From Myxococcales bacterium (GTDB lineage: Bacteria; Myxococcota_A; Polyangia; Polyangiales; Polyangiaceae), in NCBI GenBank assembly GCA_947473045.1, contig CANJCO010000021.1, positions 1 to 64,000 of the forward strand: 64,000 bases of DNA. Reading direction: 5' to 3'. The notes under the pieces were generated by a model that made no database searches, had not been told where the DNA came from, and saw nothing but the letters and a program-made list of their open reading frames with translations. How positions within the stretch are numbered: position 1 is the first letter of the stretch; each line of letters starts with the position of its first letter. Below are positions 1 through 64,000 of this stretch, piece by piece. Position numbers and translations under genes: made by a program.

Positions 1-510
1 GAGCACGCTCGTCTTTTCGTTGCGGGCGTAGCCTCCGGTCACGTAGGCGCGGCGCAGGCTCTCACTCACGCACACGACACGGTGCGCGCAAGCCGATGCG
101 GCTGCCTCGGCGAGCCCGAGGCCGTGGCGAAGCACGCCGCGCGCGCTCTCGAGCCGCAAGCCGCGCAGCAGGTAGATGCGCGCCGGGACGCCCAGGGCGC
201 GCGCTGCGAGCATGCCCAGCAGACCCGCCTTTGGGGTGCTCGCATTGACGATATCGGGCCGCGCCGCCCGCATGCCTGAGACGACCGCCGCAAGCGCACG
301 CGGACCCGAAGAAAGCGCGACGTCCCGCGACATCGGCGCCTCAATCGTCGTGACGTGGTCGCGCGACCTGACAAGGTCGAGGTCGGGACCGGGCGAGGAC
401 ATCACGCTGACGTCGAAGCCGTGGTCCTGCATGTACGCGAGTTGACCCCGCAGCAGAAACTTCGCGGTCACCGGGTGGGTGACGACGTAGAGCAGACGCG
501 GCCGACTCAC
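1..510 (-). CDS. Glycosyltransferase family 4, N-terminal part (cut by window edge)
   Basis: Reading leftward from a GTG at 508-510, an uninterrupted frame of 170 codons runs off the window edge. The protein opens MSRPRLLYVVTHPVTAKF, followed by LRGQLAYMQDHGFDVSV and a SSPGPDLD stretch, and later STPKAGLLGMLAARALGVP. This is the typical N-terminal Rossmann half (GT-B fold) of family 4 glycosyltransferases that build O-antigen or capsule repeat units in the cytoplasm. The donor-binding C-terminal half is outside the window, so sugar specificity cannot be judged. It is divergent from the nonulosonate operon at 743 and probably belongs to the same glycan locus. The start is inferred from the family's usual beginning; no clear ribosome binding site is seen. 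Confidence 0.75.
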   Translation of the reverse strand, partial: MSRPRLLYVVTHPVTAKFLLRGQLAYMQDHGFDVSVMSSPGPDLDLVRSRDHVTTIEAPMSRDVALSSGPRALAAVVSGMRAARPDIVNASTPKAGLLGMLAARALGVPARIYLLRGLRLESARGVLRHGLGLAEAAASACAHRVVCVSESLRRAYVTGGYARNEKTSVL

Positions 511-742
511 GCGAGCGCCCGGGCGAACGACACGCGGCTGAGGTAGCCGGCAAGCGCAGAACAGTCCGTTTGCATCAGCGGCCGAGCCTGCAGTTTGCAG
601 GCGATGGCCGCGCTTCGCCACCGGATTCGACCTGTCGCTTGTTAGGCGCCCCCGATGCGGGGTGATACCGTTGGGAGATTCAGATTGGCCGACCGGCGGG
701 CGCTGCCGCGGCGGCGCCGAAACCCAAGCCGAGCAGACAACG

Positions 743-1789
743 ATGTCGTCCAACGTTTCCTATCTCCAAGACAAGACCGTCCTCGTGACGGGCGCCGCCG
801 GAACGATCGGCAGCCAGTTGGTTGCCGATATTGCCGCCGCAGGAGCCCGATCGGTTCGCGCGTTCGACCACGGTGAGAGCGAGCTCTTCTTTCTGTTCGA
901 ACGACTTCGCCACTTGCGCAAGGTCACGCCGCTCGTCGGAGACGTGCGTGACTACGAGCGGCTCCGCATGGCCATGAGCGGCGTCGATATCGTGTTTCAC
1001 GCTGCCGCTCTCAAGCACGTAGAGCTCGGCGAATACAACCCGTTCGAGGTCGTTGAAACCAACCTTCGCGGGCTCGACAACGTCATTCGCGCCTCGCTCG
1101 ATGCGAACGCAGAGAAGGTCGTTTTTACGAGCTCCGACAAGGCCGTCAATCCGACGAACGTGATGGGCGCGTCGAAAATGATGGGCGAGCGGCTCATCAC
1201 GGCGGCGAACAACATTCGCGGACAGCGCAGAACGCGCTTTTCGTCTGTGCGTTTTGGCAACGTGCTCGGTTCGCGCGGCTCGGTGATCCCGATCTTCGCC
1301 GAGGCTGCGCTCAGGGGCGATCCGCTCCACGTCACGCACGCCGACATGTCGCGTTACGTTATGACCGTGCCCGAGGCGGGCAAGCTCGTGCTCGAGTCCG
1401 GCGCGCTCACCCTGGGCGGCGAGGTGTTCGTCACCAAAATGCGTGCAGTGCGCATTGCCGAGCTCGCCGCGGTCATCGCAAAGACGCTCTCGCGGGGGCG
1501 CACCTCCGAGGTCATTTATACGAAGCCGCGCATTGGCGAAAAGCTCTACGAAGAGCTGCTCGCGAGCGACGAGCTGGTGCGCGCGTACGAGACGGAGCGC
1601 ATGCTGATCGTGCTGCCGCAGGCCGAATCGCCGCTCGCCGTGCCGCCTCCGACGTCGGCGTCGTACGGCGTGCCTCTGGCGCCGGTGACCCGCGAGTGGC
1701 ACTCGGGCAATGAGGCGTGCCTGTCGCCGGACGAGCTCGCCGGGTACTTGTCGACGGAAGGCATTTTGGCGCCCTGGAGCCAGCTGTGA
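743..1789 (+). CDS. UDP-N-acetylglucosamine 4,6-dehydratase (PseB/CapD-like SDR)
   Basis: A 348-residue soluble extended SDR of the polysaccharide-biosynthesis (CapD/FlaA1) family. It has the NAD(P)-binding motif GAAGTIGS near residue 17 and the dehydratase motif SSDKAVNPTNVMGASK. By position D132 and K133 coincide with the catalytic residues described for PseB/FlaA1, but the usual Tyr141 is Met141. That SMK form is known from retaining dehydratases such as WbpM and PglF, so the keto-sugar produced may not be the inverted PseB product. It is the first gene of a five-gene operon; its stop overlaps the next start by four bases (GTGA). I chose the ATG at 743 because the fold begins right after it, while upstream in-frame codons read as non-coding sequence. 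Confidence 0.88.
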   Translation: MSSNVSYLQDKTVLVTGAAGTIGSQLVADIAAAGARSVRAFDHGESELFFLFERLRHLRKVTPLVGDVRDYERLRMAMSGVDIVFHAAALKHVELGEYNPFEVVETNLRGLDNVIRASLDANAEKVVFTSSDKAVNPTNVMGASKMMGERLITAANNIRGQRRTRFSSVRFGNVLGSRGSVIPIFAEAALRGDPLHVTHADMSRYVMTVPEAGKLVLESGALTLGGEVFVTKMRAVRIAELAAVIAKTLSRGRTSEVIYTKPRIGEKLYEELLASDELVRAYETERMLIVLPQAESPLAVPPPTSASYGVPLAPVTREWHSGNEACLSPDELAGYLSTEGILAPWSQL

Positions 1790-2811
1790 GGGCGCTCGTA
1801 ACCGGAGGCGCGGGCTTCATCGGCCGCTGGGTCGTCAAGCGCCTGCTCGACTCAGGGCACGACGTGCTCACGCTCGACGACTACTCGAACGGACGCGCCG
1901 AAAATCTGCGCGCGTTCGAGACGCATCCGCGCATGCTCGGCGCCGTTCGCGGAGACATCAAGGATCAGGCCTGCATCGACGAAGTGTTCGCGCGCGGCCC
2001 CTGGGACGTCGTGTTTCACCTCGCGGCGTCGATTCACGTGCAGAAGTCGATCGACGATCCAGAGCCCACGTTTCGCAACGACGCCGAGGGCACATTTCGC
2101 GTTCTCGAAGCCGTGCGCGCGCAGTATTTCAAGGCCAACGGGCTCGACCCCGCCGACCGCCATTTCGACTTTGACCGGGACGTGCCGAGGCTCAAGGTTC
2201 GGCGCCCTCGCGTCGCGTGCATGTCTACGTGCATGGTCTACGATCTCGCCGGCGACGAGCCGATTCGCGAGACCCATCCGTACCGCCCCGCTTCGCCCTA
2301 CGCCGCGAGCAAGATCGCGAGTGACATGCTCGCCTTATCGTATTTTCATTCCTACAAGCTGCCGGTGACAGTCGTTCGCCCGTTCAACACGTACGGCCCG
2401 TTTCAGAAGAGCAACTCCGAAGGCGGCGTCGTCTCGATCTTCCTCAAGCGCGATCTGTCGGGTGAACCTTTGCTTGTAAAGGGTTCCGGCGAGCAGACGC
2501 GAGACTTGCTCTACGTCGAGGATTGCGCCGAATTTGTCACCACGGCCGCTTTTTCGGAGCGCGCCGAAGGCCACGTCATCAACGCGGGAACGGGCGCCGA
2601 CGTGTCGATCCTCGAGCTCGCGGGCAAGTGCGCGAGCGCGGGAAACAGGGTCGAGCGCGTCGCGCACGATCATCCTCAGGCGGAGATCATGCGGCTGCGC
2701 GCCGACGCGACGAAGGCCAGCGAGCTGCTCGGCTGGGCTCCGCGCACGAGCCTCGACGAGGGACTCGCGAGGACGCGGGCGTGGCTCGACGACAACCGGT
2801 GGGGTTGGTGA
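1786..2811 (+). CDS. NAD-dependent nucleotide-sugar epimerase/dehydratase (SDR)
   Basis: A 341-residue extended SDR. GGAGFIGRW at the N-terminus is the NAD-binding motif; the catalytic Ser/Thr lies in STCMVYD and the Tyr/Lys pair in SPYAASK. The dehydratase signature (Thr followed by Asp-Glu) is absent, so an epimerase or reductase fits better than a 4,6-dehydratase. GTG start at 1786 overlaps the previous stop, and its own stop TGA shares its last base with the next ATG. Between a dehydratase and a PseC-type aminotransferase it could change stereochemistry of the keto sugar (inference). A 4,6-dehydratase of the LegB group cannot be excluded. Confidence 0.82.
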   Translation: MRALVTGGAGFIGRWVVKRLLDSGHDVLTLDDYSNGRAENLRAFETHPRMLGAVRGDIKDQACIDEVFARGPWDVVFHLAASIHVQKSIDDPEPTFRNDAEGTFRVLEAVRAQYFKANGLDPADRHFDFDRDVPRLKVRRPRVACMSTCMVYDLAGDEPIRETHPYRPASPYAASKIASDMLALSYFHSYKLPVTVVRPFNTYGPFQKSNSEGGVVSIFLKRDLSGEPLLVKGSGEQTRDLLYVEDCAEFVTTAAFSERAEGHVINAGTGADVSILELAGKCASAGNRVERVAHDHPQAEIMRLRADATKASELLGWAPRTSLDEGLARTRAWLDDNRWGW

Positions 2812-3998
2812 TGCTGAAGCGAGGCGCATTGCTCCCGTACGGGCGCCAGTCGATCGACGACGACGACATCGCTGCGGTCACGGCGCAGCTGCGCGGCGAC
2901 TGGCTCACCCAGGGGCCCGCGGTCGCGCAGTTCGAGGCCGCGCTGTGTGAGATTACCGGCGCCAGGTTCGCCGTCGCCGTGGCGAACGGCACCGCGGCGC
3001 TGCACCTCGCTGCGCTCGCCGCAGGCCTGGGGCCTGGAGATGTGGCCCTCGTCGCCGACGTCACGTTCGTCGCGACCGCCAACGCCGTCCGCTACGCGGG
3101 CGCCACGCCGGTGCTGGTCGATGTCGACGCCGACACCAGTCTGGTGAATCTCGATCAGCTCGAGCGCCTTGCGAACGCGCACGCGCCCAAAGCCATTTTC
3201 CCCGTGTCGCTCACGGGCAGCGTGGCTGACCTCGCCGCCGTGCAGCGCATCGCGCGCGCAAGTGGAGCGATGGTGATCGAAGACGCGGCGCACTCGCTCG
3301 GAGCGACTTATTCGGGCGCCCACCGCTCGGCTTCGTGCGCTCACTCCGATATGGCCATTTTGTCGTTTCACCCGGTGAAACACTTGACCACCGGTGAGGG
3401 CGGAGCGATCACCACAAACGACGCAGCGCTCTACCAGAAGCTGTGCGATCTGCGCACGCACGGCATCACGAAGGACCCGGCGCGCCTCGGTCAAAGCGAA
3501 GGCCCCTGGTATTACGAGCAGCAGTCGCTTGGCTTCAATTACCGCATTACCGATATTCAGTGCGCCCTCGGCGTGAGTCAGGCGCGGCGCTTTCCTGGCT
3601 TTCTTGCGCGGCGGCGGGCCATCGCGAGCCGCTACGACGCGGCGTTCCGAGGCGAGGCGATCGGCGTGCGGCCCCTGCGCGTGCCGGGTGGCTGCAGCAG
3701 CGCCTATCACCTTTATGTAGTGTCGGTTGTCGCGCGGGACGGGGAGTCGCAAAGTGCACTCGCAGCTCGCCGAAAGGCGCTTTTTCTGGCGCTGCGCGAT
3801 CGCGATATCGGGCCGCAGGTTCACTATTTGCCAGTTCACCGTCAGCCGGATTACGTTCGAAATGGGCTGTCTGCGGGCGAATTTTCCGGGGCCGATGCCT
3901 ATTACGCCGGATGCATCAGCCTGCCGATGTTTCCGGCCATGACCGACGACGATGTCGACTACGTCGTCGCGGCGGTGCGCGAGGCGCTCCAGGAGTGA
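2811..3998 (+). CDS. pseC: UDP-4-keto-sugar aminotransferase, PseC-like (DegT/DnrJ/EryC1/StrS)
   Basis: A 395-residue PLP aminotransferase of the DegT family. The PLP lysine lies in LSFHPVKHLTTGEGG, which closely matches the FHPVK(P/H)xTTGEGG signature of PseC, and VIEDAAHSLGA carries the Asp that contacts PLP. In pseudaminic acid synthesis PseC transaminates the 4-keto group of UDP-2-acetamido-2,6-dideoxy-hexos-4-ulose using glutamate. The ATG overlaps the upstream TGA by one base, and the stop overlaps the next GTG by four bases. Exact stereospecificity is uncertain because the preceding dehydratase carries the SMK rather than the PseB SYK triad. Confidence 0.88.
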   Translation: MLKRGALLPYGRQSIDDDDIAAVTAQLRGDWLTQGPAVAQFEAALCEITGARFAVAVANGTAALHLAALAAGLGPGDVALVADVTFVATANAVRYAGATPVLVDVDADTSLVNLDQLERLANAHAPKAIFPVSLTGSVADLAAVQRIARASGAMVIEDAAHSLGATYSGAHRSASCAHSDMAILSFHPVKHLTTGEGGAITTNDAALYQKLCDLRTHGITKDPARLGQSEGPWYYEQQSLGFNYRITDIQCALGVSQARRFPGFLARRRAIASRYDAAFRGEAIGVRPLRVPGGCSSAYHLYVVSVVARDGESQSALAARRKALFLALRDRDIGPQVHYLPVHRQPDYVRNGLSAGEFSGADAYYAGCISLPMFPAMTDDDVDYVVAAVREALQE

Positions 3999-5017
3999 GC
4001 GTGCGCGGCCGCAGCTTGCTCGTCCGCGCCGACGCCGACGCGCGCATCGGCAGCGGGCACGTGATGCGGTGCCTCGCGATTGCGCAGGCCTTTCAGGACG
4101 CCGGCGGCAGCGTGTGCTGGCTGTCGTCCGCGCTGCCCGCTGCCCTTGAAGCGCGCCTCGAGCGCGAGGGCATCGAGGTGTTGCCGCGGGCCGCAGGGGC
4201 TGCCGCGCTGGCGACCGCGTGCGTCGCCGCGAGAGCGTCGTGGGTCGTCATCGACGGTTACGCGCTCGGTCCCGAGTACGCCAGCGCCGGGCGCGGGGCA
4301 GGGGCACGCGCGCTCATCGTCGACGACGACGGCGCAGCGGGGCAGTATCCCGCCGATATCATCGTTGACCCGAATGTCTTCGCGAGCCCCGCCGGTTACG
4401 TGAACCGACCGGCTGACGCGCGCTTGCTGTGCGGGCCCGACTACGCGCTGCTGCGGCGCGAGCTGACCGCCGCCGGCGTGGCTGCGCCGAAGCGCCAAAG
4501 CGCAGAACGTGTACTATGCACGTTTGGCGGGGCTGATCCTGCGGGCTTGTCGGCGCTCGCGATTGAAGCGTTTGGCAGCTTGAGTCAGGCCACTGAGCTA
4601 CGGCTCCTCGTCGGTGGTGCCAATCCGCGGCTGACCGAATTGCAGGCTCTGGCGCGCGGCCGTAGCAGGCTCGCGGTGGTGTATGATGCCTCCGACATGC
4701 GCGCGCACCTCGACTGGGCCGATCTCGCCGTGACCGCTGCAGGCGGCACGTGCCTCGAGCTCGCGTTCATGGGCGTTCCGGCCATCGTCGCGGTGACGGC
4801 TGACAACCAGCGCCGGGTCGCCGCAGCGTTCGTTTCCCGCGGCGCGGCCTGCGCGCTCGGCGAGGCCGGAATGATCACGGCGCCGGCCATCGCCGCGGCC
4901 GTGAACGCGCTCGCAAACGACGAGAGGGCGCGCGCCGGGATGTCGCGCCGAGGCAGAGAAATGGTCGACGGACAGGGCGCTGCGCGCGTCGTTTCCGCCA
5001 TGCTGGAGGTTTCATGA
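3995..5017 (+). CDS. pseG: UDP-2,4-diacetamido-2,4,6-trideoxy-altropyranose hydrolase, PseG-like
   Basis: A 340-residue GT-B-like hydrolase. The N-terminal motif RADADARIGSGHVMRC is diagnostic of PseG, which removes UDP from the diacetamido sugar before condensation with phosphoenolpyruvate. A MurG-like C-terminal half is seen around CTFGGADPAGL and TAAGGTCLELAFMGVP. The start is the GTG at 3995 (VSVRGRSLL), giving a four-base GTGA overlap; a second GTG at 4001 is possible. The end overlaps the next ATG by four bases. Not fused to the acetyltransferase here, unlike some species where PseG and PseH are joined. Confidence 0.87.
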   Translation: MSVRGRSLLVRADADARIGSGHVMRCLAIAQAFQDAGGSVCWLSSALPAALEARLEREGIEVLPRAAGAAALATACVAARASWVVIDGYALGPEYASAGRGAGARALIVDDDGAAGQYPADIIVDPNVFASPAGYVNRPADARLLCGPDYALLRRELTAAGVAAPKRQSAERVLCTFGGADPAGLSALAIEAFGSLSQATELRLLVGGANPRLTELQALARGRSRLAVVYDASDMRAHLDWADLAVTAAGGTCLELAFMGVPAIVAVTADNQRRVAAAFVSRGAACALGEAGMITAPAIAAAVNALANDERARAGMSRRGREMVDGQGAARVVSAMLEVS

Positions 5018-6540
5018 AGAGCTTCAAAATTGGGCATCTCGACGTCGGGCAGGACGCCCCCGTGTTCGTGATCGCCGAGCTGTCTGCCAATCACGGGCAG
5101 CGCAAGGACATCGCCCTCGCGACCATCGAGGCGGCGGCCCGGGCAGGCGCGAACGCCATCAAGCTTCAGACCTATACGCCCGACACGCTGACCCTCGCGA
5201 GCAGCGCGCCGCACTTCGTCGTGAAGACGAACAACGTGTGGGCTGGCCGAACCCTGCACGACCTCTACCGCGAAGCGATGACGCCGTGGGAGTGGCACGC
5301 CGAGCTCAAGGCCTGCGCCGAGTCTCTCGGTCTGCTGCTGTTCTCAACGCCGTTCGATCCGACGGCGGTCGAGTTCCTCGAAGGGCTCGATGTGCCCGCC
5401 CACAAGGTTGCGTCGTTTGAGCTCAACGACCTGCCGCTGGTGGAGCGCATGGCGCGCACCGGCAAGCCGATGATCATGTCGACGGGCATGGCGACCCTGG
5501 GCGATATCGAGGCCGCGATCGCCGTGTGTCGCGGGGCCGGAAACGAGCAGATCGCGCTGCTGCGTTGCGTGTCGTGTTATCCGGCCAAGCCCGAGTCGAT
5601 GGCGCTGTCGAGTTTCGGCGTGCTCGCGGGCTTCGGCACGGTGGTCGGGCTGTCGGACCACACGCGCGACGCAACGGTCGCGATCGCGTCTGTCGCGCTC
5701 GGCGCGAAGCTCATCGAAAAACACTTCATCGTAGACCGCAGCGTTGGCGGGCCGGACTCGTTTTTCTCGCTGGAGCCCTCGGAGTTTCGCGCGATGGTGG
5801 GCGCAGTGCGTGATGCCGAAAAAGCGCTTGGGAAGCCTCGCTTCGGCCCCTCGCCCGATGAGCTCGCGAGCACGGCGTTTCGTCGCTCGCTCTTCGTCGC
5901 GCGCGACGTTCCCGCGGGCACGGTGCTCACGTGCGACGATGTTCGCAGCGTGCGCCCGTCCGCGGGTCTGGCGCCGCGCTACATGCCCGCGATTCTGGGC
6001 CGCGTCGCCACGGTCGCGCTGACCGCCGCCACTCCGCTTGCGTGGGACATGGTGGGCGCGGCGCCTGCGCCCCGCGTGAGCCTGCGCGCAGCGAACGGCG
6101 ACGACAGCGAGCGGCTGCTTGGCTGGCGAAACGATCCGGAGACCCGCGCCATGTCGCTGACGAACGAGGTGATCGGACTCGACCAGCACGCGGTGTGGCT
6201 GCACCAGTCGCTGCTTTCCGAAGCGCGCCGCCTGACGATCGCCGAAGCGGGAGGTGCGCCGGTCGGCACGGTGCGGCTCGATCGCCACAGCCATGGAGAG
6301 TGGGAGGTGTCGCTAACGGTTGCGCCCGAAGCCCGCGGGCAGGGTTATGCGCCCGATTTGCTGCGCGCTGCGGAGGCGCTCGCTCGCGAGATCGGAGCGG
6401 TGCGGCTGGTGGCGGTCATCAAGGCCGAGAACGAGGCGAGCGTGCGAGCCTTCAAACGGGCTGGCTACTACGGGTTCGCGGCGCACGCGAAGTCGCCGGG
6501 AGTGCTCGCCTGCGAGCGCCGAATCGTCGATTACGCCTGA
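5014..6540 (+). CDS. pseI: Nonulosonic acid synthase (PseI/NeuB family) fused to a GNAT N-acetyltransferase
   Basis: A 508-residue two-activity protein. Residues 1-285 are a NeuB-type TIM barrel (IAELSANHGQ near the start, IKLQTYTPDT, HFIVDRSVGGPDSFFS), about 287-345 a SAF antifreeze-like domain (SLFVARDVPAGTVLT), and about 353-508 a GNAT acetyltransferase with WRNDPETR and the acetyl-CoA motif PEARGQGYA. The first part condenses a 6-deoxy-diacetamido hexose with PEP; the second resembles PseH, which N-acetylates the 4-amino group two steps earlier. NeuB enzymes are usually about 340-350 residues, so the extra 155 residues are a true fusion and no frame break is seen. Last gene of the operon, ATGA overlap with pseG. 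No CMP-transferase (PseF) follows. Confidence 0.9.
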   Translation: MKSFKIGHLDVGQDAPVFVIAELSANHGQRKDIALATIEAAARAGANAIKLQTYTPDTLTLASSAPHFVVKTNNVWAGRTLHDLYREAMTPWEWHAELKACAESLGLLLFSTPFDPTAVEFLEGLDVPAHKVASFELNDLPLVERMARTGKPMIMSTGMATLGDIEAAIAVCRGAGNEQIALLRCVSCYPAKPESMALSSFGVLAGFGTVVGLSDHTRDATVAIASVALGAKLIEKHFIVDRSVGGPDSFFSLEPSEFRAMVGAVRDAEKALGKPRFGPSPDELASTAFRRSLFVARDVPAGTVLTCDDVRSVRPSAGLAPRYMPAILGRVATVALTAATPLAWDMVGAAPAPRVSLRAANGDDSERLLGWRNDPETRAMSLTNEVIGLDQHAVWLHQSLLSEARRLTIAEAGGAPVGTVRLDRHSHGEWEVSLTVAPEARGQGYAPDLLRAAEALAREIGAVRLVAVIKAENEASVRAFKRAGYYGFAAHAKSPGVLACERRIVDYA

Positions 6541-6747
6541 GTCCGCCGCTCCGCTCGTTTGCGCCGCCGTCGACGCTGCTTCTGATATTGTAAAAGTGCT
6601 GCGCGCGCCCCCTGAACGTTCGACGCGCGCGGAGCAACAGGGCAGGCGGGCTGTCTTCTGAGGGCCGAAGGGTGACTGCAGTGCTGCGTGATCGATCGGT
6701 AACCGCCCCGCGCCCCGCGCGCCTTCGAGCAGCCATGCTGGAGGCCC

Positions 6748-9282
6748 ATGCCCAACGTACGTGACGCCTCGCTCGCGAGCCGTGTGGCGACGTGGGGGCT
6801 GCTGGCGTCGGTGGCGGCCAGCGTGCTCGCGCTCGGCTCCCTCGAGCCGTACGTGCTTTGCGCAGTGGCCCTCGCGCTCGGCGCGGCCTCGGCCGGCCTC
6901 TTGCTCAGCGCACCTCGTGAGCGGGCTCTTCCCCGCCAAAGCGCCGTGCTGCTCATCTGCACGGGCGCGGCGCTCACGCTGTTTACCGCGCTGCAGGCCG
7001 TTCCGCTCCCGTTGGCCGTTGTTGCACGGCTGTCGCCCCACGCTGCGGACGTCTGGCGTCGCGCGCTTTCTCCGCTCTCCGAGGGGCCGCCGGGCTGGGT
7101 CACCCTGTCGCTCGATCCGGTCGCGACGCGAATCGAGGTGCTTCGCGGCGTGGCGTACTGCGCGACCCTGATCGGTGCGCTGGCCGTCGCGCGCCGGCGC
7201 GATGGCGCTGTGGTGCTCCAGCGCGCCATTGTGTCGACGGGCGCTGTCGTGGCGCTCGTCACGCTCGTGCACTACGCGCTCGGCGTCGAGCTCGTTTACG
7301 GATTCGTCGCGCCGAAGACGGGCGTGTCGATCATCGCGCCGCTGCTCAACCAGAACCACCTCGGCGCGTATCTTGATGTCTCTCTGATCGTGGCGCTGGG
7401 GTCGATTCTCTCGCCTCGCCCGATCGCTCCGCGCGCCATCCTGATTTCCGTGGTGGTCGTGCTCGCGGCAGTCGAAGTGTGGCTGGCATCGCGCGGTGCG
7501 ACTGCGGCGATGGTGCTCGGGTGCGCGCTCTGCGTGTCGGCTGCCGTGTTCGCGAAGCGTGATCGGGAGCGGCTGCGGGTGGTGCTCCCGGTTGCTCTGG
7601 TGACGGGGGGCGTCGTCATGGGGGTGCTCGCGATGAGCGCTGCTTCGGTTCAGGGCCTCGCCGACTCCGACGTCTCGAAGCTCTCGATTGCTCGCGATGT
7701 CTTTCGCCGGATGGTGGCCTCGTATCCGTTTTTTGGAGCGGGGCGCGGGGCCTTCGAGTCGACGTTTCCCGAATTTCGCGATCGGGCCGCCTTCGATGTG
7801 TTCACGCATCCCGAAAATATCGCCGCTCAGTGGTGCGCCGAGTGGGGCGTGCCGGTGGCCGTCGTCGCATTTTGCGCCATCGCGTTCGCGCTTCGGCCGC
7901 GCACGGTGATCGCGCGCGACGCCTCCGCAGTCGGGCCGTGGGCCGCGCTCATCGCGGTTGGACTGCAAAACCTCGTCGATTTTAGTCTCGAAGTGCCAGC
8001 CGTTGTTCTTTCGCTCGTGCTGTGCGCCGCCATCGTGGTCGCTGGCGCGCAAGTGGCTCCGCGGTCGGCGCCAGCGCCTGCGTTTGCGCGCGCGCTGAGT
8101 CATTCGCGGATCATCGCTGCGGTTGTGGCCGTTGCAACCCTCGCGGGGCTTTCGCTGGTACTCCCGGTGGCGCGACGCGAGCTGCTTTCCGAACAAAAGC
8201 GACTTCGCCTCCGCGCCTCCGCCGCCGGTCCGCGCGATGCCGCGCTCGTCGCCGACCTGCGCGAAGCGATGCTCGATCATCCGGCCGAGCCCTATTTTGC
8301 CTACCTGGGCGCGGCGCACGCCGTCGCAGGTGATCAAACGCCCATGCCCTGGGTCGAAAAGACGCTGGAGCGTTCGCCGTCGTACGCTCCGGCGCACCTG
8401 CTGCTTGCGCGGTGGCTTCGCCGCCGTTCGCCCTCGCAGGCGCGGCTTGAATACCGGCTCGCAGCAGAGGGCGGGATGGGAGGCGCGTCTGCTTCCGAGT
8501 TCGTGTCGCTGGTTTCGGGCCCGGAGGCTGCGTTCGAGCTGGTTCCCGCGGGAGCGAAGGGAGCGGCCACGCTGGCGATCCTGTCGGCGACCGTCGAGCC
8601 GCGCATGCCCGCGACGGCGATGCGCATCGATCGGGAGATCCTTCTGCGCACGCCCGGGCACCCGGAGGCCGCGCAGCGTGAATCGAGTCGGTCGCGCGCC
8701 GACATCGTCGAGGGCGAGGGCGCGCCGTGGTGTGCGGCCTCGCCGCAAGCATGCGCTCGCGACGCTCTCGCCGCCTCGAGGCGGGCACAGGTCAGTGCTC
8801 CCACCAACTTTCGGGGCTTTGAAGATCAGGCGAGGGTGCTCTGCGCGACCGGAGCGTGCGCGCAGGGCGCCGATCTGCTTCGCCAGGCATGTGAGGTGGC
8901 GCGAGAGCGCGAGCGCTGCCTTGATGTCATCGCGACCCTCGCCGTCGAAACGCATCAGGATACGGTCGCCACGACCGCGATCGAGGTGCTCGCGCGAGGA
9001 CCGTGCATCGAAGACGCCACGTGCGCTGGACGCCTCCTGCGTGCGGCCACGCTCGAGCAGCAGCGCGGCAACGCCAACCGCGGACTCGTCTACCTTCGTC
9101 GCGCGGCGTCGGCGGCGCCCGATCGCGATCCTGTCATCGAGGCGCTCGCCAACGCGGCCTCGGCCGCAGGGCTGCACTCCGAGGCGCTCGAGCGCTACGC
9201 GACCCTGCTCGCGCGCTCGCCCGGTGACGTTCGCTGGTCGGCGCATGTCGCCGCGGAACGCGCCGCGCTGGCCGCGCGCTGA
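6748..9282 (+). CDS. O-antigen ligase/polymerase-like membrane protein with C-terminal TPR-like domain
   Basis: An 844-residue protein. The first ~450 residues are strongly hydrophobic with about ten predicted membrane segments. Between them lies the hallmark periplasmic loop region of the Wzy_C/O-antigen ligase family, with NQNHLGAYLD and HPENIAAQWCAEWGVP. Roughly residues 480-844 are soluble, Ala/Arg-rich and helical (for example RRAASAAPDRDPVIEALA), resembling degenerate TPRs. WaaL/Wzy-type enzymes act at the periplasmic face of the inner membrane, joining or polymerising lipid-linked glycan; which of the two cannot be told. A TGGAGG sits just before the ATG with a short spacer. It is separated from the nonulosonate operon by 207 bases, which hold no visible gene. 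Confidence 0.8.
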   Translation: MPNVRDASLASRVATWGLLASVAASVLALGSLEPYVLCAVALALGAASAGLLLSAPRERALPRQSAVLLICTGAALTLFTALQAVPLPLAVVARLSPHAADVWRRALSPLSEGPPGWVTLSLDPVATRIEVLRGVAYCATLIGALAVARRRDGAVVLQRAIVSTGAVVALVTLVHYALGVELVYGFVAPKTGVSIIAPLLNQNHLGAYLDVSLIVALGSILSPRPIAPRAILISVVVVLAAVEVWLASRGATAAMVLGCALCVSAAVFAKRDRERLRVVLPVALVTGGVVMGVLAMSAASVQGLADSDVSKLSIARDVFRRMVASYPFFGAGRGAFESTFPEFRDRAAFDVFTHPENIAAQWCAEWGVPVAVVAFCAIAFALRPRTVIARDASAVGPWAALIAVGLQNLVDFSLEVPAVVLSLVLCAAIVVAGAQVAPRSAPAPAFARALSHSRIIAAVVAVATLAGLSLVLPVARRELLSEQKRLRLRASAAGPRDAALVADLREAMLDHPAEPYFAYLGAAHAVAGDQTPMPWVEKTLERSPSYAPAHLLLARWLRRRSPSQARLEYRLAAEGGMGGASASEFVSLVSGPEAAFELVPAGAKGAATLAILSATVEPRMPATAMRIDREILLRTPGHPEAAQRESSRSRADIVEGEGAPWCAASPQACARDALAASRRAQVSAPTNFRGFEDQARVLCATGACAQGADLLRQACEVARERERCLDVIATLAVETHQDTVATTAIEVLARGPCIEDATCAGRLLRAATLEQQRGNANRGLVYLRRAASAAPDRDPVIEALANAASAAGLHSEALERYATLLARSPGDVRWSAHVAAERAALAAR

Positions 9283-9295
9283 GCGACGCGAGGGC

Positions 9296-11254
9296 TCAGT
9301 TGACGAACTTCGACGTTCGGCTGCTTGGCGGCGCGGGCGTCTTTCGCTCCGTGTCGTCGCTCTTCGCGCGGGCGGGGGACGCATATTCGGGGACGAGCCT
9401 GGCGAACGCCCGCTTGACGGCCTCGCGGTCGCCGCCGTCGCTCACCGAGAGCAGCTCGCTCAGGCTGTTTTGCACGCGCTCCCAGTCGTAGGGGCGAAAT
9501 CGGCCAACGAAAATTTTCGGGTGGCGCGTCTTGTCGGCGTGTTCGTCGTCGGTGGCGAGCTCCTCGAAGAGCTTCTCGCCCGCGCGCATGCCGGTGAACT
9601 TGATCTCGATGTCTGCGCCGGGCGTCAGGCCCGAGAGCGTGATGAGGTCGCGCGCCAAATCGACGATTTTGACGGGATCTCCCATATCGAGCACGAAGAT
9701 CTCTCCACCTTCTCCCATGGCGCCGGCCTGCATGATCAGCTGGCACGCCTCGGGGATCGTCATGAAGTAGCGCTTCATCTCGGGGTGCGTGACCGTGACG
9801 GGGCCGCCCGCGACGATCTGCTCCTGAAACAGAGGAATGACGCTGCCGGCGCTGCCGAGAACATTGCCGAAGCGAACGGTCACGTACTGGGTTCGGCTGC
9901 GCTGCGAGAGCGCCTGCACGTAAATCTCCGCGGCGCGCTTCGACACGCCCATGATTGACGTCGGATTCACGGCCTTGTCGGTCGAGACCATGACGAACTT
10001 CTCGACGCCGTGCTCGCTGGCGAGGTCAGCAACCTTCTTTGAGCCGAAAACGTTGTTTTTGATCGCCTCGCCGGAGTTTTCTTCCATCATCGGCACGTGC
10101 TTGTGGGCGGCGGCGTGAAACACGACCTGCGGCGCCTCGCTCTGAAAAATAGCCGCCATGCGCTGCGTGTCGCAGACGTCGGCCACACACGGCACGACGG
10201 GCACGTCGGGGAACTCGCGCACCAGCAGGCGGTGGACGTGAAAAAGGTTGTTCTCCGCCTGCTCGACCAGGAGAATTTTGCGGGGACCGAAGCGCGCGAT
10301 CTGGCGACACAACTCGCTGCCGATGCTGCCGCCGGCGCCCGTGACCATCACTACGCGCGAGCGGAGAAAGTTGCTGACTGACTCGGCGTCGAGCTGAACC
10401 GCGGCGCGACCGAGCAGGTCTTCGATCTTCACGCTTTGAAGCTGACTGACCATCACGCGGCCGTCGATCAGCCGATCTACGCCGGGGAGCGTGCGCACGC
10501 GCGCCTTCGTGGTCGCGCACATGTCGACGATGCGGCGCATGTCCTTGCCGCTGAGCGACGGGATCGCGAGGATGACCTCTTCGACGCCGAGGCTCTCGAC
10601 GAGGCGTCCGATGCTGGAGATCTCGCCGAGCACCGGGACGCCGTGAATGCGCTCGCCGAGCTTCATGCGACTGTCGTCGACGAACCCGACCGGCTCGTAT
10701 TTCGCGGAGTGCGTGCGCGTGATCTCGCGCATCAGCATTTCTCCGGCATCTCCTGCGCCCACCACGATCAGCTTCTTGCGCCCGCCGCTCGTGGCCCCCG
10801 CCGCCTGAACTGCGAGCTCGCGGATCGCACGAATGCTGAACCGCACGCCGCCTACGATCACGATGCTTCCGAGGAGGTCCATGACGTAGACGCTGCGCGG
10901 CAACCCGGTGGGGCCGAGGAGGGTGACGACGAGCGCGAACAGCGCTGTCGACACGAGCGCGGCTTTCACGAGGCCGATCAGGTCGCGCGAGCTGGAGTAG
11001 CGCCAGAGCCCGTGAAACAGGCCAAAGGCAGCGTGAACAGCCGAGCGCACCACGAGCAGCGGAATGAGCCAGCGCGGAATGTTGTGAAGGTAAAGGCCGG
11101 GGATCGCGAACTCGAACCGGAGCAGAAACGCGGAGTAGAGCGAGGCGGTCCACATCGCGAGGTGGGCGGCGATCACGAACGCCCTGCGGTAGACCAAAAA
11201 GACGCTCTTCATTTCCCTGTGCGATTGGTTGCGGCCGGGGCGATCGGAATTCAT
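9296..11254 (-). CDS. Membrane-bound nucleotide-sugar 4,6-dehydratase (WbpM/CapD/PglF family)
   Basis: About 652 residues. The N-terminus has four hydrophobic helices, then a CoA-binding-like Rossmann domain (IVVGAGDAGEMLMRE), then the catalytic SDR domain with TGAGGSIGSE and STDKAVNPTSIMGVSK. The Met in place of the catalytic Tyr is the normal SMK triad of WbpM and PglF, which convert UDP-GlcNAc to the 4-keto-6-deoxy sugar used for UDP-QuiNAc, FucNAc or bacillosamine. It ends 13 bases from the O-antigen-ligase-like gene on the other strand and is divergent from the phosphoglycosyl transferase gene at 11302. Start: an upstream in-frame TTG at 11266 exists, but ATG 11254 (MNSDRPG) is preferred; a later ATG at 11212 is also possible. 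Confidence 0.9.
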   Translation of the reverse strand: MNSDRPGRNQSHREMKSVFLVYRRAFVIAAHLAMWTASLYSAFLLRFEFAIPGLYLHNIPRWLIPLLVVRSAVHAAFGLFHGLWRYSSSRDLIGLVKAALVSTALFALVVTLLGPTGLPRSVYVMDLLGSIVIVGGVRFSIRAIRELAVQAAGATSGGRKKLIVVGAGDAGEMLMREITRTHSAKYEPVGFVDDSRMKLGERIHGVPVLGEISSIGRLVESLGVEEVILAIPSLSGKDMRRIVDMCATTKARVRTLPGVDRLIDGRVMVSQLQSVKIEDLLGRAAVQLDAESVSNFLRSRVVMVTGAGGSIGSELCRQIARFGPRKILLVEQAENNLFHVHRLLVREFPDVPVVPCVADVCDTQRMAAIFQSEAPQVVFHAAAHKHVPMMEENSGEAIKNNVFGSKKVADLASEHGVEKFVMVSTDKAVNPTSIMGVSKRAAEIYVQALSQRSRTQYVTVRFGNVLGSAGSVIPLFQEQIVAGGPVTVTHPEMKRYFMTIPEACQLIMQAGAMGEGGEIFVLDMGDPVKIVDLARDLITLSGLTPGADIEIKFTGMRAGEKLFEELATDDEHADKTRHPKIFVGRFRPYDWERVQNSLSELLSVSDGGDREAVKRAFARLVPEYASPARAKSDDTERKTPAPPSSRTSKFVN

Positions 11255-11301
11255 GGCGAGCCGCAAATGAGCCTACCACGGCGTTGTGCTAAGACGGCAG
11301 C

Positions 11302-11955
11302 ATGCAGCAAAAGGGGCTTGCTCTCGGCTTCAAGCGCGCGCTCGATATCGCAGTTGCGGGGGCCGCGATCGTGGTGGCGGCTCCGGTGGTCGCTATCGCC
11401 GCCGCAGCGATAGCCGTCACGGATGGCCTTCCGGTGGTCTTTCGTCAGCAACGGCCTGGCCGATTCGGCGAGCCGTTTCTGCTCTACAAGTTCCGAACCA
11501 TGAGTAACAGCGCCTCGAAAGAGGGGCTTCCCCAGTTCGATGCCGAGCGCCTCACGCGCGTCGGGCGCTTCTTGCGCGACACCAGCATCGACGAGCTTCC
11601 CCAGCTGTTCAACGTGCTGCGCGGCGACATGAGCCTCGTCGGCCCTCGGCCGCTGCTCATGCGCTACTTGCCGCGCTATTCTCCCGATCAGGCGCGGCGC
11701 CATGACGTGCTGCCGGGCATCACCGGGTGGGCGCAAGTCAACGGTCGCAATGCGCTGTCGTGGAACGAGAAATTTTCGCTCGATAACTGGTATGTCGATC
11801 ACTGGTCCCCATGGCTCGATCTGCGCATCCTCGCGAAGACTGCGCGCGGCGTGATCTCCGGTTCGGGGGTTTCGAGCGACGGGCACGTGACCATGCCCGA
11901 ATTCATGGGTAACGGCGGCTCGCACGCGGGCCGCTATCAGGGAAGCGCATCATGA
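11302..11955 (+). CDS. Phosphoglycosyl transferase (bacterial sugar transferase, PglC/WcaJ-like)
   Basis: A 217-residue monotopic phosphoglycosyl transferase that moves a sugar-1-phosphate from a UDP-sugar to undecaprenyl phosphate, starting repeat-unit assembly. Family motifs appear in order: FKRALDIAVA followed by one membrane helix, YKFRTM, SIDELPQLFNVL with the catalytic DE, SLVGPRPLL, PGITGWAQVNGR and LDNWYVDHWS. Its length matches the minimal PglC type rather than the long WcaJ/WbaP type with extra helices. The divergent WbpM-type gene suggests the primed sugar is a 6-deoxy-HexNAc derivative (inference). It overlaps the ATP-grasp gene by four bases (ATGA). Confidence 0.9.
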   Translation: MQQKGLALGFKRALDIAVAGAAIVVAAPVVAIAAAAIAVTDGLPVVFRQQRPGRFGEPFLLYKFRTMSNSASKEGLPQFDAERLTRVGRFLRDTSIDELPQLFNVLRGDMSLVGPRPLLMRYLPRYSPDQARRHDVLPGITGWAQVNGRNALSWNEKFSLDNWYVDHWSPWLDLRILAKTARGVISGSGVSSDGHVTMPEFMGNGGSHAGRYQGSAS

Positions 11956-12923
11956 AAGTTCTCGTCACCGGCGCCGGCGCGCTGCTCGGGCAGGGCATCA
12001 TTCGGTCGCTCATGGCGTCGTCGCTCGACGTCGAGATCATCGCGGCCGATCCGAGCCCGCTCTCCGCGGGGCTCTACTGGACGCCGCACCGGCACTTGCT
12101 TCCGATGGCGCGTGATGGCCGCTATATCGAAGCGCTGTCGGCCGTGCTCGAACGCGAGCGCCCCGACGCGGTCTTCGTCGGCACCGATGTCGAGCTCGTG
12201 CTGCTCGCCGAACACCGCCCCGAGCTCGAGGCCCGCTTCGGCACGAAGCTCATCGTGAGCTCGCCTGAAGTCGTCGCGATCGCGGACGACAAATATCTGA
12301 CGTGGGAGTTTCTGACCAAACACGGCTTTGATGCGCCGCGATCCTGCCTGCCGGGCGACGAGGCTGCGCTCATCAAAGAGGTTGGCTTTCCGCTTGTCGT
12401 GAAGCCGCGAGTCGGCGCGCGCTCGGTGGGCGTGTCGGTCGTGAAGAACGAAGCCGAGCTGCGGCGGGCCGTCGACGGCGTGCCGGGCGTCGTGATTCAG
12501 GAGTGCGTCGGCACCGAACACGACGAATACACCGCGGGGGTGCTCTGCTTCGACGGAGCGTGCCGCGCGTCGATCGTGATGCGCCGCGACCTGCGCGACG
12601 GCAACACTTACCGCGCCTACGTTGAGGCCTTCCCCGAGCTCAACGCACAAATGCGACGCATCGCCGAGGCGCTCGGCCCCTACGGCCCGGCCAACTTCCA
12701 GTTTCGCGTCGGCGCAGACGGCCGCGCGAAGATTTTCGAGATCAACGGCCGCTTTTCCGGCACCACGCCGCTGCGCATGCACGCGGGCTTCAACGAGGTC
12801 GAGATGGTGCTCCGGCACGTGCTTCGGGGCGAGCCTGTCGTGCAGCCCCAGGTCGAGCCGATGATGATCCTGCGCTATTTCACCGAGACCGTGGTGCGCG
12901 CCGGCGAAGCGATGCAGCCTTGA
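11952..12923 (+). CDS. ATP-grasp domain protein (carboxylate-amine ligase-like)
   Basis: A 323-residue protein with a pre-ATP-grasp Rossmann half (MKVLVTGAGALLGQGI) and an ATP-grasp domain. Visible features are the lysine-bearing GFPLVVKPRVGARSVGV, the strand VVIQECVGTEHDEYT, and the metal-binding FEINGRFSG. Such proteins form C-N or peptide-like bonds from a carboxylate via an acyl phosphate. In a glycan operon, coupled to a phosphoglycosyl transferase and an SDR, it could attach an amino acid or other amine to a sugar, but the substrate cannot be read from the sequence. It resembles the PylC/CarB-like group found in capsule loci. ATGA overlap upstream; its stop overlaps the next TTG start. 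Confidence 0.82.
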   Translation: MKVLVTGAGALLGQGIIRSLMASSLDVEIIAADPSPLSAGLYWTPHRHLLPMARDGRYIEALSAVLERERPDAVFVGTDVELVLLAEHRPELEARFGTKLIVSSPEVVAIADDKYLTWEFLTKHGFDAPRSCLPGDEAALIKEVGFPLVVKPRVGARSVGVSVVKNEAELRRAVDGVPGVVIQECVGTEHDEYTAGVLCFDGACRASIVMRRDLRDGNTYRAYVEAFPELNAQMRRIAEALGPYGPANFQFRVGADGRAKIFEINGRFSGTTPLRMHAGFNEVEMVLRHVLRGEPVVQPQVEPMMILRYFTETVVRAGEAMQP

Positions 12924-13825
12924 AAATCGCGGTCACAGGGGCGACCGGTTTTGTCGGCACGCATCTGGTTCGAAGCCTCGTCGCTGGGGGCCATGAGGTC
13001 ACTGCGCTGGTTCGCAATCCTCGCGCCGCCGCGGACGCGCTCGGCCCGCGCGTGCGTTGCGTGGGCTACGATCTCGCGAAAGCAGATGCGCCAACCGAAG
13101 CGCTGCGCGGCGCCGAGGCCGTGGTGCATGCTGCTGCCTATTTGCCAGCCTCGTATGCCGACCCGGAGCTCGCGCGCGCCTGCCTTGACGCAAACGCACT
13201 CGGCACCCTCACGCTCGCACGGGCGTGCGTGGCGGCGGCGGTTTCATCGTTCGTTTTGTTCTCGAGCGGCAACGCCTATCGGCGAACGGGCCGGGCTGTG
13301 AGCGAGGACGACGCGCTCTATCCAGCCGCGCGCGCGACCTATTATCTTGCGAGCAAGCTGTGCGGAGAGCTCTACGCGACGCACGCGTGTGATCAGGGCG
13401 GCGTGCGAAGTGTGGTCTTGCGACCCTCGGCGATCTACGGGGCCAGGATGGCCGGCGGCCTCGTCCCGACGCTCGCCAGAAAGCTCGCGGCAGGTGAGTC
13501 CGTGACGCTGCGCGACGGCGGCGCCTACGCGGTCGATCTCGTGTGCGTTGAAGACGTGGTGCGCGCCGCGACCGCGGCCGTGACGCGCGAGGTTCGTGGC
13601 CCCTACAACGTCGGCTCCGGCGCGGCATCTACGACGCTTGAGGTCGCCGTTGCGCTCGCGGAGCTGCTCGGCGCGAGCGAAGGCCGCATCGTGGTCGAGC
13701 CTGCCGGCTCGTTGCCCATTGACGAGGGATTCTCGCCCCTCGATGTGGCGCGCGCCCTTCGGGATCTCGATTATGCGCCGACCTCGCTTCGCGACGGCTT
13801 GCGCGCCTACGTCGAGGCGATGTGA
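12920..13825 (+). CDS. NAD(P)-dependent epimerase/reductase (atypical SDR)
   Basis: A 301-residue extended SDR. GATGFVGTH is the dinucleotide-binding motif, FSSGNAYRR supplies the serine and YYLASKLCGE the Tyr-x3-Lys pair. Lacking dehydratase residues, it is most like UDP-glucose 4-epimerase or 4-keto-reductase homologues. Start is TTG at 12920, chosen because it gives the MKIAVTGATG beginning expected for the family and a four-base TTGA overlap. The next gene begins with a GTG that overlaps its stop. Likely modifies the nucleotide sugar used in this locus; substrate unknown. Confidence 0.82.
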   Translation: MKIAVTGATGFVGTHLVRSLVAGGHEVTALVRNPRAAADALGPRVRCVGYDLAKADAPTEALRGAEAVVHAAAYLPASYADPELARACLDANALGTLTLARACVAAAVSSFVLFSSGNAYRRTGRAVSEDDALYPAARATYYLASKLCGELYATHACDQGGVRSVVLRPSAIYGARMAGGLVPTLARKLAAGESVTLRDGGAYAVDLVCVEDVVRAATAAVTREVRGPYNVGSGAASTTLEVAVALAELLGASEGRIVVEPAGSLPIDEGFSPLDVARALRDLDYAPTSLRDGLRAYVEAM

Positions 13826-14625
13826 CGTCCCGACTCCGCGTCGCGGTCATCAGCGATCTTCACGCCAACGGTCGCGCGGTGCGCGCCGCACTGCAGCTCG
13901 CGCGCCTGCGGGGCTTCGACGAGCTCGTGGTGCTGGGCGATCTGCTCACCTACGGCGTCGACATCGACGCAGTGCTCGATGCGGTGGCGGAGGCGGTATC
14001 GGGTCACGGCGGCGCGGTCATCACGGGCAACCACGATCAGCTCTATTTCGATATCGCCGCCGGTCGCACCGAATATGTGGAACGACTCCCTGAGTGGCTC
14101 CGCGAATCGATCGAATTTACAGCGGATCGGCTTGATATTGGCTCATTTTCAGCCCGCTTCCCATGGGAGCACGAGCGGTCGATCGGGCCCGTATTGTTCG
14201 CGCACGCCAACCCTTTCGCGTATCCGAATTGGCGATACATGAATACCCTCTCCGATATCGAAGAAGCTCGCGGCGTGCTCGCGGCGCGTGGCGCGCGCGC
14301 TGGCGTGTTCGGCCACAACCACAGGGCTGCCGTTCACGGCGGCGCCGGCGCCGTGACCGAGCTCGCCGTCTCAGGCGAGGTGGCGGCGCTCGATCTCCGC
14401 GAGCAGGTCGTGGTCGTCAACCCGGGCTCCGTCGGCCAGCCAAGGCGCGTCGGCGGTGGCGCCACGCTCGCGATGCTCGCCGTCGACAAGGACGTGCTCA
14501 GCGTGTCGATCGAGGCTGTCGACTACGACGTGAACGCCCACGTCGCCGCCCTCATGGCGTCTGCGATGACACCGCCGACGCGCGAAAAACTCGCCTCGTT
14601 CTTCGCTACAGGCTCCAGTACCTGA
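13822..14625 (+). CDS. Metallophosphoesterase (calcineurin-like, YfcE/MJ0936 type)
   Basis: A 267-residue cytoplasmic phosphoesterase with the complete two-metal signature: SDLHANG, LGDLLTYG, TGNHDQLYF and FGHNHRA. The short YfcE-like class hydrolyses phosphodiesters or phosphomonoesters with Mn or similar metals. GTG start, four-base overlap with the SDR gene. It is the last gene of the 11302-14625 operon, so it may act on a phosphorylated sugar or an adduct made by the upstream enzymes (inference). Its last 20 bases overlap the 3' end of the convergent dehydrogenase gene at 14606. Confidence 0.85.
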   Translation: MTSRLRVAVISDLHANGRAVRAALQLARLRGFDELVVLGDLLTYGVDIDAVLDAVAEAVSGHGGAVITGNHDQLYFDIAAGRTEYVERLPEWLRESIEFTADRLDIGSFSARFPWEHERSIGPVLFAHANPFAYPNWRYMNTLSDIEEARGVLAARGARAGVFGHNHRAAVHGGAGAVTELAVSGEVAALDLREQVVVVNPGSVGQPRRVGGGATLAMLAVDKDVLSVSIEAVDYDVNAHVAALMASAMTPPTREKLASFFATGSST

Positions 14626-15886
14626 GCCCGGGCGCCACCGCGTCTGGCGACAGGGCGCTCTTGACGTCGACCACCACGCCGCCCGCGCGCACCATCGCGG
14701 AGACTCCGCTCGCTCCGAGCTCCACGTACTCTTTGTGAGCGACCGCCAGGATGACCGCGTCGAGCTCGCGGAACGCTTCGAGGCCGCTGAGCTTCAGGCC
14801 GTATTCGTGCATCGCCTCATCGCCGCTGGCGATGGAGTCGGAGATGACGGGATCGATTCCGAACTGCCGCAGCTCGTGGACGATGTCGGGAGCTTTGCTG
14901 TTTCGCAGGTCGCTGCAGTCTTCTTTGAAGGTGAGGCCGAGCACGCCAACCTTCGCGCCCTTCACCGGGCGATCAGCCTCGATGAGCAACTTGACGAGCC
15001 GCTGCGCGACGTAAGGGCCCATGCGGTTGTTGATGCGCCGCCCCGCGAGGATGACCTCGGGCTGGTAGCCGAGTTGCTGCGCTTTCATGGTCAAGTAGTA
15101 CGGGTCGACGCCGATGCAGTGGCCGCCAACGAGGCCTGGCTTGAACTTGAGAAAGTTCCACTTCGTGGCTGCGGCCGCGAGCACGTCGCTCGTGCGAATG
15201 CCCATGAGATCGAAGATGAGCGCGAACTCGTTCATGAGCGCGATGTTGAGATCGCGCTGCGTGTTTTCGATGACTTTTGCGGCCTCGGCCACCTTGATGC
15301 TCGGCGCCCGATGCACGCCGGCGTCGATGATCGCGCCGTAGGCCTCGGCGACCCGTTCGAGCGTCTCGGCGTCTTCGCCGGAGACGACCTTCGTGATGCG
15401 CTCGAGCGAGTGCTCTTTGTCGCCGGGGTTGATGCGCTCGGGCGAGTAGCCGAGCTTGAAATCGCGACCGCGCACGAGACCGGACGTCTTTTCGAGCACC
15501 GGCCCCGCGATGTCTTCGGTGACGCCGGGATAGACGGTTGATTCGTAGACAACCACCGCGCCTTTGGCGATCACCTTGCCGACGGTCTCCGAGGCGCGCA
15601 CCACGGGCGTGAGGTCGGGCACGTTGTTTTGGTCGACGGGCGTGGGCACGGCGATCACGAAGAAGGTGCAGCCGCGAAGCTCTTCGAGGTTTGAGGTCAT
15701 GTGCAGGGGCGACGCAGCGAGCTCTTCGCGGGAAACCTCGCCGTTGCGGTCGTGCCCGCGGCGGAGCTCGTCGACTTTTTCTTGATGAATGTCGAATCCC
15801 ACCGAGTTGGGGAATTTTCGCGCGAAAGCGAGCGCGACAGGGAGTCCGACGTAGCCCAGGCCGATGACGGCGATCTTCTCGTGCAT
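14606..15886 (-). CDS. UDP-N-acetylhexosamine 6-dehydrogenase (WbpA/TviB/WbpO-like)
   Basis: A 426-residue nucleotide-sugar dehydrogenase that oxidises C6 of a UDP-HexNAc to the uronate with two NAD. It has the N-terminal GLGYVGLP NAD motif, PTPVDQNNVPDL, the catalytic-cysteine loop GGHCIGVDPYYLT, and the C-terminal GLTFKEDCSDLRNS motif of the TviB/WbpO branch. The product, a UDP-HexNAcA, would suit the WbpD- and WbpE-like enzymes at 23-24.7 kb, although a WbpB oxidase is not in this window. Single gene, with an 83-base gap to the upstream nucleotidyltransferase gene and a 20-base convergent overlap at its 3' end. Confidence 0.9.
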   Translation of the reverse strand: MHEKIAVIGLGYVGLPVALAFARKFPNSVGFDIHQEKVDELRRGHDRNGEVSREELAASPLHMTSNLEELRGCTFFVIAVPTPVDQNNVPDLTPVVRASETVGKVIAKGAVVVYESTVYPGVTEDIAGPVLEKTSGLVRGRDFKLGYSPERINPGDKEHSLERITKVVSGEDAETLERVAEAYGAIIDAGVHRAPSIKVAEAAKVIENTQRDLNIALMNEFALIFDLMGIRTSDVLAAAATKWNFLKFKPGLVGGHCIGVDPYYLTMKAQQLGYQPEVILAGRRINNRMGPYVAQRLVKLLIEADRPVKGAKVGVLGLTFKEDCSDLRNSKAPDIVHELRQFGIDPVISDSIASGDEAMHEYGLKLSGLEAFRELDAVILAVAHKEYVELGASGVSAMVRAGGVVVDVKSALSPDAVAPGLRYWSL

Positions 15887-15969
15887 GTTCGTTCTCTTCA
15901 GTAGCGCCGTCGCGCGTCTGCGTTCAGCGGGGGCGCGAAATTACGACACCGGGTCGGGCGATGCAAACG

Positions 15970-16911
15970 TCAGCGCCTCGTGCGGGCAGGCACGACGACG
16001 CCGCGCGAATACGGGCGATCGCCGAACTGGGAGAGCCAGGCCTCGGCTTGCCACCCCACCATTTTCGCTCCGGCGCGCAGCCACTGCGCGGGCGCATCGC
16101 TGCCGAAGCGTGACAGGACGCGGAGCGCGAGCTCGCTCCGGCCCGTCGCGCCTTGCAGCCGTCGGTGCATCGCGATGAAGTGCGGCCTCGGGGGGTGACC
16201 CATCGCGGCGCGCAGCTCGGCCCAGGCGTCGTCGAGCATTTCCCGCGCCATCCAGTCAGCCACGATCCACAGCATCGCGCGGACGCCCGCCTCGGACGCC
16301 CGCGAAAACAGGATGTCGCGCACGAACCAGGGCGCGCGAACCACGCGCTCGAGATCGCGAATTGCCCACGCCATCGCCTGCGACATGTGATCTTTGTAGG
16401 CGTTCATCACGAGCAGAAGCGCGTGGTCGTGGGGGTCGGCGATGAGGCATGAAAACGGGAAGACTCCGCGGGTGCGGGTCGCGCGCGCCATGACGGTGTC
16501 GATCGACACGCGGCTGACGCCGGGCGCGCCGAAGTGCGATTCGACGTCGATCGGGCGCCCGTCGACGAAGAGCGTCGCGTTGCCGTAGCTGCGGGTGCCC
16601 GCGCCGAGCTGAAACCCGTGGCGCCGCGCGAGCGCCGCGATTCGAGGCAAATCGCGCCTCCGCACGCGCACGTCGATGTCACTCAACGCGCGCTCCGACA
16701 CGTCGGCGTAGAGCGTCCGCGCGCTGACGATGCCCTTGACCGGAAGCACGTCGATTGCCGCTTCGTCGCACGCCCGGAGGAGCGTTCCTAGAACGCGCTC
16801 GCAGTGCAACTGCATCAGCCAGCGCGACTGCGCTGTGCCTTCGTCTGCGCCCGGCTGGCTCACGCCCGGATGCTCCGACCGCGCGCGCTCGGGGTCAACG
16901 CCGGCGCTCAC
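15970..16911 (-). CDS. Nucleotidyltransferase family protein (PF14907-like)
   Basis: A 313-residue protein. The segment LPVKGIVSARTLYADVSERALSDIDVR (split: LPVKG, YADVSERALSDIDV) carries the KG and DxD-type residues typical of the uncharacterised nucleotidyltransferases of PF14907, which occur in capsule, lasso-peptide and PQQ-type loci. The start is GTG at 16911, giving a four-base overlap with the hrpB stop; any farther in-frame extension simply reads hrpB in another frame. The C-terminal half is helical with no known motif. The nucleotidyl acceptor is unknown. Confidence 0.75.
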   Translation of the reverse strand: MSAGVDPERARSEHPGVSQPGADEGTAQSRWLMQLHCERVLGTLLRACDEAAIDVLPVKGIVSARTLYADVSERALSDIDVRVRRRDLPRIAALARRHGFQLGAGTRSYGNATLFVDGRPIDVESHFGAPGVSRVSIDTVMARATRTRGVFPFSCLIADPHDHALLLVMNAYKDHMSQAMAWAIRDLERVVRAPWFVRDILFSRASEAGVRAMLWIVADWMAREMLDDAWAELRAAMGHPPRPHFIAMHRRLQGATGRSELALRVLSRFGSDAPAQWLRAGAKMVGWQAEAWLSQFGDRPYSRGVVVPARTRR

Positions 16912-19409
16912 GGATTTTCGGGCCACGCGTGCCTCGGATAGCGGCGGCAGAGCTGCTTTCGGATCTCCGGATAGTGCTTCGTCCAAAAGCCTTCGAGATC
17001 GCTGGTGACCTGCACAGCGCGGTGATTGGGGGCGAGCAGGTGCAGGGTGAGCGGCACGCGGCCTTCCCCGACCTGCGGCGTTCGCTTCATGCCGAAAAAA
17101 TCTTGCAGGCGCGATTCGATCCAGGGCGGCTTTCCGGCTTCGTAGTGAACTTTTACCGCCCGGCCGGCCGCGAGCGTGACGCGCTCGGGGGCGAGGCGAT
17201 CGAGGCGGCTTGCCGACGCCCCGATGCGGGCGCGCAGCAGGTCGAGGAGTGAGCCTGCGCGCAGCTCGGCGAGGCTCGTACACCCCTCGCACAGCGATGC
17301 GAGCGCCTGCTGCACCTCGTCGTCGCCGAGGGCGGGGAACGCTGCGTCGCACTGCCGCGCGAAGGCTGCTCGGGTCAGCAGGGCGTCGAGGGCGTCGCCG
17401 TCGCAGAAGGCCCGCGGACCGGCCGCCGACGCCGCGGCGCGCAGCACCGCACTGGCGCCTTCGCCGGCTTTGGCGTTGCCTCGTGACTCGTCGAGCACGA
17501 GCCCCTCGTAGACGAGGCGGGTCACCTGTTCGACTCGGCCGCTCTTGTCCGAGAGCGTCAGGGTTTGCTGATCTTCGAGGCGGTCGGCGCACACGTCGAT
17601 GAGCCACTCCGGCTCGATCGCGCTGGCGAGTCGAACGAGGGCGGTGCCGGCGCGCTCCTCGGCGTCGACCGCCACGAGCAGCGGAGCTTCGCGCACGGCG
17701 CTGCTCTGCGAAAGCTCCGCGCTGCCGCCTCCGGCCATGGCGAGCGATCGGTCGCGTACCCGTCGCGCGACGCGATCGGGAAAGCCGGCGAGCACCGCGA
17801 TTGATACGTCGCGCTCCTCGTCGGCGGAGCGAACGCCGCCCGCGGGGAGCATCGCGCGCAGCTGCCTGTAGGCGCGCTGCACGGCGAGCGTTGCGCCTGC
17901 GTCGAGCTCGTAGGCGCGCATCGCGGACTGCGAAAAACGGGACGTTTCCGCCCCGCGAAAGGCGTCGATGCGCGCGGTCACGTCGGAGCGCTGCGTGGCC
18001 GCGCGACCGGAACGTTCGAGCTCCCGTCGCCCTGCGAAAAAATCGCGCTCGCCCAGGATCGCAGCGGCAAGGCAGCCGTCGTCGCCGACGCCGCGTGCGG
18101 CTGCCTCGACCACGAGGCGCGCGAGCCGAGGGTGAGCCGGCAATCTCGCCATTTTCTTACCCACCTCGGTGATTCGCCCGCCCAGACCGAGCGCTCCGAG
18201 CCTCTCGAGCAGCGCCATCGCGCGGGCTGCGGCCGCGGCGGGCGGTGCCTCGAGCCATTCGAGATCGCTCATGCCCGAAGCAGCGAGCTCCAGATAAATT
18301 TGCGCGAGGTCGACGCGCAGCAGCTCGGGCGTGTCGTGCGCGGCGCGAGACTGCTCGTCGGCCCGAGAAAACAGCCGCAAGCAGCGCCCAGCGCGGGTGC
18401 GCCCTGCGCGACCGGCGCGCTGCGCGAGCGAGGCTCGACTGGCCTTGTCGATCCGAAGCGTGGGCAGACCCGACCACGCCGCGAATCCTGCGCGCTTGAC
18501 GAGGCCGCTGTCGATGACGGTAGCGACTCCGTCGATGGTCAGGCTTGATTCGGCCACGTTCGTTGACACGACGACTTTTCGTCGCCCGGCGCGCTTGATC
18601 GCGCGGTCCTGCTCGTCGACCGGCAGCTCACCGTGCAAGGGAAGTATCGCGAGGTTTCGCTGCGCGGCGACCGACTCGCACGCCTCGATGGCGCGGCGGA
18701 TTTCGCCGGCTCCCGGGAGAAACACCAGCACGTCGCCGTCGCCGTCGGCGTCGTCCGTGGCGCGGCGCACTGCGGACGCGACCCGCGAGGCCAGCGGGCG
18801 GTCGTCGGGGCGGTCTTCATGCTCTATCGTGACGTCGAACATTCGCCCGGCCGAGCGAACTCCGCCGCAGCCCAAAAAGGCGCGAACCGGGTCGGCGTCG
18901 AGGGTTGCGGACATCACGATCACCTTCAAATCAGGGCGCGTCGTGCGTTGGAGGTGGCGCACGAGCGCGAGCGCGACGTCGCCGTGAACGTGCCGCTCAT
19001 GGAACTCGTCGAGCACCACTGCGCCGATCCCCGACAGCGTCGCGTCAGACTGCGCGCGGCGGAGCAGCACGCCCTCCGTGACGAACCGGATGCGTGTTCT
19101 GCGGCTCGCGGCCTCTTCGAACCGAACCGTGAAGCCGGCGGTTTCTCCGACCTGTTCGCCCAGCTCTTCGGCGACCCTTCGCGCCGCCATTTTCGCTGCG
19201 AGTCGGCGGGGCTCCAGCACCACGATCTCGCCTCGCACGGACGGCACGTTCAGCAGGGCGCGCGGCACCCGCGTGGTCTTGCCGGCGCCCGGCGGAGCCT
19301 CGACGACCAGCGACGCTTCGCGCGCGACGGCGTCGATGATTTCGCCGAGCACTTCGTCGATCGGCAGGCGCAGATGGGGCGGGGGAGGCAACGAATGGCG
19401 TCTTATCAC
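16908..19409 (-). CDS. hrpB: ATP-dependent RNA helicase HrpB
   Basis: An 833-residue DEAH-box helicase, close to the usual 800-840 residues of HrpB. Motif I is PPGAGKTTRVP, motif II DEFHERH, motif III SATLDADP and motif VI QRAGRAGRTRAGR, followed by the HA2/OB-fold region and the HrpB C-terminal domain (VKVHYEAGKPPWIE). HrpB is a cytoplasmic helicase of unclear role that is dispensable in most species. Start is GTG at 19409, only 11 bases from the divergent murB ATG, so both promoters must overlap the coding sequences. Its stop overlaps the following nucleotidyltransferase start. Confidence 0.93.
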   Translation of the reverse strand: MIRRHSLPPPPHLRLPIDEVLGEIIDAVAREASLVVEAPPGAGKTTRVPRALLNVPSVRGEIVVLEPRRLAAKMAARRVAEELGEQVGETAGFTVRFEEAASRRTRIRFVTEGVLLRRAQSDATLSGIGAVVLDEFHERHVHGDVALALVRHLQRTTRPDLKVIVMSATLDADPVRAFLGCGGVRSAGRMFDVTIEHEDRPDDRPLASRVASAVRRATDDADGDGDVLVFLPGAGEIRRAIEACESVAAQRNLAILPLHGELPVDEQDRAIKRAGRRKVVVSTNVAESSLTIDGVATVIDSGLVKRAGFAAWSGLPTLRIDKASRASLAQRAGRAGRTRAGRCLRLFSRADEQSRAAHDTPELLRVDLAQIYLELAASGMSDLEWLEAPPAAAAARAMALLERLGALGLGGRITEVGKKMARLPAHPRLARLVVEAAARGVGDDGCLAAAILGERDFFAGRRELERSGRAATQRSDVTARIDAFRGAETSRFSQSAMRAYELDAGATLAVQRAYRQLRAMLPAGGVRSADEERDVSIAVLAGFPDRVARRVRDRSLAMAGGGSAELSQSSAVREAPLLVAVDAEERAGTALVRLASAIEPEWLIDVCADRLEDQQTLTLSDKSGRVEQVTRLVYEGLVLDESRGNAKAGEGASAVLRAAASAAGPRAFCDGDALDALLTRAAFARQCDAAFPALGDDEVQQALASLCEGCTSLAELRAGSLLDLLRARIGASASRLDRLAPERVTLAAGRAVKVHYEAGKPPWIESRLQDFFGMKRTPQVGEGRVPLTLHLLAPNHRAVQVTSDLEGFWTKHYPEIRKQLCRRYPRHAWPENP

Positions 19410-19420
19410 GCAAGTCGTGT

Positions 19421-20485
<1,065 letters not shown>

Positions 20486-20501
20486 CGACTCTGCGAGAGC
20501 G

Positions 20502-21677
20502 TCAGCGCTCGGGCGCGATTGCGGCGTCGGCGCTGGCCGTGATCACGCGCAGGCACTCGGGATCGGGGCCGAAGCCGCCCTCGTACTGCGACACGATTTT
20601 GCAGCCGCCTTTGCATACTGCACGTATCGCGCAGGAGGCGCAGGGCTCGGGCGCGCTCTGCGCGAACTCCCGGTATCGTCGCATGGTCGCGTCGGCTGCG
20701 TAGTCGCGACCGACGTCTTGCGTTCGCGCGGCAGAAGGCTCGGCGAAGCTGCACGGCGCCAGGAGTCCGTCGACCCTCGCTGCGGCCAGCGCTGCTCCGG
20801 CTTCGCAGCCCAGCACGCCCGCTGCGACGAGATCGCCGGGCCTCGAGTACAGCTCGGCGTCGGTCGACAGAAACGGCACGAGCGCGCAGTCGATTCGCAC
20901 GCGAAAGTCGGCGGCCCCGGGCCGGAGGGCGAGCCTACGCAGCGCCGCAGGCAGCTCCGCACGCTGCTCCGGTGACAGACGCCGAGCCAGATAGTCGAGG
21001 CTCTTCGCGCGTCCGGCAGGCTTGTAGCGAAGCAGCTGAGCCTCGCGGGCGCCGAGCGCGTGGGCGCGGGCCACCGTGGCTTCGAGCGCGCCAAAGGTCG
21101 CGCGCGTCAGCACGACGTTGACGCCTACGCGCAGCCCGGCGCCCGCGATCGCGCCGATCGCGCGCTCGGCGTGGGCTGCGCCGTCGAACCCGCGCACGTC
21201 GGCGTAGCCGTCGCCGATGCCGTCGTAGCTCACGTTGATCTGCGCGAACGATGACAGCCGCGCGATTTTTTTGGCCGACAGGCCAAGCCCGCTCGTCGTC
21301 AGCACGGGCACCAGCCCGAGCTCGCGGGCCAGCGCTCCGAGCTCGCCGAGATCGTCGCGCGTGGTGGGCTCGCCGCCGCCGAACGCAACGGTGAACACGC
21401 CCTGCGCGGCGAGTGCGCGAAGTTGCTCAGCCACCTCAGCGAACGGAACGTGCTCTCCGTCGGCGCGCGCGTCGAGGTAGCAGCCCTCGCACCCGGCCGC
21501 GCATTGGCTGGTGACGGCCACGTGCACTTCGACGGGCATCGCGACTTCGGGCGGGGTCGACCACACGCCTTCACCGTCGACGCCGAGCGCGCGCACCCCG
21601 TCGCGATCGAGCGCGACGAGCGCGGGCATCGACTCGAGCCTCGCCCAGGCGCCCCACGCTTCGAGTCTAAGTCGCAT
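20502..21677 (-). CDS. Radical SAM/SPASM domain enzyme
   Basis: A 391-residue radical SAM protein. The [4Fe-4S] cysteines C59-x3-C63-x2-C66 lie in QCAAGCEGCYL, followed by FGGGEPTTRDDL (the SAM-binding GGE region). A C-terminal SPASM region has Cys in LGCEAG, APCSF, CASCAIRAVCKGGC and DPECLRV, enough for auxiliary clusters. The N-terminal ~45 residues before the barrel form a separate small domain that might contact a peptide. SPASM proteins often modify ribosomal peptides or quinone-type precursors. The ATG overlaps the 3' end of an 82-residue peptide gene by 11 bases, making that peptide its likely substrate (inference). A function unrelated to RiPPs, for instance as a sulfatase-maturase relative, cannot be excluded. 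Confidence 0.87.
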   Translation of the reverse strand: MRLRLEAWGAWARLESMPALVALDRDGVRALGVDGEGVWSTPPEVAMPVEVHVAVTSQCAAGCEGCYLDARADGEHVPFAEVAEQLRALAAQGVFTVAFGGGEPTTRDDLGELGALARELGLVPVLTTSGLGLSAKKIARLSSFAQINVSYDGIGDGYADVRGFDGAAHAERAIGAIAGAGLRVGVNVVLTRATFGALEATVARAHALGAREAQLLRYKPAGRAKSLDYLARRLSPEQRAELPAALRRLALRPGAADFRVRIDCALVPFLSTDAELYSRPGDLVAAGVLGCEAGAALAAARVDGLLAPCSFAEPSAARTQDVGRDYAADATMRRYREFAQSAPEPCASCAIRAVCKGGCKIVSQYEGGFGPDPECLRVITASADAAIAPER

Positions 21678-21915
21678 CGTCGCCTTCGCGGGGCGTTTCA
21701 GTCGGTTTTTTTCCCGCCTTCTTGTCGTCGCCGACGAGCGTGATCGGCTCCGATCCCAACGCGGCCGCGACCGCTGCCAGCACCGCCCCGCCCGCGACCG
21801 CGCTCACGAAGAGCATATCGACGACGCTGCCGACGCTCGAGCAGTTGGCGCCGTGTCCTTCGCGTACGCGCACGATGTGGCGAAGGTCGACGGACGGGCG
21901 GAAGGGCGCGATCAT
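21667..21915 (-). CDS. 82-residue peptide with GANCSSVGS segment and a hydrophobic helix; possible radical SAM substrate
   Basis: A small gene with strong translational coupling: its ATG overlaps the upstream stop by four bases (ATGA), and its last 11 bases overlap the radical SAM start. The protein has a charged N-terminal part (RPSVDLRHIVRVREG, residues 6-20), then GANCSSVGS (22-30) with the only cysteine at 25, a hydrophobic stretch (about 32-54), and a Lys/Glu/Asp-rich tail. It matches no family I know. The arrangement suits a precursor peptide or a small membrane partner of the SPASM enzyme. The reading frame is clearly selected as part of the overlapping operon, so I believe it is real. 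Confidence 0.75.
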   Translation of the reverse strand: MIAPFRPSVDLRHIVRVREGHGANCSSVGSVVDMLFVSAVAGGAVLAAVAAALGSEPITLVGDDKKAGKKPTETPREGDDAT

Positions 21916-23006
21916 AGTCCGAAGCTCTCAAGATAGGCCGCATCGCTGCGGTCGAGGATAATGAATGCGACGGCGACGACCGCGAGCGCGCAGGCGAGAG
22001 CGCGGCCCGTGCGCGCGCTGACCGAGGGCGCGCCAACGGCGGCCCAGGCGCGGGCGATCGTGGCGATCGCGAGTGCGCTCGCGCCGAGCGCGACAAAGGG
22101 CGTCGCTGAGCCTCCTTCGTGTCCGAGGGCGAGCCACGCGCCGGCGCCGGCGAGCCACGCGCAGAACGGAAGCGCGACTTTCACGAAGCGCGCGACGGGC
22201 GCTCCAACGGCGGCCCCCGGATGCCGCACCAGTCCCAGCGCGAGGCCGCAGCCGGCGAGCAGCGCAAACGCCGCGAGCCCTGCGTACGCAGCGGTGCGCA
22301 GGTGCGCGCGACGAGCGAGCCGGCTGACTTTCGCGAGCAGCGTCGCATCAAGGCCGCTGATCTCGCGCGCCGCAGCTTCTGCCGCGACATAGTCGCCCGT
22401 CGAGAGCGCGATCTCGGCAATCGCCTGCGCGGCGATGAGTCGCATGGTGGCGTCGGATGTCGTCTCGCGCAGCACGAGCCCGTAATATTTCAGCGCGTCG
22501 CCGGGTCGTCCGAGCCGCCGGTGGCAGGCATCGGCAACGACGAGGTGGGCCTCGTTGCGCACCGCTCCCGCAGGGAAGGCTTCGGCCTCCCGCGCGAGCG
22601 CATCCGCCCAGCGCGCGTCGCCGCTGCCCGATCCTCTGCGCGCCCGCTCCAGCGTGGCAAGCGGAGAGAACCCGCCTTCGGCATGACGCCGCAGGTAGTC
22701 CACGCGAGCCGCCGCGCGCGGCGCATACCGCGACGACGGTGCGCGGTCGACCGAGCGCTCATACCGGGCGAGCGCTGCGGCGAACGCGAGGTCTTCTTCG
22801 TCCATCTCCGCGAGCTCGTACAGGGCCTCGGCGCTCGCCGTCGGATCGGGACCTGCGGCGGCGCGCTCGAAGGCTAGCCGGGCGGCCGTGCGCTCGCCGG
22901 CGCTGCGGAGCCCGAGCGCAGCGGTCACATCGTCGCGATCGGAGGCCAGCGCGCGCGTGGTGACCACAAGCGCGAGCAGCAGCGCGATGAGCGGCGCGAG
23001 CCTCAT
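21912..23006 (-). CDS. Exported/membrane protein with TPR-like repeats and C-terminal membrane helices
   Basis: A 364-residue protein. It begins with a signal peptide or anchor (MRLAPLIALLLALVVTTRALA). Residues ~25-230 are alanine-rich TPR-like helices facing the periplasm, including ALYELAEMDEEDLAFAAAL and GDALKYYGLVL. The C-terminal third has about four hydrophobic segments (for example AYAGLAAFALLAGCGLALG and ALACALAVVAVAFIIL). No enzyme motif is visible. ATGA overlaps on both sides couple it to the WbpE-like aminotransferase upstream and the 82-residue peptide downstream. By position it could be an export or scaffold component for the peptide; this is inference only. Confidence 0.75.
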   Translation of the reverse strand: MRLAPLIALLLALVVTTRALASDRDDVTAALGLRSAGERTAARLAFERAAAGPDPTASAEALYELAEMDEEDLAFAAALARYERSVDRAPSSRYAPRAAARVDYLRRHAEGGFSPLATLERARRGSGSGDARWADALAREAEAFPAGAVRNEAHLVVADACHRRLGRPGDALKYYGLVLRETTSDATMRLIAAQAIAEIALSTGDYVAAEAAAREISGLDATLLAKVSRLARRAHLRTAAYAGLAAFALLAGCGLALGLVRHPGAAVGAPVARFVKVALPFCAWLAGAGAWLALGHEGGSATPFVALGASALAIATIARAWAAVGAPSVSARTGRALACALAVVAVAFIILDRSDAAYLESFGL

Positions 23007-24124
23007 CGGGCGGCAAAAAAGTCGCGGATCGCGCAGGCGACTTCGGTTTGCGCGGCGAGCGTGAGCTCCGGATAGATCGGCAGCGCGAGCACCTCCTGCG
23101 TCGCGCGCTCGGCGTGCGGGAAGTCTCCGCGGGCGTAGCCCCAGCTCGAGAAGCAGGGCTGCAGGTGCATCGGGGTCGGGTAATAGATTTCGGTGCCAAT
23201 GCCGCGGTCGGCGAGGTGGCTGCGCAAGGCGTCGCGCGGGCCTGTGCGAACCGCGAACTGGTGGTGCACGGAGCCGTCGCGCAGGGTCGGCGCGGTGAGG
23301 TAGGCCTCGAGGCCGAGCTCGGAAATGAGGCGAACGTAGCTCTCAGCGACGCGCCTTCGGGCGGCCGTCCAATGCGCCAGATGCGTGAGTTTTACACGCA
23401 ATATGGCGGCCTGAAGTGCGTCGAGGCGAAAGTTGCCTCCGACCTCGGTCGCGACGTGCCTGCGTGGCTGTCCCTGCGCGCGCACTCTGCGGACGCGCTG
23501 CGCGAGCGCGTCGTCGTCGGTGAGCACTGCGCCGGCGTCGCCGTAGGCTCCGAGGTTTTTTGTCGGGAAGAAGCTGTAGGCCGCGAGGCAAGCGGCTTCG
23601 CCTGCGCGCAAGCCGTCTCGCCGGGCTCCGATCGCCTGCGCTGCGTCCTCGACGACGGGGACGCCGCGCGCGGCTGCGACGGCCTGGATGGCGCGCATGT
23701 CGGCGAGCTCGCCGAAAAGGTGAACGGGAACGATCGCCTTGGTTTTTGCAGTGATCGCAGCGTCGATCCGCGCGGCGTCGATTGCAAATCCGCTCGGCTC
23801 GATGTCGACCAGCACCGCGCGCGCGCCGAGCCGCGCGATCACCTGCGAAGTCGCCACGAACGTAAACGGGGTCGTCACGACTTCGTCGCCGGGGCCGACA
23901 CCGATCGCCATCAGCGCCGCGAGCAGCGCGTCGGTTCCCGAGGAGACGCCGATCGCGTGCCGGACGCCAACGTGAGCGCTGAGCTCCTGCTCGAACTCGG
24001 TGACTTCGCTGCCGAGGATGAACGCCTGTGACTCCAGCACGCGGTCAATCGCAGCGCGAATTTCGCCACGGATGGATGCGTATTGCGCGCCGAGGTCGAC
24101 GAACGGCACCACCGTAGGCGTCAC
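23003..24124 (-). CDS. DegT-family nucleotide-sugar aminotransferase (WbpE/WlbC-like)
   Basis: A 373-residue PLP aminotransferase. The PLP lysine lies in YSFFPTKNLGAYGDAGA, the signature of the WbpE/WlbC and ArnB-related branch, with VVEDAAQAIGA upstream. WbpE transfers an amino group from glutamate to UDP-2-acetamido-2-deoxy-3-oxo-glucuronate. The GTG start at 24124 gives a four-base overlap with the acetyltransferase gene that precedes it, as in wbpD-wbpE-type pairs. It differs from PseC at 2811, so this genome makes at least two amino sugars. Its stop overlaps the next ATG by four bases. Confidence 0.88.
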   Translation of the reverse strand: MTPTVVPFVDLGAQYASIRGEIRAAIDRVLESQAFILGSEVTEFEQELSAHVGVRHAIGVSSGTDALLAALMAIGVGPGDEVVTTPFTFVATSQVIARLGARAVLVDIEPSGFAIDAARIDAAITAKTKAIVPVHLFGELADMRAIQAVAAARGVPVVEDAAQAIGARRDGLRAGEAACLAAYSFFPTKNLGAYGDAGAVLTDDDALAQRVRRVRAQGQPRRHVATEVGGNFRLDALQAAILRVKLTHLAHWTAARRRVAESYVRLISELGLEAYLTAPTLRDGSVHHQFAVRTGPRDALRSHLADRGIGTEIYYPTPMHLQPCFSSWGYARGDFPHAERATQEVLALPIYPELTLAAQTEVACAIRDFFAAR

Positions 24125-24735
24125 GTGAGCGGCCCGATCGGCAGCGACTCGTCGCGGTCGATGCAGCGAAGGGCGCCTCCCTCTTCGACGTAGCGCCAGC
24201 CGCTCTCGGCGCAGCGAAGCACGCCGTCGTGACCGGCTTTGAGCGTGGCCCCGTGCCGGCCGACCCAACCTGCGTGCCTTGCGGGGACGCCGAGCATGAG
24301 GGCGTAGTCGGGCACGACGCTGCGCGCGACGACCGCTCCGGCGCCGACCATGGCGAACCGTCCGATGCTGGCGCCGCAGACAATGGTCGCGTTGGCACCG
24401 ATCGAGGCGCCGCGCCCGACGCGCGTTTCGACGAAGGCGTGCTTGCGCGACACGTCGCTTCGCGGCGTCGTGACGTTCGTGAACACGCACGAAGGGCCGC
24501 AAAATACGTCGTCTTCGAGGGTGACGCCGTCGTAGATCGACACGTTGTTCTGCACCTTCACGCGGTCGCCCACGCGCGCCCCCGCGGCGACGAACACGCC
24601 CTGGCCCAGCGAACAATCGCGACCCACGACGGCGCCCGCCATCACGTGGCTGAAATGCCAGATGCGGGTACCGTCGCCGATGCGCGCGCCGGGATCGATG
24701 ATGGCGGATGCGTGCGAGAAGTAGGCAGGTTGCAT
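24121..24735 (-). CDS. UDP-3-amino-sugar N-acetyltransferase (WbpD/WlbB-like, left-handed beta-helix)
   Basis: About 204 residues, mostly hexapeptide repeats of a left-handed beta-helix (IIDPGARIGDGTRIWHF, GAVVGRDCSLGQGVFV, GARVGDRVKVQNNVSI, ASIGANATIVCGASIG). IWHFSHV and VFTNVTTPRS are typical of WbpD/WlbB, which acetylates the 3-amino group of UDP-GlcNAc3NA in making di-N-acetylated uronates. The start is the ATG at 24735 (MQPAYFSHA), where homology-like sequence begins; a longer frame upstream reads non-coding sequence. Head of a five-gene operon, divergent from a lipoprotein gene at 24826; the 90 bases between must hold both promoters. Confidence 0.87.
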   Translation of the reverse strand: MQPAYFSHASAIIDPGARIGDGTRIWHFSHVMAGAVVGRDCSLGQGVFVAAGARVGDRVKVQNNVSIYDGVTLEDDVFCGPSCVFTNVTTPRSDVSRKHAFVETRVGRGASIGANATIVCGASIGRFAMVGAGAVVARSVVPDYALMLGVPARHAGWVGRHGATLKAGHDGVLRCAESGWRYVEEGGALRCIDRDESLPIGPLT

Positions 24736-24825
24736 GATCGACGCAGGCTGCAGAAGCTTCCACGCCGCGCGAGCGTTGTACAGGTCGACGTGCGCCGCCC
24801 GCCCAACTGGTGTACTTGGCCCTGC

Positions 24826-26661
24826 GTGGCCTTTCCGCGTGCGTCGATTTTGCTGCTGACCCTCGGCGTGGGCGGCTGCAGGAGCTGTAAGAACGAGCAC
24901 CCATACGTGCCCTACGCGATCAGCGATGACGGGGGCGCTCAAGCGCAGCCGAGCGCCGCGCAGACCGCGTCTGCAGCTCCGGGGGCGGACGGCGGCGCTT
25001 TCTCCGAAGAGCCGGCGGAGCGCGCGCCGCAGGGGGCCCGCGAGTGGACGTTCGGCGGGGTGCGCGTGTCAGCGCCCGTGGGCCACAGCTTCGAGCTGGG
25101 CGTCGCGCGTGACCTCGACGGCGACGGCGCCCTCGATGTCGCTGCGATCGTGCGCGAGACCGAGCGGCCTGCCTCAGCGGGGACACTCGTGTTTTACAAA
25201 GGGTCTCCCCGCGGCGTCGCCGAGCCGATCACGCCCATAAAAACTGGCCCGTTGCCTGTCGACGGGGCGTGCACGCCGACGCGTCGCCTCGCGGTCGTCG
25301 GGCGCCACAGCGTGCTGCTCGAGCTTGGCGCGAAATGCCCGTCGGCGCCTGTGCACGAACCCTCGCGGTTCATCGCGGTGGTGGCCTTCGCTCCGCAACC
25401 GCGGGTGCACTTCTCGGCCAGCGTCGTCGATCCGCCCGGGGCGCCATCTCTCCTGGTGGAAGCCGACGGCAGCGACCGTGATGCCGACGGCATCGATGAC
25501 GTCGCGGTTCGCGTTGCGCTCGAAGGCGGCGGAGCGCCGCTCGAGCCGCTGCTGCGCACGTCTGCGACGCTGGTGTGGTTCGATCGTCCGGCCGGGATGA
25601 GTCGTCAAGAAGGGGAGCCCGACGCGGCCCTTCGCGGTCTCGCCGCCGCGGCCGCCTCGCTCGCCGCGCGAGCAAAGGACGCGCATCAGGTCGCGCCGAA
25701 AGTGCGGGCCGTGCGCGCGGTCTACGACGCGTTATGCGCGGAGGGGGGCTCGCCACGGCTGCAGCGCGTTTCGGCAGATCTGCCGCTTTCGTGCGGCGTA
25801 AGCCGCGCGCTCGAAGAGGCGGGCCTTGCCGAGGTGCGCGCATTCGCGACGCTCGGCGCGCCGATTCAGGCTTCGGCCGCGCTCGTTCGCGCGCAGCTGG
25901 CGCCCGCCACGAAGACCGCTTCGCGCACGCACGATGCCGAAACGTGGATACTACAAGTTTCTCCGCCGGCCCTCGCGACAGCCTTTCGTCAGGTGGCGGC
26001 GGTGCCGATGATCGAGCGCGCGCGGGAGCCGTCCTGGGGGGCGCTCGCCTTCGAGCCCGGCGGCGCGCTCCTCGTGCGCACGGCGGTCGGTGTGGTGCGC
26101 GTGGACCCGGAGACCGGCGACGAAGCCGACGCGCGCGACGTCGCTCCGTGGAGCATGGCCGTCGTCTCGCCCGACGGCGCATCGCGCTTCGTCGCCGCTT
26201 ACAACGCTTGCGACGGCAGCGCCCTGCACGCGACGATCGCGCCGACCGCCGACGGGCAAATTCGCGACGTCGTGCTGCCGATCGCCCCGCCACCGGGCGC
26301 GCGCTGCGTGGGCGGCAAGGGGGACGCGGCCTCGGCGGTGGCGCTCGCGTGGGGGCCGAGCGGTCTCGAGGCGATCGTGGGCGGCGTGCCCGTCCTGGTG
26401 TCGGCCGCCGAACGCGCTTCGCTGCTCCAGTCGCCGCTCTCGCAGCCGGTATCCCTCGGCTCCCCGCGCGCGCCGGGTGGCAAGCTGCTCGTGCTCCCGA
26501 CGCCCCTCGGACTCATCGTCGAAGGCGCGAAATCGCGCACGCTTCGGGCTCGCGAGCTCGATGGCGCCTATGGCGAGCTGCGCGATTGTACCGTGAGCGA
26601 TGATGGCAGGCGCGCTGCGTGCGTGCGCGCGGGGCACGCATGGGTCGGCGTTTGGCCGTAG
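24826..26661 (+). CDS. Lipoprotein with FG-GAP/VCBS-like Ca-binding repeats
   Basis: About 611 residues starting at GTG 24826. A short signal with lipobox VGGC (LLLTLGVGGCRSC) predicts lipid attachment. Two DxDxDG-type loops, RDLDGDGALDVAA and SDRDADGIDDVAV, are typical of FG-GAP/VCBS or thrombospondin-type calcium sites. The rest is Ala-rich, with a possible WD/beta-propeller-like C-terminal half (VVSPDGASRFVAAY, DCTVSDDGRRAAC). No enzymatic motif is seen. The frame is open much farther upstream, but that part lies antisense to the acetyltransferase gene and lacks protein-like composition. Function unknown; likely an outer-membrane or periplasmic surface protein. Confidence 0.7.
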   Translation: MAFPRASILLLTLGVGGCRSCKNEHPYVPYAISDDGGAQAQPSAAQTASAAPGADGGAFSEEPAERAPQGAREWTFGGVRVSAPVGHSFELGVARDLDGDGALDVAAIVRETERPASAGTLVFYKGSPRGVAEPITPIKTGPLPVDGACTPTRRLAVVGRHSVLLELGAKCPSAPVHEPSRFIAVVAFAPQPRVHFSASVVDPPGAPSLLVEADGSDRDADGIDDVAVRVALEGGGAPLEPLLRTSATLVWFDRPAGMSRQEGEPDAALRGLAAAAASLAARAKDAHQVAPKVRAVRAVYDALCAEGGSPRLQRVSADLPLSCGVSRALEEAGLAEVRAFATLGAPIQASAALVRAQLAPATKTASRTHDAETWILQVSPPALATAFRQVAAVPMIERAREPSWGALAFEPGGALLVRTAVGVVRVDPETGDEADARDVAPWSMAVVSPDGASRFVAAYNACDGSALHATIAPTADGQIRDVVLPIAPPPGARCVGGKGDAASAVALAWGPSGLEAIVGGVPVLVSAAERASLLQSPLSQPVSLGSPRAPGGKLLVLPTPLGLIVEGAKSRTLRARELDGAYGELRDCTVSDDGRRAACVRAGHAWVGVWP

Positions 26662-26668
26662 GGTTTGC

Positions 26669-27268
26669 CTACCGGTGACGCGGCGCCGTCGTACAAAGCA
26701 CGTCGTCGCCGTCACGTGTACTCTGCAAGCATTGCGCGCGGCTGTCGTTGCATTTCACGAGCAGCACGCCGTGAATGAACATCGTCTCGAGTGACAGCCC
26801 GGCCCGCTGCAGCGCGCGCTTTGGCATGTCCTGATCGCAGCCTTGCGCGAGCATCAAGTCGATGCGCCGGCCGCCGGCGATCGTTTCCACGCCGCCCCCC
26901 AGCTTGAGCTTCGCCTCCGCGCCGCCCTTGTCGATCGCGACGACCGAAGCGCGAAGCTGGTCCGCCGCCCCCTTGACGAACGCGCTGTCGACCGCCGGGT
27001 CGCCCGGGTGAGGCTCCTGCATCGCGTTCATGTACGCGATGGCCTGCATCTGAACCTCGGCGGGCATGCCGGCGCTCACGGTCGGGCTCGATCGCGGAAC
27101 CGGGCGAGGCGGCATCGAGGCTGCGTCCCAGCCTCGGCTCGCAGGGGCTGCGTCAGTCGCGACCGGCGCAGGGGCCGCGTCGGTTGCGCTGGCCGTTGGC
27201 TGCTGGTCGCAAGCGACCGCGATCGCGGCGATCACGAGCCACGCGGGACGGGAGGAGTCAGTGGGCAT
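26669..27268 (-). CDS. Small secreted lipoprotein, unknown function
   Basis: A 199-residue protein beginning MPTDSSRPAWLVIAAIAVAC; the cysteine after AVA fits a lipobox. It then has a low-complexity Ala/Pro/Thr linker (SATDAAPAPVATDAAP) and a C-terminal domain of about 120 residues with three cysteines (QGCDQDMP, VKCNDSRAQC, DVLCTT) that might form disulfides. I recognise no family. It converges with the 24826 lipoprotein gene with seven bases between stops, and its start is divergent from the DUF4388-DnaJ gene. An in-frame upstream extension exists, but the signal peptide fixes the ATG at 27268. Confidence 0.68.
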   Translation of the reverse strand: MPTDSSRPAWLVIAAIAVACDQQPTASATDAAPAPVATDAAPASRGWDAASMPPRPVPRSSPTVSAGMPAEVQMQAIAYMNAMQEPHPGDPAVDSAFVKGAADQLRASVVAIDKGGAEAKLKLGGGVETIAGGRRIDLMLAQGCDQDMPKRALQRAGLSLETMFIHGVLLVKCNDSRAQCLQSTRDGDDVLCTTAPRHR

Positions 27269-27353
27269 GGGCGCGGACGATACGCGAGTTGTCGGCGCTG
27301 CGCTCAGGCGCTTAAACTTGGCCCGAAAACGGGACGGCGCGTATCGCAGGGGG

Positions 27354-28058
27354 ATGCAACTCGCCGGTCGCCTGCGCACCACGACGCTCGGCGATCTGCT
27401 GGGCGCGCTTCATCGCGCGTCGGCGACGGGCACGCTCGAGCTCGCCGAAGAGGCGCGCGGACGCACCCACAGCGTTCACCTCACTGGGGGGAAGGTGTCG
27501 GCCGTCGCGCTCGACGGCGCCAGCCGGCTCCTCGGAGAGCTGCTCCGCGACGACGGTGCCATCGACGACGCCACCGCTCAGCGGTCGCTGCTGCGCGCAG
27601 TGGCCTCGCAGCGCTTGCTGGGCGACGTGCTCGTTCGCGACTTTGCGGTCCCGCAAGCGAGCGTAGGCTCCGCGCTTCGCAAGCAGCTCGTGCTCCGACT
27701 TTCTGCCCTCGATCGACTCGTCGACGCGCGCGTTACGTTTCACGTGGCCCGGCGTATTCCCGCCGAGGCGCTCGCCGCCGCTCCGCTCGAGGCCCGCGAG
27801 TTTCTGCCCGGACGCCGCAGGGCCCGCGAGCGCTCTGGCGCGCCGCCGGTCGCCGCTGTCGCGCCGGCGCTCGACCCTGCGCGACGCTTGCTAGGTGTTG
27901 GTCCTGCTGCCGATGCCGCCGAGATCCGCCGCGCCTTCAGGCGCCTCGCGCTCACGCTCCACCCCGATCTTCATCCTGCCGCTACGCCTGAGCAGCGCCG
28001 CGAGCTCGAGCTGCAGCTCGCGCGGGTCAGCGCCGCCTACCAGTCGCTCGTCGCGTAA
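27354..28058 (+). CDS. DUF4388 (PATAN)-DnaJ domain protein
   Basis: A 234-residue protein. The first ~120 residues look like DUF4388/PATAN (MQLAGRLRTTTLGDLLGAL, THSVHLTGGKVSAVALDG), a domain common in delta-proteobacterial signalling proteins. Residues ~175-234 are a J-domain: DPARRLLGVGPAADAAEI, then HPDLHP with the HPD triad intact, then YQSLVA. The J-domain implies a DnaK partnership. The start is ambiguous: ATG 27354 is preceded closely by a purine run, while ATG 27267 would add 29 residues and overlap the start of the lipoprotein on the other strand. Function unknown. Confidence 0.72.
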   Translation: MQLAGRLRTTTLGDLLGALHRASATGTLELAEEARGRTHSVHLTGGKVSAVALDGASRLLGELLRDDGAIDDATAQRSLLRAVASQRLLGDVLVRDFAVPQASVGSALRKQLVLRLSALDRLVDARVTFHVARRIPAEALAAAPLEAREFLPGRRRARERSGAPPVAAVAPALDPARRLLGVGPAADAAEIRRAFRRLALTLHPDLHPAATPEQRRELELQLARVSAAYQSLVA

Positions 28059-28064
28059 TCGCGC

Positions 28065-28925
28065 TCAGTGCATGAGCTGAAGCTGCGCGAGCATCATTTT
28101 GCCCTCGGGCGTGAAGTGTGACTCCGGAAACCGCCTTATGAGCGCGCGCCACGACGCCTTCGCCTCGTTCCACGCCTGAAGCTCTTCCTGCGACTTTGCC
28201 AGCTCGTAGAGCGCGTCGTCCTGCAGTTCTTTGTCGACTGCCGACTCGGCCAGCGCAGTGAGCAGCGGCAGCGCGTCGCGCGCGCGTCCGAGGCGCCGGT
28301 ACGCCTGCGCGAGCCCGAGCTTTACGCCCGGCGCGATGGCCGAGTTTTCCTTGTACTTCAGCGACTCCTCGAACGCCGTCGCAGCCTCCTGCCAGCGCTG
28401 CACGCGCGCTTTGTCGAGGCCCTGCTCGAAGAGCTGGGCGGCGAGGTCGTTCTTCGCGTTTTCGACCGCGTCCGCGAACATGTTCTGTTCGGCGCGCGTC
28501 AGCGGCTCCTTCTTCATCGCCTCGTGAGCTTCGACGAACTCGACCTTTTTCCCCTGCCGAATGAGCTCGTAATACTGCGCAGCTTTGGCCTGCGCCCGCT
28601 CGCGATCCTGTCGCTCGTCGAGCGCGGTTCGCGCTTCTTTGCGCAGGCGCTCGTTTTCCTGGGTCTTCTGCTCCGTCTCGCTCTTGACCGAATCAACGCG
28701 GGCGTCCCACGCAAATTTCAGCGCTGCAAAGACGACCAGAACGAACACCACGTAGGCCGTCGCGCTGTTCCACGCGAGCCGCCGCTCATAGCTCTGCTGA
28801 CGCTTGGCGATCGACTTCACGTCGGCGGAGAGGGCGTTGGTGAGATTGTTCGTCTTAATGACGAGCCCGCGCGATTCCACGATCTCGCGCTTGATGTCGC
28901 GCAGCTCGTCATCCACCTCGTGCAT
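28065..28925 (-). CDS. Membrane-anchored coiled-coil TPR protein
   Basis: A 286-residue protein. A charged N-terminus (HEVDDELRDIKREIVESR) precedes one transmembrane helix at about residues 53-70 (SATAYVVFVLVVFAALKF). Then comes a charged coiled coil (QKTQENERLRKEARTALDER) and TPR-like repeats (WQEAATAFEESLKYKEN, DDALYELAKSQEELQAWN) to the end (PEGKMMLAQLQ). The arrangement resembles TolA/YbgF-like or other periplasmic scaffold proteins, but no name can be given. It converges with the DUF4388-DnaJ gene (six bases apart) and is divergent from efp. Confidence 0.72.
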   Translation of the reverse strand: MHEVDDELRDIKREIVESRGLVIKTNNLTNALSADVKSIAKRQQSYERRLAWNSATAYVVFVLVVFAALKFAWDARVDSVKSETEQKTQENERLRKEARTALDERQDRERAQAKAAQYYELIRQGKKVEFVEAHEAMKKEPLTRAEQNMFADAVENAKNDLAAQLFEQGLDKARVQRWQEAATAFEESLKYKENSAIAPGVKLGLAQAYRRLGRARDALPLLTALAESAVDKELQDDALYELAKSQEELQAWNEAKASWRALIRRFPESHFTPEGKMMLAQLQLMH

Positions 28926-29020
28926 GACGCGTGACTACCGCATTGCGGCCCCGCCCGCCACGCCGCGCGTCCCGACGCTCCTTGCCGATCTCCGGCGCCT
29001 CGTGCTACTTGCCGCCCGAC

Positions 29021-29584
29021 ATGGCGACCACCACCGACATCCGCAAAGGCCTGCGTCTCGAAATCGACGGCGTTCCGTTCCACGTCGTCGAGCACACGTT
29101 CGTGAAGCCCGGCAAAGGGCAGGCGTTCACGCGCGCGAAGATTCGAAATCTCAACAACGGCAACGTGATTGAGCGCACCTGGAAGAGCGGCGAGTCGGTC
29201 GATATCGCCGACGTCGAAGATCGCACCATGACGTATTCGTGGGCCGAAACCGACACGTTCGTTTTCATGGACTCGCGCAACGGCGATCAACTTCACGTCG
29301 AGAAGAACAAAGTTGGCGACGACGCCAAGTGGCTCGTCGAGGGCATGGACTTCGACGTCACGCTCTACAACGGCAACGCCATCGGAATCGACATTCCGCC
29401 GTCGGTCATCTTGCAGGTGACCAACAGCGAGCCGGGCATCAAGGGCGACACTGCGAGCGGTGCGACCAAGCCGGCTACGCTGTCGACCGGCGCAGTGGTC
29501 AACGTGCCCCTTTTCATCAAAGAGGGCGAGTGGGTCAAAGTCGATACCGCGTCGAGCAGCTATCTCGAGCGCGTAAACCGCTAA
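29021..29584 (+). CDS. efp: Elongation factor P
   Basis: A 187-residue EF-P, the family's normal length. It enters the ribosome E site and relieves stalling at proline runs. N-terminal KOW-like domain with VKPGKGQAF: Lys32 sits at the position lysylated by EpmA in E. coli (Lys34 there), so this is the lysine-type EF-P rather than the arginine-rhamnosylated one. The OB domains (GIDIPPSVILQVTNSEPG, EGEWVKVDTASSSYLERV) are complete. The start is ATG 29021; the earlier in-frame ATG at 28931 would add 30 residues outside the family. No epmA/epmB seen in the window. Confidence 0.96.
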   Translation: MATTTDIRKGLRLEIDGVPFHVVEHTFVKPGKGQAFTRAKIRNLNNGNVIERTWKSGESVDIADVEDRTMTYSWAETDTFVFMDSRNGDQLHVEKNKVGDDAKWLVEGMDFDVTLYNGNAIGIDIPPSVILQVTNSEPGIKGDTASGATKPATLSTGAVVNVPLFIKEGEWVKVDTASSSYLERVNR

Positions 29585-29619
29585 TCAATGCGGTTGACCG
29601 CGGCGCAAAGGCTGCTCTG

Positions 29620-30948
29620 ATGACGGGACCCATGAAGCGAGTCAACGTCGTTACGTCGTTCAGCGTCGCCGCCCTCGCGTTGGCGTGCAGCACCGGTAAA
29701 ACCACCTCCAGCGAGCAGACCACGCTCCCGTGCGACGTGAGCACAGTGCTCGCGCAGCAGTGCAGCAGCTGCCACTCTGATCCGCCCAGGTTCGGCGCAC
29801 CGATGCCGCTCGTCACGCTGGCCCAGCTCCGCGCTCCGGCCGTGACCGACCCGTCGAAACCCGTCTATCAGCTCGTCGGGCAGCGCGTTCACGACGACGC
29901 GAAGCCCATGCCCCAGGCGCCTTTTCCGCGTCTTTCGGCCAGCGAATTGTCAACCATTGACGCATGGGTCGCTTCGGGTGCGCCATCCGCGCCTGCGTCG
30001 CTTGGGTCGTGCGGCGATGCGGGAGCGAACGCTTCGGACGGGGGCGCGGTCGATTCGGGCCTGGGCGACGCGGCGCCCGGCGCCTGCGATCCGGGCACGC
30101 ACGTGGCTCCCGCGACGCCCTGGGCGCTGGCCGCGGGTGAGTCCGACACGTACGTCTGTTACGAATACAACTTGCCCGGCGACTCGCGGTACGCCGTGCA
30201 GCTCATGCCGCGCATCGACAACGCCGCGGTCGTGCATCACCTGCTGCTGTTCAAGGCGACGTCTCCCACGGGCTACACGGGCACGCCGTCGAAATGCTCG
30301 AGTGCGTTCGGCAACCCCGGTTGGTCACTCGTCGACGGCTGGGCGCCCGGCGTTTCATCGCTGAAGCTGCCGCCTGAGGCCTCTCTCACGCTCGACAAGT
30401 CGGCGCACTACGTCGTGCAGGTTCACTACAACAACATTGGGCACCTCTCCGGACAGACCGACTCGAGCGGGTTCGATGCGTGCACCGAGCCGGCGCCGCG
30501 CGCGAACGAAGCCGACGTCATCGCGCTTGGTGCTACCAATTTTCCGAAAATTCCTCCTCACGCGACGCTCGACTGGACTTGCGATTACACGGCGGGCGCC
30601 AAGCTCGACGGAACCCACCTGATCGCGACGTGGGGGCACATGCACAAAATCGGGCAGTCGATTTCGCTGCTTCAGATGCCCACCGGGGGCGCTGCTCCCA
30701 TCACGTTGATCGACGAGCCGAAATACAGTTTCGACGCGCAGGAATGGGTTTCGAGGTCGGGCGTGTTGAAGAGCTCAGACACACTGCGAACGCGCTGCCT
30801 GTGGAACAACACCACGTCGAGCGACGTCGCGTTCGGCGAGAACACCGCCGACGAAATGTGTTTTTCGTTCGTTATGTATTACCCGAAAAGAAATTTTCTG
30901 GTGTGGGCCCAACCGGCCAGCGTCAGCACGTGCGGCGTTACCAAGTAG
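29620..30948 (+). CDS. Lipoprotein with heme-c motif and PHM-like type II copper monooxygenase domain
   Basis: About 442 residues with lipobox LALAC (signal peptide ending near residue 20). A single CSSCH (C48-x2-C51-H52) is a heme-c site. The C-terminal part carries all ligand motifs expected of copper type II ascorbate-dependent monooxygenases (PHM/DBH): VVHHLLLF near 205, VQVHYNN near 268, WGHMHKIG near 340 and the Met in DEMCFSF near 411. PHM family members hydroxylate C-H bonds using Cu(H) and Cu(M) sites. The N-terminal heme would supply electrons (inference). Starts: ATG 29620 has AAAGG eight bases upstream; ATG 29632 (MKRVNVVT) is an alternative. A non-catalytic homologue remains possible. 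Confidence 0.78.
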   Translation: MTGPMKRVNVVTSFSVAALALACSTGKTTSSEQTTLPCDVSTVLAQQCSSCHSDPPRFGAPMPLVTLAQLRAPAVTDPSKPVYQLVGQRVHDDAKPMPQAPFPRLSASELSTIDAWVASGAPSAPASLGSCGDAGANASDGGAVDSGLGDAAPGACDPGTHVAPATPWALAAGESDTYVCYEYNLPGDSRYAVQLMPRIDNAAVVHHLLLFKATSPTGYTGTPSKCSSAFGNPGWSLVDGWAPGVSSLKLPPEASLTLDKSAHYVVQVHYNNIGHLSGQTDSSGFDACTEPAPRANEADVIALGATNFPKIPPHATLDWTCDYTAGAKLDGTHLIATWGHMHKIGQSISLLQMPTGGAAPITLIDEPKYSFDAQEWVSRSGVLKSSDTLRTRCLWNNTTSSDVAFGENTADEMCFSFVMYYPKRNFLVWAQPASVSTCGVTK

Positions 30949-31090
30949 TGGGGCTGTCATCGACATCTACGGCAACAAATCAGGTCTCTCTCCCAGCGCG
31001 CTCAAGACTCTCGAGCGCATCTACCGCCGCAAGGTTTCAAGCGATCAGCTGACGACCCCCGAGCTGACGCGATCGCTCATCGAGGCCTCG
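30949..31090 (+). other. In-frame continuation of HflX N-terminus lacking a start codon
   Basis: Reading in the hflX frame from 30962 to 31090 gives DIYGNKSGLSPSALKTLER, then IYRRKVSSDQLTTPELTRSL, closely resembling the normal N-terminus of deltaproteobacterial HflX. No ATG, GTG or TTG occurs in that frame before the ATG at 31091. One extra G in the GGGG run at 30950-30953 would put the GTG at 30948 in frame and yield MGAVIDIYGNKSG. See the finding on this region. Confidence 0.6.
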
Positions 31091-32773
31091 ATGGAAACGG
31101 GGCGCCAGGTCGGCGCGCTCGTGCACCGCTCGGGGCAAATCGATTACGTGATCGTGGGCGATTCGGGGCAGCTCATGCTGCCGGACATCGGCCGACTGCG
31201 CGCGGCCGAGGGGCGCTTTCGCGGCCTGCGCCTCGTGCACACGCACGTGCGCGGCGAGCCGCTCACGCAGGACGATCTCGTCGACCTCGTGCGGCTTCGC
31301 CTCGACATGGTCATCGCGATTCAGCTCTCGCCCGACGGCGAGGCGCGCTCGCTGATGTACGCCCACAACACCCCCGGGGTGCCGCCGTATCAGCTCGTTG
31401 GCCCTGTGCCGATCGCGCGCGCGCAGGTCGACGTAGGCAAGCTCATGGCCGATCTCGAGGCCGAATTTGCCCGCCTTTCGCGATCGCGGGAAGTCAAAGC
31501 CAAGGACGGGCGTGCCATCCTGCTGCACGTCGCCGACAAGTCGAACCGCGATGCCGCCCGGCTCGCCGACGAGAGCATGCGCGAGCTGCGCGAGCTCGCC
31601 CGCACGGCCGGCGTCGAGGTCGTCGACGCCGTGGTGCAGCTGCGTGAGCGGCTCGATCCGAGGTACGTGATGGGCGAAGGGAAGCTCAACGAGCTTATTT
31701 TGCGGGCTGCGGAGCTCGACGCCGAGACGCTCATTTTCGATCGCAACCTCACGCCGGCGCAAGCGGCGGGCGTCGCGAAGGTGAGCGACCTCAAGGTCAT
31801 CGATCGTACGCAGCTCATTCTCGACATCTTCGCGCAGCGCGCCGAGACGCGAGACGGAAAGCTCCAGGTCGAGCTGGCGCAGCTGAAATACAACATGCCC
31901 CGGCTTTCGCAGAAGGACGACTCGCTGTCGCGCCTGACGGGAGGCATCGGCGGGCGCGGACCGGGCGAGACCAAGATCGAGATCGGCAAGCGCCGGGCGA
32001 AGGACCGCGTGACGCACCTCGAAGATCAGCTCAAGCAGCTCGCGAAGCAGCGCACGCAGCGAAGGCGCAAGCGCAAGCGGGGCGGCGTGCCCACCGTCGC
32101 CATCGTCGGCTACACGAACGCCGGCAAGAGCACGCTCACCAACACCCTGACCGGCTCCGAGGTGCTCGCCGAAAACAAACTCTTCGCCACGCTCGATACG
32201 CGCTCGCGCACGCTGCGGGTGGGCTGGGCAGGCTACGGCGACCGCTCGGTGGTGATCACCGATACGGTAGGCTTCATTCGCGAGCTCCCCAAAGATCTGT
32301 TCGCGGCCTTTCGGGCTACGTTCGAGGAGGCCGCCGACGCCGACCTCATTTTGCACGTGGTCGACGCCAGCGATCCGGCGCGTGACGATCACATCGCGAC
32401 GACCGAGGAAGTGCTCGCAGAGCTGAAGCTCGACGCGATTCCGCGCGTGCTCGTTTACAACAAAGTCGACCTGCTCGAGCCTGAAGCAAGGCTCGCGCTC
32501 GAGCGAAGCGACTCACACGCATTGCTGCTCGCGGCGACGCAACGTGAGACTACGCGCGCGCTGATCGAGCGCCTCGCGGCGGAGCTTCAGGCGAAGTGGG
32601 ACGAGGCTGCCAAGGCGCCGGAAGCCGCGGCGCTCGAAGACGACATCGACGACTCCGACTTCGTCGAGACGGTGACCGAGCAGGACGCCACCACCGAATC
32701 GACGACGCTCGAAGAGATGCTCGCGGCCAGCGGAAAGCGGCGAAAAAAGCCGCTCTCGCACGGCCCTTCCTGA
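31091..32773 (+). CDS. hflX: GTPase HflX (start uncertain)
   Basis: A GTP-binding protein that splits hibernating or stalled ribosomes. The 560 residues from ATG 31091 contain the HflX domain with [16 protein letters not shown], the G1 Walker [11 protein letters not shown]3 DTVGFI and G4 NKVD. A long N-terminal part ([32 protein letters not shown]) is typical of the delta-proteobacterial form. The Glu/Asp-rich C-terminal tail ([16 protein letters not shown]) is unusual. A well-conserved 43-residue N-terminal piece lies directly upstream in the same frame but has no standard start, so the true start may be upstream. Follows the copper-lipoprotein gene. Confidence 0.9.
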
Positions 32774-32813
32774 GTCTCGCACCCGCCCGCCGCGCCGGAG
32801 CATCGGAGCCACC

Positions 32814-33971
32814 ATGCCGATCGGACGAATCGTCTTTGCGCTCGTCGTCGTCTCGACTCTGAGCTTCGGTCTGCACTACTTCGTGTGGATGCGGCTCGTG
32901 CGCGACGCCGCGTTGCCCGACGCCTGGACGCGCGGGCTCACCCTCGCGATCTGGGTGCTCGGCCTCGTGATGAGCGCGTCGTTTGTGGTCGTGCGTTTCG
33001 CGCCTCGCGCCGTGTCGAGCCCGTTCGCGTGGGTCGCCTACGTGTGGATGGGCGTGCTCAGTATCTGGTTTTTTACGCTTGTTCCGATGGAGATCCTGCG
33101 AGCTGCAGCGCGCGCTACGGTCGCAGTCGACGTCGATCGGCGCCTGGCCCTGTCGCGAATGCTGGCGGCTGCTGCCGGCGTGATCGGAGTTGGCCTCTCG
33201 GGGGCGGGGATGGTCAGCGCCCTCTCGCGAATCGGCGTCGTCAAGGTGCGGGTGCCGCTCGCCAAGCTGCCCGCGGCGCTCGAAGGCTACGCCATCGTTC
33301 AGATGAGCGACGTGCACGTCGGCCCGACCATCGGCCTCGATTTCATCGAGCAGCTGGTGGCGACCGCGAACGCCGAGCAGCCCGACATGGTCGTGATCAC
33401 CGGCGATCTCGTCGATGGCAGCGTCGCCCAGCTGGGCGCGCTCGTCGCTCCGCTCGCGCGCCTCAAGGCCAGGGACGGCGTCTATTTCGTCACGGGCAAC
33501 CACGAGTACTACTCCGGCGCCGACGCGTGGATCGCGCACCTGTCCACGCTCGGAATACGTGTATTGCGCAACGAACGCATCGCCATCGGCGGCAGCGACG
33601 GCTTCGACCTCGCGGGGGTCGACGACACGAGCGCGCACAGCTTCGGAGGCGGTCACGGGCAAGACGTCGCGCGCGCCGTTTCCGGCCGGGATCCGACGCG
33701 CCTGCTCGTGCTGCTCGCACACCAGCCCAAGGCGATTTTCGACGCCGTGCGGCACGCGGTCGATCTGCAGATCTCCGGGCACACCCACGGCGGGCAGATC
33801 TGGCCCTGGGGCTACGCAGTCAAGCTCGACCAGCCGCACGTCGCCGGATTGCACCGGCACGGCGACTCGGCCACGCAGATCTACACTTCGCGGGGCACGG
33901 GCTACTGGGGCCCGCCGATGCGCGTGGGGGCGCCCGCCGAGGTGACGCGGCTCGAGCTCACGCGCGCCTGA
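32814..33971 (+). CDS. Membrane-anchored metallophosphoesterase (YaeI/YkuE-like)
   Basis: A 385-residue protein. Four hydrophobic helices in the first ~135 residues are followed by a calcineurin-like phosphoesterase domain with the full metal signature: MSDVHVGP, ITGDLVDG, TGNHEYYSG and SGHTHGGQIWPWG. The last motif is typical of the YkuE/YaeI branch, whose members sit at the membrane and hydrolyse phospholipid-type or nucleotide diphosphates (YkuE may act on UDP-linked lipid intermediates). The substrate here is unknown. Single gene between hflX and hutU. Confidence 0.86.
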   Translation: MPIGRIVFALVVVSTLSFGLHYFVWMRLVRDAALPDAWTRGLTLAIWVLGLVMSASFVVVRFAPRAVSSPFAWVAYVWMGVLSIWFFTLVPMEILRAAARATVAVDVDRRLALSRMLAAAAGVIGVGLSGAGMVSALSRIGVVKVRVPLAKLPAALEGYAIVQMSDVHVGPTIGLDFIEQLVATANAEQPDMVVITGDLVDGSVAQLGALVAPLARLKARDGVYFVTGNHEYYSGADAWIAHLSTLGIRVLRNERIAIGGSDGFDLAGVDDTSAHSFGGGHGQDVARAVSGRDPTRLLVLLAHQPKAIFDAVRHAVDLQISGHTHGGQIWPWGYAVKLDQPHVAGLHRHGDSATQIYTSRGTGYWGPPMRVGAPAEVTRLELTRA

Positions 33972-34022
33972 CAGGGGCGGGGAAGTCGCTCGGCAGGCTT
34001 CATTTCGGGCCTGCCGTGCACT

Positions 34023-35699
<1,677 letters not shown>

Positions 35700-35715
35700 T
35701 AGGATCCCCGCCGTC

Positions 35716-36042
35716 ATGCCTCACCGTGAGCGATATTTTCTCGTCTGCACCAACCGTCGCGACGCTTCGAATCCCAAAGGATCGTGCGCGGCGAGCGGCT
35801 CTGAAGCGCTCGTCGTCGCGCTGAAGAAGGCGCTCGTCGATCGCGGTCTGCACAAGCGCATGCGGGCGTGCTCGACGTCGTGCCTCGACCTGTGCGAAAT
35901 CGGCGCGGCGATCGTGCAGGAGCCCGATCACGTGGCCTACGGCGGGGTGACGCTCGAAGACATCGGCGCGATCGTAGACGCGGCCGAAAAAGGCGAAGTC
36001 GTCTCGCGCCTCGTGGTCACTGCCCCGGGCCAACCGTTGTGA
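35716..36042 (+). CDS. Thioredoxin-like [2Fe-2S] ferredoxin
   Basis: A 108-residue protein resembling the NuoE-type thioredoxin-fold [2Fe-2S] ferredoxin (Shethna-like). YFLVCTNRR is the N-terminal strand with the first Cys, NPKGSCAASG the second, and MRACSTSCLDLCEIG the remaining ones. VAYGGVTLEDIGAIVD fits the family's C-terminal strand and helix. It would carry electrons for an unknown cytoplasmic oxidoreductase. Overlaps the next gene by four bases (GTGA), so the two are translationally coupled. Confidence 0.85.
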   Translation: MPHRERYFLVCTNRRDASNPKGSCAASGSEALVVALKKALVDRGLHKRMRACSTSCLDLCEIGAAIVQEPDHVAYGGVTLEDIGAIVDAAEKGEVVSRLVVTAPGQPL

Positions 36043-36485
36043 TCGGCCTGCGCTTCGCCCAAACCCTGCGCGGCAATTATCACCTCCTCGCCAGCCCCAC
36101 CGACGAGCGCGCGATCGAGCTCGAAGTCGAAGCCGCCGTGGCTGCGCTGAGCGGCATTTCGAAGCATCCCCGGGCGCGCATCACCGGCCACTTGCGGGCC
36201 GCCGGGCTCGCTGAAAACGCGCGGTGCGAGGGCACGCTTGGGCTCGAGGTCGCGCGCGAGCGGCGGCTGCCGTACGACGTGACGTTCGTGGGCGACGACG
36301 GCGAGGGCTACCGCCTGCGCGGCCAGTGCGACGTGAGCGTCCTGTCGCTGGCCGAGTCGCTGTCGACGCTCAGCGCGAGCCTCTACGACGCGGCAGGCCG
36401 GGAAATGGCGCGGGCGACGCTCCGCTTCGATTTTCGAAGCGAGCTCGGCAAGTTGCTCCGCTCGCTCCGTCCCACGCTGTCATAG
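36039..36485 (+). CDS. Conserved hypothetical protein, unknown function
   Basis: A 148-residue protein beginning VIGLRFAQTLRGNYHLL, starting at GTG 36039 on the four-base overlap with the ferredoxin gene. It has no signal peptide, membrane helix or cysteine cluster (one Cys pair only). The C-terminal part is beta-rich (LPYDVTFVGDDGEGYRLRG, EMARATLRFDFRSEL). I recognise no family. Its coupling to a ferredoxin suggests a partner in electron transfer or a lipid/sterol-related enzyme complex, but nothing in the sequence proves it. Confidence 0.62.
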   Translation: MIGLRFAQTLRGNYHLLASPTDERAIELEVEAAVAALSGISKHPRARITGHLRAAGLAENARCEGTLGLEVARERRLPYDVTFVGDDGEGYRLRGQCDVSVLSLAESLSTLSASLYDAAGREMARATLRFDFRSELGKLLRSLRPTLS

Positions 36486-36673
36486 GCAATGACCGCGCGC
36501 GTCGGTGTCGCTCGAATCGCTGGCAATTTGACGCGATCAAAGTCGCGTTGCGGCGCCCCTCGTCCGCCTGCTCGCCCACCGCGCCGGGGCAGTTCGCCGC
36601 GCAACTGCGCGAATTGGGTGACAAACGCGCGGCGTCGTGAGATTTGGTCGTCCTATGTGGGCAGGTGTGCTTC

Positions 36674-37471
36674 ATGACTGAGCTCGACATCAAGCAGCAG
36701 AACGCTCAGGCTCTCGCAGCCGGCTACCACAAGCCATTTCGCACAGTCGAGGTGGTGTCGATCGTCTCGTTTTGGGCCATTATCGTGGGTGTCGCTGTGA
36801 AGGCGTCCGCCTTCCGCCACAGCCACCCCGCCGTGCTGATCGCCGCGCTCGTGGCCGGATTGTTCATGGCCGACTTCGTGGGCGGCTTCGTTCACTGGAT
36901 GGGCGACACCTGGGGCTCGACCGAAATGCCGATATTGGGCAAGGCGCTCATTCGGCCCTTTCGTGAGCACCACGTCGACGAACAGGCGATGGTCCGCCAC
37001 GATTACATCGAGACCAACGGCGCAAACTGCATGATTTCGGTGCCAGTCGTCGGTGCCGCGCTGTTCATTCCGCTGAACATCGACGGCTGGATCGCGCCCG
37101 CCCTGTTCGCCATGGTCAGCATCGGCTCGATGGTGCTTTGGGTGATGATGACCAACCAGATTCACAAGTGGTCTCACCTCGGCGAAGCCCGCACGCCTGG
37201 CTGGCTCAAGCTGCTGCAGCGCATGCACCTCGTGCTGCCTCCCGATCACCACCAGATTCACCACACGGCGCCCTTCGATACCTATTACTGCATCACCACG
37301 GGCTGGCTGAACTGGCCCCTCGCGAAGATCGGTTTTTACCGCAGGATGGAGCGCCTGGTGAGCGCCGTCACGGGGCTGATTCCGCGAAGAGATGACATCG
37401 GCCTCGAAGCGGCGCTCAAGATTGCGCCCGGCCAACCGCCGCAGGCGGCGCCGTCGCGCGGGCCTCAATGA
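36674..37471 (+). CDS. carF: Plasmanylethanolamine desaturase CarF (TMEM189/PEDS1 family)
   Basis: A 265-residue integral membrane desaturase that introduces the vinyl-ether double bond of plasmalogens. The family's conserved histidine clusters are all present: GGFVHWMGDTWGS, FREHHVDEQAMVRHDYIE, MMTNQIHKWSHL, RMHLVLPPDHHQIHHTAPFD and YYCITTGWLN. In Myxococcus xanthus CarF is needed for light-induced carotenoid synthesis through plasmalogens. The start is ATG 36674 (MTELDIKQQN); an upstream TTG at 36644 would add ten atypical residues. It stands alone, after a 188-base gap with no visible gene. No other ether-lipid gene (elbD-like) is in the window. Confidence 0.93.
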   Translation: MTELDIKQQNAQALAAGYHKPFRTVEVVSIVSFWAIIVGVAVKASAFRHSHPAVLIAALVAGLFMADFVGGFVHWMGDTWGSTEMPILGKALIRPFREHHVDEQAMVRHDYIETNGANCMISVPVVGAALFIPLNIDGWIAPALFAMVSIGSMVLWVMMTNQIHKWSHLGEARTPGWLKLLQRMHLVLPPDHHQIHHTAPFDTYYCITTGWLNWPLAKIGFYRRMERLVSAVTGLIPRRDDIGLEAALKIAPGQPPQAAPSRGPQ

Positions 37472-37506
37472 GCCGCGCGCGGCGGCGTTTGCCGCTTCCT
37501 TGACTT

Positions 37507-37525
37507 ATTGTCACGCGGTGACAAT
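37507..37525. promoter_or_regulatory. Perfect inverted repeat before the sigma-54 response regulator gene
   Basis: ATTGTCAC-GCG-GTGACAAT, eight-base arms around three bases, ends 12 bases before the ATG at 37537. A further TGTC lies at 37527-37530. It looks like an operator; autoregulation by the downstream response regulator is inferred from its position and its TGTC/GACA content, shared with an element before gspC. It overlaps the likely promoter or leader of the gene. Confidence 0.45.
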
Positions 37526-37536
37526 CTGTCGCCACG

Positions 37537-38931
37537 ATGGAAACCGCGTCGCTGTCCCGTGAAGCTGCTGCGCTCGACTCGATCACGGTGCTCGTGGTCG
37601 ACGACGAGCGCTCCAACCTTGAGTCGCTCGAGAAGATTTTCGTCAAAGAAGGCATGCGGGCGCTCTGCGCCACGAGCGCCAAGCAGGCCCTCGAGCTCGC
37701 GCGACAGCACCGCGTTCACGTCGTGCTGACCGACTTGATGATGCCCGGGACCACGGGGCTCGAGTTGCTGCGCGCGCTCAAGCAGGTGGCTCCCGAAGTC
37801 GAGGTCGTGCTGATGACGGCGTTCGGCACAGTCGAGTCGGCGGTCAGCGCGATGCGCGAGGGCGCCTACGACTTCGTCGAAAAGCCGCTCAAGCGCATGA
37901 CGATCGTCAAGAGCGTGCGCAAGGCCGCCGAACGTCAAAAGCTGGTGGCCGAGAATCGCTCGCTCAAGCAGGAACTCAAGCTCCTCACGACCCGCGAGAT
38001 CGTCGGCAGCTCGGCTGCGTTCCGGCGGGTGCTCGACGTGGCGACGCAGGCAGCGCCGAGCACCGCGACAGTGCTTGTGCTCGGCGAGAGCGGCACGGGC
38101 AAAGAATTGCTTGCAAGATACATCCATGAGCGCAGCGCGCGGGCGAAGGGGCCGTTCGTGGCGGTCAACTGTGCTGCCATCCCGGAGAGCATCCTCGAGA
38201 GCGAGCTGTTTGGGCACGAGCGCGGCGCGTTTACCGGCGCCATCGCGCGCCGCGAGGGCCGCTTTGCGAGGGCCTCGTCGGGCACGCTGTTCCTCGATGA
38301 AATCGGCGAGCTGTCGCAGGCGGTGCAGGTCAAGCTGCTGCGTGTGCTGCAGGAAGGTGAATTCGAGCCGGTGGGCGGCAATCTGCAGCGCGCGGACGTT
38401 CGCGTCGTAGCGGCCACCAACCGCGACTTGCTCGCCGAAGTTCACGCGGGCCGCTTTCGCGAGGACTTGTACTACCGGCTCAACGTGATTCAAGTCATCG
38501 CGCCGCCGCTGCGCGCGCGCGTCGAAGACGTGCCGCTGCTGGTCGACCATTTCCTCGGCTTGTATGCCGCGAAGAACGGCAAGGCGCGCATGAGCCCGAC
38601 GCGCGGCGCCATGCAGCGCCTGCTCGACTACGGGTGGCCGGGCAACGTGCGCGAGCTCGAGAACGTGATCGAGCGCGCCGTGGTGCTCTCTCGCGGTGAC
38701 ACGCTGGGCGAGCAGGAGCTGCCCGACGCCATCGCTCAGGCTGAGCAGGCGCCGAAGCGCGCGCTGTCGTTTGAGGTCGGTGCGACCCTCGACGAAATCG
38801 AGCTTCGCGTGATCAAGGAGACCCTTCGCCACACGCGGGGCGACAAAGTGCTGGCCGCGCAGCTGCTCGGCATTTCGACCCGCACGATCTACCGCAAGCT
38901 CGACGGAGTCGAGGCACCCGACCCGCGCTGA
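37537..38931 (+). CDS. Sigma-54-dependent response regulator (NtrC family)
   Basis: A 464-residue two-component activator. Receiver domain 15-130 with phosphoacceptor Asp66 in LTDLMMPG; AAA+ domain about 155-390 with Walker A GESGTGKE (near 183), the sigma-54-contacting GAFTGA (about 230-235), FLDEIGELSQ and the arginine-finger region GRFREDLYYRLN; C-terminal Fis-type helix-turn-helix LAAQLLGISTRTIYRKL. It should bind an upstream activator site, and on phosphorylation by an unlinked kinase open sigma-54 promoters. The sigma-54 promoter match just before gspC makes the T2SS operon its likely target. The sensor kinase is not in the window. Confidence 0.93.
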   Translation: METASLSREAAALDSITVLVVDDERSNLESLEKIFVKEGMRALCATSAKQALELARQHRVHVVLTDLMMPGTTGLELLRALKQVAPEVEVVLMTAFGTVESAVSAMREGAYDFVEKPLKRMTIVKSVRKAAERQKLVAENRSLKQELKLLTTREIVGSSAAFRRVLDVATQAAPSTATVLVLGESGTGKELLARYIHERSARAKGPFVAVNCAAIPESILESELFGHERGAFTGAIARREGRFARASSGTLFLDEIGELSQAVQVKLLRVLQEGEFEPVGGNLQRADVRVVAATNRDLLAEVHAGRFREDLYYRLNVIQVIAPPLRARVEDVPLLVDHFLGLYAAKNGKARMSPTRGAMQRLLDYGWPGNVRELENVIERAVVLSRGDTLGEQELPDAIAQAEQAPKRALSFEVGATLDEIELRVIKETLRHTRGDKVLAAQLLGISTRTIYRKLDGVEAPDPR

Positions 38932-38943
38932 CGGCGACGGCCG

Positions 38944-38964
38944 CTTTGTCAGATTGTCGCAAAG
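38944..38964. promoter_or_regulatory. Possible upstream activator site for gspC promoter
   Basis: Sequence with outer CTTTG...CAAAG arms and two TGTC tetramers (38947-38950 and 38955-38958). It lies about 116-136 bases upstream of the predicted sigma-54 transcription start (near 39080), a usual distance for an enhancer. It shares ATTGTC with the palindrome at 37507-37525. Inferred, not shown. Confidence 0.35.
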
Positions 38965-39053
38965 CCGGAGCGCCGGCCGCCTGCTCGGTCAACGTGTCTG
39001 GTCGGGAGCGCTGCGCCCGTTACAAAAGTGGCTGAAACAAGCCTCCGAAAAGC

Positions 39054-39069
39054 TGGCACGGTGCTCGCA
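39054..39069 (+). promoter_or_regulatory. Sigma-54 (-24/-12) promoter for the gspC-N operon
   Basis: TGGCACGGTGCTCGCA matches the consensus TGGCACGN4TTGCW in every fixed base but one (TCGCA for TTGCA), with GG and GC at the required spacing. Predicted start of transcription is near 39080, 16 bases before the gspC ATG at 39096, which has AAAGGG five bases before it. The adjacent NtrC-type gene supplies the kind of activator such a promoter needs. Confidence 0.7.
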
Positions 39070-39095
39070 GAGGCCGGGAGCGGCAAAGGGTTTCC

Positions 39096-40061
39096 ATGGC
39101 CATCGATCAGCTACTCAAACGTCATTTCTGGGTCGTCACCCTGCCGGCAACCGGGCTCTCCGCGTTGTTCGGTGCGCGTGGCTTCGTTCAGGTCGCGGGC
39201 ATGGGTCTGGCACCCGACAACAAACAACTCACACAGCCGCCGCTGCTCGTTCGCACGCCGCCCTCTGCGTCGGGCACGAGTCAGCACGCGACCTCGGCCG
39301 ACCCGATCCTCGCGCGCAACCCGTTCGATTCGCAGACCGGTCCGCTAAACGCGAAGCCGGTCGTCGAAGAAGTTGTCGCCGCGGCGCCGATCGACCTCGG
39401 CGATCCGGCGAACGCCCCGCCATGCGAAGGCGTGAAAGTGCTCGTGATCACGGCGTCGAGCGATCCCGACTGGTCGTTCGCGGCCCTTCAGGCGCAGGGC
39501 GATCCGAAGAGCGCACTTCGCCGCCGCGGAGGAGAGTTCGCTGGCAAACAGGTGAAGTTCGTGGGGTGGGACCGCGTGTGGATGACCAGCGGCGGCACCC
39601 TGTGCCAGGCGCGCATGTTCGCTCCCCCGGTCGCCGCGGCGCCCGCCGCCCCCGTGGTGTCGCAGCCCGCGCCGATGCCGGGAGGCAACGGCGCCTCTTC
39701 GATAGACCCGGCCATCTCGAAAGGGATCGTGCGGGTGAGCGGCAACGAGTTCAACGTCGACAGGGGCGTCGTCGACAAGATCCTCGAAAATCAGGCCGAG
39801 CTCATGAAGCAGGCGCGCATCGTCCCCGAGCAGGAAAACGGAAAGATCGTCGGTATTCGCCTTTACGGAGTGCGGCCTGACACCCTGCTCGGCGTACTGG
39901 GAATGGAAAACGGCGATCGATTGCAGACGATCAACGGCTTCGACATGACGAGTCCTGAAAAGGCGCTCGAGGCCTACGCGCGACTGCGCACGGCCGACCA
40001 CCTCACGATTCAAGTCAACCGGCGCGGCGCCAACCAAAACCTCGATTACAACATCAAATGA
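39096..40061 (+). CDS. gspC: Type II secretion inner-membrane protein GspC
   Basis: A 321-residue protein. N-terminal helix region (FWVVTLPATGLSALFGARG) anchors it in the inner membrane; ILARNPFDSQTG begins the periplasmic HR homology region, and the last ~100 residues form a PDZ-like domain (VGIRLYGVRPDTLLGVLGMENGD split, then LQTINGFDMTSPEKAL). The Ala/Pro linker near residues 175-195 separates the two. GspC links the inner-membrane platform to the GspD secretin and helps select substrates. First gene of the T2SS operon, immediately behind the sigma-54 promoter; four-base ATGA overlap with gspD. Confidence 0.88.
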   Translation: MAIDQLLKRHFWVVTLPATGLSALFGARGFVQVAGMGLAPDNKQLTQPPLLVRTPPSASGTSQHATSADPILARNPFDSQTGPLNAKPVVEEVVAAAPIDLGDPANAPPCEGVKVLVITASSDPDWSFAALQAQGDPKSALRRRGGEFAGKQVKFVGWDRVWMTSGGTLCQARMFAPPVAAAPAAPVVSQPAPMPGGNGASSIDPAISKGIVRVSGNEFNVDRGVVDKILENQAELMKQARIVPEQENGKIVGIRLYGVRPDTLLGVLGMENGDRLQTINGFDMTSPEKALEAYARLRTADHLTIQVNRRGANQNLDYNIK

Positions 40062-42580
40062 TTCATCAATCAAAAATGGGCAGTCGCCTTCGCGTATCCG
40101 CGCTGCCGTGGGCCCTTTTGTGCCTCGCAGTCGCACCCGCCGCGCAGGCCCAGTCCGACAGGATGATGCGGCCTTCGATCCTCGCGGCGCCGGGCGTGGC
40201 GGCCGCAGGAGCGACCTCGCCGGCGTCGCCGCCCATGGGCGGCGCGGGTGCGCCGAATTCGGGTGGAGCGTCGGGCGGCGGCGCGACTTCGGGCGGCAAG
40301 GGCGCCGGAGCTGCAGCAGGTGCCGGCGCGGGAGCAGCCCCGGCAGGGGCCCCCGGGGGCAAGGCATCGGGAGACACCAACAACCTCCCGCAGTTCGAGC
40401 AGGCGCTCGAGTTTGAACCGCGCAATCCCAACTACAAAGTATCGTTTTCCCTCGAAGACGCCGACCTGGCCGAGCTCGTTCGCGTCATTGGCCAGCTCAC
40501 CGGCAAGCGCTTCATCTTTGGCGGCAAGATTCGCAACATCAAGGCGAGCGTCTTCTCTCCGCAAAAGGTGACCGTCGCCGAGGCCTATCAGGCCTTTCTG
40601 TCGATTCTCGAGACCAACGGCCTGACCGTCGTGCCGCACGGTCGCTTCTTGAAGATCATCGAGACCGCGGGCGTCGCGTCCCAGACTACGCCTACGTACG
40701 ATCCGGGTCAGGCTGCCCCATCCGAAGACCGCTACGTCACGCGGATGCATCGCCTCTCGCATGCGACCGCAGACGAGGTCGCCGGCGTGCTCGGGCATTT
40801 CAAGTCGAAAGATGCCGACATCACGGTATTTCCGGGCGGCAATCTTCTCATCATCACCGACACCGGCACGAACATCCGCCGGATGATGCAAATCGTCGAG
40901 GAAATCGACGTTGGCGCCTCGGGCGATCAGATGTGGATCGAGCCGATTCACTACGCGGCCGCCTCTGAGGTGGCGTCCCGGGTCAACGAGCTTTTTGATC
41001 TCAAGGGCGGCGACAAAGCAAAGCCCGGCGGCGCTGCGGCGGCCGACGGGCATGTCGCGAAAGTGGTCGCCGACGATCGCTCCAACTCGCTCGTCATCGT
41101 CGCGAGTGAGCGGGCCTATCTGCGCATTCTCGAGTTCATCAAGCGCATGGACGTGCCGCAGACCGGTGAGGGCGAGATTCACGTCCTGCCGCTGCAGCAC
41201 GCCGACGCGACCGAACTCACCAAGACGCTGAATGAAATCGTGCAGGGAGCAGGCGGCGGAGCGGTAGCAGCCAAGCCGGGCGGCGTCGGCGGCGCCTCTC
41301 AGCAGATCTTTGAGGGCGGCATCAAGGTCAGCGCCGACAAGGCGACCAACTCGATTGTCGTCACCTCCTCGCTTCGCGACTACGCCTCGCTTCGCGCGGT
41401 CGTCGACCGCCTCGATCAGGCGCGAAGACAGGTATTCATTGAAGCTGTGATTATGGACTTGTCGGTCAACCGCACCGACACGCTCGGCGTCAGCTTTCAC
41501 GCGGGCGCGCTGCAGGACGGCTCGCTGCTCTACGGAGGCCTCAACCCCCTCACGACCATTCTCCCTCCCAGTCCGGCCGACCTTCAGGGCCTCGCGCTCG
41601 GCGTCCGCGGTCCCGGCATTACCGGAACCGAGAACCTCCTCGGGACGGGCCTGTCGATACCCGGATTTGGCGTTGTCATCAGCGCGCTCACGACGGCTGG
41701 CGACGCGGATGTGCTGTCGACACCGCACATTCTCGCGACCGACAATCTCGCCGCGGAAATCAGCGTCGGCGAGAACGTGCCCAGGCAGACGAACGTCGGC
41801 GGCCTTCCCAGCCTGGGAGGCGCCTCCGGAGGCGGCCTGGGAGCGCTGGGAGGCTTCGTTGGTGCATCGCCCACGTTTCAGGACGTAGGCACCAAGATCA
41901 GTTTCACGCCGCACCTCAATGAGTCGAACGAGGTTCGCCTCGACTTGAAAGAGGAGATCAGCGAGGCGCGCGAGGCTCAAGGCACCCTCGGCGTAGTGCC
42001 GATTACCAAGCGCACGGCGTCAACGACGCTCATCGTCAAGGACCAGCAGACGGTGGTCATCGGCGGGTTGATGCGCAATCGCATTACCCACTCGCAAACC
42101 AAGATCCCCGTGCTCGGAGATATCCCGGTGCTCGGGTCGCTCTTTCGCAAGTCGACCGACGTCATGCAGAAGACCAACCTCGTGCTGGTCCTCACGCCCT
42201 ATATCATTCGCGAGCAGAACGACCTGCGCGTGATTTTTGAGCGGAAGATGCAGGAGCGTCAGGAGTTCCTCGACCGGTACTTCGTATTTAGCGACGAGTC
42301 GGACTACAAGCCACCGAAGGACTATTCGCGCACGACCGGACTCGTCGAGGAGATTCGATCGGGATATCGCGCGATGGCAGAGCAGGCGCGGCTCGATGAG
42401 CTGACGCGCCCCAAGGAAATCAAGGGGCATTTGCCCGGAAGTCCCCTCGAGCTGCCCGCTTCGCCGCGCAGCGCGGGCGGCGCCGGGACCCCGCAGACGG
42501 ACGCCGCGAGCAGGCCCGCGAGTCCGCCGAACATCAACCTCGCGCCATCCATGCGGTCCATCGATCGCATCGAGCGGTAG
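40058..42580 (+). CDS. gspD: Type II secretion outer-membrane secretin GspD
   Basis: An 840-residue secretin. Signal peptide (SALPWALLCLAVAPAAQAQ), then a Gly/Ala/Ser-rich linker (about residues 35-110), N0-N3 domains (AELVRVIGQLTGKRFIF, LIITDTGTNIRRMMQIVEEI, NSLVIVASERAYLRILEFI) and the secretin beta-barrel core about 470-710 (VVIGGLMRNRITHS). The C-terminal 130 residues end Pro/Ala-rich and may hold the pilotin-binding S-domain. It forms the outer-membrane channel for folded proteins. The low-complexity N-terminal linker is longer than in most homologues. Start: ATG 40058 or ATG 40076 (MGSRLRVS). Confidence 0.93.
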   Translation: MIHQSKMGSRLRVSALPWALLCLAVAPAAQAQSDRMMRPSILAAPGVAAAGATSPASPPMGGAGAPNSGGASGGGATSGGKGAGAAAGAGAGAAPAGAPGGKASGDTNNLPQFEQALEFEPRNPNYKVSFSLEDADLAELVRVIGQLTGKRFIFGGKIRNIKASVFSPQKVTVAEAYQAFLSILETNGLTVVPHGRFLKIIETAGVASQTTPTYDPGQAAPSEDRYVTRMHRLSHATADEVAGVLGHFKSKDADITVFPGGNLLIITDTGTNIRRMMQIVEEIDVGASGDQMWIEPIHYAAASEVASRVNELFDLKGGDKAKPGGAAAADGHVAKVVADDRSNSLVIVASERAYLRILEFIKRMDVPQTGEGEIHVLPLQHADATELTKTLNEIVQGAGGGAVAAKPGGVGGASQQIFEGGIKVSADKATNSIVVTSSLRDYASLRAVVDRLDQARRQVFIEAVIMDLSVNRTDTLGVSFHAGALQDGSLLYGGLNPLTTILPPSPADLQGLALGVRGPGITGTENLLGTGLSIPGFGVVISALTTAGDADVLSTPHILATDNLAAEISVGENVPRQTNVGGLPSLGGASGGGLGALGGFVGASPTFQDVGTKISFTPHLNESNEVRLDLKEEISEAREAQGTLGVVPITKRTASTTLIVKDQQTVVIGGLMRNRITHSQTKIPVLGDIPVLGSLFRKSTDVMQKTNLVLVLTPYIIREQNDLRVIFERKMQERQEFLDRYFVFSDESDYKPPKDYSRTTGLVEEIRSGYRAMAEQARLDELTRPKEIKGHLPGSPLELPASPRSAGGAGTPQTDAASRPASPPNINLAPSMRSIDRIER

Positions 42581-42584
42581 CCCC

Positions 42585-44456
42585 ATGAGCTCGCGCGCAA
42601 CCGAGGCCGATCGCGGATCGACCAGCAACGAGCAGCGGTACTACGGCGAGATCTTCGCGCGTCGCGGGCTCGTCGCGGCCGACAAGCTCGAGCCGCTCTA
42701 CGCGATTCAACGCGAAAAGGGCACGTCGCTCATCGACCTCATCCAGGCCGCGCAGCTCGCCGACGAGTCTGCGCTCACGCGGGCGCTCGCCGACGAGGCC
42801 CTGCTGCCGTTTACCGAAACGGTCGACGTGGAGCAGGTGCTCACGGCCCTCGCGACGCGCCTGCCGATCGCCTTCGCGAAGGCCCACCGCGCCCTCGTCG
42901 TGAGCGAATCGGACGAGGCCGTTCACGTCCTCGTGGCCGACCCGTTCGACACCGCCGCGGTCGACGACATTCGGGTGCTGTTCGGTAAGCCGATTCACAC
43001 CACGGTTTGCCCGGGCGAGCGCATCACCGACGCGATCAACCGCGTCTACGAGCGCGACGCTGGCGGCGGGGAACTCGAGGCCGAGGGCGGCGAGATTGCC
43101 GACGACGAGGTCGGCGGCGACATCCTCGACTCCGACGACGAAGCGCCGGTCATTCGCTGGGTAAATTCGCTCTTTTTGCAGGCGATGAAGGAGCGCGCGA
43201 GCGACATTCACATCGAGCCTGAAGAGCGCGAAGTGCTCGTTCGGTATCGCATCGACGGCGAGCTTTACGTTGCCCGCCGCGCGCCGCGCGCGTTCATGAG
43301 CAGCATCGTCAGCCGCATCAAGATTGAGAGCTCGCTCAACATCGCCGAGAAGCGCCTTCCGCAGGACGGCCGCATTACCAAAAAGATCGCAGGTAAGAGC
43401 TTCGATATTCGCGTCTCGACCATTCCAACGAGCCGCGGCTACGAGCGCATCGTCATGCGCCTGCTCAATAAGTCGAGTGTTCTGCTCGATTTGCCCGATT
43501 TGGGCTTCTCGCCGCGCGACTACGCGCTCATGGATACCCTGATTCGACGGCCCGACGGGATCATCCTCGTGACGGGGCCGACCGGCAGCGGCAAGACGAC
43601 GACGCTCTACGCGTGCATCAACCGGATCAATCAGCCCAATATCAATATTCTCACCGCCGAAGACCCGGTTGAATACGAGATTGGCGGAATTCACCAGGTG
43701 CACGTTCAGCCCAAGATCGGGCTGACGTTCGCGAGCGCGCTGCGCGCCTTCCTTCGCCAGGATCCGGACGTCGTCATGGTCGGCGAAATTCGCGACAAAG
43801 AGACGGTCGATATCGCGATTAACGCGTCGCTCACGGGTCACCTCGTGCTGTCTACAATTCACACCAACGACGCAGCGGGCGCCGTCACGCGCATGGTCGA
43901 CATGGGCGTGGAGCCGTTTCTCATTCGCTCCAGTCTCATCGGCATTCTCGCGCAGCGCCTCGTTCGCGTGCTCTGCCCGGCGTGCAAGCAGCCTTATCCG
44001 GCGGAAGACTTCGAGCTCGAAGAGCTTGGCCTGTCGCGGGAGCGGCAGGAGGCGCGAAGCCGCCGCAAAGCAGACACGCAATCGCGCTACTTCCCGCGCA
44101 ATGTGCTCGCGCGTGACGTGCTCGACCTCGACCCGGGCGTGAGGCCGATGTTCTTCCGCCCGAAGGGTTGCGATCGCTGCGCCAATACGGGCTTTGCCGG
44201 ACGGCGCGGCATCTACGAGCTGATGCTCATGGACGACGCGATCGGTCCGCTCGTGCTCAAGGGCGCGGACGCGCAGGCCGTCAAGCGCGCGGCCGCGGAG
44301 CAGGGCATGGACAGTCTTCGGGACGACGGAGCCCGCAAGGTGCTGATCGGCCTGACGAGCGTTGAGGAGGTCCTCGCGGCGACGCAGGAGGACGCGGCAC
44401 TCGCTTCGATGCAGCCGGCCCCCACCTCGGCGCGCTCTGCCGAGCAGGTGAGGTAA
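42585..44456 (+). CDS. gspE: Type II secretion ATPase GspE
   Basis: A 623-residue cytoplasmic secretion ATPase that drives pseudopilus assembly. N-terminal MshEN-type domain (YYGEIFARRGLVAADKLE), Walker A GPTGSGKTTTLYA near residue 331, Asp box and Walker B (LRQDPDVVMVGEIRDKE), His box (GHLVLSTIHTNDAAGA), and the zinc-binding cysteines in VLCPACKQPYP and GCDRCANTGF. All catalytic motifs are intact. Overlaps no neighbour; four bases follow gspD and nine precede gspF. Confidence 0.96.
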   Translation: MSSRATEADRGSTSNEQRYYGEIFARRGLVAADKLEPLYAIQREKGTSLIDLIQAAQLADESALTRALADEALLPFTETVDVEQVLTALATRLPIAFAKAHRALVVSESDEAVHVLVADPFDTAAVDDIRVLFGKPIHTTVCPGERITDAINRVYERDAGGGELEAEGGEIADDEVGGDILDSDDEAPVIRWVNSLFLQAMKERASDIHIEPEEREVLVRYRIDGELYVARRAPRAFMSSIVSRIKIESSLNIAEKRLPQDGRITKKIAGKSFDIRVSTIPTSRGYERIVMRLLNKSSVLLDLPDLGFSPRDYALMDTLIRRPDGIILVTGPTGSGKTTTLYACINRINQPNINILTAEDPVEYEIGGIHQVHVQPKIGLTFASALRAFLRQDPDVVMVGEIRDKETVDIAINASLTGHLVLSTIHTNDAAGAVTRMVDMGVEPFLIRSSLIGILAQRLVRVLCPACKQPYPAEDFELEELGLSRERQEARSRRKADTQSRYFPRNVLARDVLDLDPGVRPMFFRPKGCDRCANTGFAGRRGIYELMLMDDAIGPLVLKGADAQAVKRAAAEQGMDSLRDDGARKVLIGLTSVEEVLAATQEDAALASMQPAPTSARSAEQVR

Positions 44457-44465
44457 CCCGGCGCC

Positions 44466-45878
44466 ATGGCGGTTTTTCGATATCGCGGGCTCGTTGCGGC
44501 GACTGGCAAGAACGTCAGTGGCTTTCGCGACGCCGACAACGCCAAGGTGCTGCGCGCCGCCCTCAAGCGCGAGGGCGTCATGCTCACGAGCGCCGAGGAA
44601 GATCGGCGCGGCAAGGGCGGGGCCTCGCAGTCGTCGGGCGGCCTCTTCGCGTTTTTTCGACGCGTCGGTCCGGGCGACGTGTCGATGATGACGCGGCAGC
44701 TCGCGACCCTCGTTACGGCGGGCATTCCGCTCGTCGAGGCGATGAGTGCGCTCACCGAGCAGGTCGAGAAGCCGGAGCTGCAGCGGGTGCTCACGCAGGT
44801 GCGCGACCGGCTCAACGAAGGGCAGTCGCTCGCGAAGGCGCTCGAGCCCCATCCGAAGGTGTTTCCGAATCTCTACGTGAACATGGTGGCCGCCGGCGAG
44901 GCCTCGGGGACGCTCGAACAGGTGCTCGAGCGGCTCGCCGACTTCATGGAAAATCAGGCCAAGCTGCGCTCGAAGGTGAGCGCGGCGCTCGCATATCCCA
45001 TTTTGATGGTCATCATCGGCAGCGTGCTCATCACGGTCATGATGGTGGCGGTGGTACCCAAGGTGACCGCCATATTCGCGAGCCTCGAGCGTGCGCTGCC
45101 CTGGTACACCGCGCTGCTCATCTTTCTGTCGAACCTCGTCTCGTCGAACTACACCCTCGGCTTCGTGCTCGGCGTGGCCACGACCGCCCTCGCCCGGCGC
45201 GCGCTGACCAAGCCGGCTTTGCGCGACGGCGAATCGGCCTCCAATTCGATGTGGATCAGCGCCGCGGCGGTGTCCTCGCTGGTCGCCGTGCTCTCGGCGT
45301 TCATCGTCGAGTCGCTGCTGGCTTATGGCATCGCGGCCGCGGTTGGCGTCGTGGTCGGGCTGCTCGTCGCGCGCCTGCAGTCTTATATCGCCACGCCGGA
45401 CGGGCTCATCTGGAAAGACACGCAGATATTGCGATTGCCCATTTTTGGCCCGCTGTTTCGCATGCTCGCGGTAGCCCGCTTCGCGCGCACCCTCGCGACG
45501 CTCCTGTCGTCGGGGGTCCCGCTGCTCAAGGCGATGGATATCGTCAAAAACGTGCTCGACAATGCCAAGTTGGTGCAGGTCGTCGTGGCGGCCACCAGCT
45601 CGATTCGTGAGGGCGAGTCGATCGCGGCGCCGCTCAAGCGCAGCGGAGATTTTCCCCCGATGGTGACGCACATGATCGCCGTCGGAGAGAAGAGCGGCCA
45701 GCTCGAGCAGATGCTCGAAAACGTGGCGCGGGCCTACGACGTGCAGGTCGAGACGCGGGTGCAGGCCATGACGAGCCTGCTCGAGCCTCTCATTATAGTC
45801 GTGCTGGGTGGTGCGGTCGGGTTCATCGCGTTTTCGATTCTCATGCCGCTCATTCAGATGAACGACTTTGTTCAATAA
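44466..45878 (+). CDS. gspF: Type II secretion inner-membrane platform protein GspF (with extra segment)
   Basis: A 470-residue protein with the two GspF repeats: TRQLATLVTAGIPLVEAMSA and RFARTLATLLSSGVPLLKAM, each followed by GEASG- or GEKSG-type motifs. Membrane helices lie near 175-200 and at the C-terminus (EPLIIVVLGGAVGFIAFSIL). It assembles with GspE, GspL and GspM. The family is normally about 400 residues; here about 65 extra residues near 235-300, with two hydrophobic helices (ISAAAVSSLVAVLSAFIVE, YGIAAAVGVVVGLLVA), follow the first helix. No frameshift is visible; the insertion is in frame. Confidence 0.93.
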   Translation: MAVFRYRGLVAATGKNVSGFRDADNAKVLRAALKREGVMLTSAEEDRRGKGGASQSSGGLFAFFRRVGPGDVSMMTRQLATLVTAGIPLVEAMSALTEQVEKPELQRVLTQVRDRLNEGQSLAKALEPHPKVFPNLYVNMVAAGEASGTLEQVLERLADFMENQAKLRSKVSAALAYPILMVIIGSVLITVMMVAVVPKVTAIFASLERALPWYTALLIFLSNLVSSNYTLGFVLGVATTALARRALTKPALRDGESASNSMWISAAAVSSLVAVLSAFIVESLLAYGIAAAVGVVVGLLVARLQSYIATPDGLIWKDTQILRLPIFGPLFRMLAVARFARTLATLLSSGVPLLKAMDIVKNVLDNAKLVQVVVAATSSIREGESIAAPLKRSGDFPPMVTHMIAVGEKSGQLEQMLENVARAYDVQVETRVQAMTSLLEPLIIVVLGGAVGFIAFSILMPLIQMNDFVQ

Positions 45879-45889
45879 GGAGTCAGTCG

Positions 45890-46303
45890 GTGGTCCTCGC
45901 GCGCAGATCGATAAAGAACGTATTTTTCCCGTGGGAAAAGCGATCGGGCGTGGTTGGCGTGTTGCAGCGCGCGCGCGTGCGCATGGTGGTCGTCGCCGTA
46001 GTGAGCGTCGCTGTCATTGTGCTGATTCGCCGTCGCGAGGAGCGCGAGGCGGGCGTGCGGGCCACGCGTGCCGCGATTCGTACTGCGTTTTATGGAGTGC
46101 AGGCGTTCCGCGCCGATCATGCCGGAGCGTGCCCGGCCGATCTCGCGGAGCTCGCTGCGGGCGCATATGTGCACCAAACGCCGCTCGACGCCTGGGGCAG
46201 GCCGCTGCGGCTCGCGTGTCCGGGGACGCGTGATGCAAAAGGGTTCGAGCTTTCGAGCGATGGTCCCGACGGCTTGCCCGGTGGCCTCGATCGCGTGGAA
46301 TGA
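45890..46303 (+). CDS. GspG-like pseudopilin-domain protein without prepilin cleavage motif
   Basis: A 137-residue protein that starts at GTG 45890. It has one N-terminal helix (RMVVVAVVSVAVIVLIRRR) but no G-x-x-x-x-E prepilin site. The C-terminal half ends LDAWGRPLRLACPGTRDAKG, FELSSDGPDGLPGGLD, closely recalling the DPWGxPY and Ca-binding loop of GspG. So it looks like a soluble GspG-type domain fused to a non-cleavable membrane anchor. It lies between gspF and gspG, where a second G-type subunit might cap or chaperone the pseudopilus (inference). Confidence 0.75.
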   Translation: MVLARRSIKNVFFPWEKRSGVVGVLQRARVRMVVVAVVSVAVIVLIRRREEREAGVRATRAAIRTAFYGVQAFRADHAGACPADLAELAAGAYVHQTPLDAWGRPLRLACPGTRDAKGFELSSDGPDGLPGGLDRVE

Positions 46304-46353
46304 AGGGGGCAACCCGATGTTCGAGATGGATGTTCGAGATGAAGGAGAGCTGC

Positions 46354-46779
46354 ATGAATAACAGTCAGTGGACGAGCCACTTGATGCGATCGGCGCGCAG
46401 GATTCGGGCGCAGCGCGGCGTGACCCTTGTTGAGATTCTCATCGTTTTGGCGATCGTGGGTCTAATTGCTGGCGGTATCGCGGTGTATGCGATTCCGAAG
46501 TTCCAGCAGGCCCAGAAGGACACCACCAGGCAGAGCGCGATGGCGCTGCACACGGTGACCGAGGCGTGGCGTGCGAACCACGGCAATGAGTGCGTGACGC
46601 CGCAGGTGCTCAAGGACCAAAAAGAGATCGCGGCTACGAGCAAGATCACCGACGCGTGGGAGCAGCCCTTCCGTATCCGCTGTGACGACGATTCAACGCG
46701 GGTCGAGAGCTCGGGGCCCGACCGCAAAGAGGGCACCGCCGACGACATCGTTGTTCCCGAGCCGAGCAAGGGCCAGTAG
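46354..46779 (+). CDS. gspG: Type II secretion major pseudopilin GspG
   Basis: A 141-residue major pseudopilin. AAGGAGAG lies at a good distance before the ATG at 46354, fixing the start. Cleavage site RG^VTLVEILIVLA (Gly22, +5 Glu27), then the hydrophobic helix VGLIAGGIAVYAIPKF and a C-terminal domain whose Ca-type loop is SSGPDRKEGTADD. The prepilin peptidase (GspO/PilD) is not encoded here. The length and the +1 Val instead of Phe/Met are slightly unusual. Two bases separate it from the gspH start. Confidence 0.9.
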   Translation: MNNSQWTSHLMRSARRIRAQRGVTLVEILIVLAIVGLIAGGIAVYAIPKFQQAQKDTTRQSAMALHTVTEAWRANHGNECVTPQVLKDQKEIAATSKITDAWEQPFRIRCDDDSTRVESSGPDRKEGTADDIVVPEPSKGQ

Positions 46780-46781
46780 TC

Positions 46782-47573
46782 GTGCGCGCGGGCAGCACTG
46801 CAGGGTCGGAGGCGCGTGCGGCAGAGGTCGCACGGGGCCTCCGCTCACGCGTCGTGCGCGCCCATCTGCGCCGGCAGTCCGCCGGCCTTACGCTCATCGA
46901 GATGCTCGTGGTGCTGGCCATCGTGGGGCTGCTGATGGCCGGGGTGCTGCTCGGCAGCGGTCAGCTCTCGGGGGCGCGGCTCAAGAAGACCGCCACGAGC
47001 CTCGCGGGCGTGATACGTGTAGCTTACACGCGATCGAGCGCGACGTCGAAGAGCGTGCGCATCGTGTTCGACATGGGGCAACAGGCCTTCTGGATGGAAG
47101 AGGCCGAGCAGCCGATGCTCGTGACCATGAACGACACGACAGGGACGGGCGGCGCGGAGGCGGTGACGGCGCTCGAGCGCCAGTCGATCGCGGAGAGCGA
47201 GCGCCTCGTGAAGGGCCCCACAGCGCCCCGCGCTCATTTTAAACGGATCTCGATGGGACTCGTCGCCACCGACAGCGAGACGCGCGGTGACATGCGCGCG
47301 CTGCCTTCGGGCATCACCTTTCGCTCGGTTCAGACCAGCCACGACGATCAGGCGATCAAGGGCGATCGCGCCTACCTCTATTTTTGGCCGGGCGGACAAA
47401 CCGAGCGCGCGGCGATTCAGCTGCGCATCGGCAGCTCGTTGCAGGACATCGACGCGCTGACCCTGATCGTTGCGCCGCTCACCGGCGCCGTCACGGTCAA
47501 GCCCGGCGCCGTCGATCTCACAGTGCCCAAAGACGACAGCGAGGCCTCTGAGCGCGAGGATCGCGGACTGTGA
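46782..47573 (+). CDS. gspH: Type II secretion minor pseudopilin GspH
   Basis: A 263-residue minor pseudopilin, longer than usual (about 170-200). A 34-residue leader precedes SAG^LTLIEMLVVLAIVG, where Glu at +5 fits prepilin processing. The globular part contains ARLKKTATSLAGVIRVAY, QQAFWMEEAEQPMLV and the C-terminal SLQDIDALTLIVAPLTGAV. Start is GTG 46782 after the gspG stop; its stop overlaps the gspI GTG by four bases. Assigned by order and motif; GspH sequences are poorly conserved. Confidence 0.82.
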   Translation: MRAGSTAGSEARAAEVARGLRSRVVRAHLRRQSAGLTLIEMLVVLAIVGLLMAGVLLGSGQLSGARLKKTATSLAGVIRVAYTRSSATSKSVRIVFDMGQQAFWMEEAEQPMLVTMNDTTGTGGAEAVTALERQSIAESERLVKGPTAPRAHFKRISMGLVATDSETRGDMRALPSGITFRSVQTSHDDQAIKGDRAYLYFWPGGQTERAAIQLRIGSSLQDIDALTLIVAPLTGAVTVKPGAVDLTVPKDDSEASEREDRGL

Positions 47574-48373
47574 GGTCGCGCGGCTTTTCACTGCTCGAGG
47601 TGATGATCGCCCTCGCGATCTTCGGACTCATGATCGTCGGCGTGCTGTCGGCGCAGGCGGGCGTCGCCGCGACGAACAAGAAGTCGGCCGATATCGGGCA
47701 AGCGATTGAGCTCGCCCGGTGTCGCATGACCGAGGCCGAAGAGAAGCTGACCCGCGACGGTTATCCCGACATGGATGACCTGGAGACCGACGCCCCGTGC
47801 TGCGAGGGCGTCGACATGCGCGTGTTTAGCTGCGAAAAGCGCGTCGAGAAAGTGAAGCTGCCCGATCCGCCTTCGGCCGGCGGTGACGGAGGGGCTGGCG
47901 GCGGGCTCCTCAGCCTGGGCGGACTGGGAGGTCCTGGGGGCCCAGGAGGGGCGCCTTCCGGCGGTGCTCCTGGCGGCGACGTGCCCTTCAACGCGCAGCT
48001 CGACCTCGACGGCGGCCTCAATTCTATCGCGTCTCAGCTTTCGCCACAGGCGGGCGGCAAGGGCGCGGGCGGAATGCTCAATATGGTGATGGGCTTCGTT
48101 TATCCGACGATGAAGCCAGTGCTCGAAGCCTCGATTCGTCGAATCACGATTATCGTGCACTGGAAGGAAGGGCCCAATCCCCAGCACTTCGAGCTGGTGC
48201 AGTATGTCACCGACCCGCAGCGCAGCGCGTTTGCCGGCGGCCTCGGCCTGGGCGACGGCGGAGCGCCACCCAGCGGCGGTCCGCCGGGTGGCGGCGTCGG
48301 AGGCGGGGCCATTGGCGGCTCGACCTTTGGCGGCGGCGGGCGCGACGGGTTGCCGATCGGGACGGCGCACTGA
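47570..48373 (+). CDS. gspI: Type II secretion minor pseudopilin GspI with Gly/Pro-rich insertions
   Basis: A 267-residue pseudopilin, twice the usual size. It starts GTG 47570 with RG^FSLLEVMIALAIFGLMIV, the canonical prepilin motif. The soluble part contains CRMTEAEEKL and later IRRITIIVHWKEGPNP, the typical GspI core. It is interrupted by a Gly/Pro/Ala-rich stretch (about 98-145: LGGLGGPGGPGGAPSGG) and a similar C-terminal tail (GGAPPSGGPPGGGVGGG). These segments lack structure and may be a clade-specific addition. The stop shares its last base with the gspJ ATG. Confidence 0.85.
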   Translation: MRSRGFSLLEVMIALAIFGLMIVGVLSAQAGVAATNKKSADIGQAIELARCRMTEAEEKLTRDGYPDMDDLETDAPCCEGVDMRVFSCEKRVEKVKLPDPPSAGGDGGAGGGLLSLGGLGGPGGPGGAPSGGAPGGDVPFNAQLDLDGGLNSIASQLSPQAGGKGAGGMLNMVMGFVYPTMKPVLEASIRRITIIVHWKEGPNPQHFELVQYVTDPQRSAFAGGLGLGDGGAPPSGGPPGGGVGGGAIGGSTFGGGGRDGLPIGTAH

Positions 48374-49089
48374 TGGCATCGCGAGGCCGCATCGTCGCTC
48401 GTCGTCGCGCTCCAGAGCGCGGCCTGACGCTCATCGAGATCCTTGTCTCGATGTCGGTGCTCGCGATGATCGCCGTGCTCATCTATGCCGATTTCGACTC
48501 CCTCGCGCACGCCCGCAAGGTCGAGGGGATGCGGGGCGACCGCGCGCGGCAGGCCCGCTCGGCGATGCTGCGAATCTCACGCGAGCTGTCAGGCGCGTTT
48601 CTGTCGATGCACAATCCGCAGAACCTGGCGCTGCAGACCCGAATGACTGCCTTCGTCGGTCAATCGAGCACGCCCTTCGACCGCCTCGACTTCAGCGCGT
48701 TCGCGCATCGCCGGGTGAGCGCCAACGCACATGAGTCCGATCAGGCGGAGATTGGCTATTTCGCGTCGCCCGATCCGTCGGTCGACGGCAAGTTCGATCT
48801 GGTTCGTCGCGAGCAGACGCCAGCCGATCTCGAGCCCAAGCGCGGCGGAGTCGTCAACGTGCTCGTCGAGGACGTTGAGAGCTTTGATGTTCGTTTTCTC
48901 GATCCCGAAACGAATCAGTGGATCGAGACCTGGGACACCATGCAAGTGACCAGTCAGCCCAATCGGCTTCCGATTGAGGTGCGCGTGACCCTTACGCTCA
49001 AGAACGCGCCGCCCGGACTCGACCCCGTCTACACGACGAAGTTTGGCATACCGATTCGCAACCCGCTCTCGTTCGGAATATCGCAATGA
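48373..49089 (+). CDS. gspJ: Type II secretion minor pseudopilin GspJ
   Basis: A 238-residue minor pseudopilin. The prepilin cleavage site RG^LTLIEILVSMSVLAMI has Glu at +5. The globular part includes MLRISRELSGAFLSMH and ESFDVRFLDPETNQWIETW, typical of GspJ, which joins GspI and GspK at the tip. A basic leader of 16 residues (MASRGRIVARRRAPER) precedes the site. Its ATG overlaps the gspI stop by one base and its stop overlaps the gspK ATG by four. Confidence 0.88.
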   Translation: MASRGRIVARRRAPERGLTLIEILVSMSVLAMIAVLIYADFDSLAHARKVEGMRGDRARQARSAMLRISRELSGAFLSMHNPQNLALQTRMTAFVGQSSTPFDRLDFSAFAHRRVSANAHESDQAEIGYFASPDPSVDGKFDLVRREQTPADLEPKRGGVVNVLVEDVESFDVRFLDPETNQWIETWDTMQVTSQPNRLPIEVRVTLTLKNAPPGLDPVYTTKFGIPIRNPLSFGISQ

Positions 49090-50495
49090 CGCGCGTGAAG
49101 CTCACCCGCAAGCGCGCCGCCGCGCGCCGTCGTCAGCGCGGAATTGCCATCATCATGGTGCTGGGGGCGCTCACGGTGATGGCGGTGATGATCGCCGAGC
49201 TGCAGTTTGACACGAGCGCCAACGTCGCTGCTGCTACTGCCGATCGCGACAGCGTGCAGGCCGAGTACATGGCGCGCAGCGCGGTCAATCTGTCGCGATT
49301 GCTCATCGCGACCGAGCCGACCATTCGCGCCTCGATCGCGCCGCTTTTCATGATGATGAAGCGGACGCCGCCACAGCTGCCTGTATGGGAGTTCGCAGAG
49401 CGCCTGCTCGCGGCCTTCAATGACAAGGACGCCGCCGAGGGATACGCCTCCACCCTGGGAGTCGATTTTTCGCAGTCAAAGGGGCTCGGGCTCCCGGGTG
49501 GGCGGTTCGAGGTGAACATCGTCGACGAGGACGCCAAGATCAACGTCAACCTCGGCGCTTCGAACGAGATCGCGCACATTCGCCTCGCCAAGGAGCTCAT
49601 GGGCATCATGGCTCCCGCGCAGTACTCGCCGCTCTTCGAGCAGCGTGATCCGCAGGGGCAGTATCACGACCGAATGACCATTTGCTCGGCCCTTATCGAC
49701 TGGTCCGACGTCGACGAGCAGTTCTTCTCGTGCGATTTGTCGTCGCAAAACGCGGGCGCGAGCACCTCGGTAGAAGACGCGTACTATCAGCTTCTCGAAA
49801 AGCCCTATCGCCGCAAGAACGCCCCGTACGATTCCCTCGAAGAGCTGCACGCCGTGCGGGGCATCACCGAAGACTTCTGGGCCACGTTCGTCGATCCCGA
49901 CCCCACCAAACCCGAAAAGCGCGTGATGACGGTCTGGGGACAGGGCGCCATCAACGTCAACAGCGCCAACGCGCAGACGCTGCTCGGAGTCGTGTGCTCG
50001 GGCGCGCCTCAGGCTGAGATCTGTGTCGACCCTGCTCAGGCTTCGATGTTTCTCGCCGGCGTGACCATGGCGCGCGGCATCACGATGGGGGCGCCTCTCT
50101 TCGGCGCCCCGGCTGAGTTCATCGCGACGATGAAGGGGCAGGGAATGCTCGGGCCCATATTGGCTAAAATGGGCATGAAGCCTGTGAAGTTTCTGTCGGA
50201 GTCCGAGTTCGCGAAGAGCATCACGACCGAGAGCCGGGTGTTTTCGATTAACGCCGTGGGCGTCGTCAAAGGCTACAAGCGCGAGACTCGCGTGAAGGTC
50301 ACCGCCGTGGTCGACTTTCGCGGGGCGCCGGGCCTCTCCGGGCCGAAATCAGGCGCCGCGACGCAGTCCACGGGCGGAAGCGGCGGCGGCGGCGGCGCAC
50401 CTGGCTCGGCGTCTGCGGGAAGCTCGGGCGCGCCCGTGAAAACGGCCGCGACCCCGTCGGCCGCAGGCAACGTCGTCTATTTCAGGATCGACTAG
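49086..50495 (+). CDS. gspK: Type II secretion tip pseudopilin GspK
   Basis: A 469-residue protein with a basic leader and RG^IAIIMVLGALTVMAVMI; absence of Glu at +5 is normal for GspK, which caps the pseudopilus. EYMARSAVNLSRLL, GGRFEVNIVDEDAKINVN and YDSLEELHAVRGITEDF are typical family segments, and KRVMTVWGQGAINVNSAN marks the second SAM-like domain. The C-terminal tail is Gly/Ser/Ala-rich (TGGSGGGGGAPGSASAG). ATGA overlap with gspJ; eight bases to gspL. Confidence 0.9.
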   Translation: MTRVKLTRKRAAARRRQRGIAIIMVLGALTVMAVMIAELQFDTSANVAAATADRDSVQAEYMARSAVNLSRLLIATEPTIRASIAPLFMMMKRTPPQLPVWEFAERLLAAFNDKDAAEGYASTLGVDFSQSKGLGLPGGRFEVNIVDEDAKINVNLGASNEIAHIRLAKELMGIMAPAQYSPLFEQRDPQGQYHDRMTICSALIDWSDVDEQFFSCDLSSQNAGASTSVEDAYYQLLEKPYRRKNAPYDSLEELHAVRGITEDFWATFVDPDPTKPEKRVMTVWGQGAINVNSANAQTLLGVVCSGAPQAEICVDPAQASMFLAGVTMARGITMGAPLFGAPAEFIATMKGQGMLGPILAKMGMKPVKFLSESEFAKSITTESRVFSINAVGVVKGYKRETRVKVTAVVDFRGAPGLSGPKSGAATQSTGGSGGGGGAPGSASAGSSGAPVKTAATPSAAGNVVYFRID

Positions 50496-50503
50496 GAATC
50501 ATC

Positions 50504-52012
50504 ATGCCGAAGTACGTTGGAATCGATATCGGACAAGCGAGCGTCAAGGTCGCGGTCGTGAAGGTGGCCTATCGCAAGACCACCATAGAAGGGCTCGCGA
50601 GCGCGCCCCTCGGAGACGACGTCGCGGCGGCTCTGCGCTCGGCGCTTCAGGAGGCGCTCGGAGGCGGCGGAGCGGGCGATGCGGTCGCGACGTCGATCGA
50701 GGGTGTGAAGGTCATCGTTCGATCGGTGCACGTGCCCGCGAGCGTGCAAAAGCAGCTCGCCGAGGTCCTTCCGTTTGAGCTCGAGTCGCAAACTCCGTTC
50801 GACATTGCCGACGCTGTCATCGACTACCGCATTCAGAAATCAAGCACCCGCGAGCGGTTGTCGATCCTCTCGGTGCTCGCGCGAACCGAAGAGGTGCGGG
50901 CGCGAATCGAGCTCGTCAAAGCTGCCATCGGCGTCGAGCCCGAGCGCGTCGGCGCGGGCGCGTTTCCGCTCGCCAATCTGCTCGAATTTACGCCGCAGAT
51001 CGCAGCCGACGGGGTCGCGTGCATTCTCGATTTGGGGGCGCGCTCGAGCGACCTGCTCGTGATGGTCGCCGGTGAGCCGGTGTTCGCGCGCACCCTGTCG
51101 CTCGGTACCGACGGACTGCCCGCCACGGCGTCGAAGCTGGCCCGCGAAATACGGGTTTCGATCGCTGCCTATCGCGCGCAGGGCGGGGCCGCACCGTCGG
51201 TCGTGCATATTACGGGCGGCGGCGCGTTCGTATCGGGCGCCGAGTCGTTTCTGTCGGCGGAGCTCGAGTTGCCGGTGGAGCGACTGCCGCTGCCGAACCT
51301 CGAGATGACTGCGCGCGCGACGGCGAAGCTCGAGGACGCGCCTCTGTACGCAAAATCCCTCGCGCTTGCCCTGGGGCTCGGCGTGCGCGGCGGCAACTTC
51401 GATTTGCGCCGAGGGGCGCTGGCGTACGAGCGTGGCTATGGCTGGCTCAGCGACCGAATTCCTGTGCTCGCAGGCCTCGGTGTCGCGCTCGCGGCGAGCT
51501 TTTTCTTTTCTTCGTGCGCGTCTTATCTCGCAGCGACAAAGGAGCAGGCCACGCTCGCTTTCGCGCTGGAGAGTGTCAGTCAGGAGGTGCTCGGCGAACA
51601 GACCTCCAGCGTCGCCAGGGTGAAGGAGTTGCTCGCCCAGCAGGGAGCTCCCGACGAGGACCCAAAGCCGCACGCCGACGCGTTCGATGTGATGGTTCGG
51701 CTCTCCGAGCATATTCCGCAATCGATGATTCACGATATCGAGGAGCTCGACGTGCAGAAAGGGCATGCCACTGTTCACGGCATCGCCGGATCGACGGCCG
51801 ACGCCAAATCGATCGAGGCGTCGCTCAAGAACGAGGCCTGCTTCTCAGACGTGAAGGTCACGCGAACCAACCAGGTGGTCGGCGGTGAGCGGCAGAAGTA
51901 CTCACTCGAGTTCGACGTGAAATGCCCCGAAGATCAGAAGGGCAAAAAGAAAGACAAACCTGGAGAGAGCTCCGCTGGGTCGGCCTCGGCGGCTTCGCCG
52001 GGAGGTAAGTAA
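50504..52012 (+). CDS. gspL: Type II secretion protein GspL (PilM-like cytoplasmic domain)
   Basis: A 502-residue bitopic protein. The cytoplasmic actin-like part (YVGIDIGQASVKVAVVK, LPFELESQTPFDIADAVIDY) recalls PilM, the membrane helix is about 325-345 (VLAGLGVALAASFFFSSC), and the periplasmic ferredoxin-like end (HDIEELDVQKGHATVHG) is followed by a Lys/Ser-rich tail. GspL recruits GspE to the membrane and pairs with GspM. Nothing is missing. Preceded by gspK; gspM starts two bases after its stop. Confidence 0.88.
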   Translation: MPKYVGIDIGQASVKVAVVKVAYRKTTIEGLASAPLGDDVAAALRSALQEALGGGGAGDAVATSIEGVKVIVRSVHVPASVQKQLAEVLPFELESQTPFDIADAVIDYRIQKSSTRERLSILSVLARTEEVRARIELVKAAIGVEPERVGAGAFPLANLLEFTPQIAADGVACILDLGARSSDLLVMVAGEPVFARTLSLGTDGLPATASKLAREIRVSIAAYRAQGGAAPSVVHITGGGAFVSGAESFLSAELELPVERLPLPNLEMTARATAKLEDAPLYAKSLALALGLGVRGGNFDLRRGALAYERGYGWLSDRIPVLAGLGVALAASFFFSSCASYLAATKEQATLAFALESVSQEVLGEQTSSVARVKELLAQQGAPDEDPKPHADAFDVMVRLSEHIPQSMIHDIEELDVQKGHATVHGIAGSTADAKSIEASLKNEACFSDVKVTRTNQVVGGERQKYSLEFDVKCPEDQKGKKKDKPGESSAGSASAASPGGK

Positions 52013-52013
52013 A

Positions 52014-52607
52014 ATGGCCTTCGCTTTCGTATCCCGGTTGAGCCTCTCGTCGCGCGAGCAGCGCCTCGTGCGCGTGCTTTTGGCGGTGGCGATCGTTACT
52101 TTGTTCATTGGCATTCCGCTCGGCGTCGAGTCCGTTGTCTCGACCCGTCGCGCCGACAACGCCGACATGCGGCAGACGCTCGCCGACGTGCAGGCCGCGC
52201 GCGTTCAGATTCGCGAAAAACAGGCGAAGAAGGAGGCGATCGTCGCGCGGTACCGCGAGCGGGCCCCCGAGCTTGGAGCGTTTCTCGAGCAGGGCGCGCG
52301 CAAGCAGAAGCTCGACGTCACCGACAGCACCGACAGGCCGGCGTTGCCGATCGGTAAGCGGTATATCGAGCGCACGACCGTAATTCATATGAAGAAATCC
52401 GGGTTGCTCGCGCTGTCGAAGTTCTTCGAGTCGATCGAGCAGAGCGCGGCGCCGCTGTCGATCAGCCGTCTCAGCCTCCGCAGACGCATGGGCGAACCCG
52501 ACGCCTACGATGTGGAGGTCGGGGTTTCGGCCTGGGATCGCACCGAGGCCGCGACGACGCCTCCCCCGAAAGCAAGCGCTTCGGCAGCTACCGGAAAGGC
52601 GCCCTGA
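52014..52607 (+). CDS. gspM: Type II secretion protein GspM
   Basis: A 197-residue protein with a short cytoplasmic N-terminus (SLSSREQRLVRVLLAVA), one transmembrane helix (VLLAVAIVTLFIGIPLGV), a periplasmic coiled coil (MRQTLADVQAARVQIREK) and a C-terminal ferredoxin-like domain (LLALSKFFESIEQSAAPLS). It stabilises GspL. Position between gspL and gspN supports the call; GspM sequences vary widely, so the name rests on layout as much as on sequence. Confidence 0.82.
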   Translation: MAFAFVSRLSLSSREQRLVRVLLAVAIVTLFIGIPLGVESVVSTRRADNADMRQTLADVQAARVQIREKQAKKEAIVARYRERAPELGAFLEQGARKQKLDVTDSTDRPALPIGKRYIERTTVIHMKKSGLLALSKFFESIEQSAAPLSISRLSLRRRMGEPDAYDVEVGVSAWDRTEAATTPPPKASASAATGKAP

Positions 52608-52608
52608 T

Positions 52609-53712
52609 ATGCTCGCGATTGTAAAAAAATGGGGTCCGCGCGCTGGCTACGGGGTGTTTTATCTCGTGTGTTTCGCCCTCTCGGCGTCGCTCCTGTTTCC
52701 CTATGAGATCCTCCGTCAGCGCATCGTCGCCGACTTCAACGCGCAGCAGCGCGCGACCGGCGCCCAGCAGGAGCTGTCGATCGACGAGCTGGGTTGGTAC
52801 TGGTTTACCGGCATTCGCGCCAAAGGCATTCGCCTGACGAGCGCACCGACGCCGCCGGCCAGGGAGCCCGCGGAGATCCGTATCGACGAGGCGCGCATTT
52901 CGGTGAGCGTGGCGTCGAAGCTCGTGGGCACCACGCGGGTGCTCTTCGACCTCGACGCGCTCGGCGGGCATGTCAAAGGCCAGTTCTCTGAGAGCGGAAG
53001 TGAGCGCGCGGTCGACAAGCCGGGCGGCGCCAAGGACGTTGTGCACAAAGACCGCGAGGTCGAGGTCGAGCTCGACGCCGTCGATCTCAAGCAGGTCGAC
53101 GCCCTCACGCAGGTGATCGGGCTCCCGCTCGAAGGGCGCGTCTCGGGTTCGGTTCGCCTCTTCATGCCCGAAGGCCACGCGTCGAAGGGCTCTGGCGCCG
53201 TGGATATCTCCGCGCAGGACGTGGCGATCGGCGACGGAAAGGCAAAGTTGAAGGGCGCTCTCGACTGGCCGAAGCTGACTGTCGGTGCGCTGTCGTTCGT
53301 GGCCGAGGCCAAGGACGGCGCCCTCAAGATTTCCAAGTTTGGCGCGAGTGGCAAGGATCTCGACTTGAGTGGCGATGGCAAAGTTCAGATGCGCGATCTT
53401 GCCAATGAGAGCTCGCTTGATATCAATGTCAAATTCAAGGTGAACGACAGCTATCGCGGCAAGAGTCCGATGACGACCGCCTTGTTCGGCGCGCCGGGCT
53501 CTCAAAAGGGCGGGGACGTCGAAATGGTGGTTCCGCAAATGCGGCAGGCCAAGCGGCCCGACGGCTTGTACGGCTTTCATATGCGCGGCTTGCTTGCGCG
53601 CCCCGACTTCGAGCCGCAGCCCTCCGGCGCGCTGGGATCGGCCACCGGGGCTCCCGGACTGCCGATGGGGCCAGGGGGCGGGGCGCTGCGTCCCGGAGGG
53701 TTCCAGCCGTGA
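52609..53712 (+). CDS. gspN: Type II secretion protein GspN
   Basis: A 367-residue protein of the delta-proteobacterial GspN type: an N-terminal membrane helix (VFYLVCFALSASLLFPYEI), then a beta-rich periplasmic part with repeating amphipathic strands (AVDISAQDVAIGDGKAKL, LSGDGKVQMRDLANESS) like an AsmA-type bridge. The C-terminus is Gly/Pro-rich (GAPGLPMGPGGGALRPGG). GspN is found in only some T2SS, where its role is unclear. Start ATG 52609; its stop overlaps the btpA-like GTG by four bases. Confidence 0.8.
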   Translation: MLAIVKKWGPRAGYGVFYLVCFALSASLLFPYEILRQRIVADFNAQQRATGAQQELSIDELGWYWFTGIRAKGIRLTSAPTPPAREPAEIRIDEARISVSVASKLVGTTRVLFDLDALGGHVKGQFSESGSERAVDKPGGAKDVVHKDREVEVELDAVDLKQVDALTQVIGLPLEGRVSGSVRLFMPEGHASKGSGAVDISAQDVAIGDGKAKLKGALDWPKLTVGALSFVAEAKDGALKISKFGASGKDLDLSGDGKVQMRDLANESSLDINVKFKVNDSYRGKSPMTTALFGAPGSQKGGDVEMVVPQMRQAKRPDGLYGFHMRGLLARPDFEPQPSGALGSATGAPGLPMGPGGGALRPGGFQP

Positions 53713-54473
53713 GCAAGTTGCTTATCGGCGTGATTCACCTGCCGCCGTTGCCGGGCAGTCCTCGTGCGTGGCCGCTGGCGCAGACGCTCGCGCAGGTGTC
53801 GCGCGACGCGCGCGCGCTCGCGGACGCAGGGTTCGATCGGGTGATGGTCGAGAACTTCGGCGACGCGCCTTTTTTCGCAGAGCGCGTGCCGCCTGTGACG
53901 GTCGCGGCGATGACGGCGTGCCTGCTCGCCGCGCGGGAGGCCGGCGCCGCGATTGGTGTCAACGTGCTGCGAAATGATGTTGAAAGTGCGCTGTCGATCG
54001 CGGCGTGCGTGGGCGCTGTTTGTGTCCGCGTGAACGTGCATATCGGCGCGCGTGTCACCGATCAGGGCCTCGTCCAGGGGCGCGCTGCCGAAACGCTTCG
54101 TCTGCGCCGCGCGCTGGGCGCCGACCACGTCGCGATATGGGCCGACGTCGACGTCAAACACTCGGCGCCGCTCGGGCCGAGACCCATCGAGGGAGAGGTC
54201 GCCGATGCCGTCGACCGGGGACTCGCCGACGCAGTGCTCGTGACCGGATCGGGCACGGGGCACGCTGTCGACATGGCGACCCTCGCGGCAGTCAGGCGCG
54301 CGACGGCGGCGCCGGTCTATGTCGCCAGCGGCGTTGATCACGGCTCGGTAGCGAGCATTCTCGCGGGGTGCGACGGCGCGATAGTGGGCAGCGCGCTTCG
54401 GGTCGGCGGCAAGGCGGGAGGCCCGATCGACGCTGCGCTCGCCGAATCGTTTATGCGCCGCGCCCGACCTTAA
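53709..54473 (+). CDS. BtpA/SgcQ family TIM-barrel protein
   Basis: A 254-residue protein of the BtpA family. IGVIHLPPLPGSPRA at the N-terminus, GFDRVMVENFGDAPFF and GADHVAIWADVDVKHSAPL are characteristic. The C-terminal PVYVASGVDHGSVASIL and DGAIVGSALRVGGKAGGPID resemble phosphate-binding TIM-barrel loops. BtpA was first linked to photosystem I assembly; other members are uncharacterised, possibly aldolases or nucleosidases. GTG overlaps gspN by four bases, so it is read with the T2SS operon. Its stop overlaps the convergent decarboxylase stop by four bases (TTAA). Confidence 0.85.
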   Translation: MSKLLIGVIHLPPLPGSPRAWPLAQTLAQVSRDARALADAGFDRVMVENFGDAPFFAERVPPVTVAAMTACLLAAREAGAAIGVNVLRNDVESALSIAACVGAVCVRVNVHIGARVTDQGLVQGRAAETLRLRRALGADHVAIWADVDVKHSAPLGPRPIEGEVADAVDRGLADAVLVTGSGTGHAVDMATLAAVRRATAAPVYVASGVDHGSVASILAGCDGAIVGSALRVGGKAGGPIDAALAESFMRRARP

Positions 54474-55897
54474 GCGCCGGCGCGCGCGACGGCGAGGGCG
54501 ACGTCTTCGATGAGCATCGCCACGCGATCGGCGTGCGTGCGAAACGATAGAATGCATACGCGCAAAACGAAGCGCCCGCGGGCCATCGTGCCGGTCACGA
54601 ACACGCGCTGCCTGCGGTTGATGTCTTTCATGAGCGCGCGATTGAGTTTGTCGAGCGCGCGCGCGTCCATGCCCTCGCGGCTCAGGCAAAACGCGAAGAG
54701 CGACAGCTCGGGCTCCGCGACGATTTCGACGCCGGGCAACTGTCGAATGGCCTCGCAGGCGGCTTGCGCGAGGTCGAGCTTTTCGTCGAGCGCCGCCCGA
54801 AACACGCCGGCGCCGTGCAGCTTGAGCGGGAGCCAAACCCGCAGTCCGCGAAAGTCGCGTGACAGCTCGGGACCGAGATCGCAGAAGTCGGCGAAGTCGA
54901 CATCGGGCTGCATCGGCGGCAGGTAGGTCGCGTGCATGGCATGCGCGGCGCGCAGCCGTTCGGCGTCGCGCACCACGAGGGCTCCTGTGCCATAGGGCAA
55001 AAACAGGCTCTTGTGCGGATCGAGCGTGACGGAGTCGGCGCGCTCGAGACCTCGCAGCGCGCGCTTGCCCCGCGCTGTCATCGCGAAGAAGCCCCCGTAG
55101 GCGCCGTCGACGTGAAACCAAAGGGCATTGCCGGCTGCCACGTCCGCGACGGCGTCTAAATCGTCGATCGCCCCCGTGTTCGTGGTGCCGGCGCTGGCGA
55201 CCACCAGAAACGGCCTGTTTCCCTCGTGCAGATCGCGTGCGATCGCCTCGCGCAACCCGGACGCGCTCAGACGGAAGCGCGCGTCGGTGGCGACAACGCG
55301 CACCTGATCGTCGCGAAATCCGGCGAAGCGCGCCGCCTTCAGCACGGAGTGGTGCGCCTGATCGGAGACGTAGACCACGCCGTCGTCAAAACGGTCTCCC
55401 AGTTTGGTCTGGCGAGCGGTGACGAGCGCGATGAGGTTCGACATCGAGCCTCCCGACGTCAGTACGCCGCCGGGCCTCGTGGGGCCCTGATAGCCGACGA
55501 TCTCACAGAGCCATTGCACGACATTGGCCTCGAGCTGCGCGAGCCCAGGCGCCGCAATCCATACTCCGACATATCGATTGACCGAATCGGCGATCAGATT
55601 GGCGACTGCGGCGTGGAGCAGTCCGCCGCCGGGAATGTAGGCCATGTATCCCGGAGAGGCCGTATTGAAGGTGCGCGGAATGAGCTTTGAGAACAGCAGC
55701 TTTGCGAGGGTCTCGAACGGCTCGCCAGTCTCGGGGAGCGACTCGCGCAGCGACTTCGCGAGTTTTCGGCCGCCGCCGGTGGCGTGCATCGGCTGCTTCG
55801 GGAGCGACGCAACGTGGCGCACGATCTCGCGGGTGGCCAGCGCGACCATGGCCCGAAAATCGTGCTCCGACAGCTCGAGCGGCGATGCTTGCGTCAC
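54470..55897 (-). CDS. PLP-dependent amino acid decarboxylase (group II, AADC-like)
   Basis: A 475-residue fold-type I decarboxylase. The PLP lysine is in VTLDPHKSLFLPYG and the cofactor Asp in HVDGAYGGFF; SGGSMSNLIALVTAR and VVASAGTTNTGAID are typical of the group II (aromatic amino acid/glutamate/diaminobutyrate) family. It removes the carboxylate of an L-amino acid; which one is not evident. GTG start at 55897 gives a four-base overlap with the ATP-grasp gene, so it is the last member of a three-gene unit. An upstream in-frame ATG only adds codons that read the ATP-grasp gene in another frame. Confidence 0.9.
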   Translation of the reverse strand: MTQASPLELSEHDFRAMVALATREIVRHVASLPKQPMHATGGGRKLAKSLRESLPETGEPFETLAKLLFSKLIPRTFNTASPGYMAYIPGGGLLHAAVANLIADSVNRYVGVWIAAPGLAQLEANVVQWLCEIVGYQGPTRPGGVLTSGGSMSNLIALVTARQTKLGDRFDDGVVYVSDQAHHSVLKAARFAGFRDDQVRVVATDARFRLSASGLREAIARDLHEGNRPFLVVASAGTTNTGAIDDLDAVADVAAGNALWFHVDGAYGGFFAMTARGKRALRGLERADSVTLDPHKSLFLPYGTGALVVRDAERLRAAHAMHATYLPPMQPDVDFADFCDLGPELSRDFRGLRVWLPLKLHGAGVFRAALDEKLDLAQAACEAIRQLPGVEIVAEPELSLFAFCLSREGMDARALDKLNRALMKDINRRQRVFVTGTMARGRFVLRVCILSFRTHADRVAMLIEDVALAVARAGA

Positions 55898-56823
55898 CTG
55901 GGCGGTATCGCAGACTTCGCGGGTCGCGCCAAGCCGCCGAGGCCCGCGCCGCGCGCGATGCCCATGCCGACCGCGAAGCCCATCGAATAGCGAGCGTTGA
56001 TCTCGCTGCGCGCGCGGATCTGCGGCTCGCCGCTCTTGGCGCGCCACGTGAAGGCGTCGACTCCAAACGGGCCGAAGAACCCCGCGCCGCGCAGCGCGTG
56101 TGCTGCCTGTTGCAGCTGTTCAAACACGGCTTCGCGGAGCGCCTCCGAGACCTCGCCGTCGCGGACGCGCGCGCTCGCGATCCACGCTCCGCTGCGGTCG
56201 ACCTCCTGACGTGTGAGGGCTCCGGCGTGCAGCGCCCCGTCGCGCTCGATCGCTGCGTGCTGGGCGTATTCGCAGTCGATCGGAACGTTGGGCTCAATTT
56301 GGGCGCCGCCTTCGGCGATCCACCGGGGAAGAAAGGCAATATCGGCCTCGCGCGGCGACCTTGAGACGATCCGGTGACCGCGGCCGGCCATTCCGTACGA
56401 GCGCTTGATGCGCCAGGCGTCGCCGATTTCGGGGTCGAGGGCGAGGTGTGCGCGCGCGTCCGCGAGCGTCGACACAAAGCGTGCATGATGCATGGTTTGC
56501 CCGAGCGCCGCGGCGAACGAGCGCGCGTTCACCTTGCGCAGAACGTCCAGCGGCGGGCTCGGTTCGAGCTCGGCTCCGGCGCGCGCCAGTCGCGCGAGCG
56601 CTCGTGGCGTTGGGCAGAACGCGCGGCCGATCATCCCGCGCGCGGCGCCGGCGGGAGTGTCGTCGTCGACGCGCATGTCGCGATCGGCGAGCAGCTGCGC
56701 TGCGCACACGGTCTCGAGGCCGGCGAGCGCCCGCCGCACGCCCGCAGTCGGGCAGTAGCCGGGGCCGCGGGCCAGCTCGAGATCGCCGTCGAGGTTCAGC
56801 ACCCAGGCGTATCGGGTCGCCAT
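55894..56823 (-). CDS. ATP-grasp-like ligase, unknown substrate
   Basis: A 309-residue protein. The ATP-binding motif is WRIKRSYGMAGRGHRI with its lysine, followed by CEYAQHAAIERDGALH, GPFGVDAFTW and SEINARYSMGF, where Glu, Asn and Arg match the metal-binding end of ATP-grasp enzymes. The N-terminal part (YAWVLNLDGDLELARGPGY) is a non-standard pre-grasp domain. ATP-grasp ligases join a carboxylate to an amine, thiol or amino acid. Coupled to a PLP decarboxylase (4-base overlap) and a ferritin-like protein (28-base overlap), it probably works in a small-molecule pathway (inference). Start ATG 56823. Confidence 0.72.
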   Translation of the reverse strand: MATRYAWVLNLDGDLELARGPGYCPTAGVRRALAGLETVCAAQLLADRDMRVDDDTPAGAARGMIGRAFCPTPRALARLARAGAELEPSPPLDVLRKVNARSFAAALGQTMHHARFVSTLADARAHLALDPEIGDAWRIKRSYGMAGRGHRIVSRSPREADIAFLPRWIAEGGAQIEPNVPIDCEYAQHAAIERDGALHAGALTRQEVDRSGAWIASARVRDGEVSEALREAVFEQLQQAAHALRGAGFFGPFGVDAFTWRAKSGEPQIRARSEINARYSMGFAVGMGIARGAGLGGLARPAKSAIPPR

Positions 56824-57593
56824 GCTTCGAGCTCGTTCAGAAAATGTTCCGGCTGACCGGCGCGGGCGCGCGCTTGTCGCGCGAGCTGGGCGCCTCGCAT
56901 GAGCAGCGGCGTGAGCGGCGGAGGCAACGCGCGCCGCCACGTCTCGAAATCGAGGCGTCCGGCGAACCGCTCGAACCAGCTCACACCGAAGCGAACGTGC
57001 GCGATCTCCTCGAGGCCTACGAGCTCTTGCGCCCGCGCCCCTGCCGCGTCACCGACCTCCCGAAATTTCGCAGCGTACGTCGCCGCGTGTTCGAGGTTCG
57101 CGCTCTCGAGGCCGAGTCCCATCACCGCGAGAAATGCCGCGGGCGACTGCGCGGACGGAACGCGCTCCCAGAACCAGTCGCGCACGTCGAACGCGCCGAT
57201 CGCGAAGCCGAGGCGCTCGACTTGCTCGCGGTAGATGCGCATGTGGCGGATCTCGTCGCCGGCGATGCGCACGAGCCCCTGTCGGAACGCAGTCGGCGTT
57301 TCGGGGAAGGCGAGGAGCGCCCACGCCATCAGCTCGGCGGCTTGAAGCTCGTGATGAAAAAACGTGTGCATCGCGCGCGCCCGACCTTCTTCGCCCGACA
57401 GCCCGCGTGTCTTTTTTGCTCGCGCGACGACGCGCAGCTCCGCAGGCCGGCCCGGCGCATCCACGCGGAGAGGGGTCTGGGAAGGCTCGAAATCGAGGAG
57501 GTCGGGCGGAGCGGTCAGCTTTTGCTCGAGTGAAGTGGCGCGCACGTAGTCGAGCGCCCATCGGGCAGCCGTGCCGGAAGCGGGCTCGCTCAT
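56796..57593 (-). CDS. DUF455 ferritin-like protein
   Basis: A 265-residue protein of the DUF455 (ferritin-like/MiaE-related) type. Helical carboxylate- and His-bearing motifs in HTFFHHELQAAELMAW, IAGDEIRHMRIYREQ, SANLEHAATYAAKF and GLEEIAHVRFG resemble di-iron four-helix proteins, which might bind two metal ions. The N-terminal region (LEQKLTAPPDLLDFEPSQTP) is typical of the family. Reading starts at ATG 57593, divergent from rsmE. The 28-base overlap with the ATP-grasp gene implies coupled translation. Function of DUF455 is not established. Confidence 0.82.
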   Translation of the reverse strand: MSEPASGTAARWALDYVRATSLEQKLTAPPDLLDFEPSQTPLRVDAPGRPAELRVVARAKKTRGLSGEEGRARAMHTFFHHELQAAELMAWALLAFPETPTAFRQGLVRIAGDEIRHMRIYREQVERLGFAIGAFDVRDWFWERVPSAQSPAAFLAVMGLGLESANLEHAATYAAKFREVGDAAGARAQELVGLEEIAHVRFGVSWFERFAGRLDFETWRRALPPPLTPLLMRGAQLARQARARAGQPEHFLNELEAWRPDTPGC

Positions 57594-57639
57594 CGTCGTC
57601 ACTGTAGGCGAAGCGCGCCCGTTTGCGCGAGGCGTAGCG

Positions 57640-58425
57640 ATGCGCGTGCTATTGCACCGTTCCAACATGCCCCCCGCTCCCCGCACCCTCGACCCCGAGC
57701 TTCTCGTTCCGCTTGTTCACCCCCGCACGCTCGCGGTGGGCGAGACCATCGCACTCGAAGACCAACACGTACGGCAGCTCGCAGTGCGCGAGATCAACGT
57801 CAAAGAGACGTTTACGATCGTCGACGCCGCAGGCGTGAACTTTCGCGCCAGCCTGACGTCGGCCCGCGAGGCGTCGGTCTTCGAGCGCATGCGGTCGACG
57901 ACGGAGTCTCCCGCGCGAATTACGCTTGTTTGCGCGGTGCTCGCGCGTCAGCGAATGATCACGGTCGTGCAAAAAGCCACCGAGCTCGGCTGCGTGCGCG
58001 TGGTTCCTGTGCAGTCGGTGCACAGCGTTCAGTCCGCTGATCTCGAGAAAGAAAAGCCGTGGGCGTGGCCCGGGCAGGCCCTGCGCGCGAGCCGCCAGTG
58101 TCGACGTGCGTCGGTGCCCGAAGTGCTCGGCGTGACGCCGCTGCGCGCTGCGCTCGCTGCCGACTACTGGAAGGACGCGACTGCGCGCTACATGCTCGAC
58201 GATCGCGATGGCGCCCGCGATCCGTTCGCGGCGGCGCCGTCGTCGGGCGACTACGTGCTCGCGGTCGGGCCGGAAGGCGGTTGGTCGGACGCCGAGCGCG
58301 CGCAGCTTGAAAAGGCGGGCGCCGTGTCGCTTTCGCTTGGCTCGCGCGTCTTGCGCGCGGAAACGGCCGTGTATTCGGGGCTTACGATTTTGCAGCACCG
58401 CCTCGGCGATCTTCGGCCGCGCTGA
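57640..58425 (+). CDS. rsmE: 16S rRNA m3U1498 methyltransferase RsmE
   Basis: A 261-residue SPOUT methyltransferase that methylates U1498 of 16S rRNA. An N-terminal PUA-like domain (HVRQLAVREINVKETFTIVD) precedes the knot with KATELGCVRVVPVQS, VGPEGGWSDAERAQL and SLGSRVLRAETAV, the SAM-binding signature. GAGG is placed seven bases before the ATG at 57640, which is the preferred start (MRVLLHRSN). Followed by the isocitrate-lyase-like gene after 45 bases. Confidence 0.93.
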   Translation: MRVLLHRSNMPPAPRTLDPELLVPLVHPRTLAVGETIALEDQHVRQLAVREINVKETFTIVDAAGVNFRASLTSAREASVFERMRSTTESPARITLVCAVLARQRMITVVQKATELGCVRVVPVQSVHSVQSADLEKEKPWAWPGQALRASRQCRRASVPEVLGVTPLRAALAADYWKDATARYMLDDRDGARDPFAAAPSSGDYVLAVGPEGGWSDAERAQLEKAGAVSLSLGSRVLRAETAVYSGLTILQHRLGDLRPR

Positions 58426-58470
58426 CGCGCGTTCGCGCCCGGGCGCACAACTGGACTACGATGGGCGATC

Positions 58471-60726
58471 ATGTCGACCTTCGACGAAGAGCTGCTTGCG
58501 ATGCGCGGTTGGTTCGAGAGCCCTCGTTTTGCGGGGCTCCGGCGGCTTTATTCACCGACTGAGGTCGTGCTGCAGCGCGGGGCGATAGCGACCGATTTTA
58601 CCGTCGCGCGCGACGCCGCGGTTGGTCTGTACGCGCGCCTGCGGGAGCTCTTCGCGCAGCGTGCTTCGATCACGACGTTCGGACCGTATTCACCGGGCCA
58701 GGCCATCGCCATCAAGCGCGCGGGCATCGAGGCCATCTATCTGGGCGGCTGGGCGACGAGCGCGAAGGGGTCGGCGAGTGAAGAGCCGGGGCCCGACCTC
58801 GCCAGCTATCCCCTCAGTCAGGTGCCCGACGAGGCCGCTCAGATCGTGCGCGCACTGCTCGTCGCCGACCGCAACCAGCGCCACGCCCGCGCACACATGA
58901 CCGAGGCGCAGCGCTCCGCGTCCGCCGTGGTGGATTATCGTCCGTTTATCGTCGCAGACGCCGATGCGGGGCACGGCGGCGAAGCGCACGTCCGCAATCT
59001 GGTGCGACGCTTCGTCGAAGCGGGCGTGCCTGCGGTGCACCTCGAAGACCAAAAGCCCGGCGCGAAAAAGGGCGGCCACCTCGCAGGAAAAGTGCTGGTC
59101 GCGCAGGACGAGCAGCTCAAGCGCCTGGGCGCTGCCCGCTTTCAACTCGACGTCATGCAGGTGCCGGGCATCGTCATCGCGCGAACTGACGCTGCCTCCG
59201 CGACGCTGCTCGACGGGCGGAGCGACGAGCGCGATCAGCCCTTTATTCTCGGCGCCACCAACATCAACCTGCCGAGCTTCAAGGCCGCGTCGCTCGCGCT
59301 GCTCCGCCGAATGCACCGGCGCGGCGTCGAAGCGCTCACGGGGCACACGCTCTACGCGATGAGCGAGGACGAGCTCGCGGCCGCCGACGCGTGGCTCGAT
59401 GAGCAGGGTCTTGCCCCGCGAATTGAAGCCGCGGCGTCTGCGTGCCTCGCAGGCGGCCTCGCGGGCGCCCTCGCGCCGCTCGAGGCTCTCACCGGGACGC
59501 TCATCGAAATGTGGCAGGCGGATGCCTGCGTGCGCACTTACGGCGAAGCCGTGGCCGACGTGATGCGATTCCTCGCGAGTGAAGGCGTGCTCTTTCCGAT
59601 GTCGGAGCAGGAGTGGCTCGCGTTCGCGCAGCGCGCGTCGTTTTTTACGATCAATCAAAAGGCCCGCGACATGGGCGTTCATGTCGTGTGGGACTGCGAA
59701 CACGCAAAAACGCCCGACGGCTATTATCAAGTTCGCGGCGGAATCGATTATGCGATCGCGAAGGCGCTCTCGGCCGCGCCCTATGCAGACGTGCTGTGGA
59801 TGGAGACGAAGTCTGCCGATCTCCGCGAGGCCGAGCTGTTTGCCGCGGCAATTCACGCGCAATTTCCCGACAAAATGCTCGCCTACGATCTCAGCCCTTC
59901 GTTTAGCTGGGACACCACGGGGATGAGCGATGATGAGATGCGCCGGTTTCCCAAGGCGCTGGGCGAGCTCGGATATGTCTTTAACTTCATTACCTACGGA
60001 GGCCACCAGATCGACGGCCTTGCCGGCGAGGAGTTCGCCCTCGCGCTCGTAGAAGACGGCATGCTCGCGTTGGCGCGCCTGCAGCGAAAGTTCCGGCTGC
60101 TCGAGTCTCCGTATCGCAGCCCGCAGGCGCTCGTCGGCGGTCCGCGCGCCGATGCGGCGCTGCTCGCGATCTCGGGCCGAACGGCGACCACGCGGGCGAT
60201 GGCGCAAGTCGTCAGCCAGCAGCAGGCGGCGCTGCTCAGCGAGATCCCGCCGCGTCTGCTGACCGAGTGGCTCGAGCTGTGGCGCGCGCACCACGGGATT
60301 GGCCACGAACTCAAGGCCGCCCTCAGGCCCCACAGCGCAGGCTCTGAGCTCCTCGAGCTGTGCGTGCTGGGCCCACTGGGAGACAAAGCGGCGAACGTTA
60401 TTTTCGATACGATTCAAGATCGCCGAGGCCGAAAAATTCTCTCGGTTCGTGATCAGAATACGTTCAGCGAGGCCCTGCGCCGCCGACGCCTGATGACCCT
60501 CGCGCAGCTGTTTCTCGTGCATCGCTACAAGATCGACTCGGTGCACTACCTCACGCCCAACGAGGACAACCAGCGTCAGACTGCCGGCATGAAGGCCCGG
60601 CGCCTGTTTAGCGCGGTGAACGCCGAGGTCGGCGAGCTCATCGTCGCCGACGTCGATAAAGAGCGGGTGAAGGAGCTCGTCGACGGCGATCGGTCTGCGC
60701 TCATCGCGCTGATCACCAGCGCGTGA
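58471..60726 (+). CDS. Long-form isocitrate lyase family protein lacking the catalytic cysteine
   Basis: A 751-residue protein of the long isocitrate lyase type (compare mycobacterial ICL2). [34 protein letters not shown] and [13 protein letters not shown] are typical. The active-site loop, normally KKCGHLGGKV, reads [10 protein letters not shown]: Gly201 (codon 59071-59073, GGC) replaces the catalytic Cys. Both isocitrate and 2-methylisocitrate lyases need that cysteine, so activity as such is doubtful. The C-terminal half (residues ~400-751, e.g. [34 protein letters not shown]) completes the barrel and an extra domain. Its stop overlaps the next GTG by four bases. Confidence 0.88.
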
Positions 60727-61730
60727 TCCCGCTGGTTCCGGGCGCCCGGCTGCCTGCTGTCGTCTGCGAGACGCTTCGCGGAAGCTACCCCACGCCGACG
60801 GGTCGCTACGACGTGGCGGGCGCCTGTCTGTGGGTCAAGCGCGACGACCTGACGCATCCGCTCTACGGCGGAAACAAGGTTCGCAAACTCGAAATTTTGC
60901 TCGCCGACGCGCAGCGTGCGGGCGCGCGGCGCATCGTGACGATCGGCGCCGCGGGCAGCCATCACGTGCTCGCCACCGCGCTCTTCGGCGGCAGGGCCGG
61001 CTTCTGCGTCGAGGCCATGATGCTGCCTCAGCGCCGATCGGCGCACGTCGAGGAGTCGCTTCGCGCCTCGCTTGCCGCGGGGCTCGTTGCGCACCCTGCG
61101 CGCACCTACCTCGGCGCCGCACTGGGAGGTCTCTTGCGCGTGCGCGGGGCCTACCCGATCCCCATGGGAGGTTCCACAGTGGCCGGATCGATGGGATATG
61201 TCGCAGCCGCGCGCGAGCTCGAGTCGCAAGTCGATCGCGGTGAGGTGCCGGAGCCCGAGCTTATCGTCGTCACCGTGGGATCGGGCGGCACCGCGGCGGG
61301 ACTCGCGGCGGGCCTCGCGACGACGCGGCTCAAGTCGCGCGTGCTGGGGGTCGTGGTCGCCACGCCCGCGTTTGCCGTGCGCGCGCTCACCTACGCGCTC
61401 GCGAGAGGCTGCGCCAGAAGGGCAGGGCTCGCGCGCGCATCGGAGGCTACGGACCGACTCGACTTGACCACGCGCTATCTGGGCGACGGCTACGGCGAGC
61501 CGACAGCCGCCGGCGACCGGGCGACCGCGCTCGCGCGAGACGTCGGGCTCACGCTTGACGACACCTACACAGCCAAATCGTTCGCGGCGGCGCTCGATGT
61601 GGCCGCAAACAGGCCCGCAGGCGCGGTGCTCTACTGGCATACGCTCTCATCTGCGCCGGCCGCTCCGCTGCTCGGCCCGGGCGCCGCATCGCCCGGCGTG
61701 CCTTCGGGGCTGCTGCGCCTGCTTAAGTGA
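60723..61730 (+). CDS. PLP-dependent D-cysteine desulfhydrase / ACC deaminase-like enzyme
   Basis: A 335-residue fold-type II PLP enzyme. The PLP lysine is in [10 protein letters not shown], followed by [11 protein letters not shown] and the phosphate-binding [31 protein letters not shown] is in the usual place. The ACC deaminase/D-cysteine desulfhydrase group cleaves small D-amino acids or 1-aminocyclopropane-1-carboxylate to ketoacid and ammonia. GTG start overlaps the isocitrate-lyase-like stop by four bases, so the two are coupled, which may hint at a shared catabolic role. Exact substrate is unknown. Confidence 0.87.
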
Positions 61731-61758
61731 GCTGCTGCGCGGACGTAACGGTCATGAG

Positions 61759-62037
61759 ATGGCATTCTTCGAGCTCTCGACCTTGAACTATCTCTTCGAC
61801 GTGCTGGCGTCGGTCGACGCTCGCGAACCTGCGCGCGAGGCGACTCCCGCCTCCGAGCGGCCGACGATTCGCGCCCTCGCGGTCGACGACGTCGATAACT
61901 GGGATATGCAGCCCGAAGAGTTCGATGTTCGCGTGCCGCAGCAGCGCCGCGAGCTCGCGCTCGAGGCCTTGCTCGACGACATGTTGCAGGGCCCTTTCGA
62001 CGTCGCAGGCGGGGCACCGACCGATCGACCGCGCTGA
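61759..62037 (+). CDS. Small hypothetical protein
   Basis: A possible 92-residue protein starting MAFFELSTLNYLFDVLASV at ATG 61759, ending GAPTDRPR. It is acidic, with no signal peptide, cysteine or membrane helix, and resembles no family I know. The segment WDMQPEEFDVRVPQQRREL is composed like real protein rather than a shadow, and no stronger frame covers these bases. Its ATG is 28 bases after the PLP-enzyme stop. Confidence 0.45.
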   Translation: MAFFELSTLNYLFDVLASVDAREPAREATPASERPTIRALAVDDVDNWDMQPEEFDVRVPQQRRELALEALLDDMLQGPFDVAGGAPTDRPR

Positions 62038-62351
62038 GCACCGTGACAAGGAACGCAGCGTTGTGACGGCCTGATGGCGGCCGGGAAACGGTCGGCCACG
62101 CGCCTTGCCGCGCTGGCGTCATTCGTCACACGTACGTCGCTGCGCAACCTGCAGATTCGCGGCCGCAAGTACTTGTATTTGCCTATCGTTTTTGCGCCCA
62201 CGGCGCCCCTGCGGCGGGGCGCACGGCCGCGTCACTGAGACGTCACCAACGTGGGGCCGCGGCGACAAGCTCACCCTGTACCTTCCGCCTCGCTCCAAGT
62301 GGGTGGGCCTCGCCAATGCGAGCGCCGCTGACAGCGCGAAAGGTACAAAAT
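62038..62351. other. 314-base intergenic region with a strong hairpin, no gene seen
   Basis: No coding frame, tRNA or rRNA feature is evident. It contains an inverted repeat GGCCG...CGGCC around 62082-62100 and a perfect seven-base stem at 62203-62222. An AT-richer patch near 62165-62195 (acttgtatttgcctatcg) stands out against the GC-rich background and may hold the promoter for the PstS-like gene at 62352. No precise promoter elements can be fixed. Confidence 0.4.
62203..62222. repeat. Perfect GC hairpin in leader of PstS-like gene
   Basis: GCGCCCC-TGCGGC-GGGGCGC: seven-base arms with a six-base loop. No T-run follows, so it is not a standard terminator; it could be a structured leader or an operator. 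It lies 130 bases before the start of the PstS-like gene. Confidence 0.4.
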
Positions 62352-63608
62352 ATGAGGCTAAGAAACTCGGTCGCCGGCGCCGCCGCGGTCGCTGGATTCA
62401 TGACGCTCGCAGGCCATGCGGGCGCCGCTACTTGCGACAAGCCCGCAGCGAAAACGGGCAATTCCACGCTCCCCGGAGCGGTGGTGTACTTCACGGGTTC
62501 GAGCGCCGCCAAGCCGATGCTCAAGCAAGTATCGACGCTGCTCGCGAACCTGCAAAACCCGATTCGTCTGGTCTACCAGAGCGTCGGCTCGTGCCAGGGA
62601 CTCAGCGACATCACCACATCGACCAAGGAGCCGACGACCGGCACCTACTGGGACGAGACGAACGCGAACGCTGAGCTGACCTGCACCACCCCCGACGTCG
62701 CCGGCATCATCCCCGACGTCGCGATTGCCGATGTCTTCGCGTCGAGCTGCAACAACGTTGTTCTGCCGAACAACCAGAAGGACTTTACCGGCTCCGCGCA
62801 GGTATTCAACTTCATCACAGCGCCGAGCTCCAAAGAGAACGTCATCAGCATGGAAGCCGCGCTCGTCGTATACGGGTTCGGCGGCGTAGCGACCACCGTC
62901 GATCCGTGGACCGACGCGGCGTACATCCTCAAGCGTGATCCGGCCAAGTCGGGCACTTACGCGATGCTGAGCAAGCTGCTCGGGCTCGACCCGACGAAAA
63001 TGAAGGGCACGATCCCCGGCGCAGGCAAGAGCCCCGACATCCTCTCGGGCGTTCACAACGCCGACAGCACCAAGCCGAATGGCGCTATCGGAGCGGTGTC
63101 GAGCGACTATGCGGACGCCAATCGCGGCGGGATGAGCGCCGTAAAAATACTTGCCTATCAGCACAAAGGCGCCGGCTGCGGATTGTATCCCGATTCGAGC
63201 AAGACGTCGCTCGACAAGGCCAACGTCCGAAATGGCAGCTATCCGTTTTGGGGCCCGCTTCACTACGTAACCACCGTTGACAATCAGGGTGTGCCCACCA
63301 AGCCTGCCGTCGCTATGGCGCTGTCGTACTTCACCCGAGCCGGGCTGACCGACGCGGCGGCGAAGCAGAGCATGATCGACTTCGAGGTCGCCGCATTCAC
63401 CGTTCCGCAGTGCGCCATGAGCGTCAAGCGAACGTCCGAAGTCGCTCCCGTAGACAGCGGACTGTCGCCGATGAGCCCGGTCGAGCCTTGCGGCTGTTAC
63501 TACGAGGCTAAGGCCACCAGCGTCGCTCCGGCGAGCTGCAAGACGTGCAAGGTCGACGGAGACTGCAACGCTGGAAAATGCCGATTCGGCTACTGCGAGG
63601 CCAAATGA
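62352..63608 (+). CDS. PstS-like substrate-binding protein with Cys-rich tail
   Basis: A 418-residue secreted protein starting MRLRNSVAGAAAVAGFMTLA with a signal peptide ending near AGHAGA. VVYFTGSSAAKPMLKQVSTLL recalls the phosphate- or anion-binding segment of PstS-type periplasmic proteins, and PDVAIADVFAS and ADANRGGMSAVKILAY follow. The C-terminus carries a short cysteine cluster (CKTCKVDGDCNAGKCRFGYC) of the kind common in secreted myxobacterial proteins. No ABC permease genes follow, so it may be a solitary binding or surface protein. Start ATG 62352; its stop overlaps the next ATG by four bases. Confidence 0.7.
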   Translation: MRLRNSVAGAAAVAGFMTLAGHAGAATCDKPAAKTGNSTLPGAVVYFTGSSAAKPMLKQVSTLLANLQNPIRLVYQSVGSCQGLSDITTSTKEPTTGTYWDETNANAELTCTTPDVAGIIPDVAIADVFASSCNNVVLPNNQKDFTGSAQVFNFITAPSSKENVISMEAALVVYGFGGVATTVDPWTDAAYILKRDPAKSGTYAMLSKLLGLDPTKMKGTIPGAGKSPDILSGVHNADSTKPNGAIGAVSSDYADANRGGMSAVKILAYQHKGAGCGLYPDSSKTSLDKANVRNGSYPFWGPLHYVTTVDNQGVPTKPAVAMALSYFTRAGLTDAAAKQSMIDFEVAAFTVPQCAMSVKRTSEVAPVDSGLSPMSPVEPCGCYYEAKATSVAPASCKTCKVDGDCNAGKCRFGYCEAK

Positions 63609-63895
63609 ACATTACAATCAAAGACAGCACGCGGCTTGCGCTCATCGCGCTGGCGCTCGCAGCTCCGATGGCGACGTTCGTGGCCTGCAGCGGCGATGAC
63701 CCGACGACCTCGACGGGCCCGCAAAACAAGGTCGACAGCGGCGCACTTCCCGACGCCGCCGTCGCGACTCCCGACACGAGCACGCCGCCGACTCCCGACG
63801 CCGGCGTCGACAGCGCAGTGAACGTCTGCGCGAACGGAATCGTCTTCGATAACGCGACCCGCATTCCGGGTTGGCCGAACGTTCCGCAACCCTGA
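63605..63895 (+). CDS. Small lipoprotein
   Basis: A 96-residue protein. Signal with lipobox VAC: LALIALALAAPMATFVACSG. The mature part is a Thr/Pro/Asp/Ala-rich linker (DTSTPPTPDAGVDSAV) followed by CANGIVFDNATRIPGWPN. Coupled by ATGA overlap to the PstS-like gene and followed by a terminator. No function can be assigned; it may anchor or accompany the larger protein. Confidence 0.65.
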   Translation: MNITIKDSTRLALIALALAAPMATFVACSGDDPTTSTGPQNKVDSGALPDAAVATPDTSTPPTPDAGVDSAVNVCANGIVFDNATRIPGWPNVPQP

Positions 63896-63905
63896 TTCGG
63901 CCCGC

Positions 63906-63949
63906 AGCCCGGGGCCCCCGTCACCCGGGGACCCTGGGCTCGGTTTTTT
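63906..63949 (+). terminator. Rho-independent terminator
   Basis: GC-rich imperfect stem AGCCCGGG...CCTGGGCT ending in a run of six T (63944-63949), 11 bases after the lipoprotein stop. It may serve the convergent gene fragment on the other strand less well, as no A-run precedes it. Confidence 0.75.
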
Positions 63950-63958
63950 CGTCGTCAA

Positions 63959-64000
63959 TTACGGAACCTGCTGCGCGAACTTCGCGCGGTATCGCCGAGG
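63959..64000 (-). CDS. Possible 3' end of a gene entering from beyond the window
   Basis: On the minus strand the last 13 codons of an open frame (PRRYRAKFAQQVP, then TAA at 63959-63961) read into the window edge. Too short to assign; given only because the strand and position, just past a terminator, suit a convergent gene. Confidence 0.3.
   Translation of the reverse strand, partial: PRRYRAKFAQQVP

Follow-up and report, generated by a model that had tools for sequence, protein, structure and literature searches.

A ferritin-like DUF455 protein and an unannotated ATP-grasp ligase as a conserved, often fused pair in Myxococcota

Di-iron oxidases encoded beside ATP-grasp ligases are a known theme, as exemplified by MboA with MboC and MboD in the mangotoxin system (PMC13185094). 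In the mangotoxin cluster (mboABCDEF), the oxidase has a heme-oxygenase-like fold (HDO) and is encoded next to ATP-grasp amino-acid ligases, in a cluster of five enzymes (PMC13185094). In another system, the ATP-grasp enzyme PGM1 attaches a non-protein amino acid to a core peptide (PMC8939145). The locus described here, in a 64,000-nucleotide stretch of DNA (referred to as the window), also has a putative di-iron oxidase encoded next to an ATP-grasp ligase. However, the oxidase is ferritin-like in this case, there is a single ligase, the two proteins are often fused, and no other genes are conserved with them.

The putative oxidase belongs to the DUF455 family (Pfam PF04305, COG2833), which is ferritin-like and has no assigned function, its likeness to the family being a sequence match above the cut-off together with the presence of the di-iron ligands. 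Members of DUF455 are found in bacteria and eukaryotes. Among open-access papers, none was found that assigns a function to DUF455 or that describes it with an ATP-grasp protein. The ferritin-like fold is common to DUF455 and the cyanobacterial aldehyde-deformylating oxygenase (ADO). ADO works with an acyl-ACP reductase, and not with an ATP-grasp enzyme.

The source genome contains 5.15 Mb in 138 contigs, and its nearest sequenced kin are Myxococcota. The original prediction described three genes on the minus strand, with overlaps of 28 and 4 bases, and read them as a ferritin-like DUF455 protein, an ATP-grasp enzyme and a PLP decarboxylase. The arrangement is real, as checked with the ORF coordinates, and the three identities are borne out. 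The DUF455 protein (P0001, 265 residues, positions 56796–57593) matches PF04305 with an E value of 2.9e-43 (148.7 bits against a gathering score of 34.3, with 219 of 247 model positions matched), and its predicted fold is ferritin-like. The ATP-grasp ligase (P0002, 309 residues, positions 55894–56823) is from an unannotated family that the curated libraries miss, and its label is established by the AlphaFold2 fold and by comparisons with Foldseek and VIA-align. The third gene (positions 54470–55897, GTG start) encodes a group II PLP decarboxylase of 475 residues (P0003), which matches PF00282 with an E value of 5.1e-64 (216.8 bits, cut-off 27) and contains the DPHK motif with the PLP lysine. 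The DUF455 and ATP-grasp genes overlap at positions 56796–56823 (28 bases), and the ATP-grasp and decarboxylase genes at positions 55894–55897 (4 bases). The gene starts agree with those of the orthologues, and the DUF455/ATP-grasp overlap, or a similar one, recurs in many of these.

Two plus-strand genes flank the unit and lie outside it. The divergent neighbor is an RsmE-type rRNA methyltransferase ORF (PF04452, positions 57571–58425), with its true start probably at 57637 or 57664. The convergent neighbor is a BtpA/SgcQ family gene (PF03437, positions 53709–54473). Neither was found beside the DUF455/ATP-grasp pair in relatives. Further out on the plus strand, a long member of the isocitrate lyase family (751 residues) is located in the region 58471–60726, and a PALP-fold gene comes after it with a 4-base overlap. 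The region 50504–53712, which ends just ahead of the BtpA gene, has ORFs that resemble GspL, GspM and GspN of type II secretion by eye; the final ORF of this region has no Pfam match.

The AlphaFold2 model of the DUF455 protein (pLDDT 93.6) has a ferritin-like fold with four long helices. The predicted four-helix bundle contains the di-iron ligands in the order E, ExxH, E, ExxH, which is the order in ADO as well. The six predicted ligands, E82, E114xxH117, E163 and E196xxH199 (positions 56997–57350, minus strand), are invariant across 53 aligned homologues. When 110 homologues are considered, including the fused proteins, five of the six are invariant and H199 is kept in all but one. Judged by sequence, these ligands speak in favor of metal binding by DUF455.

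The closest structural matches of the model, with the program VIA-align, are PA4880, bacterioferritin and rubrerythrin (Z scores of 15–17, maximum 16.8), and ADO is matched with a Z score of 14.5 over a longer stretch of 186 residues. Matches to solved structures indicate the fold here, not the function. In sequence, DUF455 has no significant match to any solved structure, which sets it apart from ADO. In view of the top matches, DUF455 could be a rubrerythrin- or bacterioferritin-like handler of peroxide or iron, with the pair acting in redox or iron homeostasis and the ATP-grasp protein making a cofactor or a tag. Ferritin-like folds are also used for iron storage and peroxide reduction, and a lone DUF455 gene in Sinorhizobium comes after a peroxiredoxin gene. 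However, the matched proteins are short bundles, all di-iron bundles score alike, and the alignment with ADO is longer. A detoxifying protein fused to a ligase would also be unusual. We consider this role unlikely.

Lone DUF455 proteins encoded on Sinorhizobium or Azospirillum plasmids are approximately 30% identical, and no annotated ATP-grasp gene adjoins the one that was inspected. In the pSymB replicon of Sinorhizobium meliloti (L283, positions 5351–8112), the lone homologue is flanked on its strand by the peroxiredoxin gene before it and by a gene for an M23 peptidase after it, in a context unlike that in Myxococcota. There is also a second, more distant DUF455-like family in Myxococcota (G178:C141, G204:C35, G303:C246, G311:C455 and G148:C68), encoded mostly beside the main DUF455 gene. 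The match in this family begins at about residue 71–75, and the ORFs have 327–492 residues.

The ATP-grasp protein has no Pfam match even at an E value of 1 and no relevant NCBIfam match. Its AlphaFold2 model, based on 56 homologues (mean pLDDT 93.4), has a clear ATP-grasp fold. The model matches PurK with an E value of 8.7e-12 in Foldseek, and the ATP-grasp protein 3wvr with a Z score of 19.8 in VIA-align (3.6 Å over 268 residues). The nearest solved folds in VIA-align are those of PGM1, BesA and a Streptomyces peptide ligase, and the PGM1/BesA-type peptide ligases (3wvr, 8yi6 and 8ynd) are the top matches, with Z scores of 18–20 over 261–276 residues. The Mg and ATP residues are conserved between P0002 and these ligases. 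However, the sequence identity is only 14–17%, and P0002 is shorter. In a weak match from a profile search, BesA has an E value of 0.015, tied with PurK. Across the 56 homologues, D256, N276 and R278 are invariant, E274 is either Glu or Asp, and K140 is present in 50. The catalytic residues K140, D256, E274 and N276 are encoded at positions 55996–56406 (minus strand), with R278 just outside.

A Planctomycete homologue of P0002 scores 25.8 bits against PF02222, below the cut-off of 27. Sequence matches of P0002 to MalK and acetate kinase in the Protein Data Bank are weak and were judged to be due to chance. A lone relative of the ATP-grasp protein of the fused form, with 403 residues, is encoded in Parabacteroides distasonis (L280, NZ_OY725768.1, positions 8001–9032). 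It is 30% identical (E value 9e-27), is annotated as a hypothetical protein, and has an esterase gene after it. Its family is also present in Prevotella and Phocaeicola, with no DUF455 within the match.

The DUF455 and ATP-grasp genes occur together. Among 59 related genomes, ATP-grasp is found in 36 and DUF455 in 37, with both in 36, DUF455 alone in one and ATP-grasp alone in none (Fisher p 2.6e-15, with shared ancestry ignored). Across 282 Myxococcota genomes, ATP-grasp is found in 135 and DUF455 in 146; both are present in 128, neither in 129 and a single gene in 25, counts that rest on an E value threshold of 1e-10 and on draft genomes. The distance matrices of the two proteins are correlated with an r of 0.79, and none of 2000 permutations gave a value as high.

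The two genes are also adjacent. A scan of the genome contigs with a single ATP-grasp sequence found nothing, and an ATP-grasp alignment as the query found 149 related stretches, the best 80 of which, species-level contigs from Myxococcota and Planctomycetota, make up the sample for adjacency. DUF455 is located upstream of ATP-grasp on the same strand in 75 of these 80 contigs, and it always comes first. It is directly upstream in 74 (one natural fusion counted), the exception being L177, where the genes are 3.1 kb apart. The distance from the DUF455 stop codon to the ATP-grasp match is between –19 and +40 bases in 71 of the 75 contigs. Three of the remaining five contigs start at a contig end, and L126 and L132 alone are truly without a nearby DUF455 gene. 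In some genomes that hold both genes they are unlinked (G133, G069, G053 and G014), and in one locus (L091, positions 7712–11120, in G048) a hydrolase-like gene, which clusters with alpha/beta-hydrolase-like ORFs, is located between them. Overall, the association of DUF455 with ATP-grasp is far beyond chance.

Clustering of the neighbors in the best 80 contigs and 40 more loci found no further conserved gene and no electron-donor gene. Such a scattered context without pathway neighbors would fit a stand-alone modification enzyme, with the pair acting on a macromolecule (a protein, a tRNA or a lipid head group) instead of a free small molecule, and some ATP-grasp enzymes are known to modify proteins. 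On the other hand, no conserved small precursor gene adjoins the pair, and the predicted ATP-grasp structure is compact and nearest to small-molecule and peptide ligases. Modification of a macromolecule is, in our assessment, quite improbable. A graspetide-type RiPP system was rejected, as no short ORF located up to 900 bases from the pair is common to more than three loci. A defense system was also rejected, with no PADLOC match for DUF455, ATP-grasp or the fusion.

In at least 56 other Myxococcota genomes, DUF455 and ATP-grasp are present in one open frame of 627–1372 codons, as counted by hand from both matches reporting the same frame. For 18 of these fusions re-read from the DNA, DUF455 is N-terminal and ATP-grasp is C-terminal, with no stop codon between them. 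Planctomycetes bacterium Pla163 (L165) has its own independent fusion, of 701 codons, in a clade where the genes are otherwise split. Six changes between the fused and split states are required by the DUF455 tree, three of them forced by well-supported branches. These fusions are strong evidence for a common function. Since the two proteins are fused in dozens of other bacteria, they almost certainly cooperate and work as one module. Because the curated libraries miss the ATP-grasp domain, annotation of the fused proteins would give just "DUF455 family", and the partnership is therefore easily overlooked.

The decarboxylase has a different distribution. The closest solved structure to P0003 is the group II aromatic amino-acid decarboxylase 4obu (E value 1.7e-68), and 7xin is also matched (3.3e-56), both over the full domain. 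The scores against the NCBIfam equivalogs are all far under the cut-offs, and the substrate is not assignable from them. Matches to SspA and DndA are weak and reflect general similarity of the PLP fold. Orthologues of P0003 (46–72% identical) are present in 13 relatives, including the same genus, and none of them is beside the pair. Three of the 13 genomes (G022, G025 and G046) do not have the pair, and the orthologue loci share no conserved neighbors. The linkage of all three genes expected from the original prediction is thus not seen in relatives, and the trio arrangement is not conserved. The positions of the orthologues rule out the decarboxylase as a core member, leaving it as an optional or passenger gene.

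In a few relatives (L102, L114, L118, L120, G146 and G014), the gene directly upstream of the pair encodes a decarboxylase of a different subfamily, approximately 35% identical to P0003. L120 is the same contig as G043, and in G014 the decarboxylase gene is upstream of ATP-grasp only, with DUF455 elsewhere. Of the 37 relatives with the pair, 11 have this subfamily, against 0 of the 22 others (p 0.004, with kinship ignored). Within the best 80 contigs, all decarboxylase-linked loci belong to the group closest to the window, which has 5 linked cases in 22 (counting the window itself) against 0 in the other 59 (p 0.001, with kinship ignored). The linked cases that were placed on the DUF455 tree are located within the well-supported clade that contains the window.

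These observations, together with the 4-base overlap at this locus, would fit a three-enzyme pathway in which a required decarboxylase makes an amine, the ligase couples it and DUF455 carries out an oxidation. However, most pair-holding genomes have no decarboxylase adjoining the pair, the P0003 orthologues are all elsewhere and also in pair-less genomes, and the p values do not take relatedness into account. We give such an obligatory pathway only a small probability. A decarboxylase has thus become associated with the pair at least twice, in different arrangements, although most pairs have none. This suggests an optional amine source, a role that is possible because a few members of the DUF455 clade of the window have the second subfamily upstream of the pair.

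The best reading that we infer is a two-step module of ligase and oxidase yielding a small oxidized amide. The conserved residues, the PGM1/BesA-like folds and the theme of oxidases beside ATP-grasp ligases are the grounds for proposing that a ligase and an O2-dependent oxidase act on the same small molecule. The ATP-grasp half would use ATP to activate a carboxylate, in the form of an acyl phosphate, and would join it to an amine to give an amide or a short peptide-like product. The DUF455 half, with a predicted di-iron center like those of bacterioferritin and ADO, would use O2 to oxidize the substrate or the product of the ligase. The overlapping genes here and the fusions elsewhere would keep the two halves together, perhaps with channeling, and the non-core decarboxylase may supply the amine in this genome. 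We regard the chance that DUF455 and ATP-grasp are two halves of one such enzyme system, a ligase and an O2-dependent di-iron oxidase, as about even. The compact small-molecule pathway of the original prediction is plausible for these two proteins, given their co-occurrence, adjacency and fusions, but does not extend to the decarboxylase, which is not in the conserved unit.

Somewhat more tentatively, the union of an ATP-grasp ligase with a ferritin-like di-iron oxidase could be a new enzyme type, making one widespread oxidized amide by a self-contained, two-step route. If true, this enzyme type would be present in about half of the sampled Myxococcota and extend into Planctomycetota, and this would be the first function for DUF455. 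The recently exploited HDO and ATP-grasp gene clusters would then have a ferritin-like counterpart. The natural fusion offers a biochemical hypothesis that can be tested, and a construct in which one gene would provide both activities.
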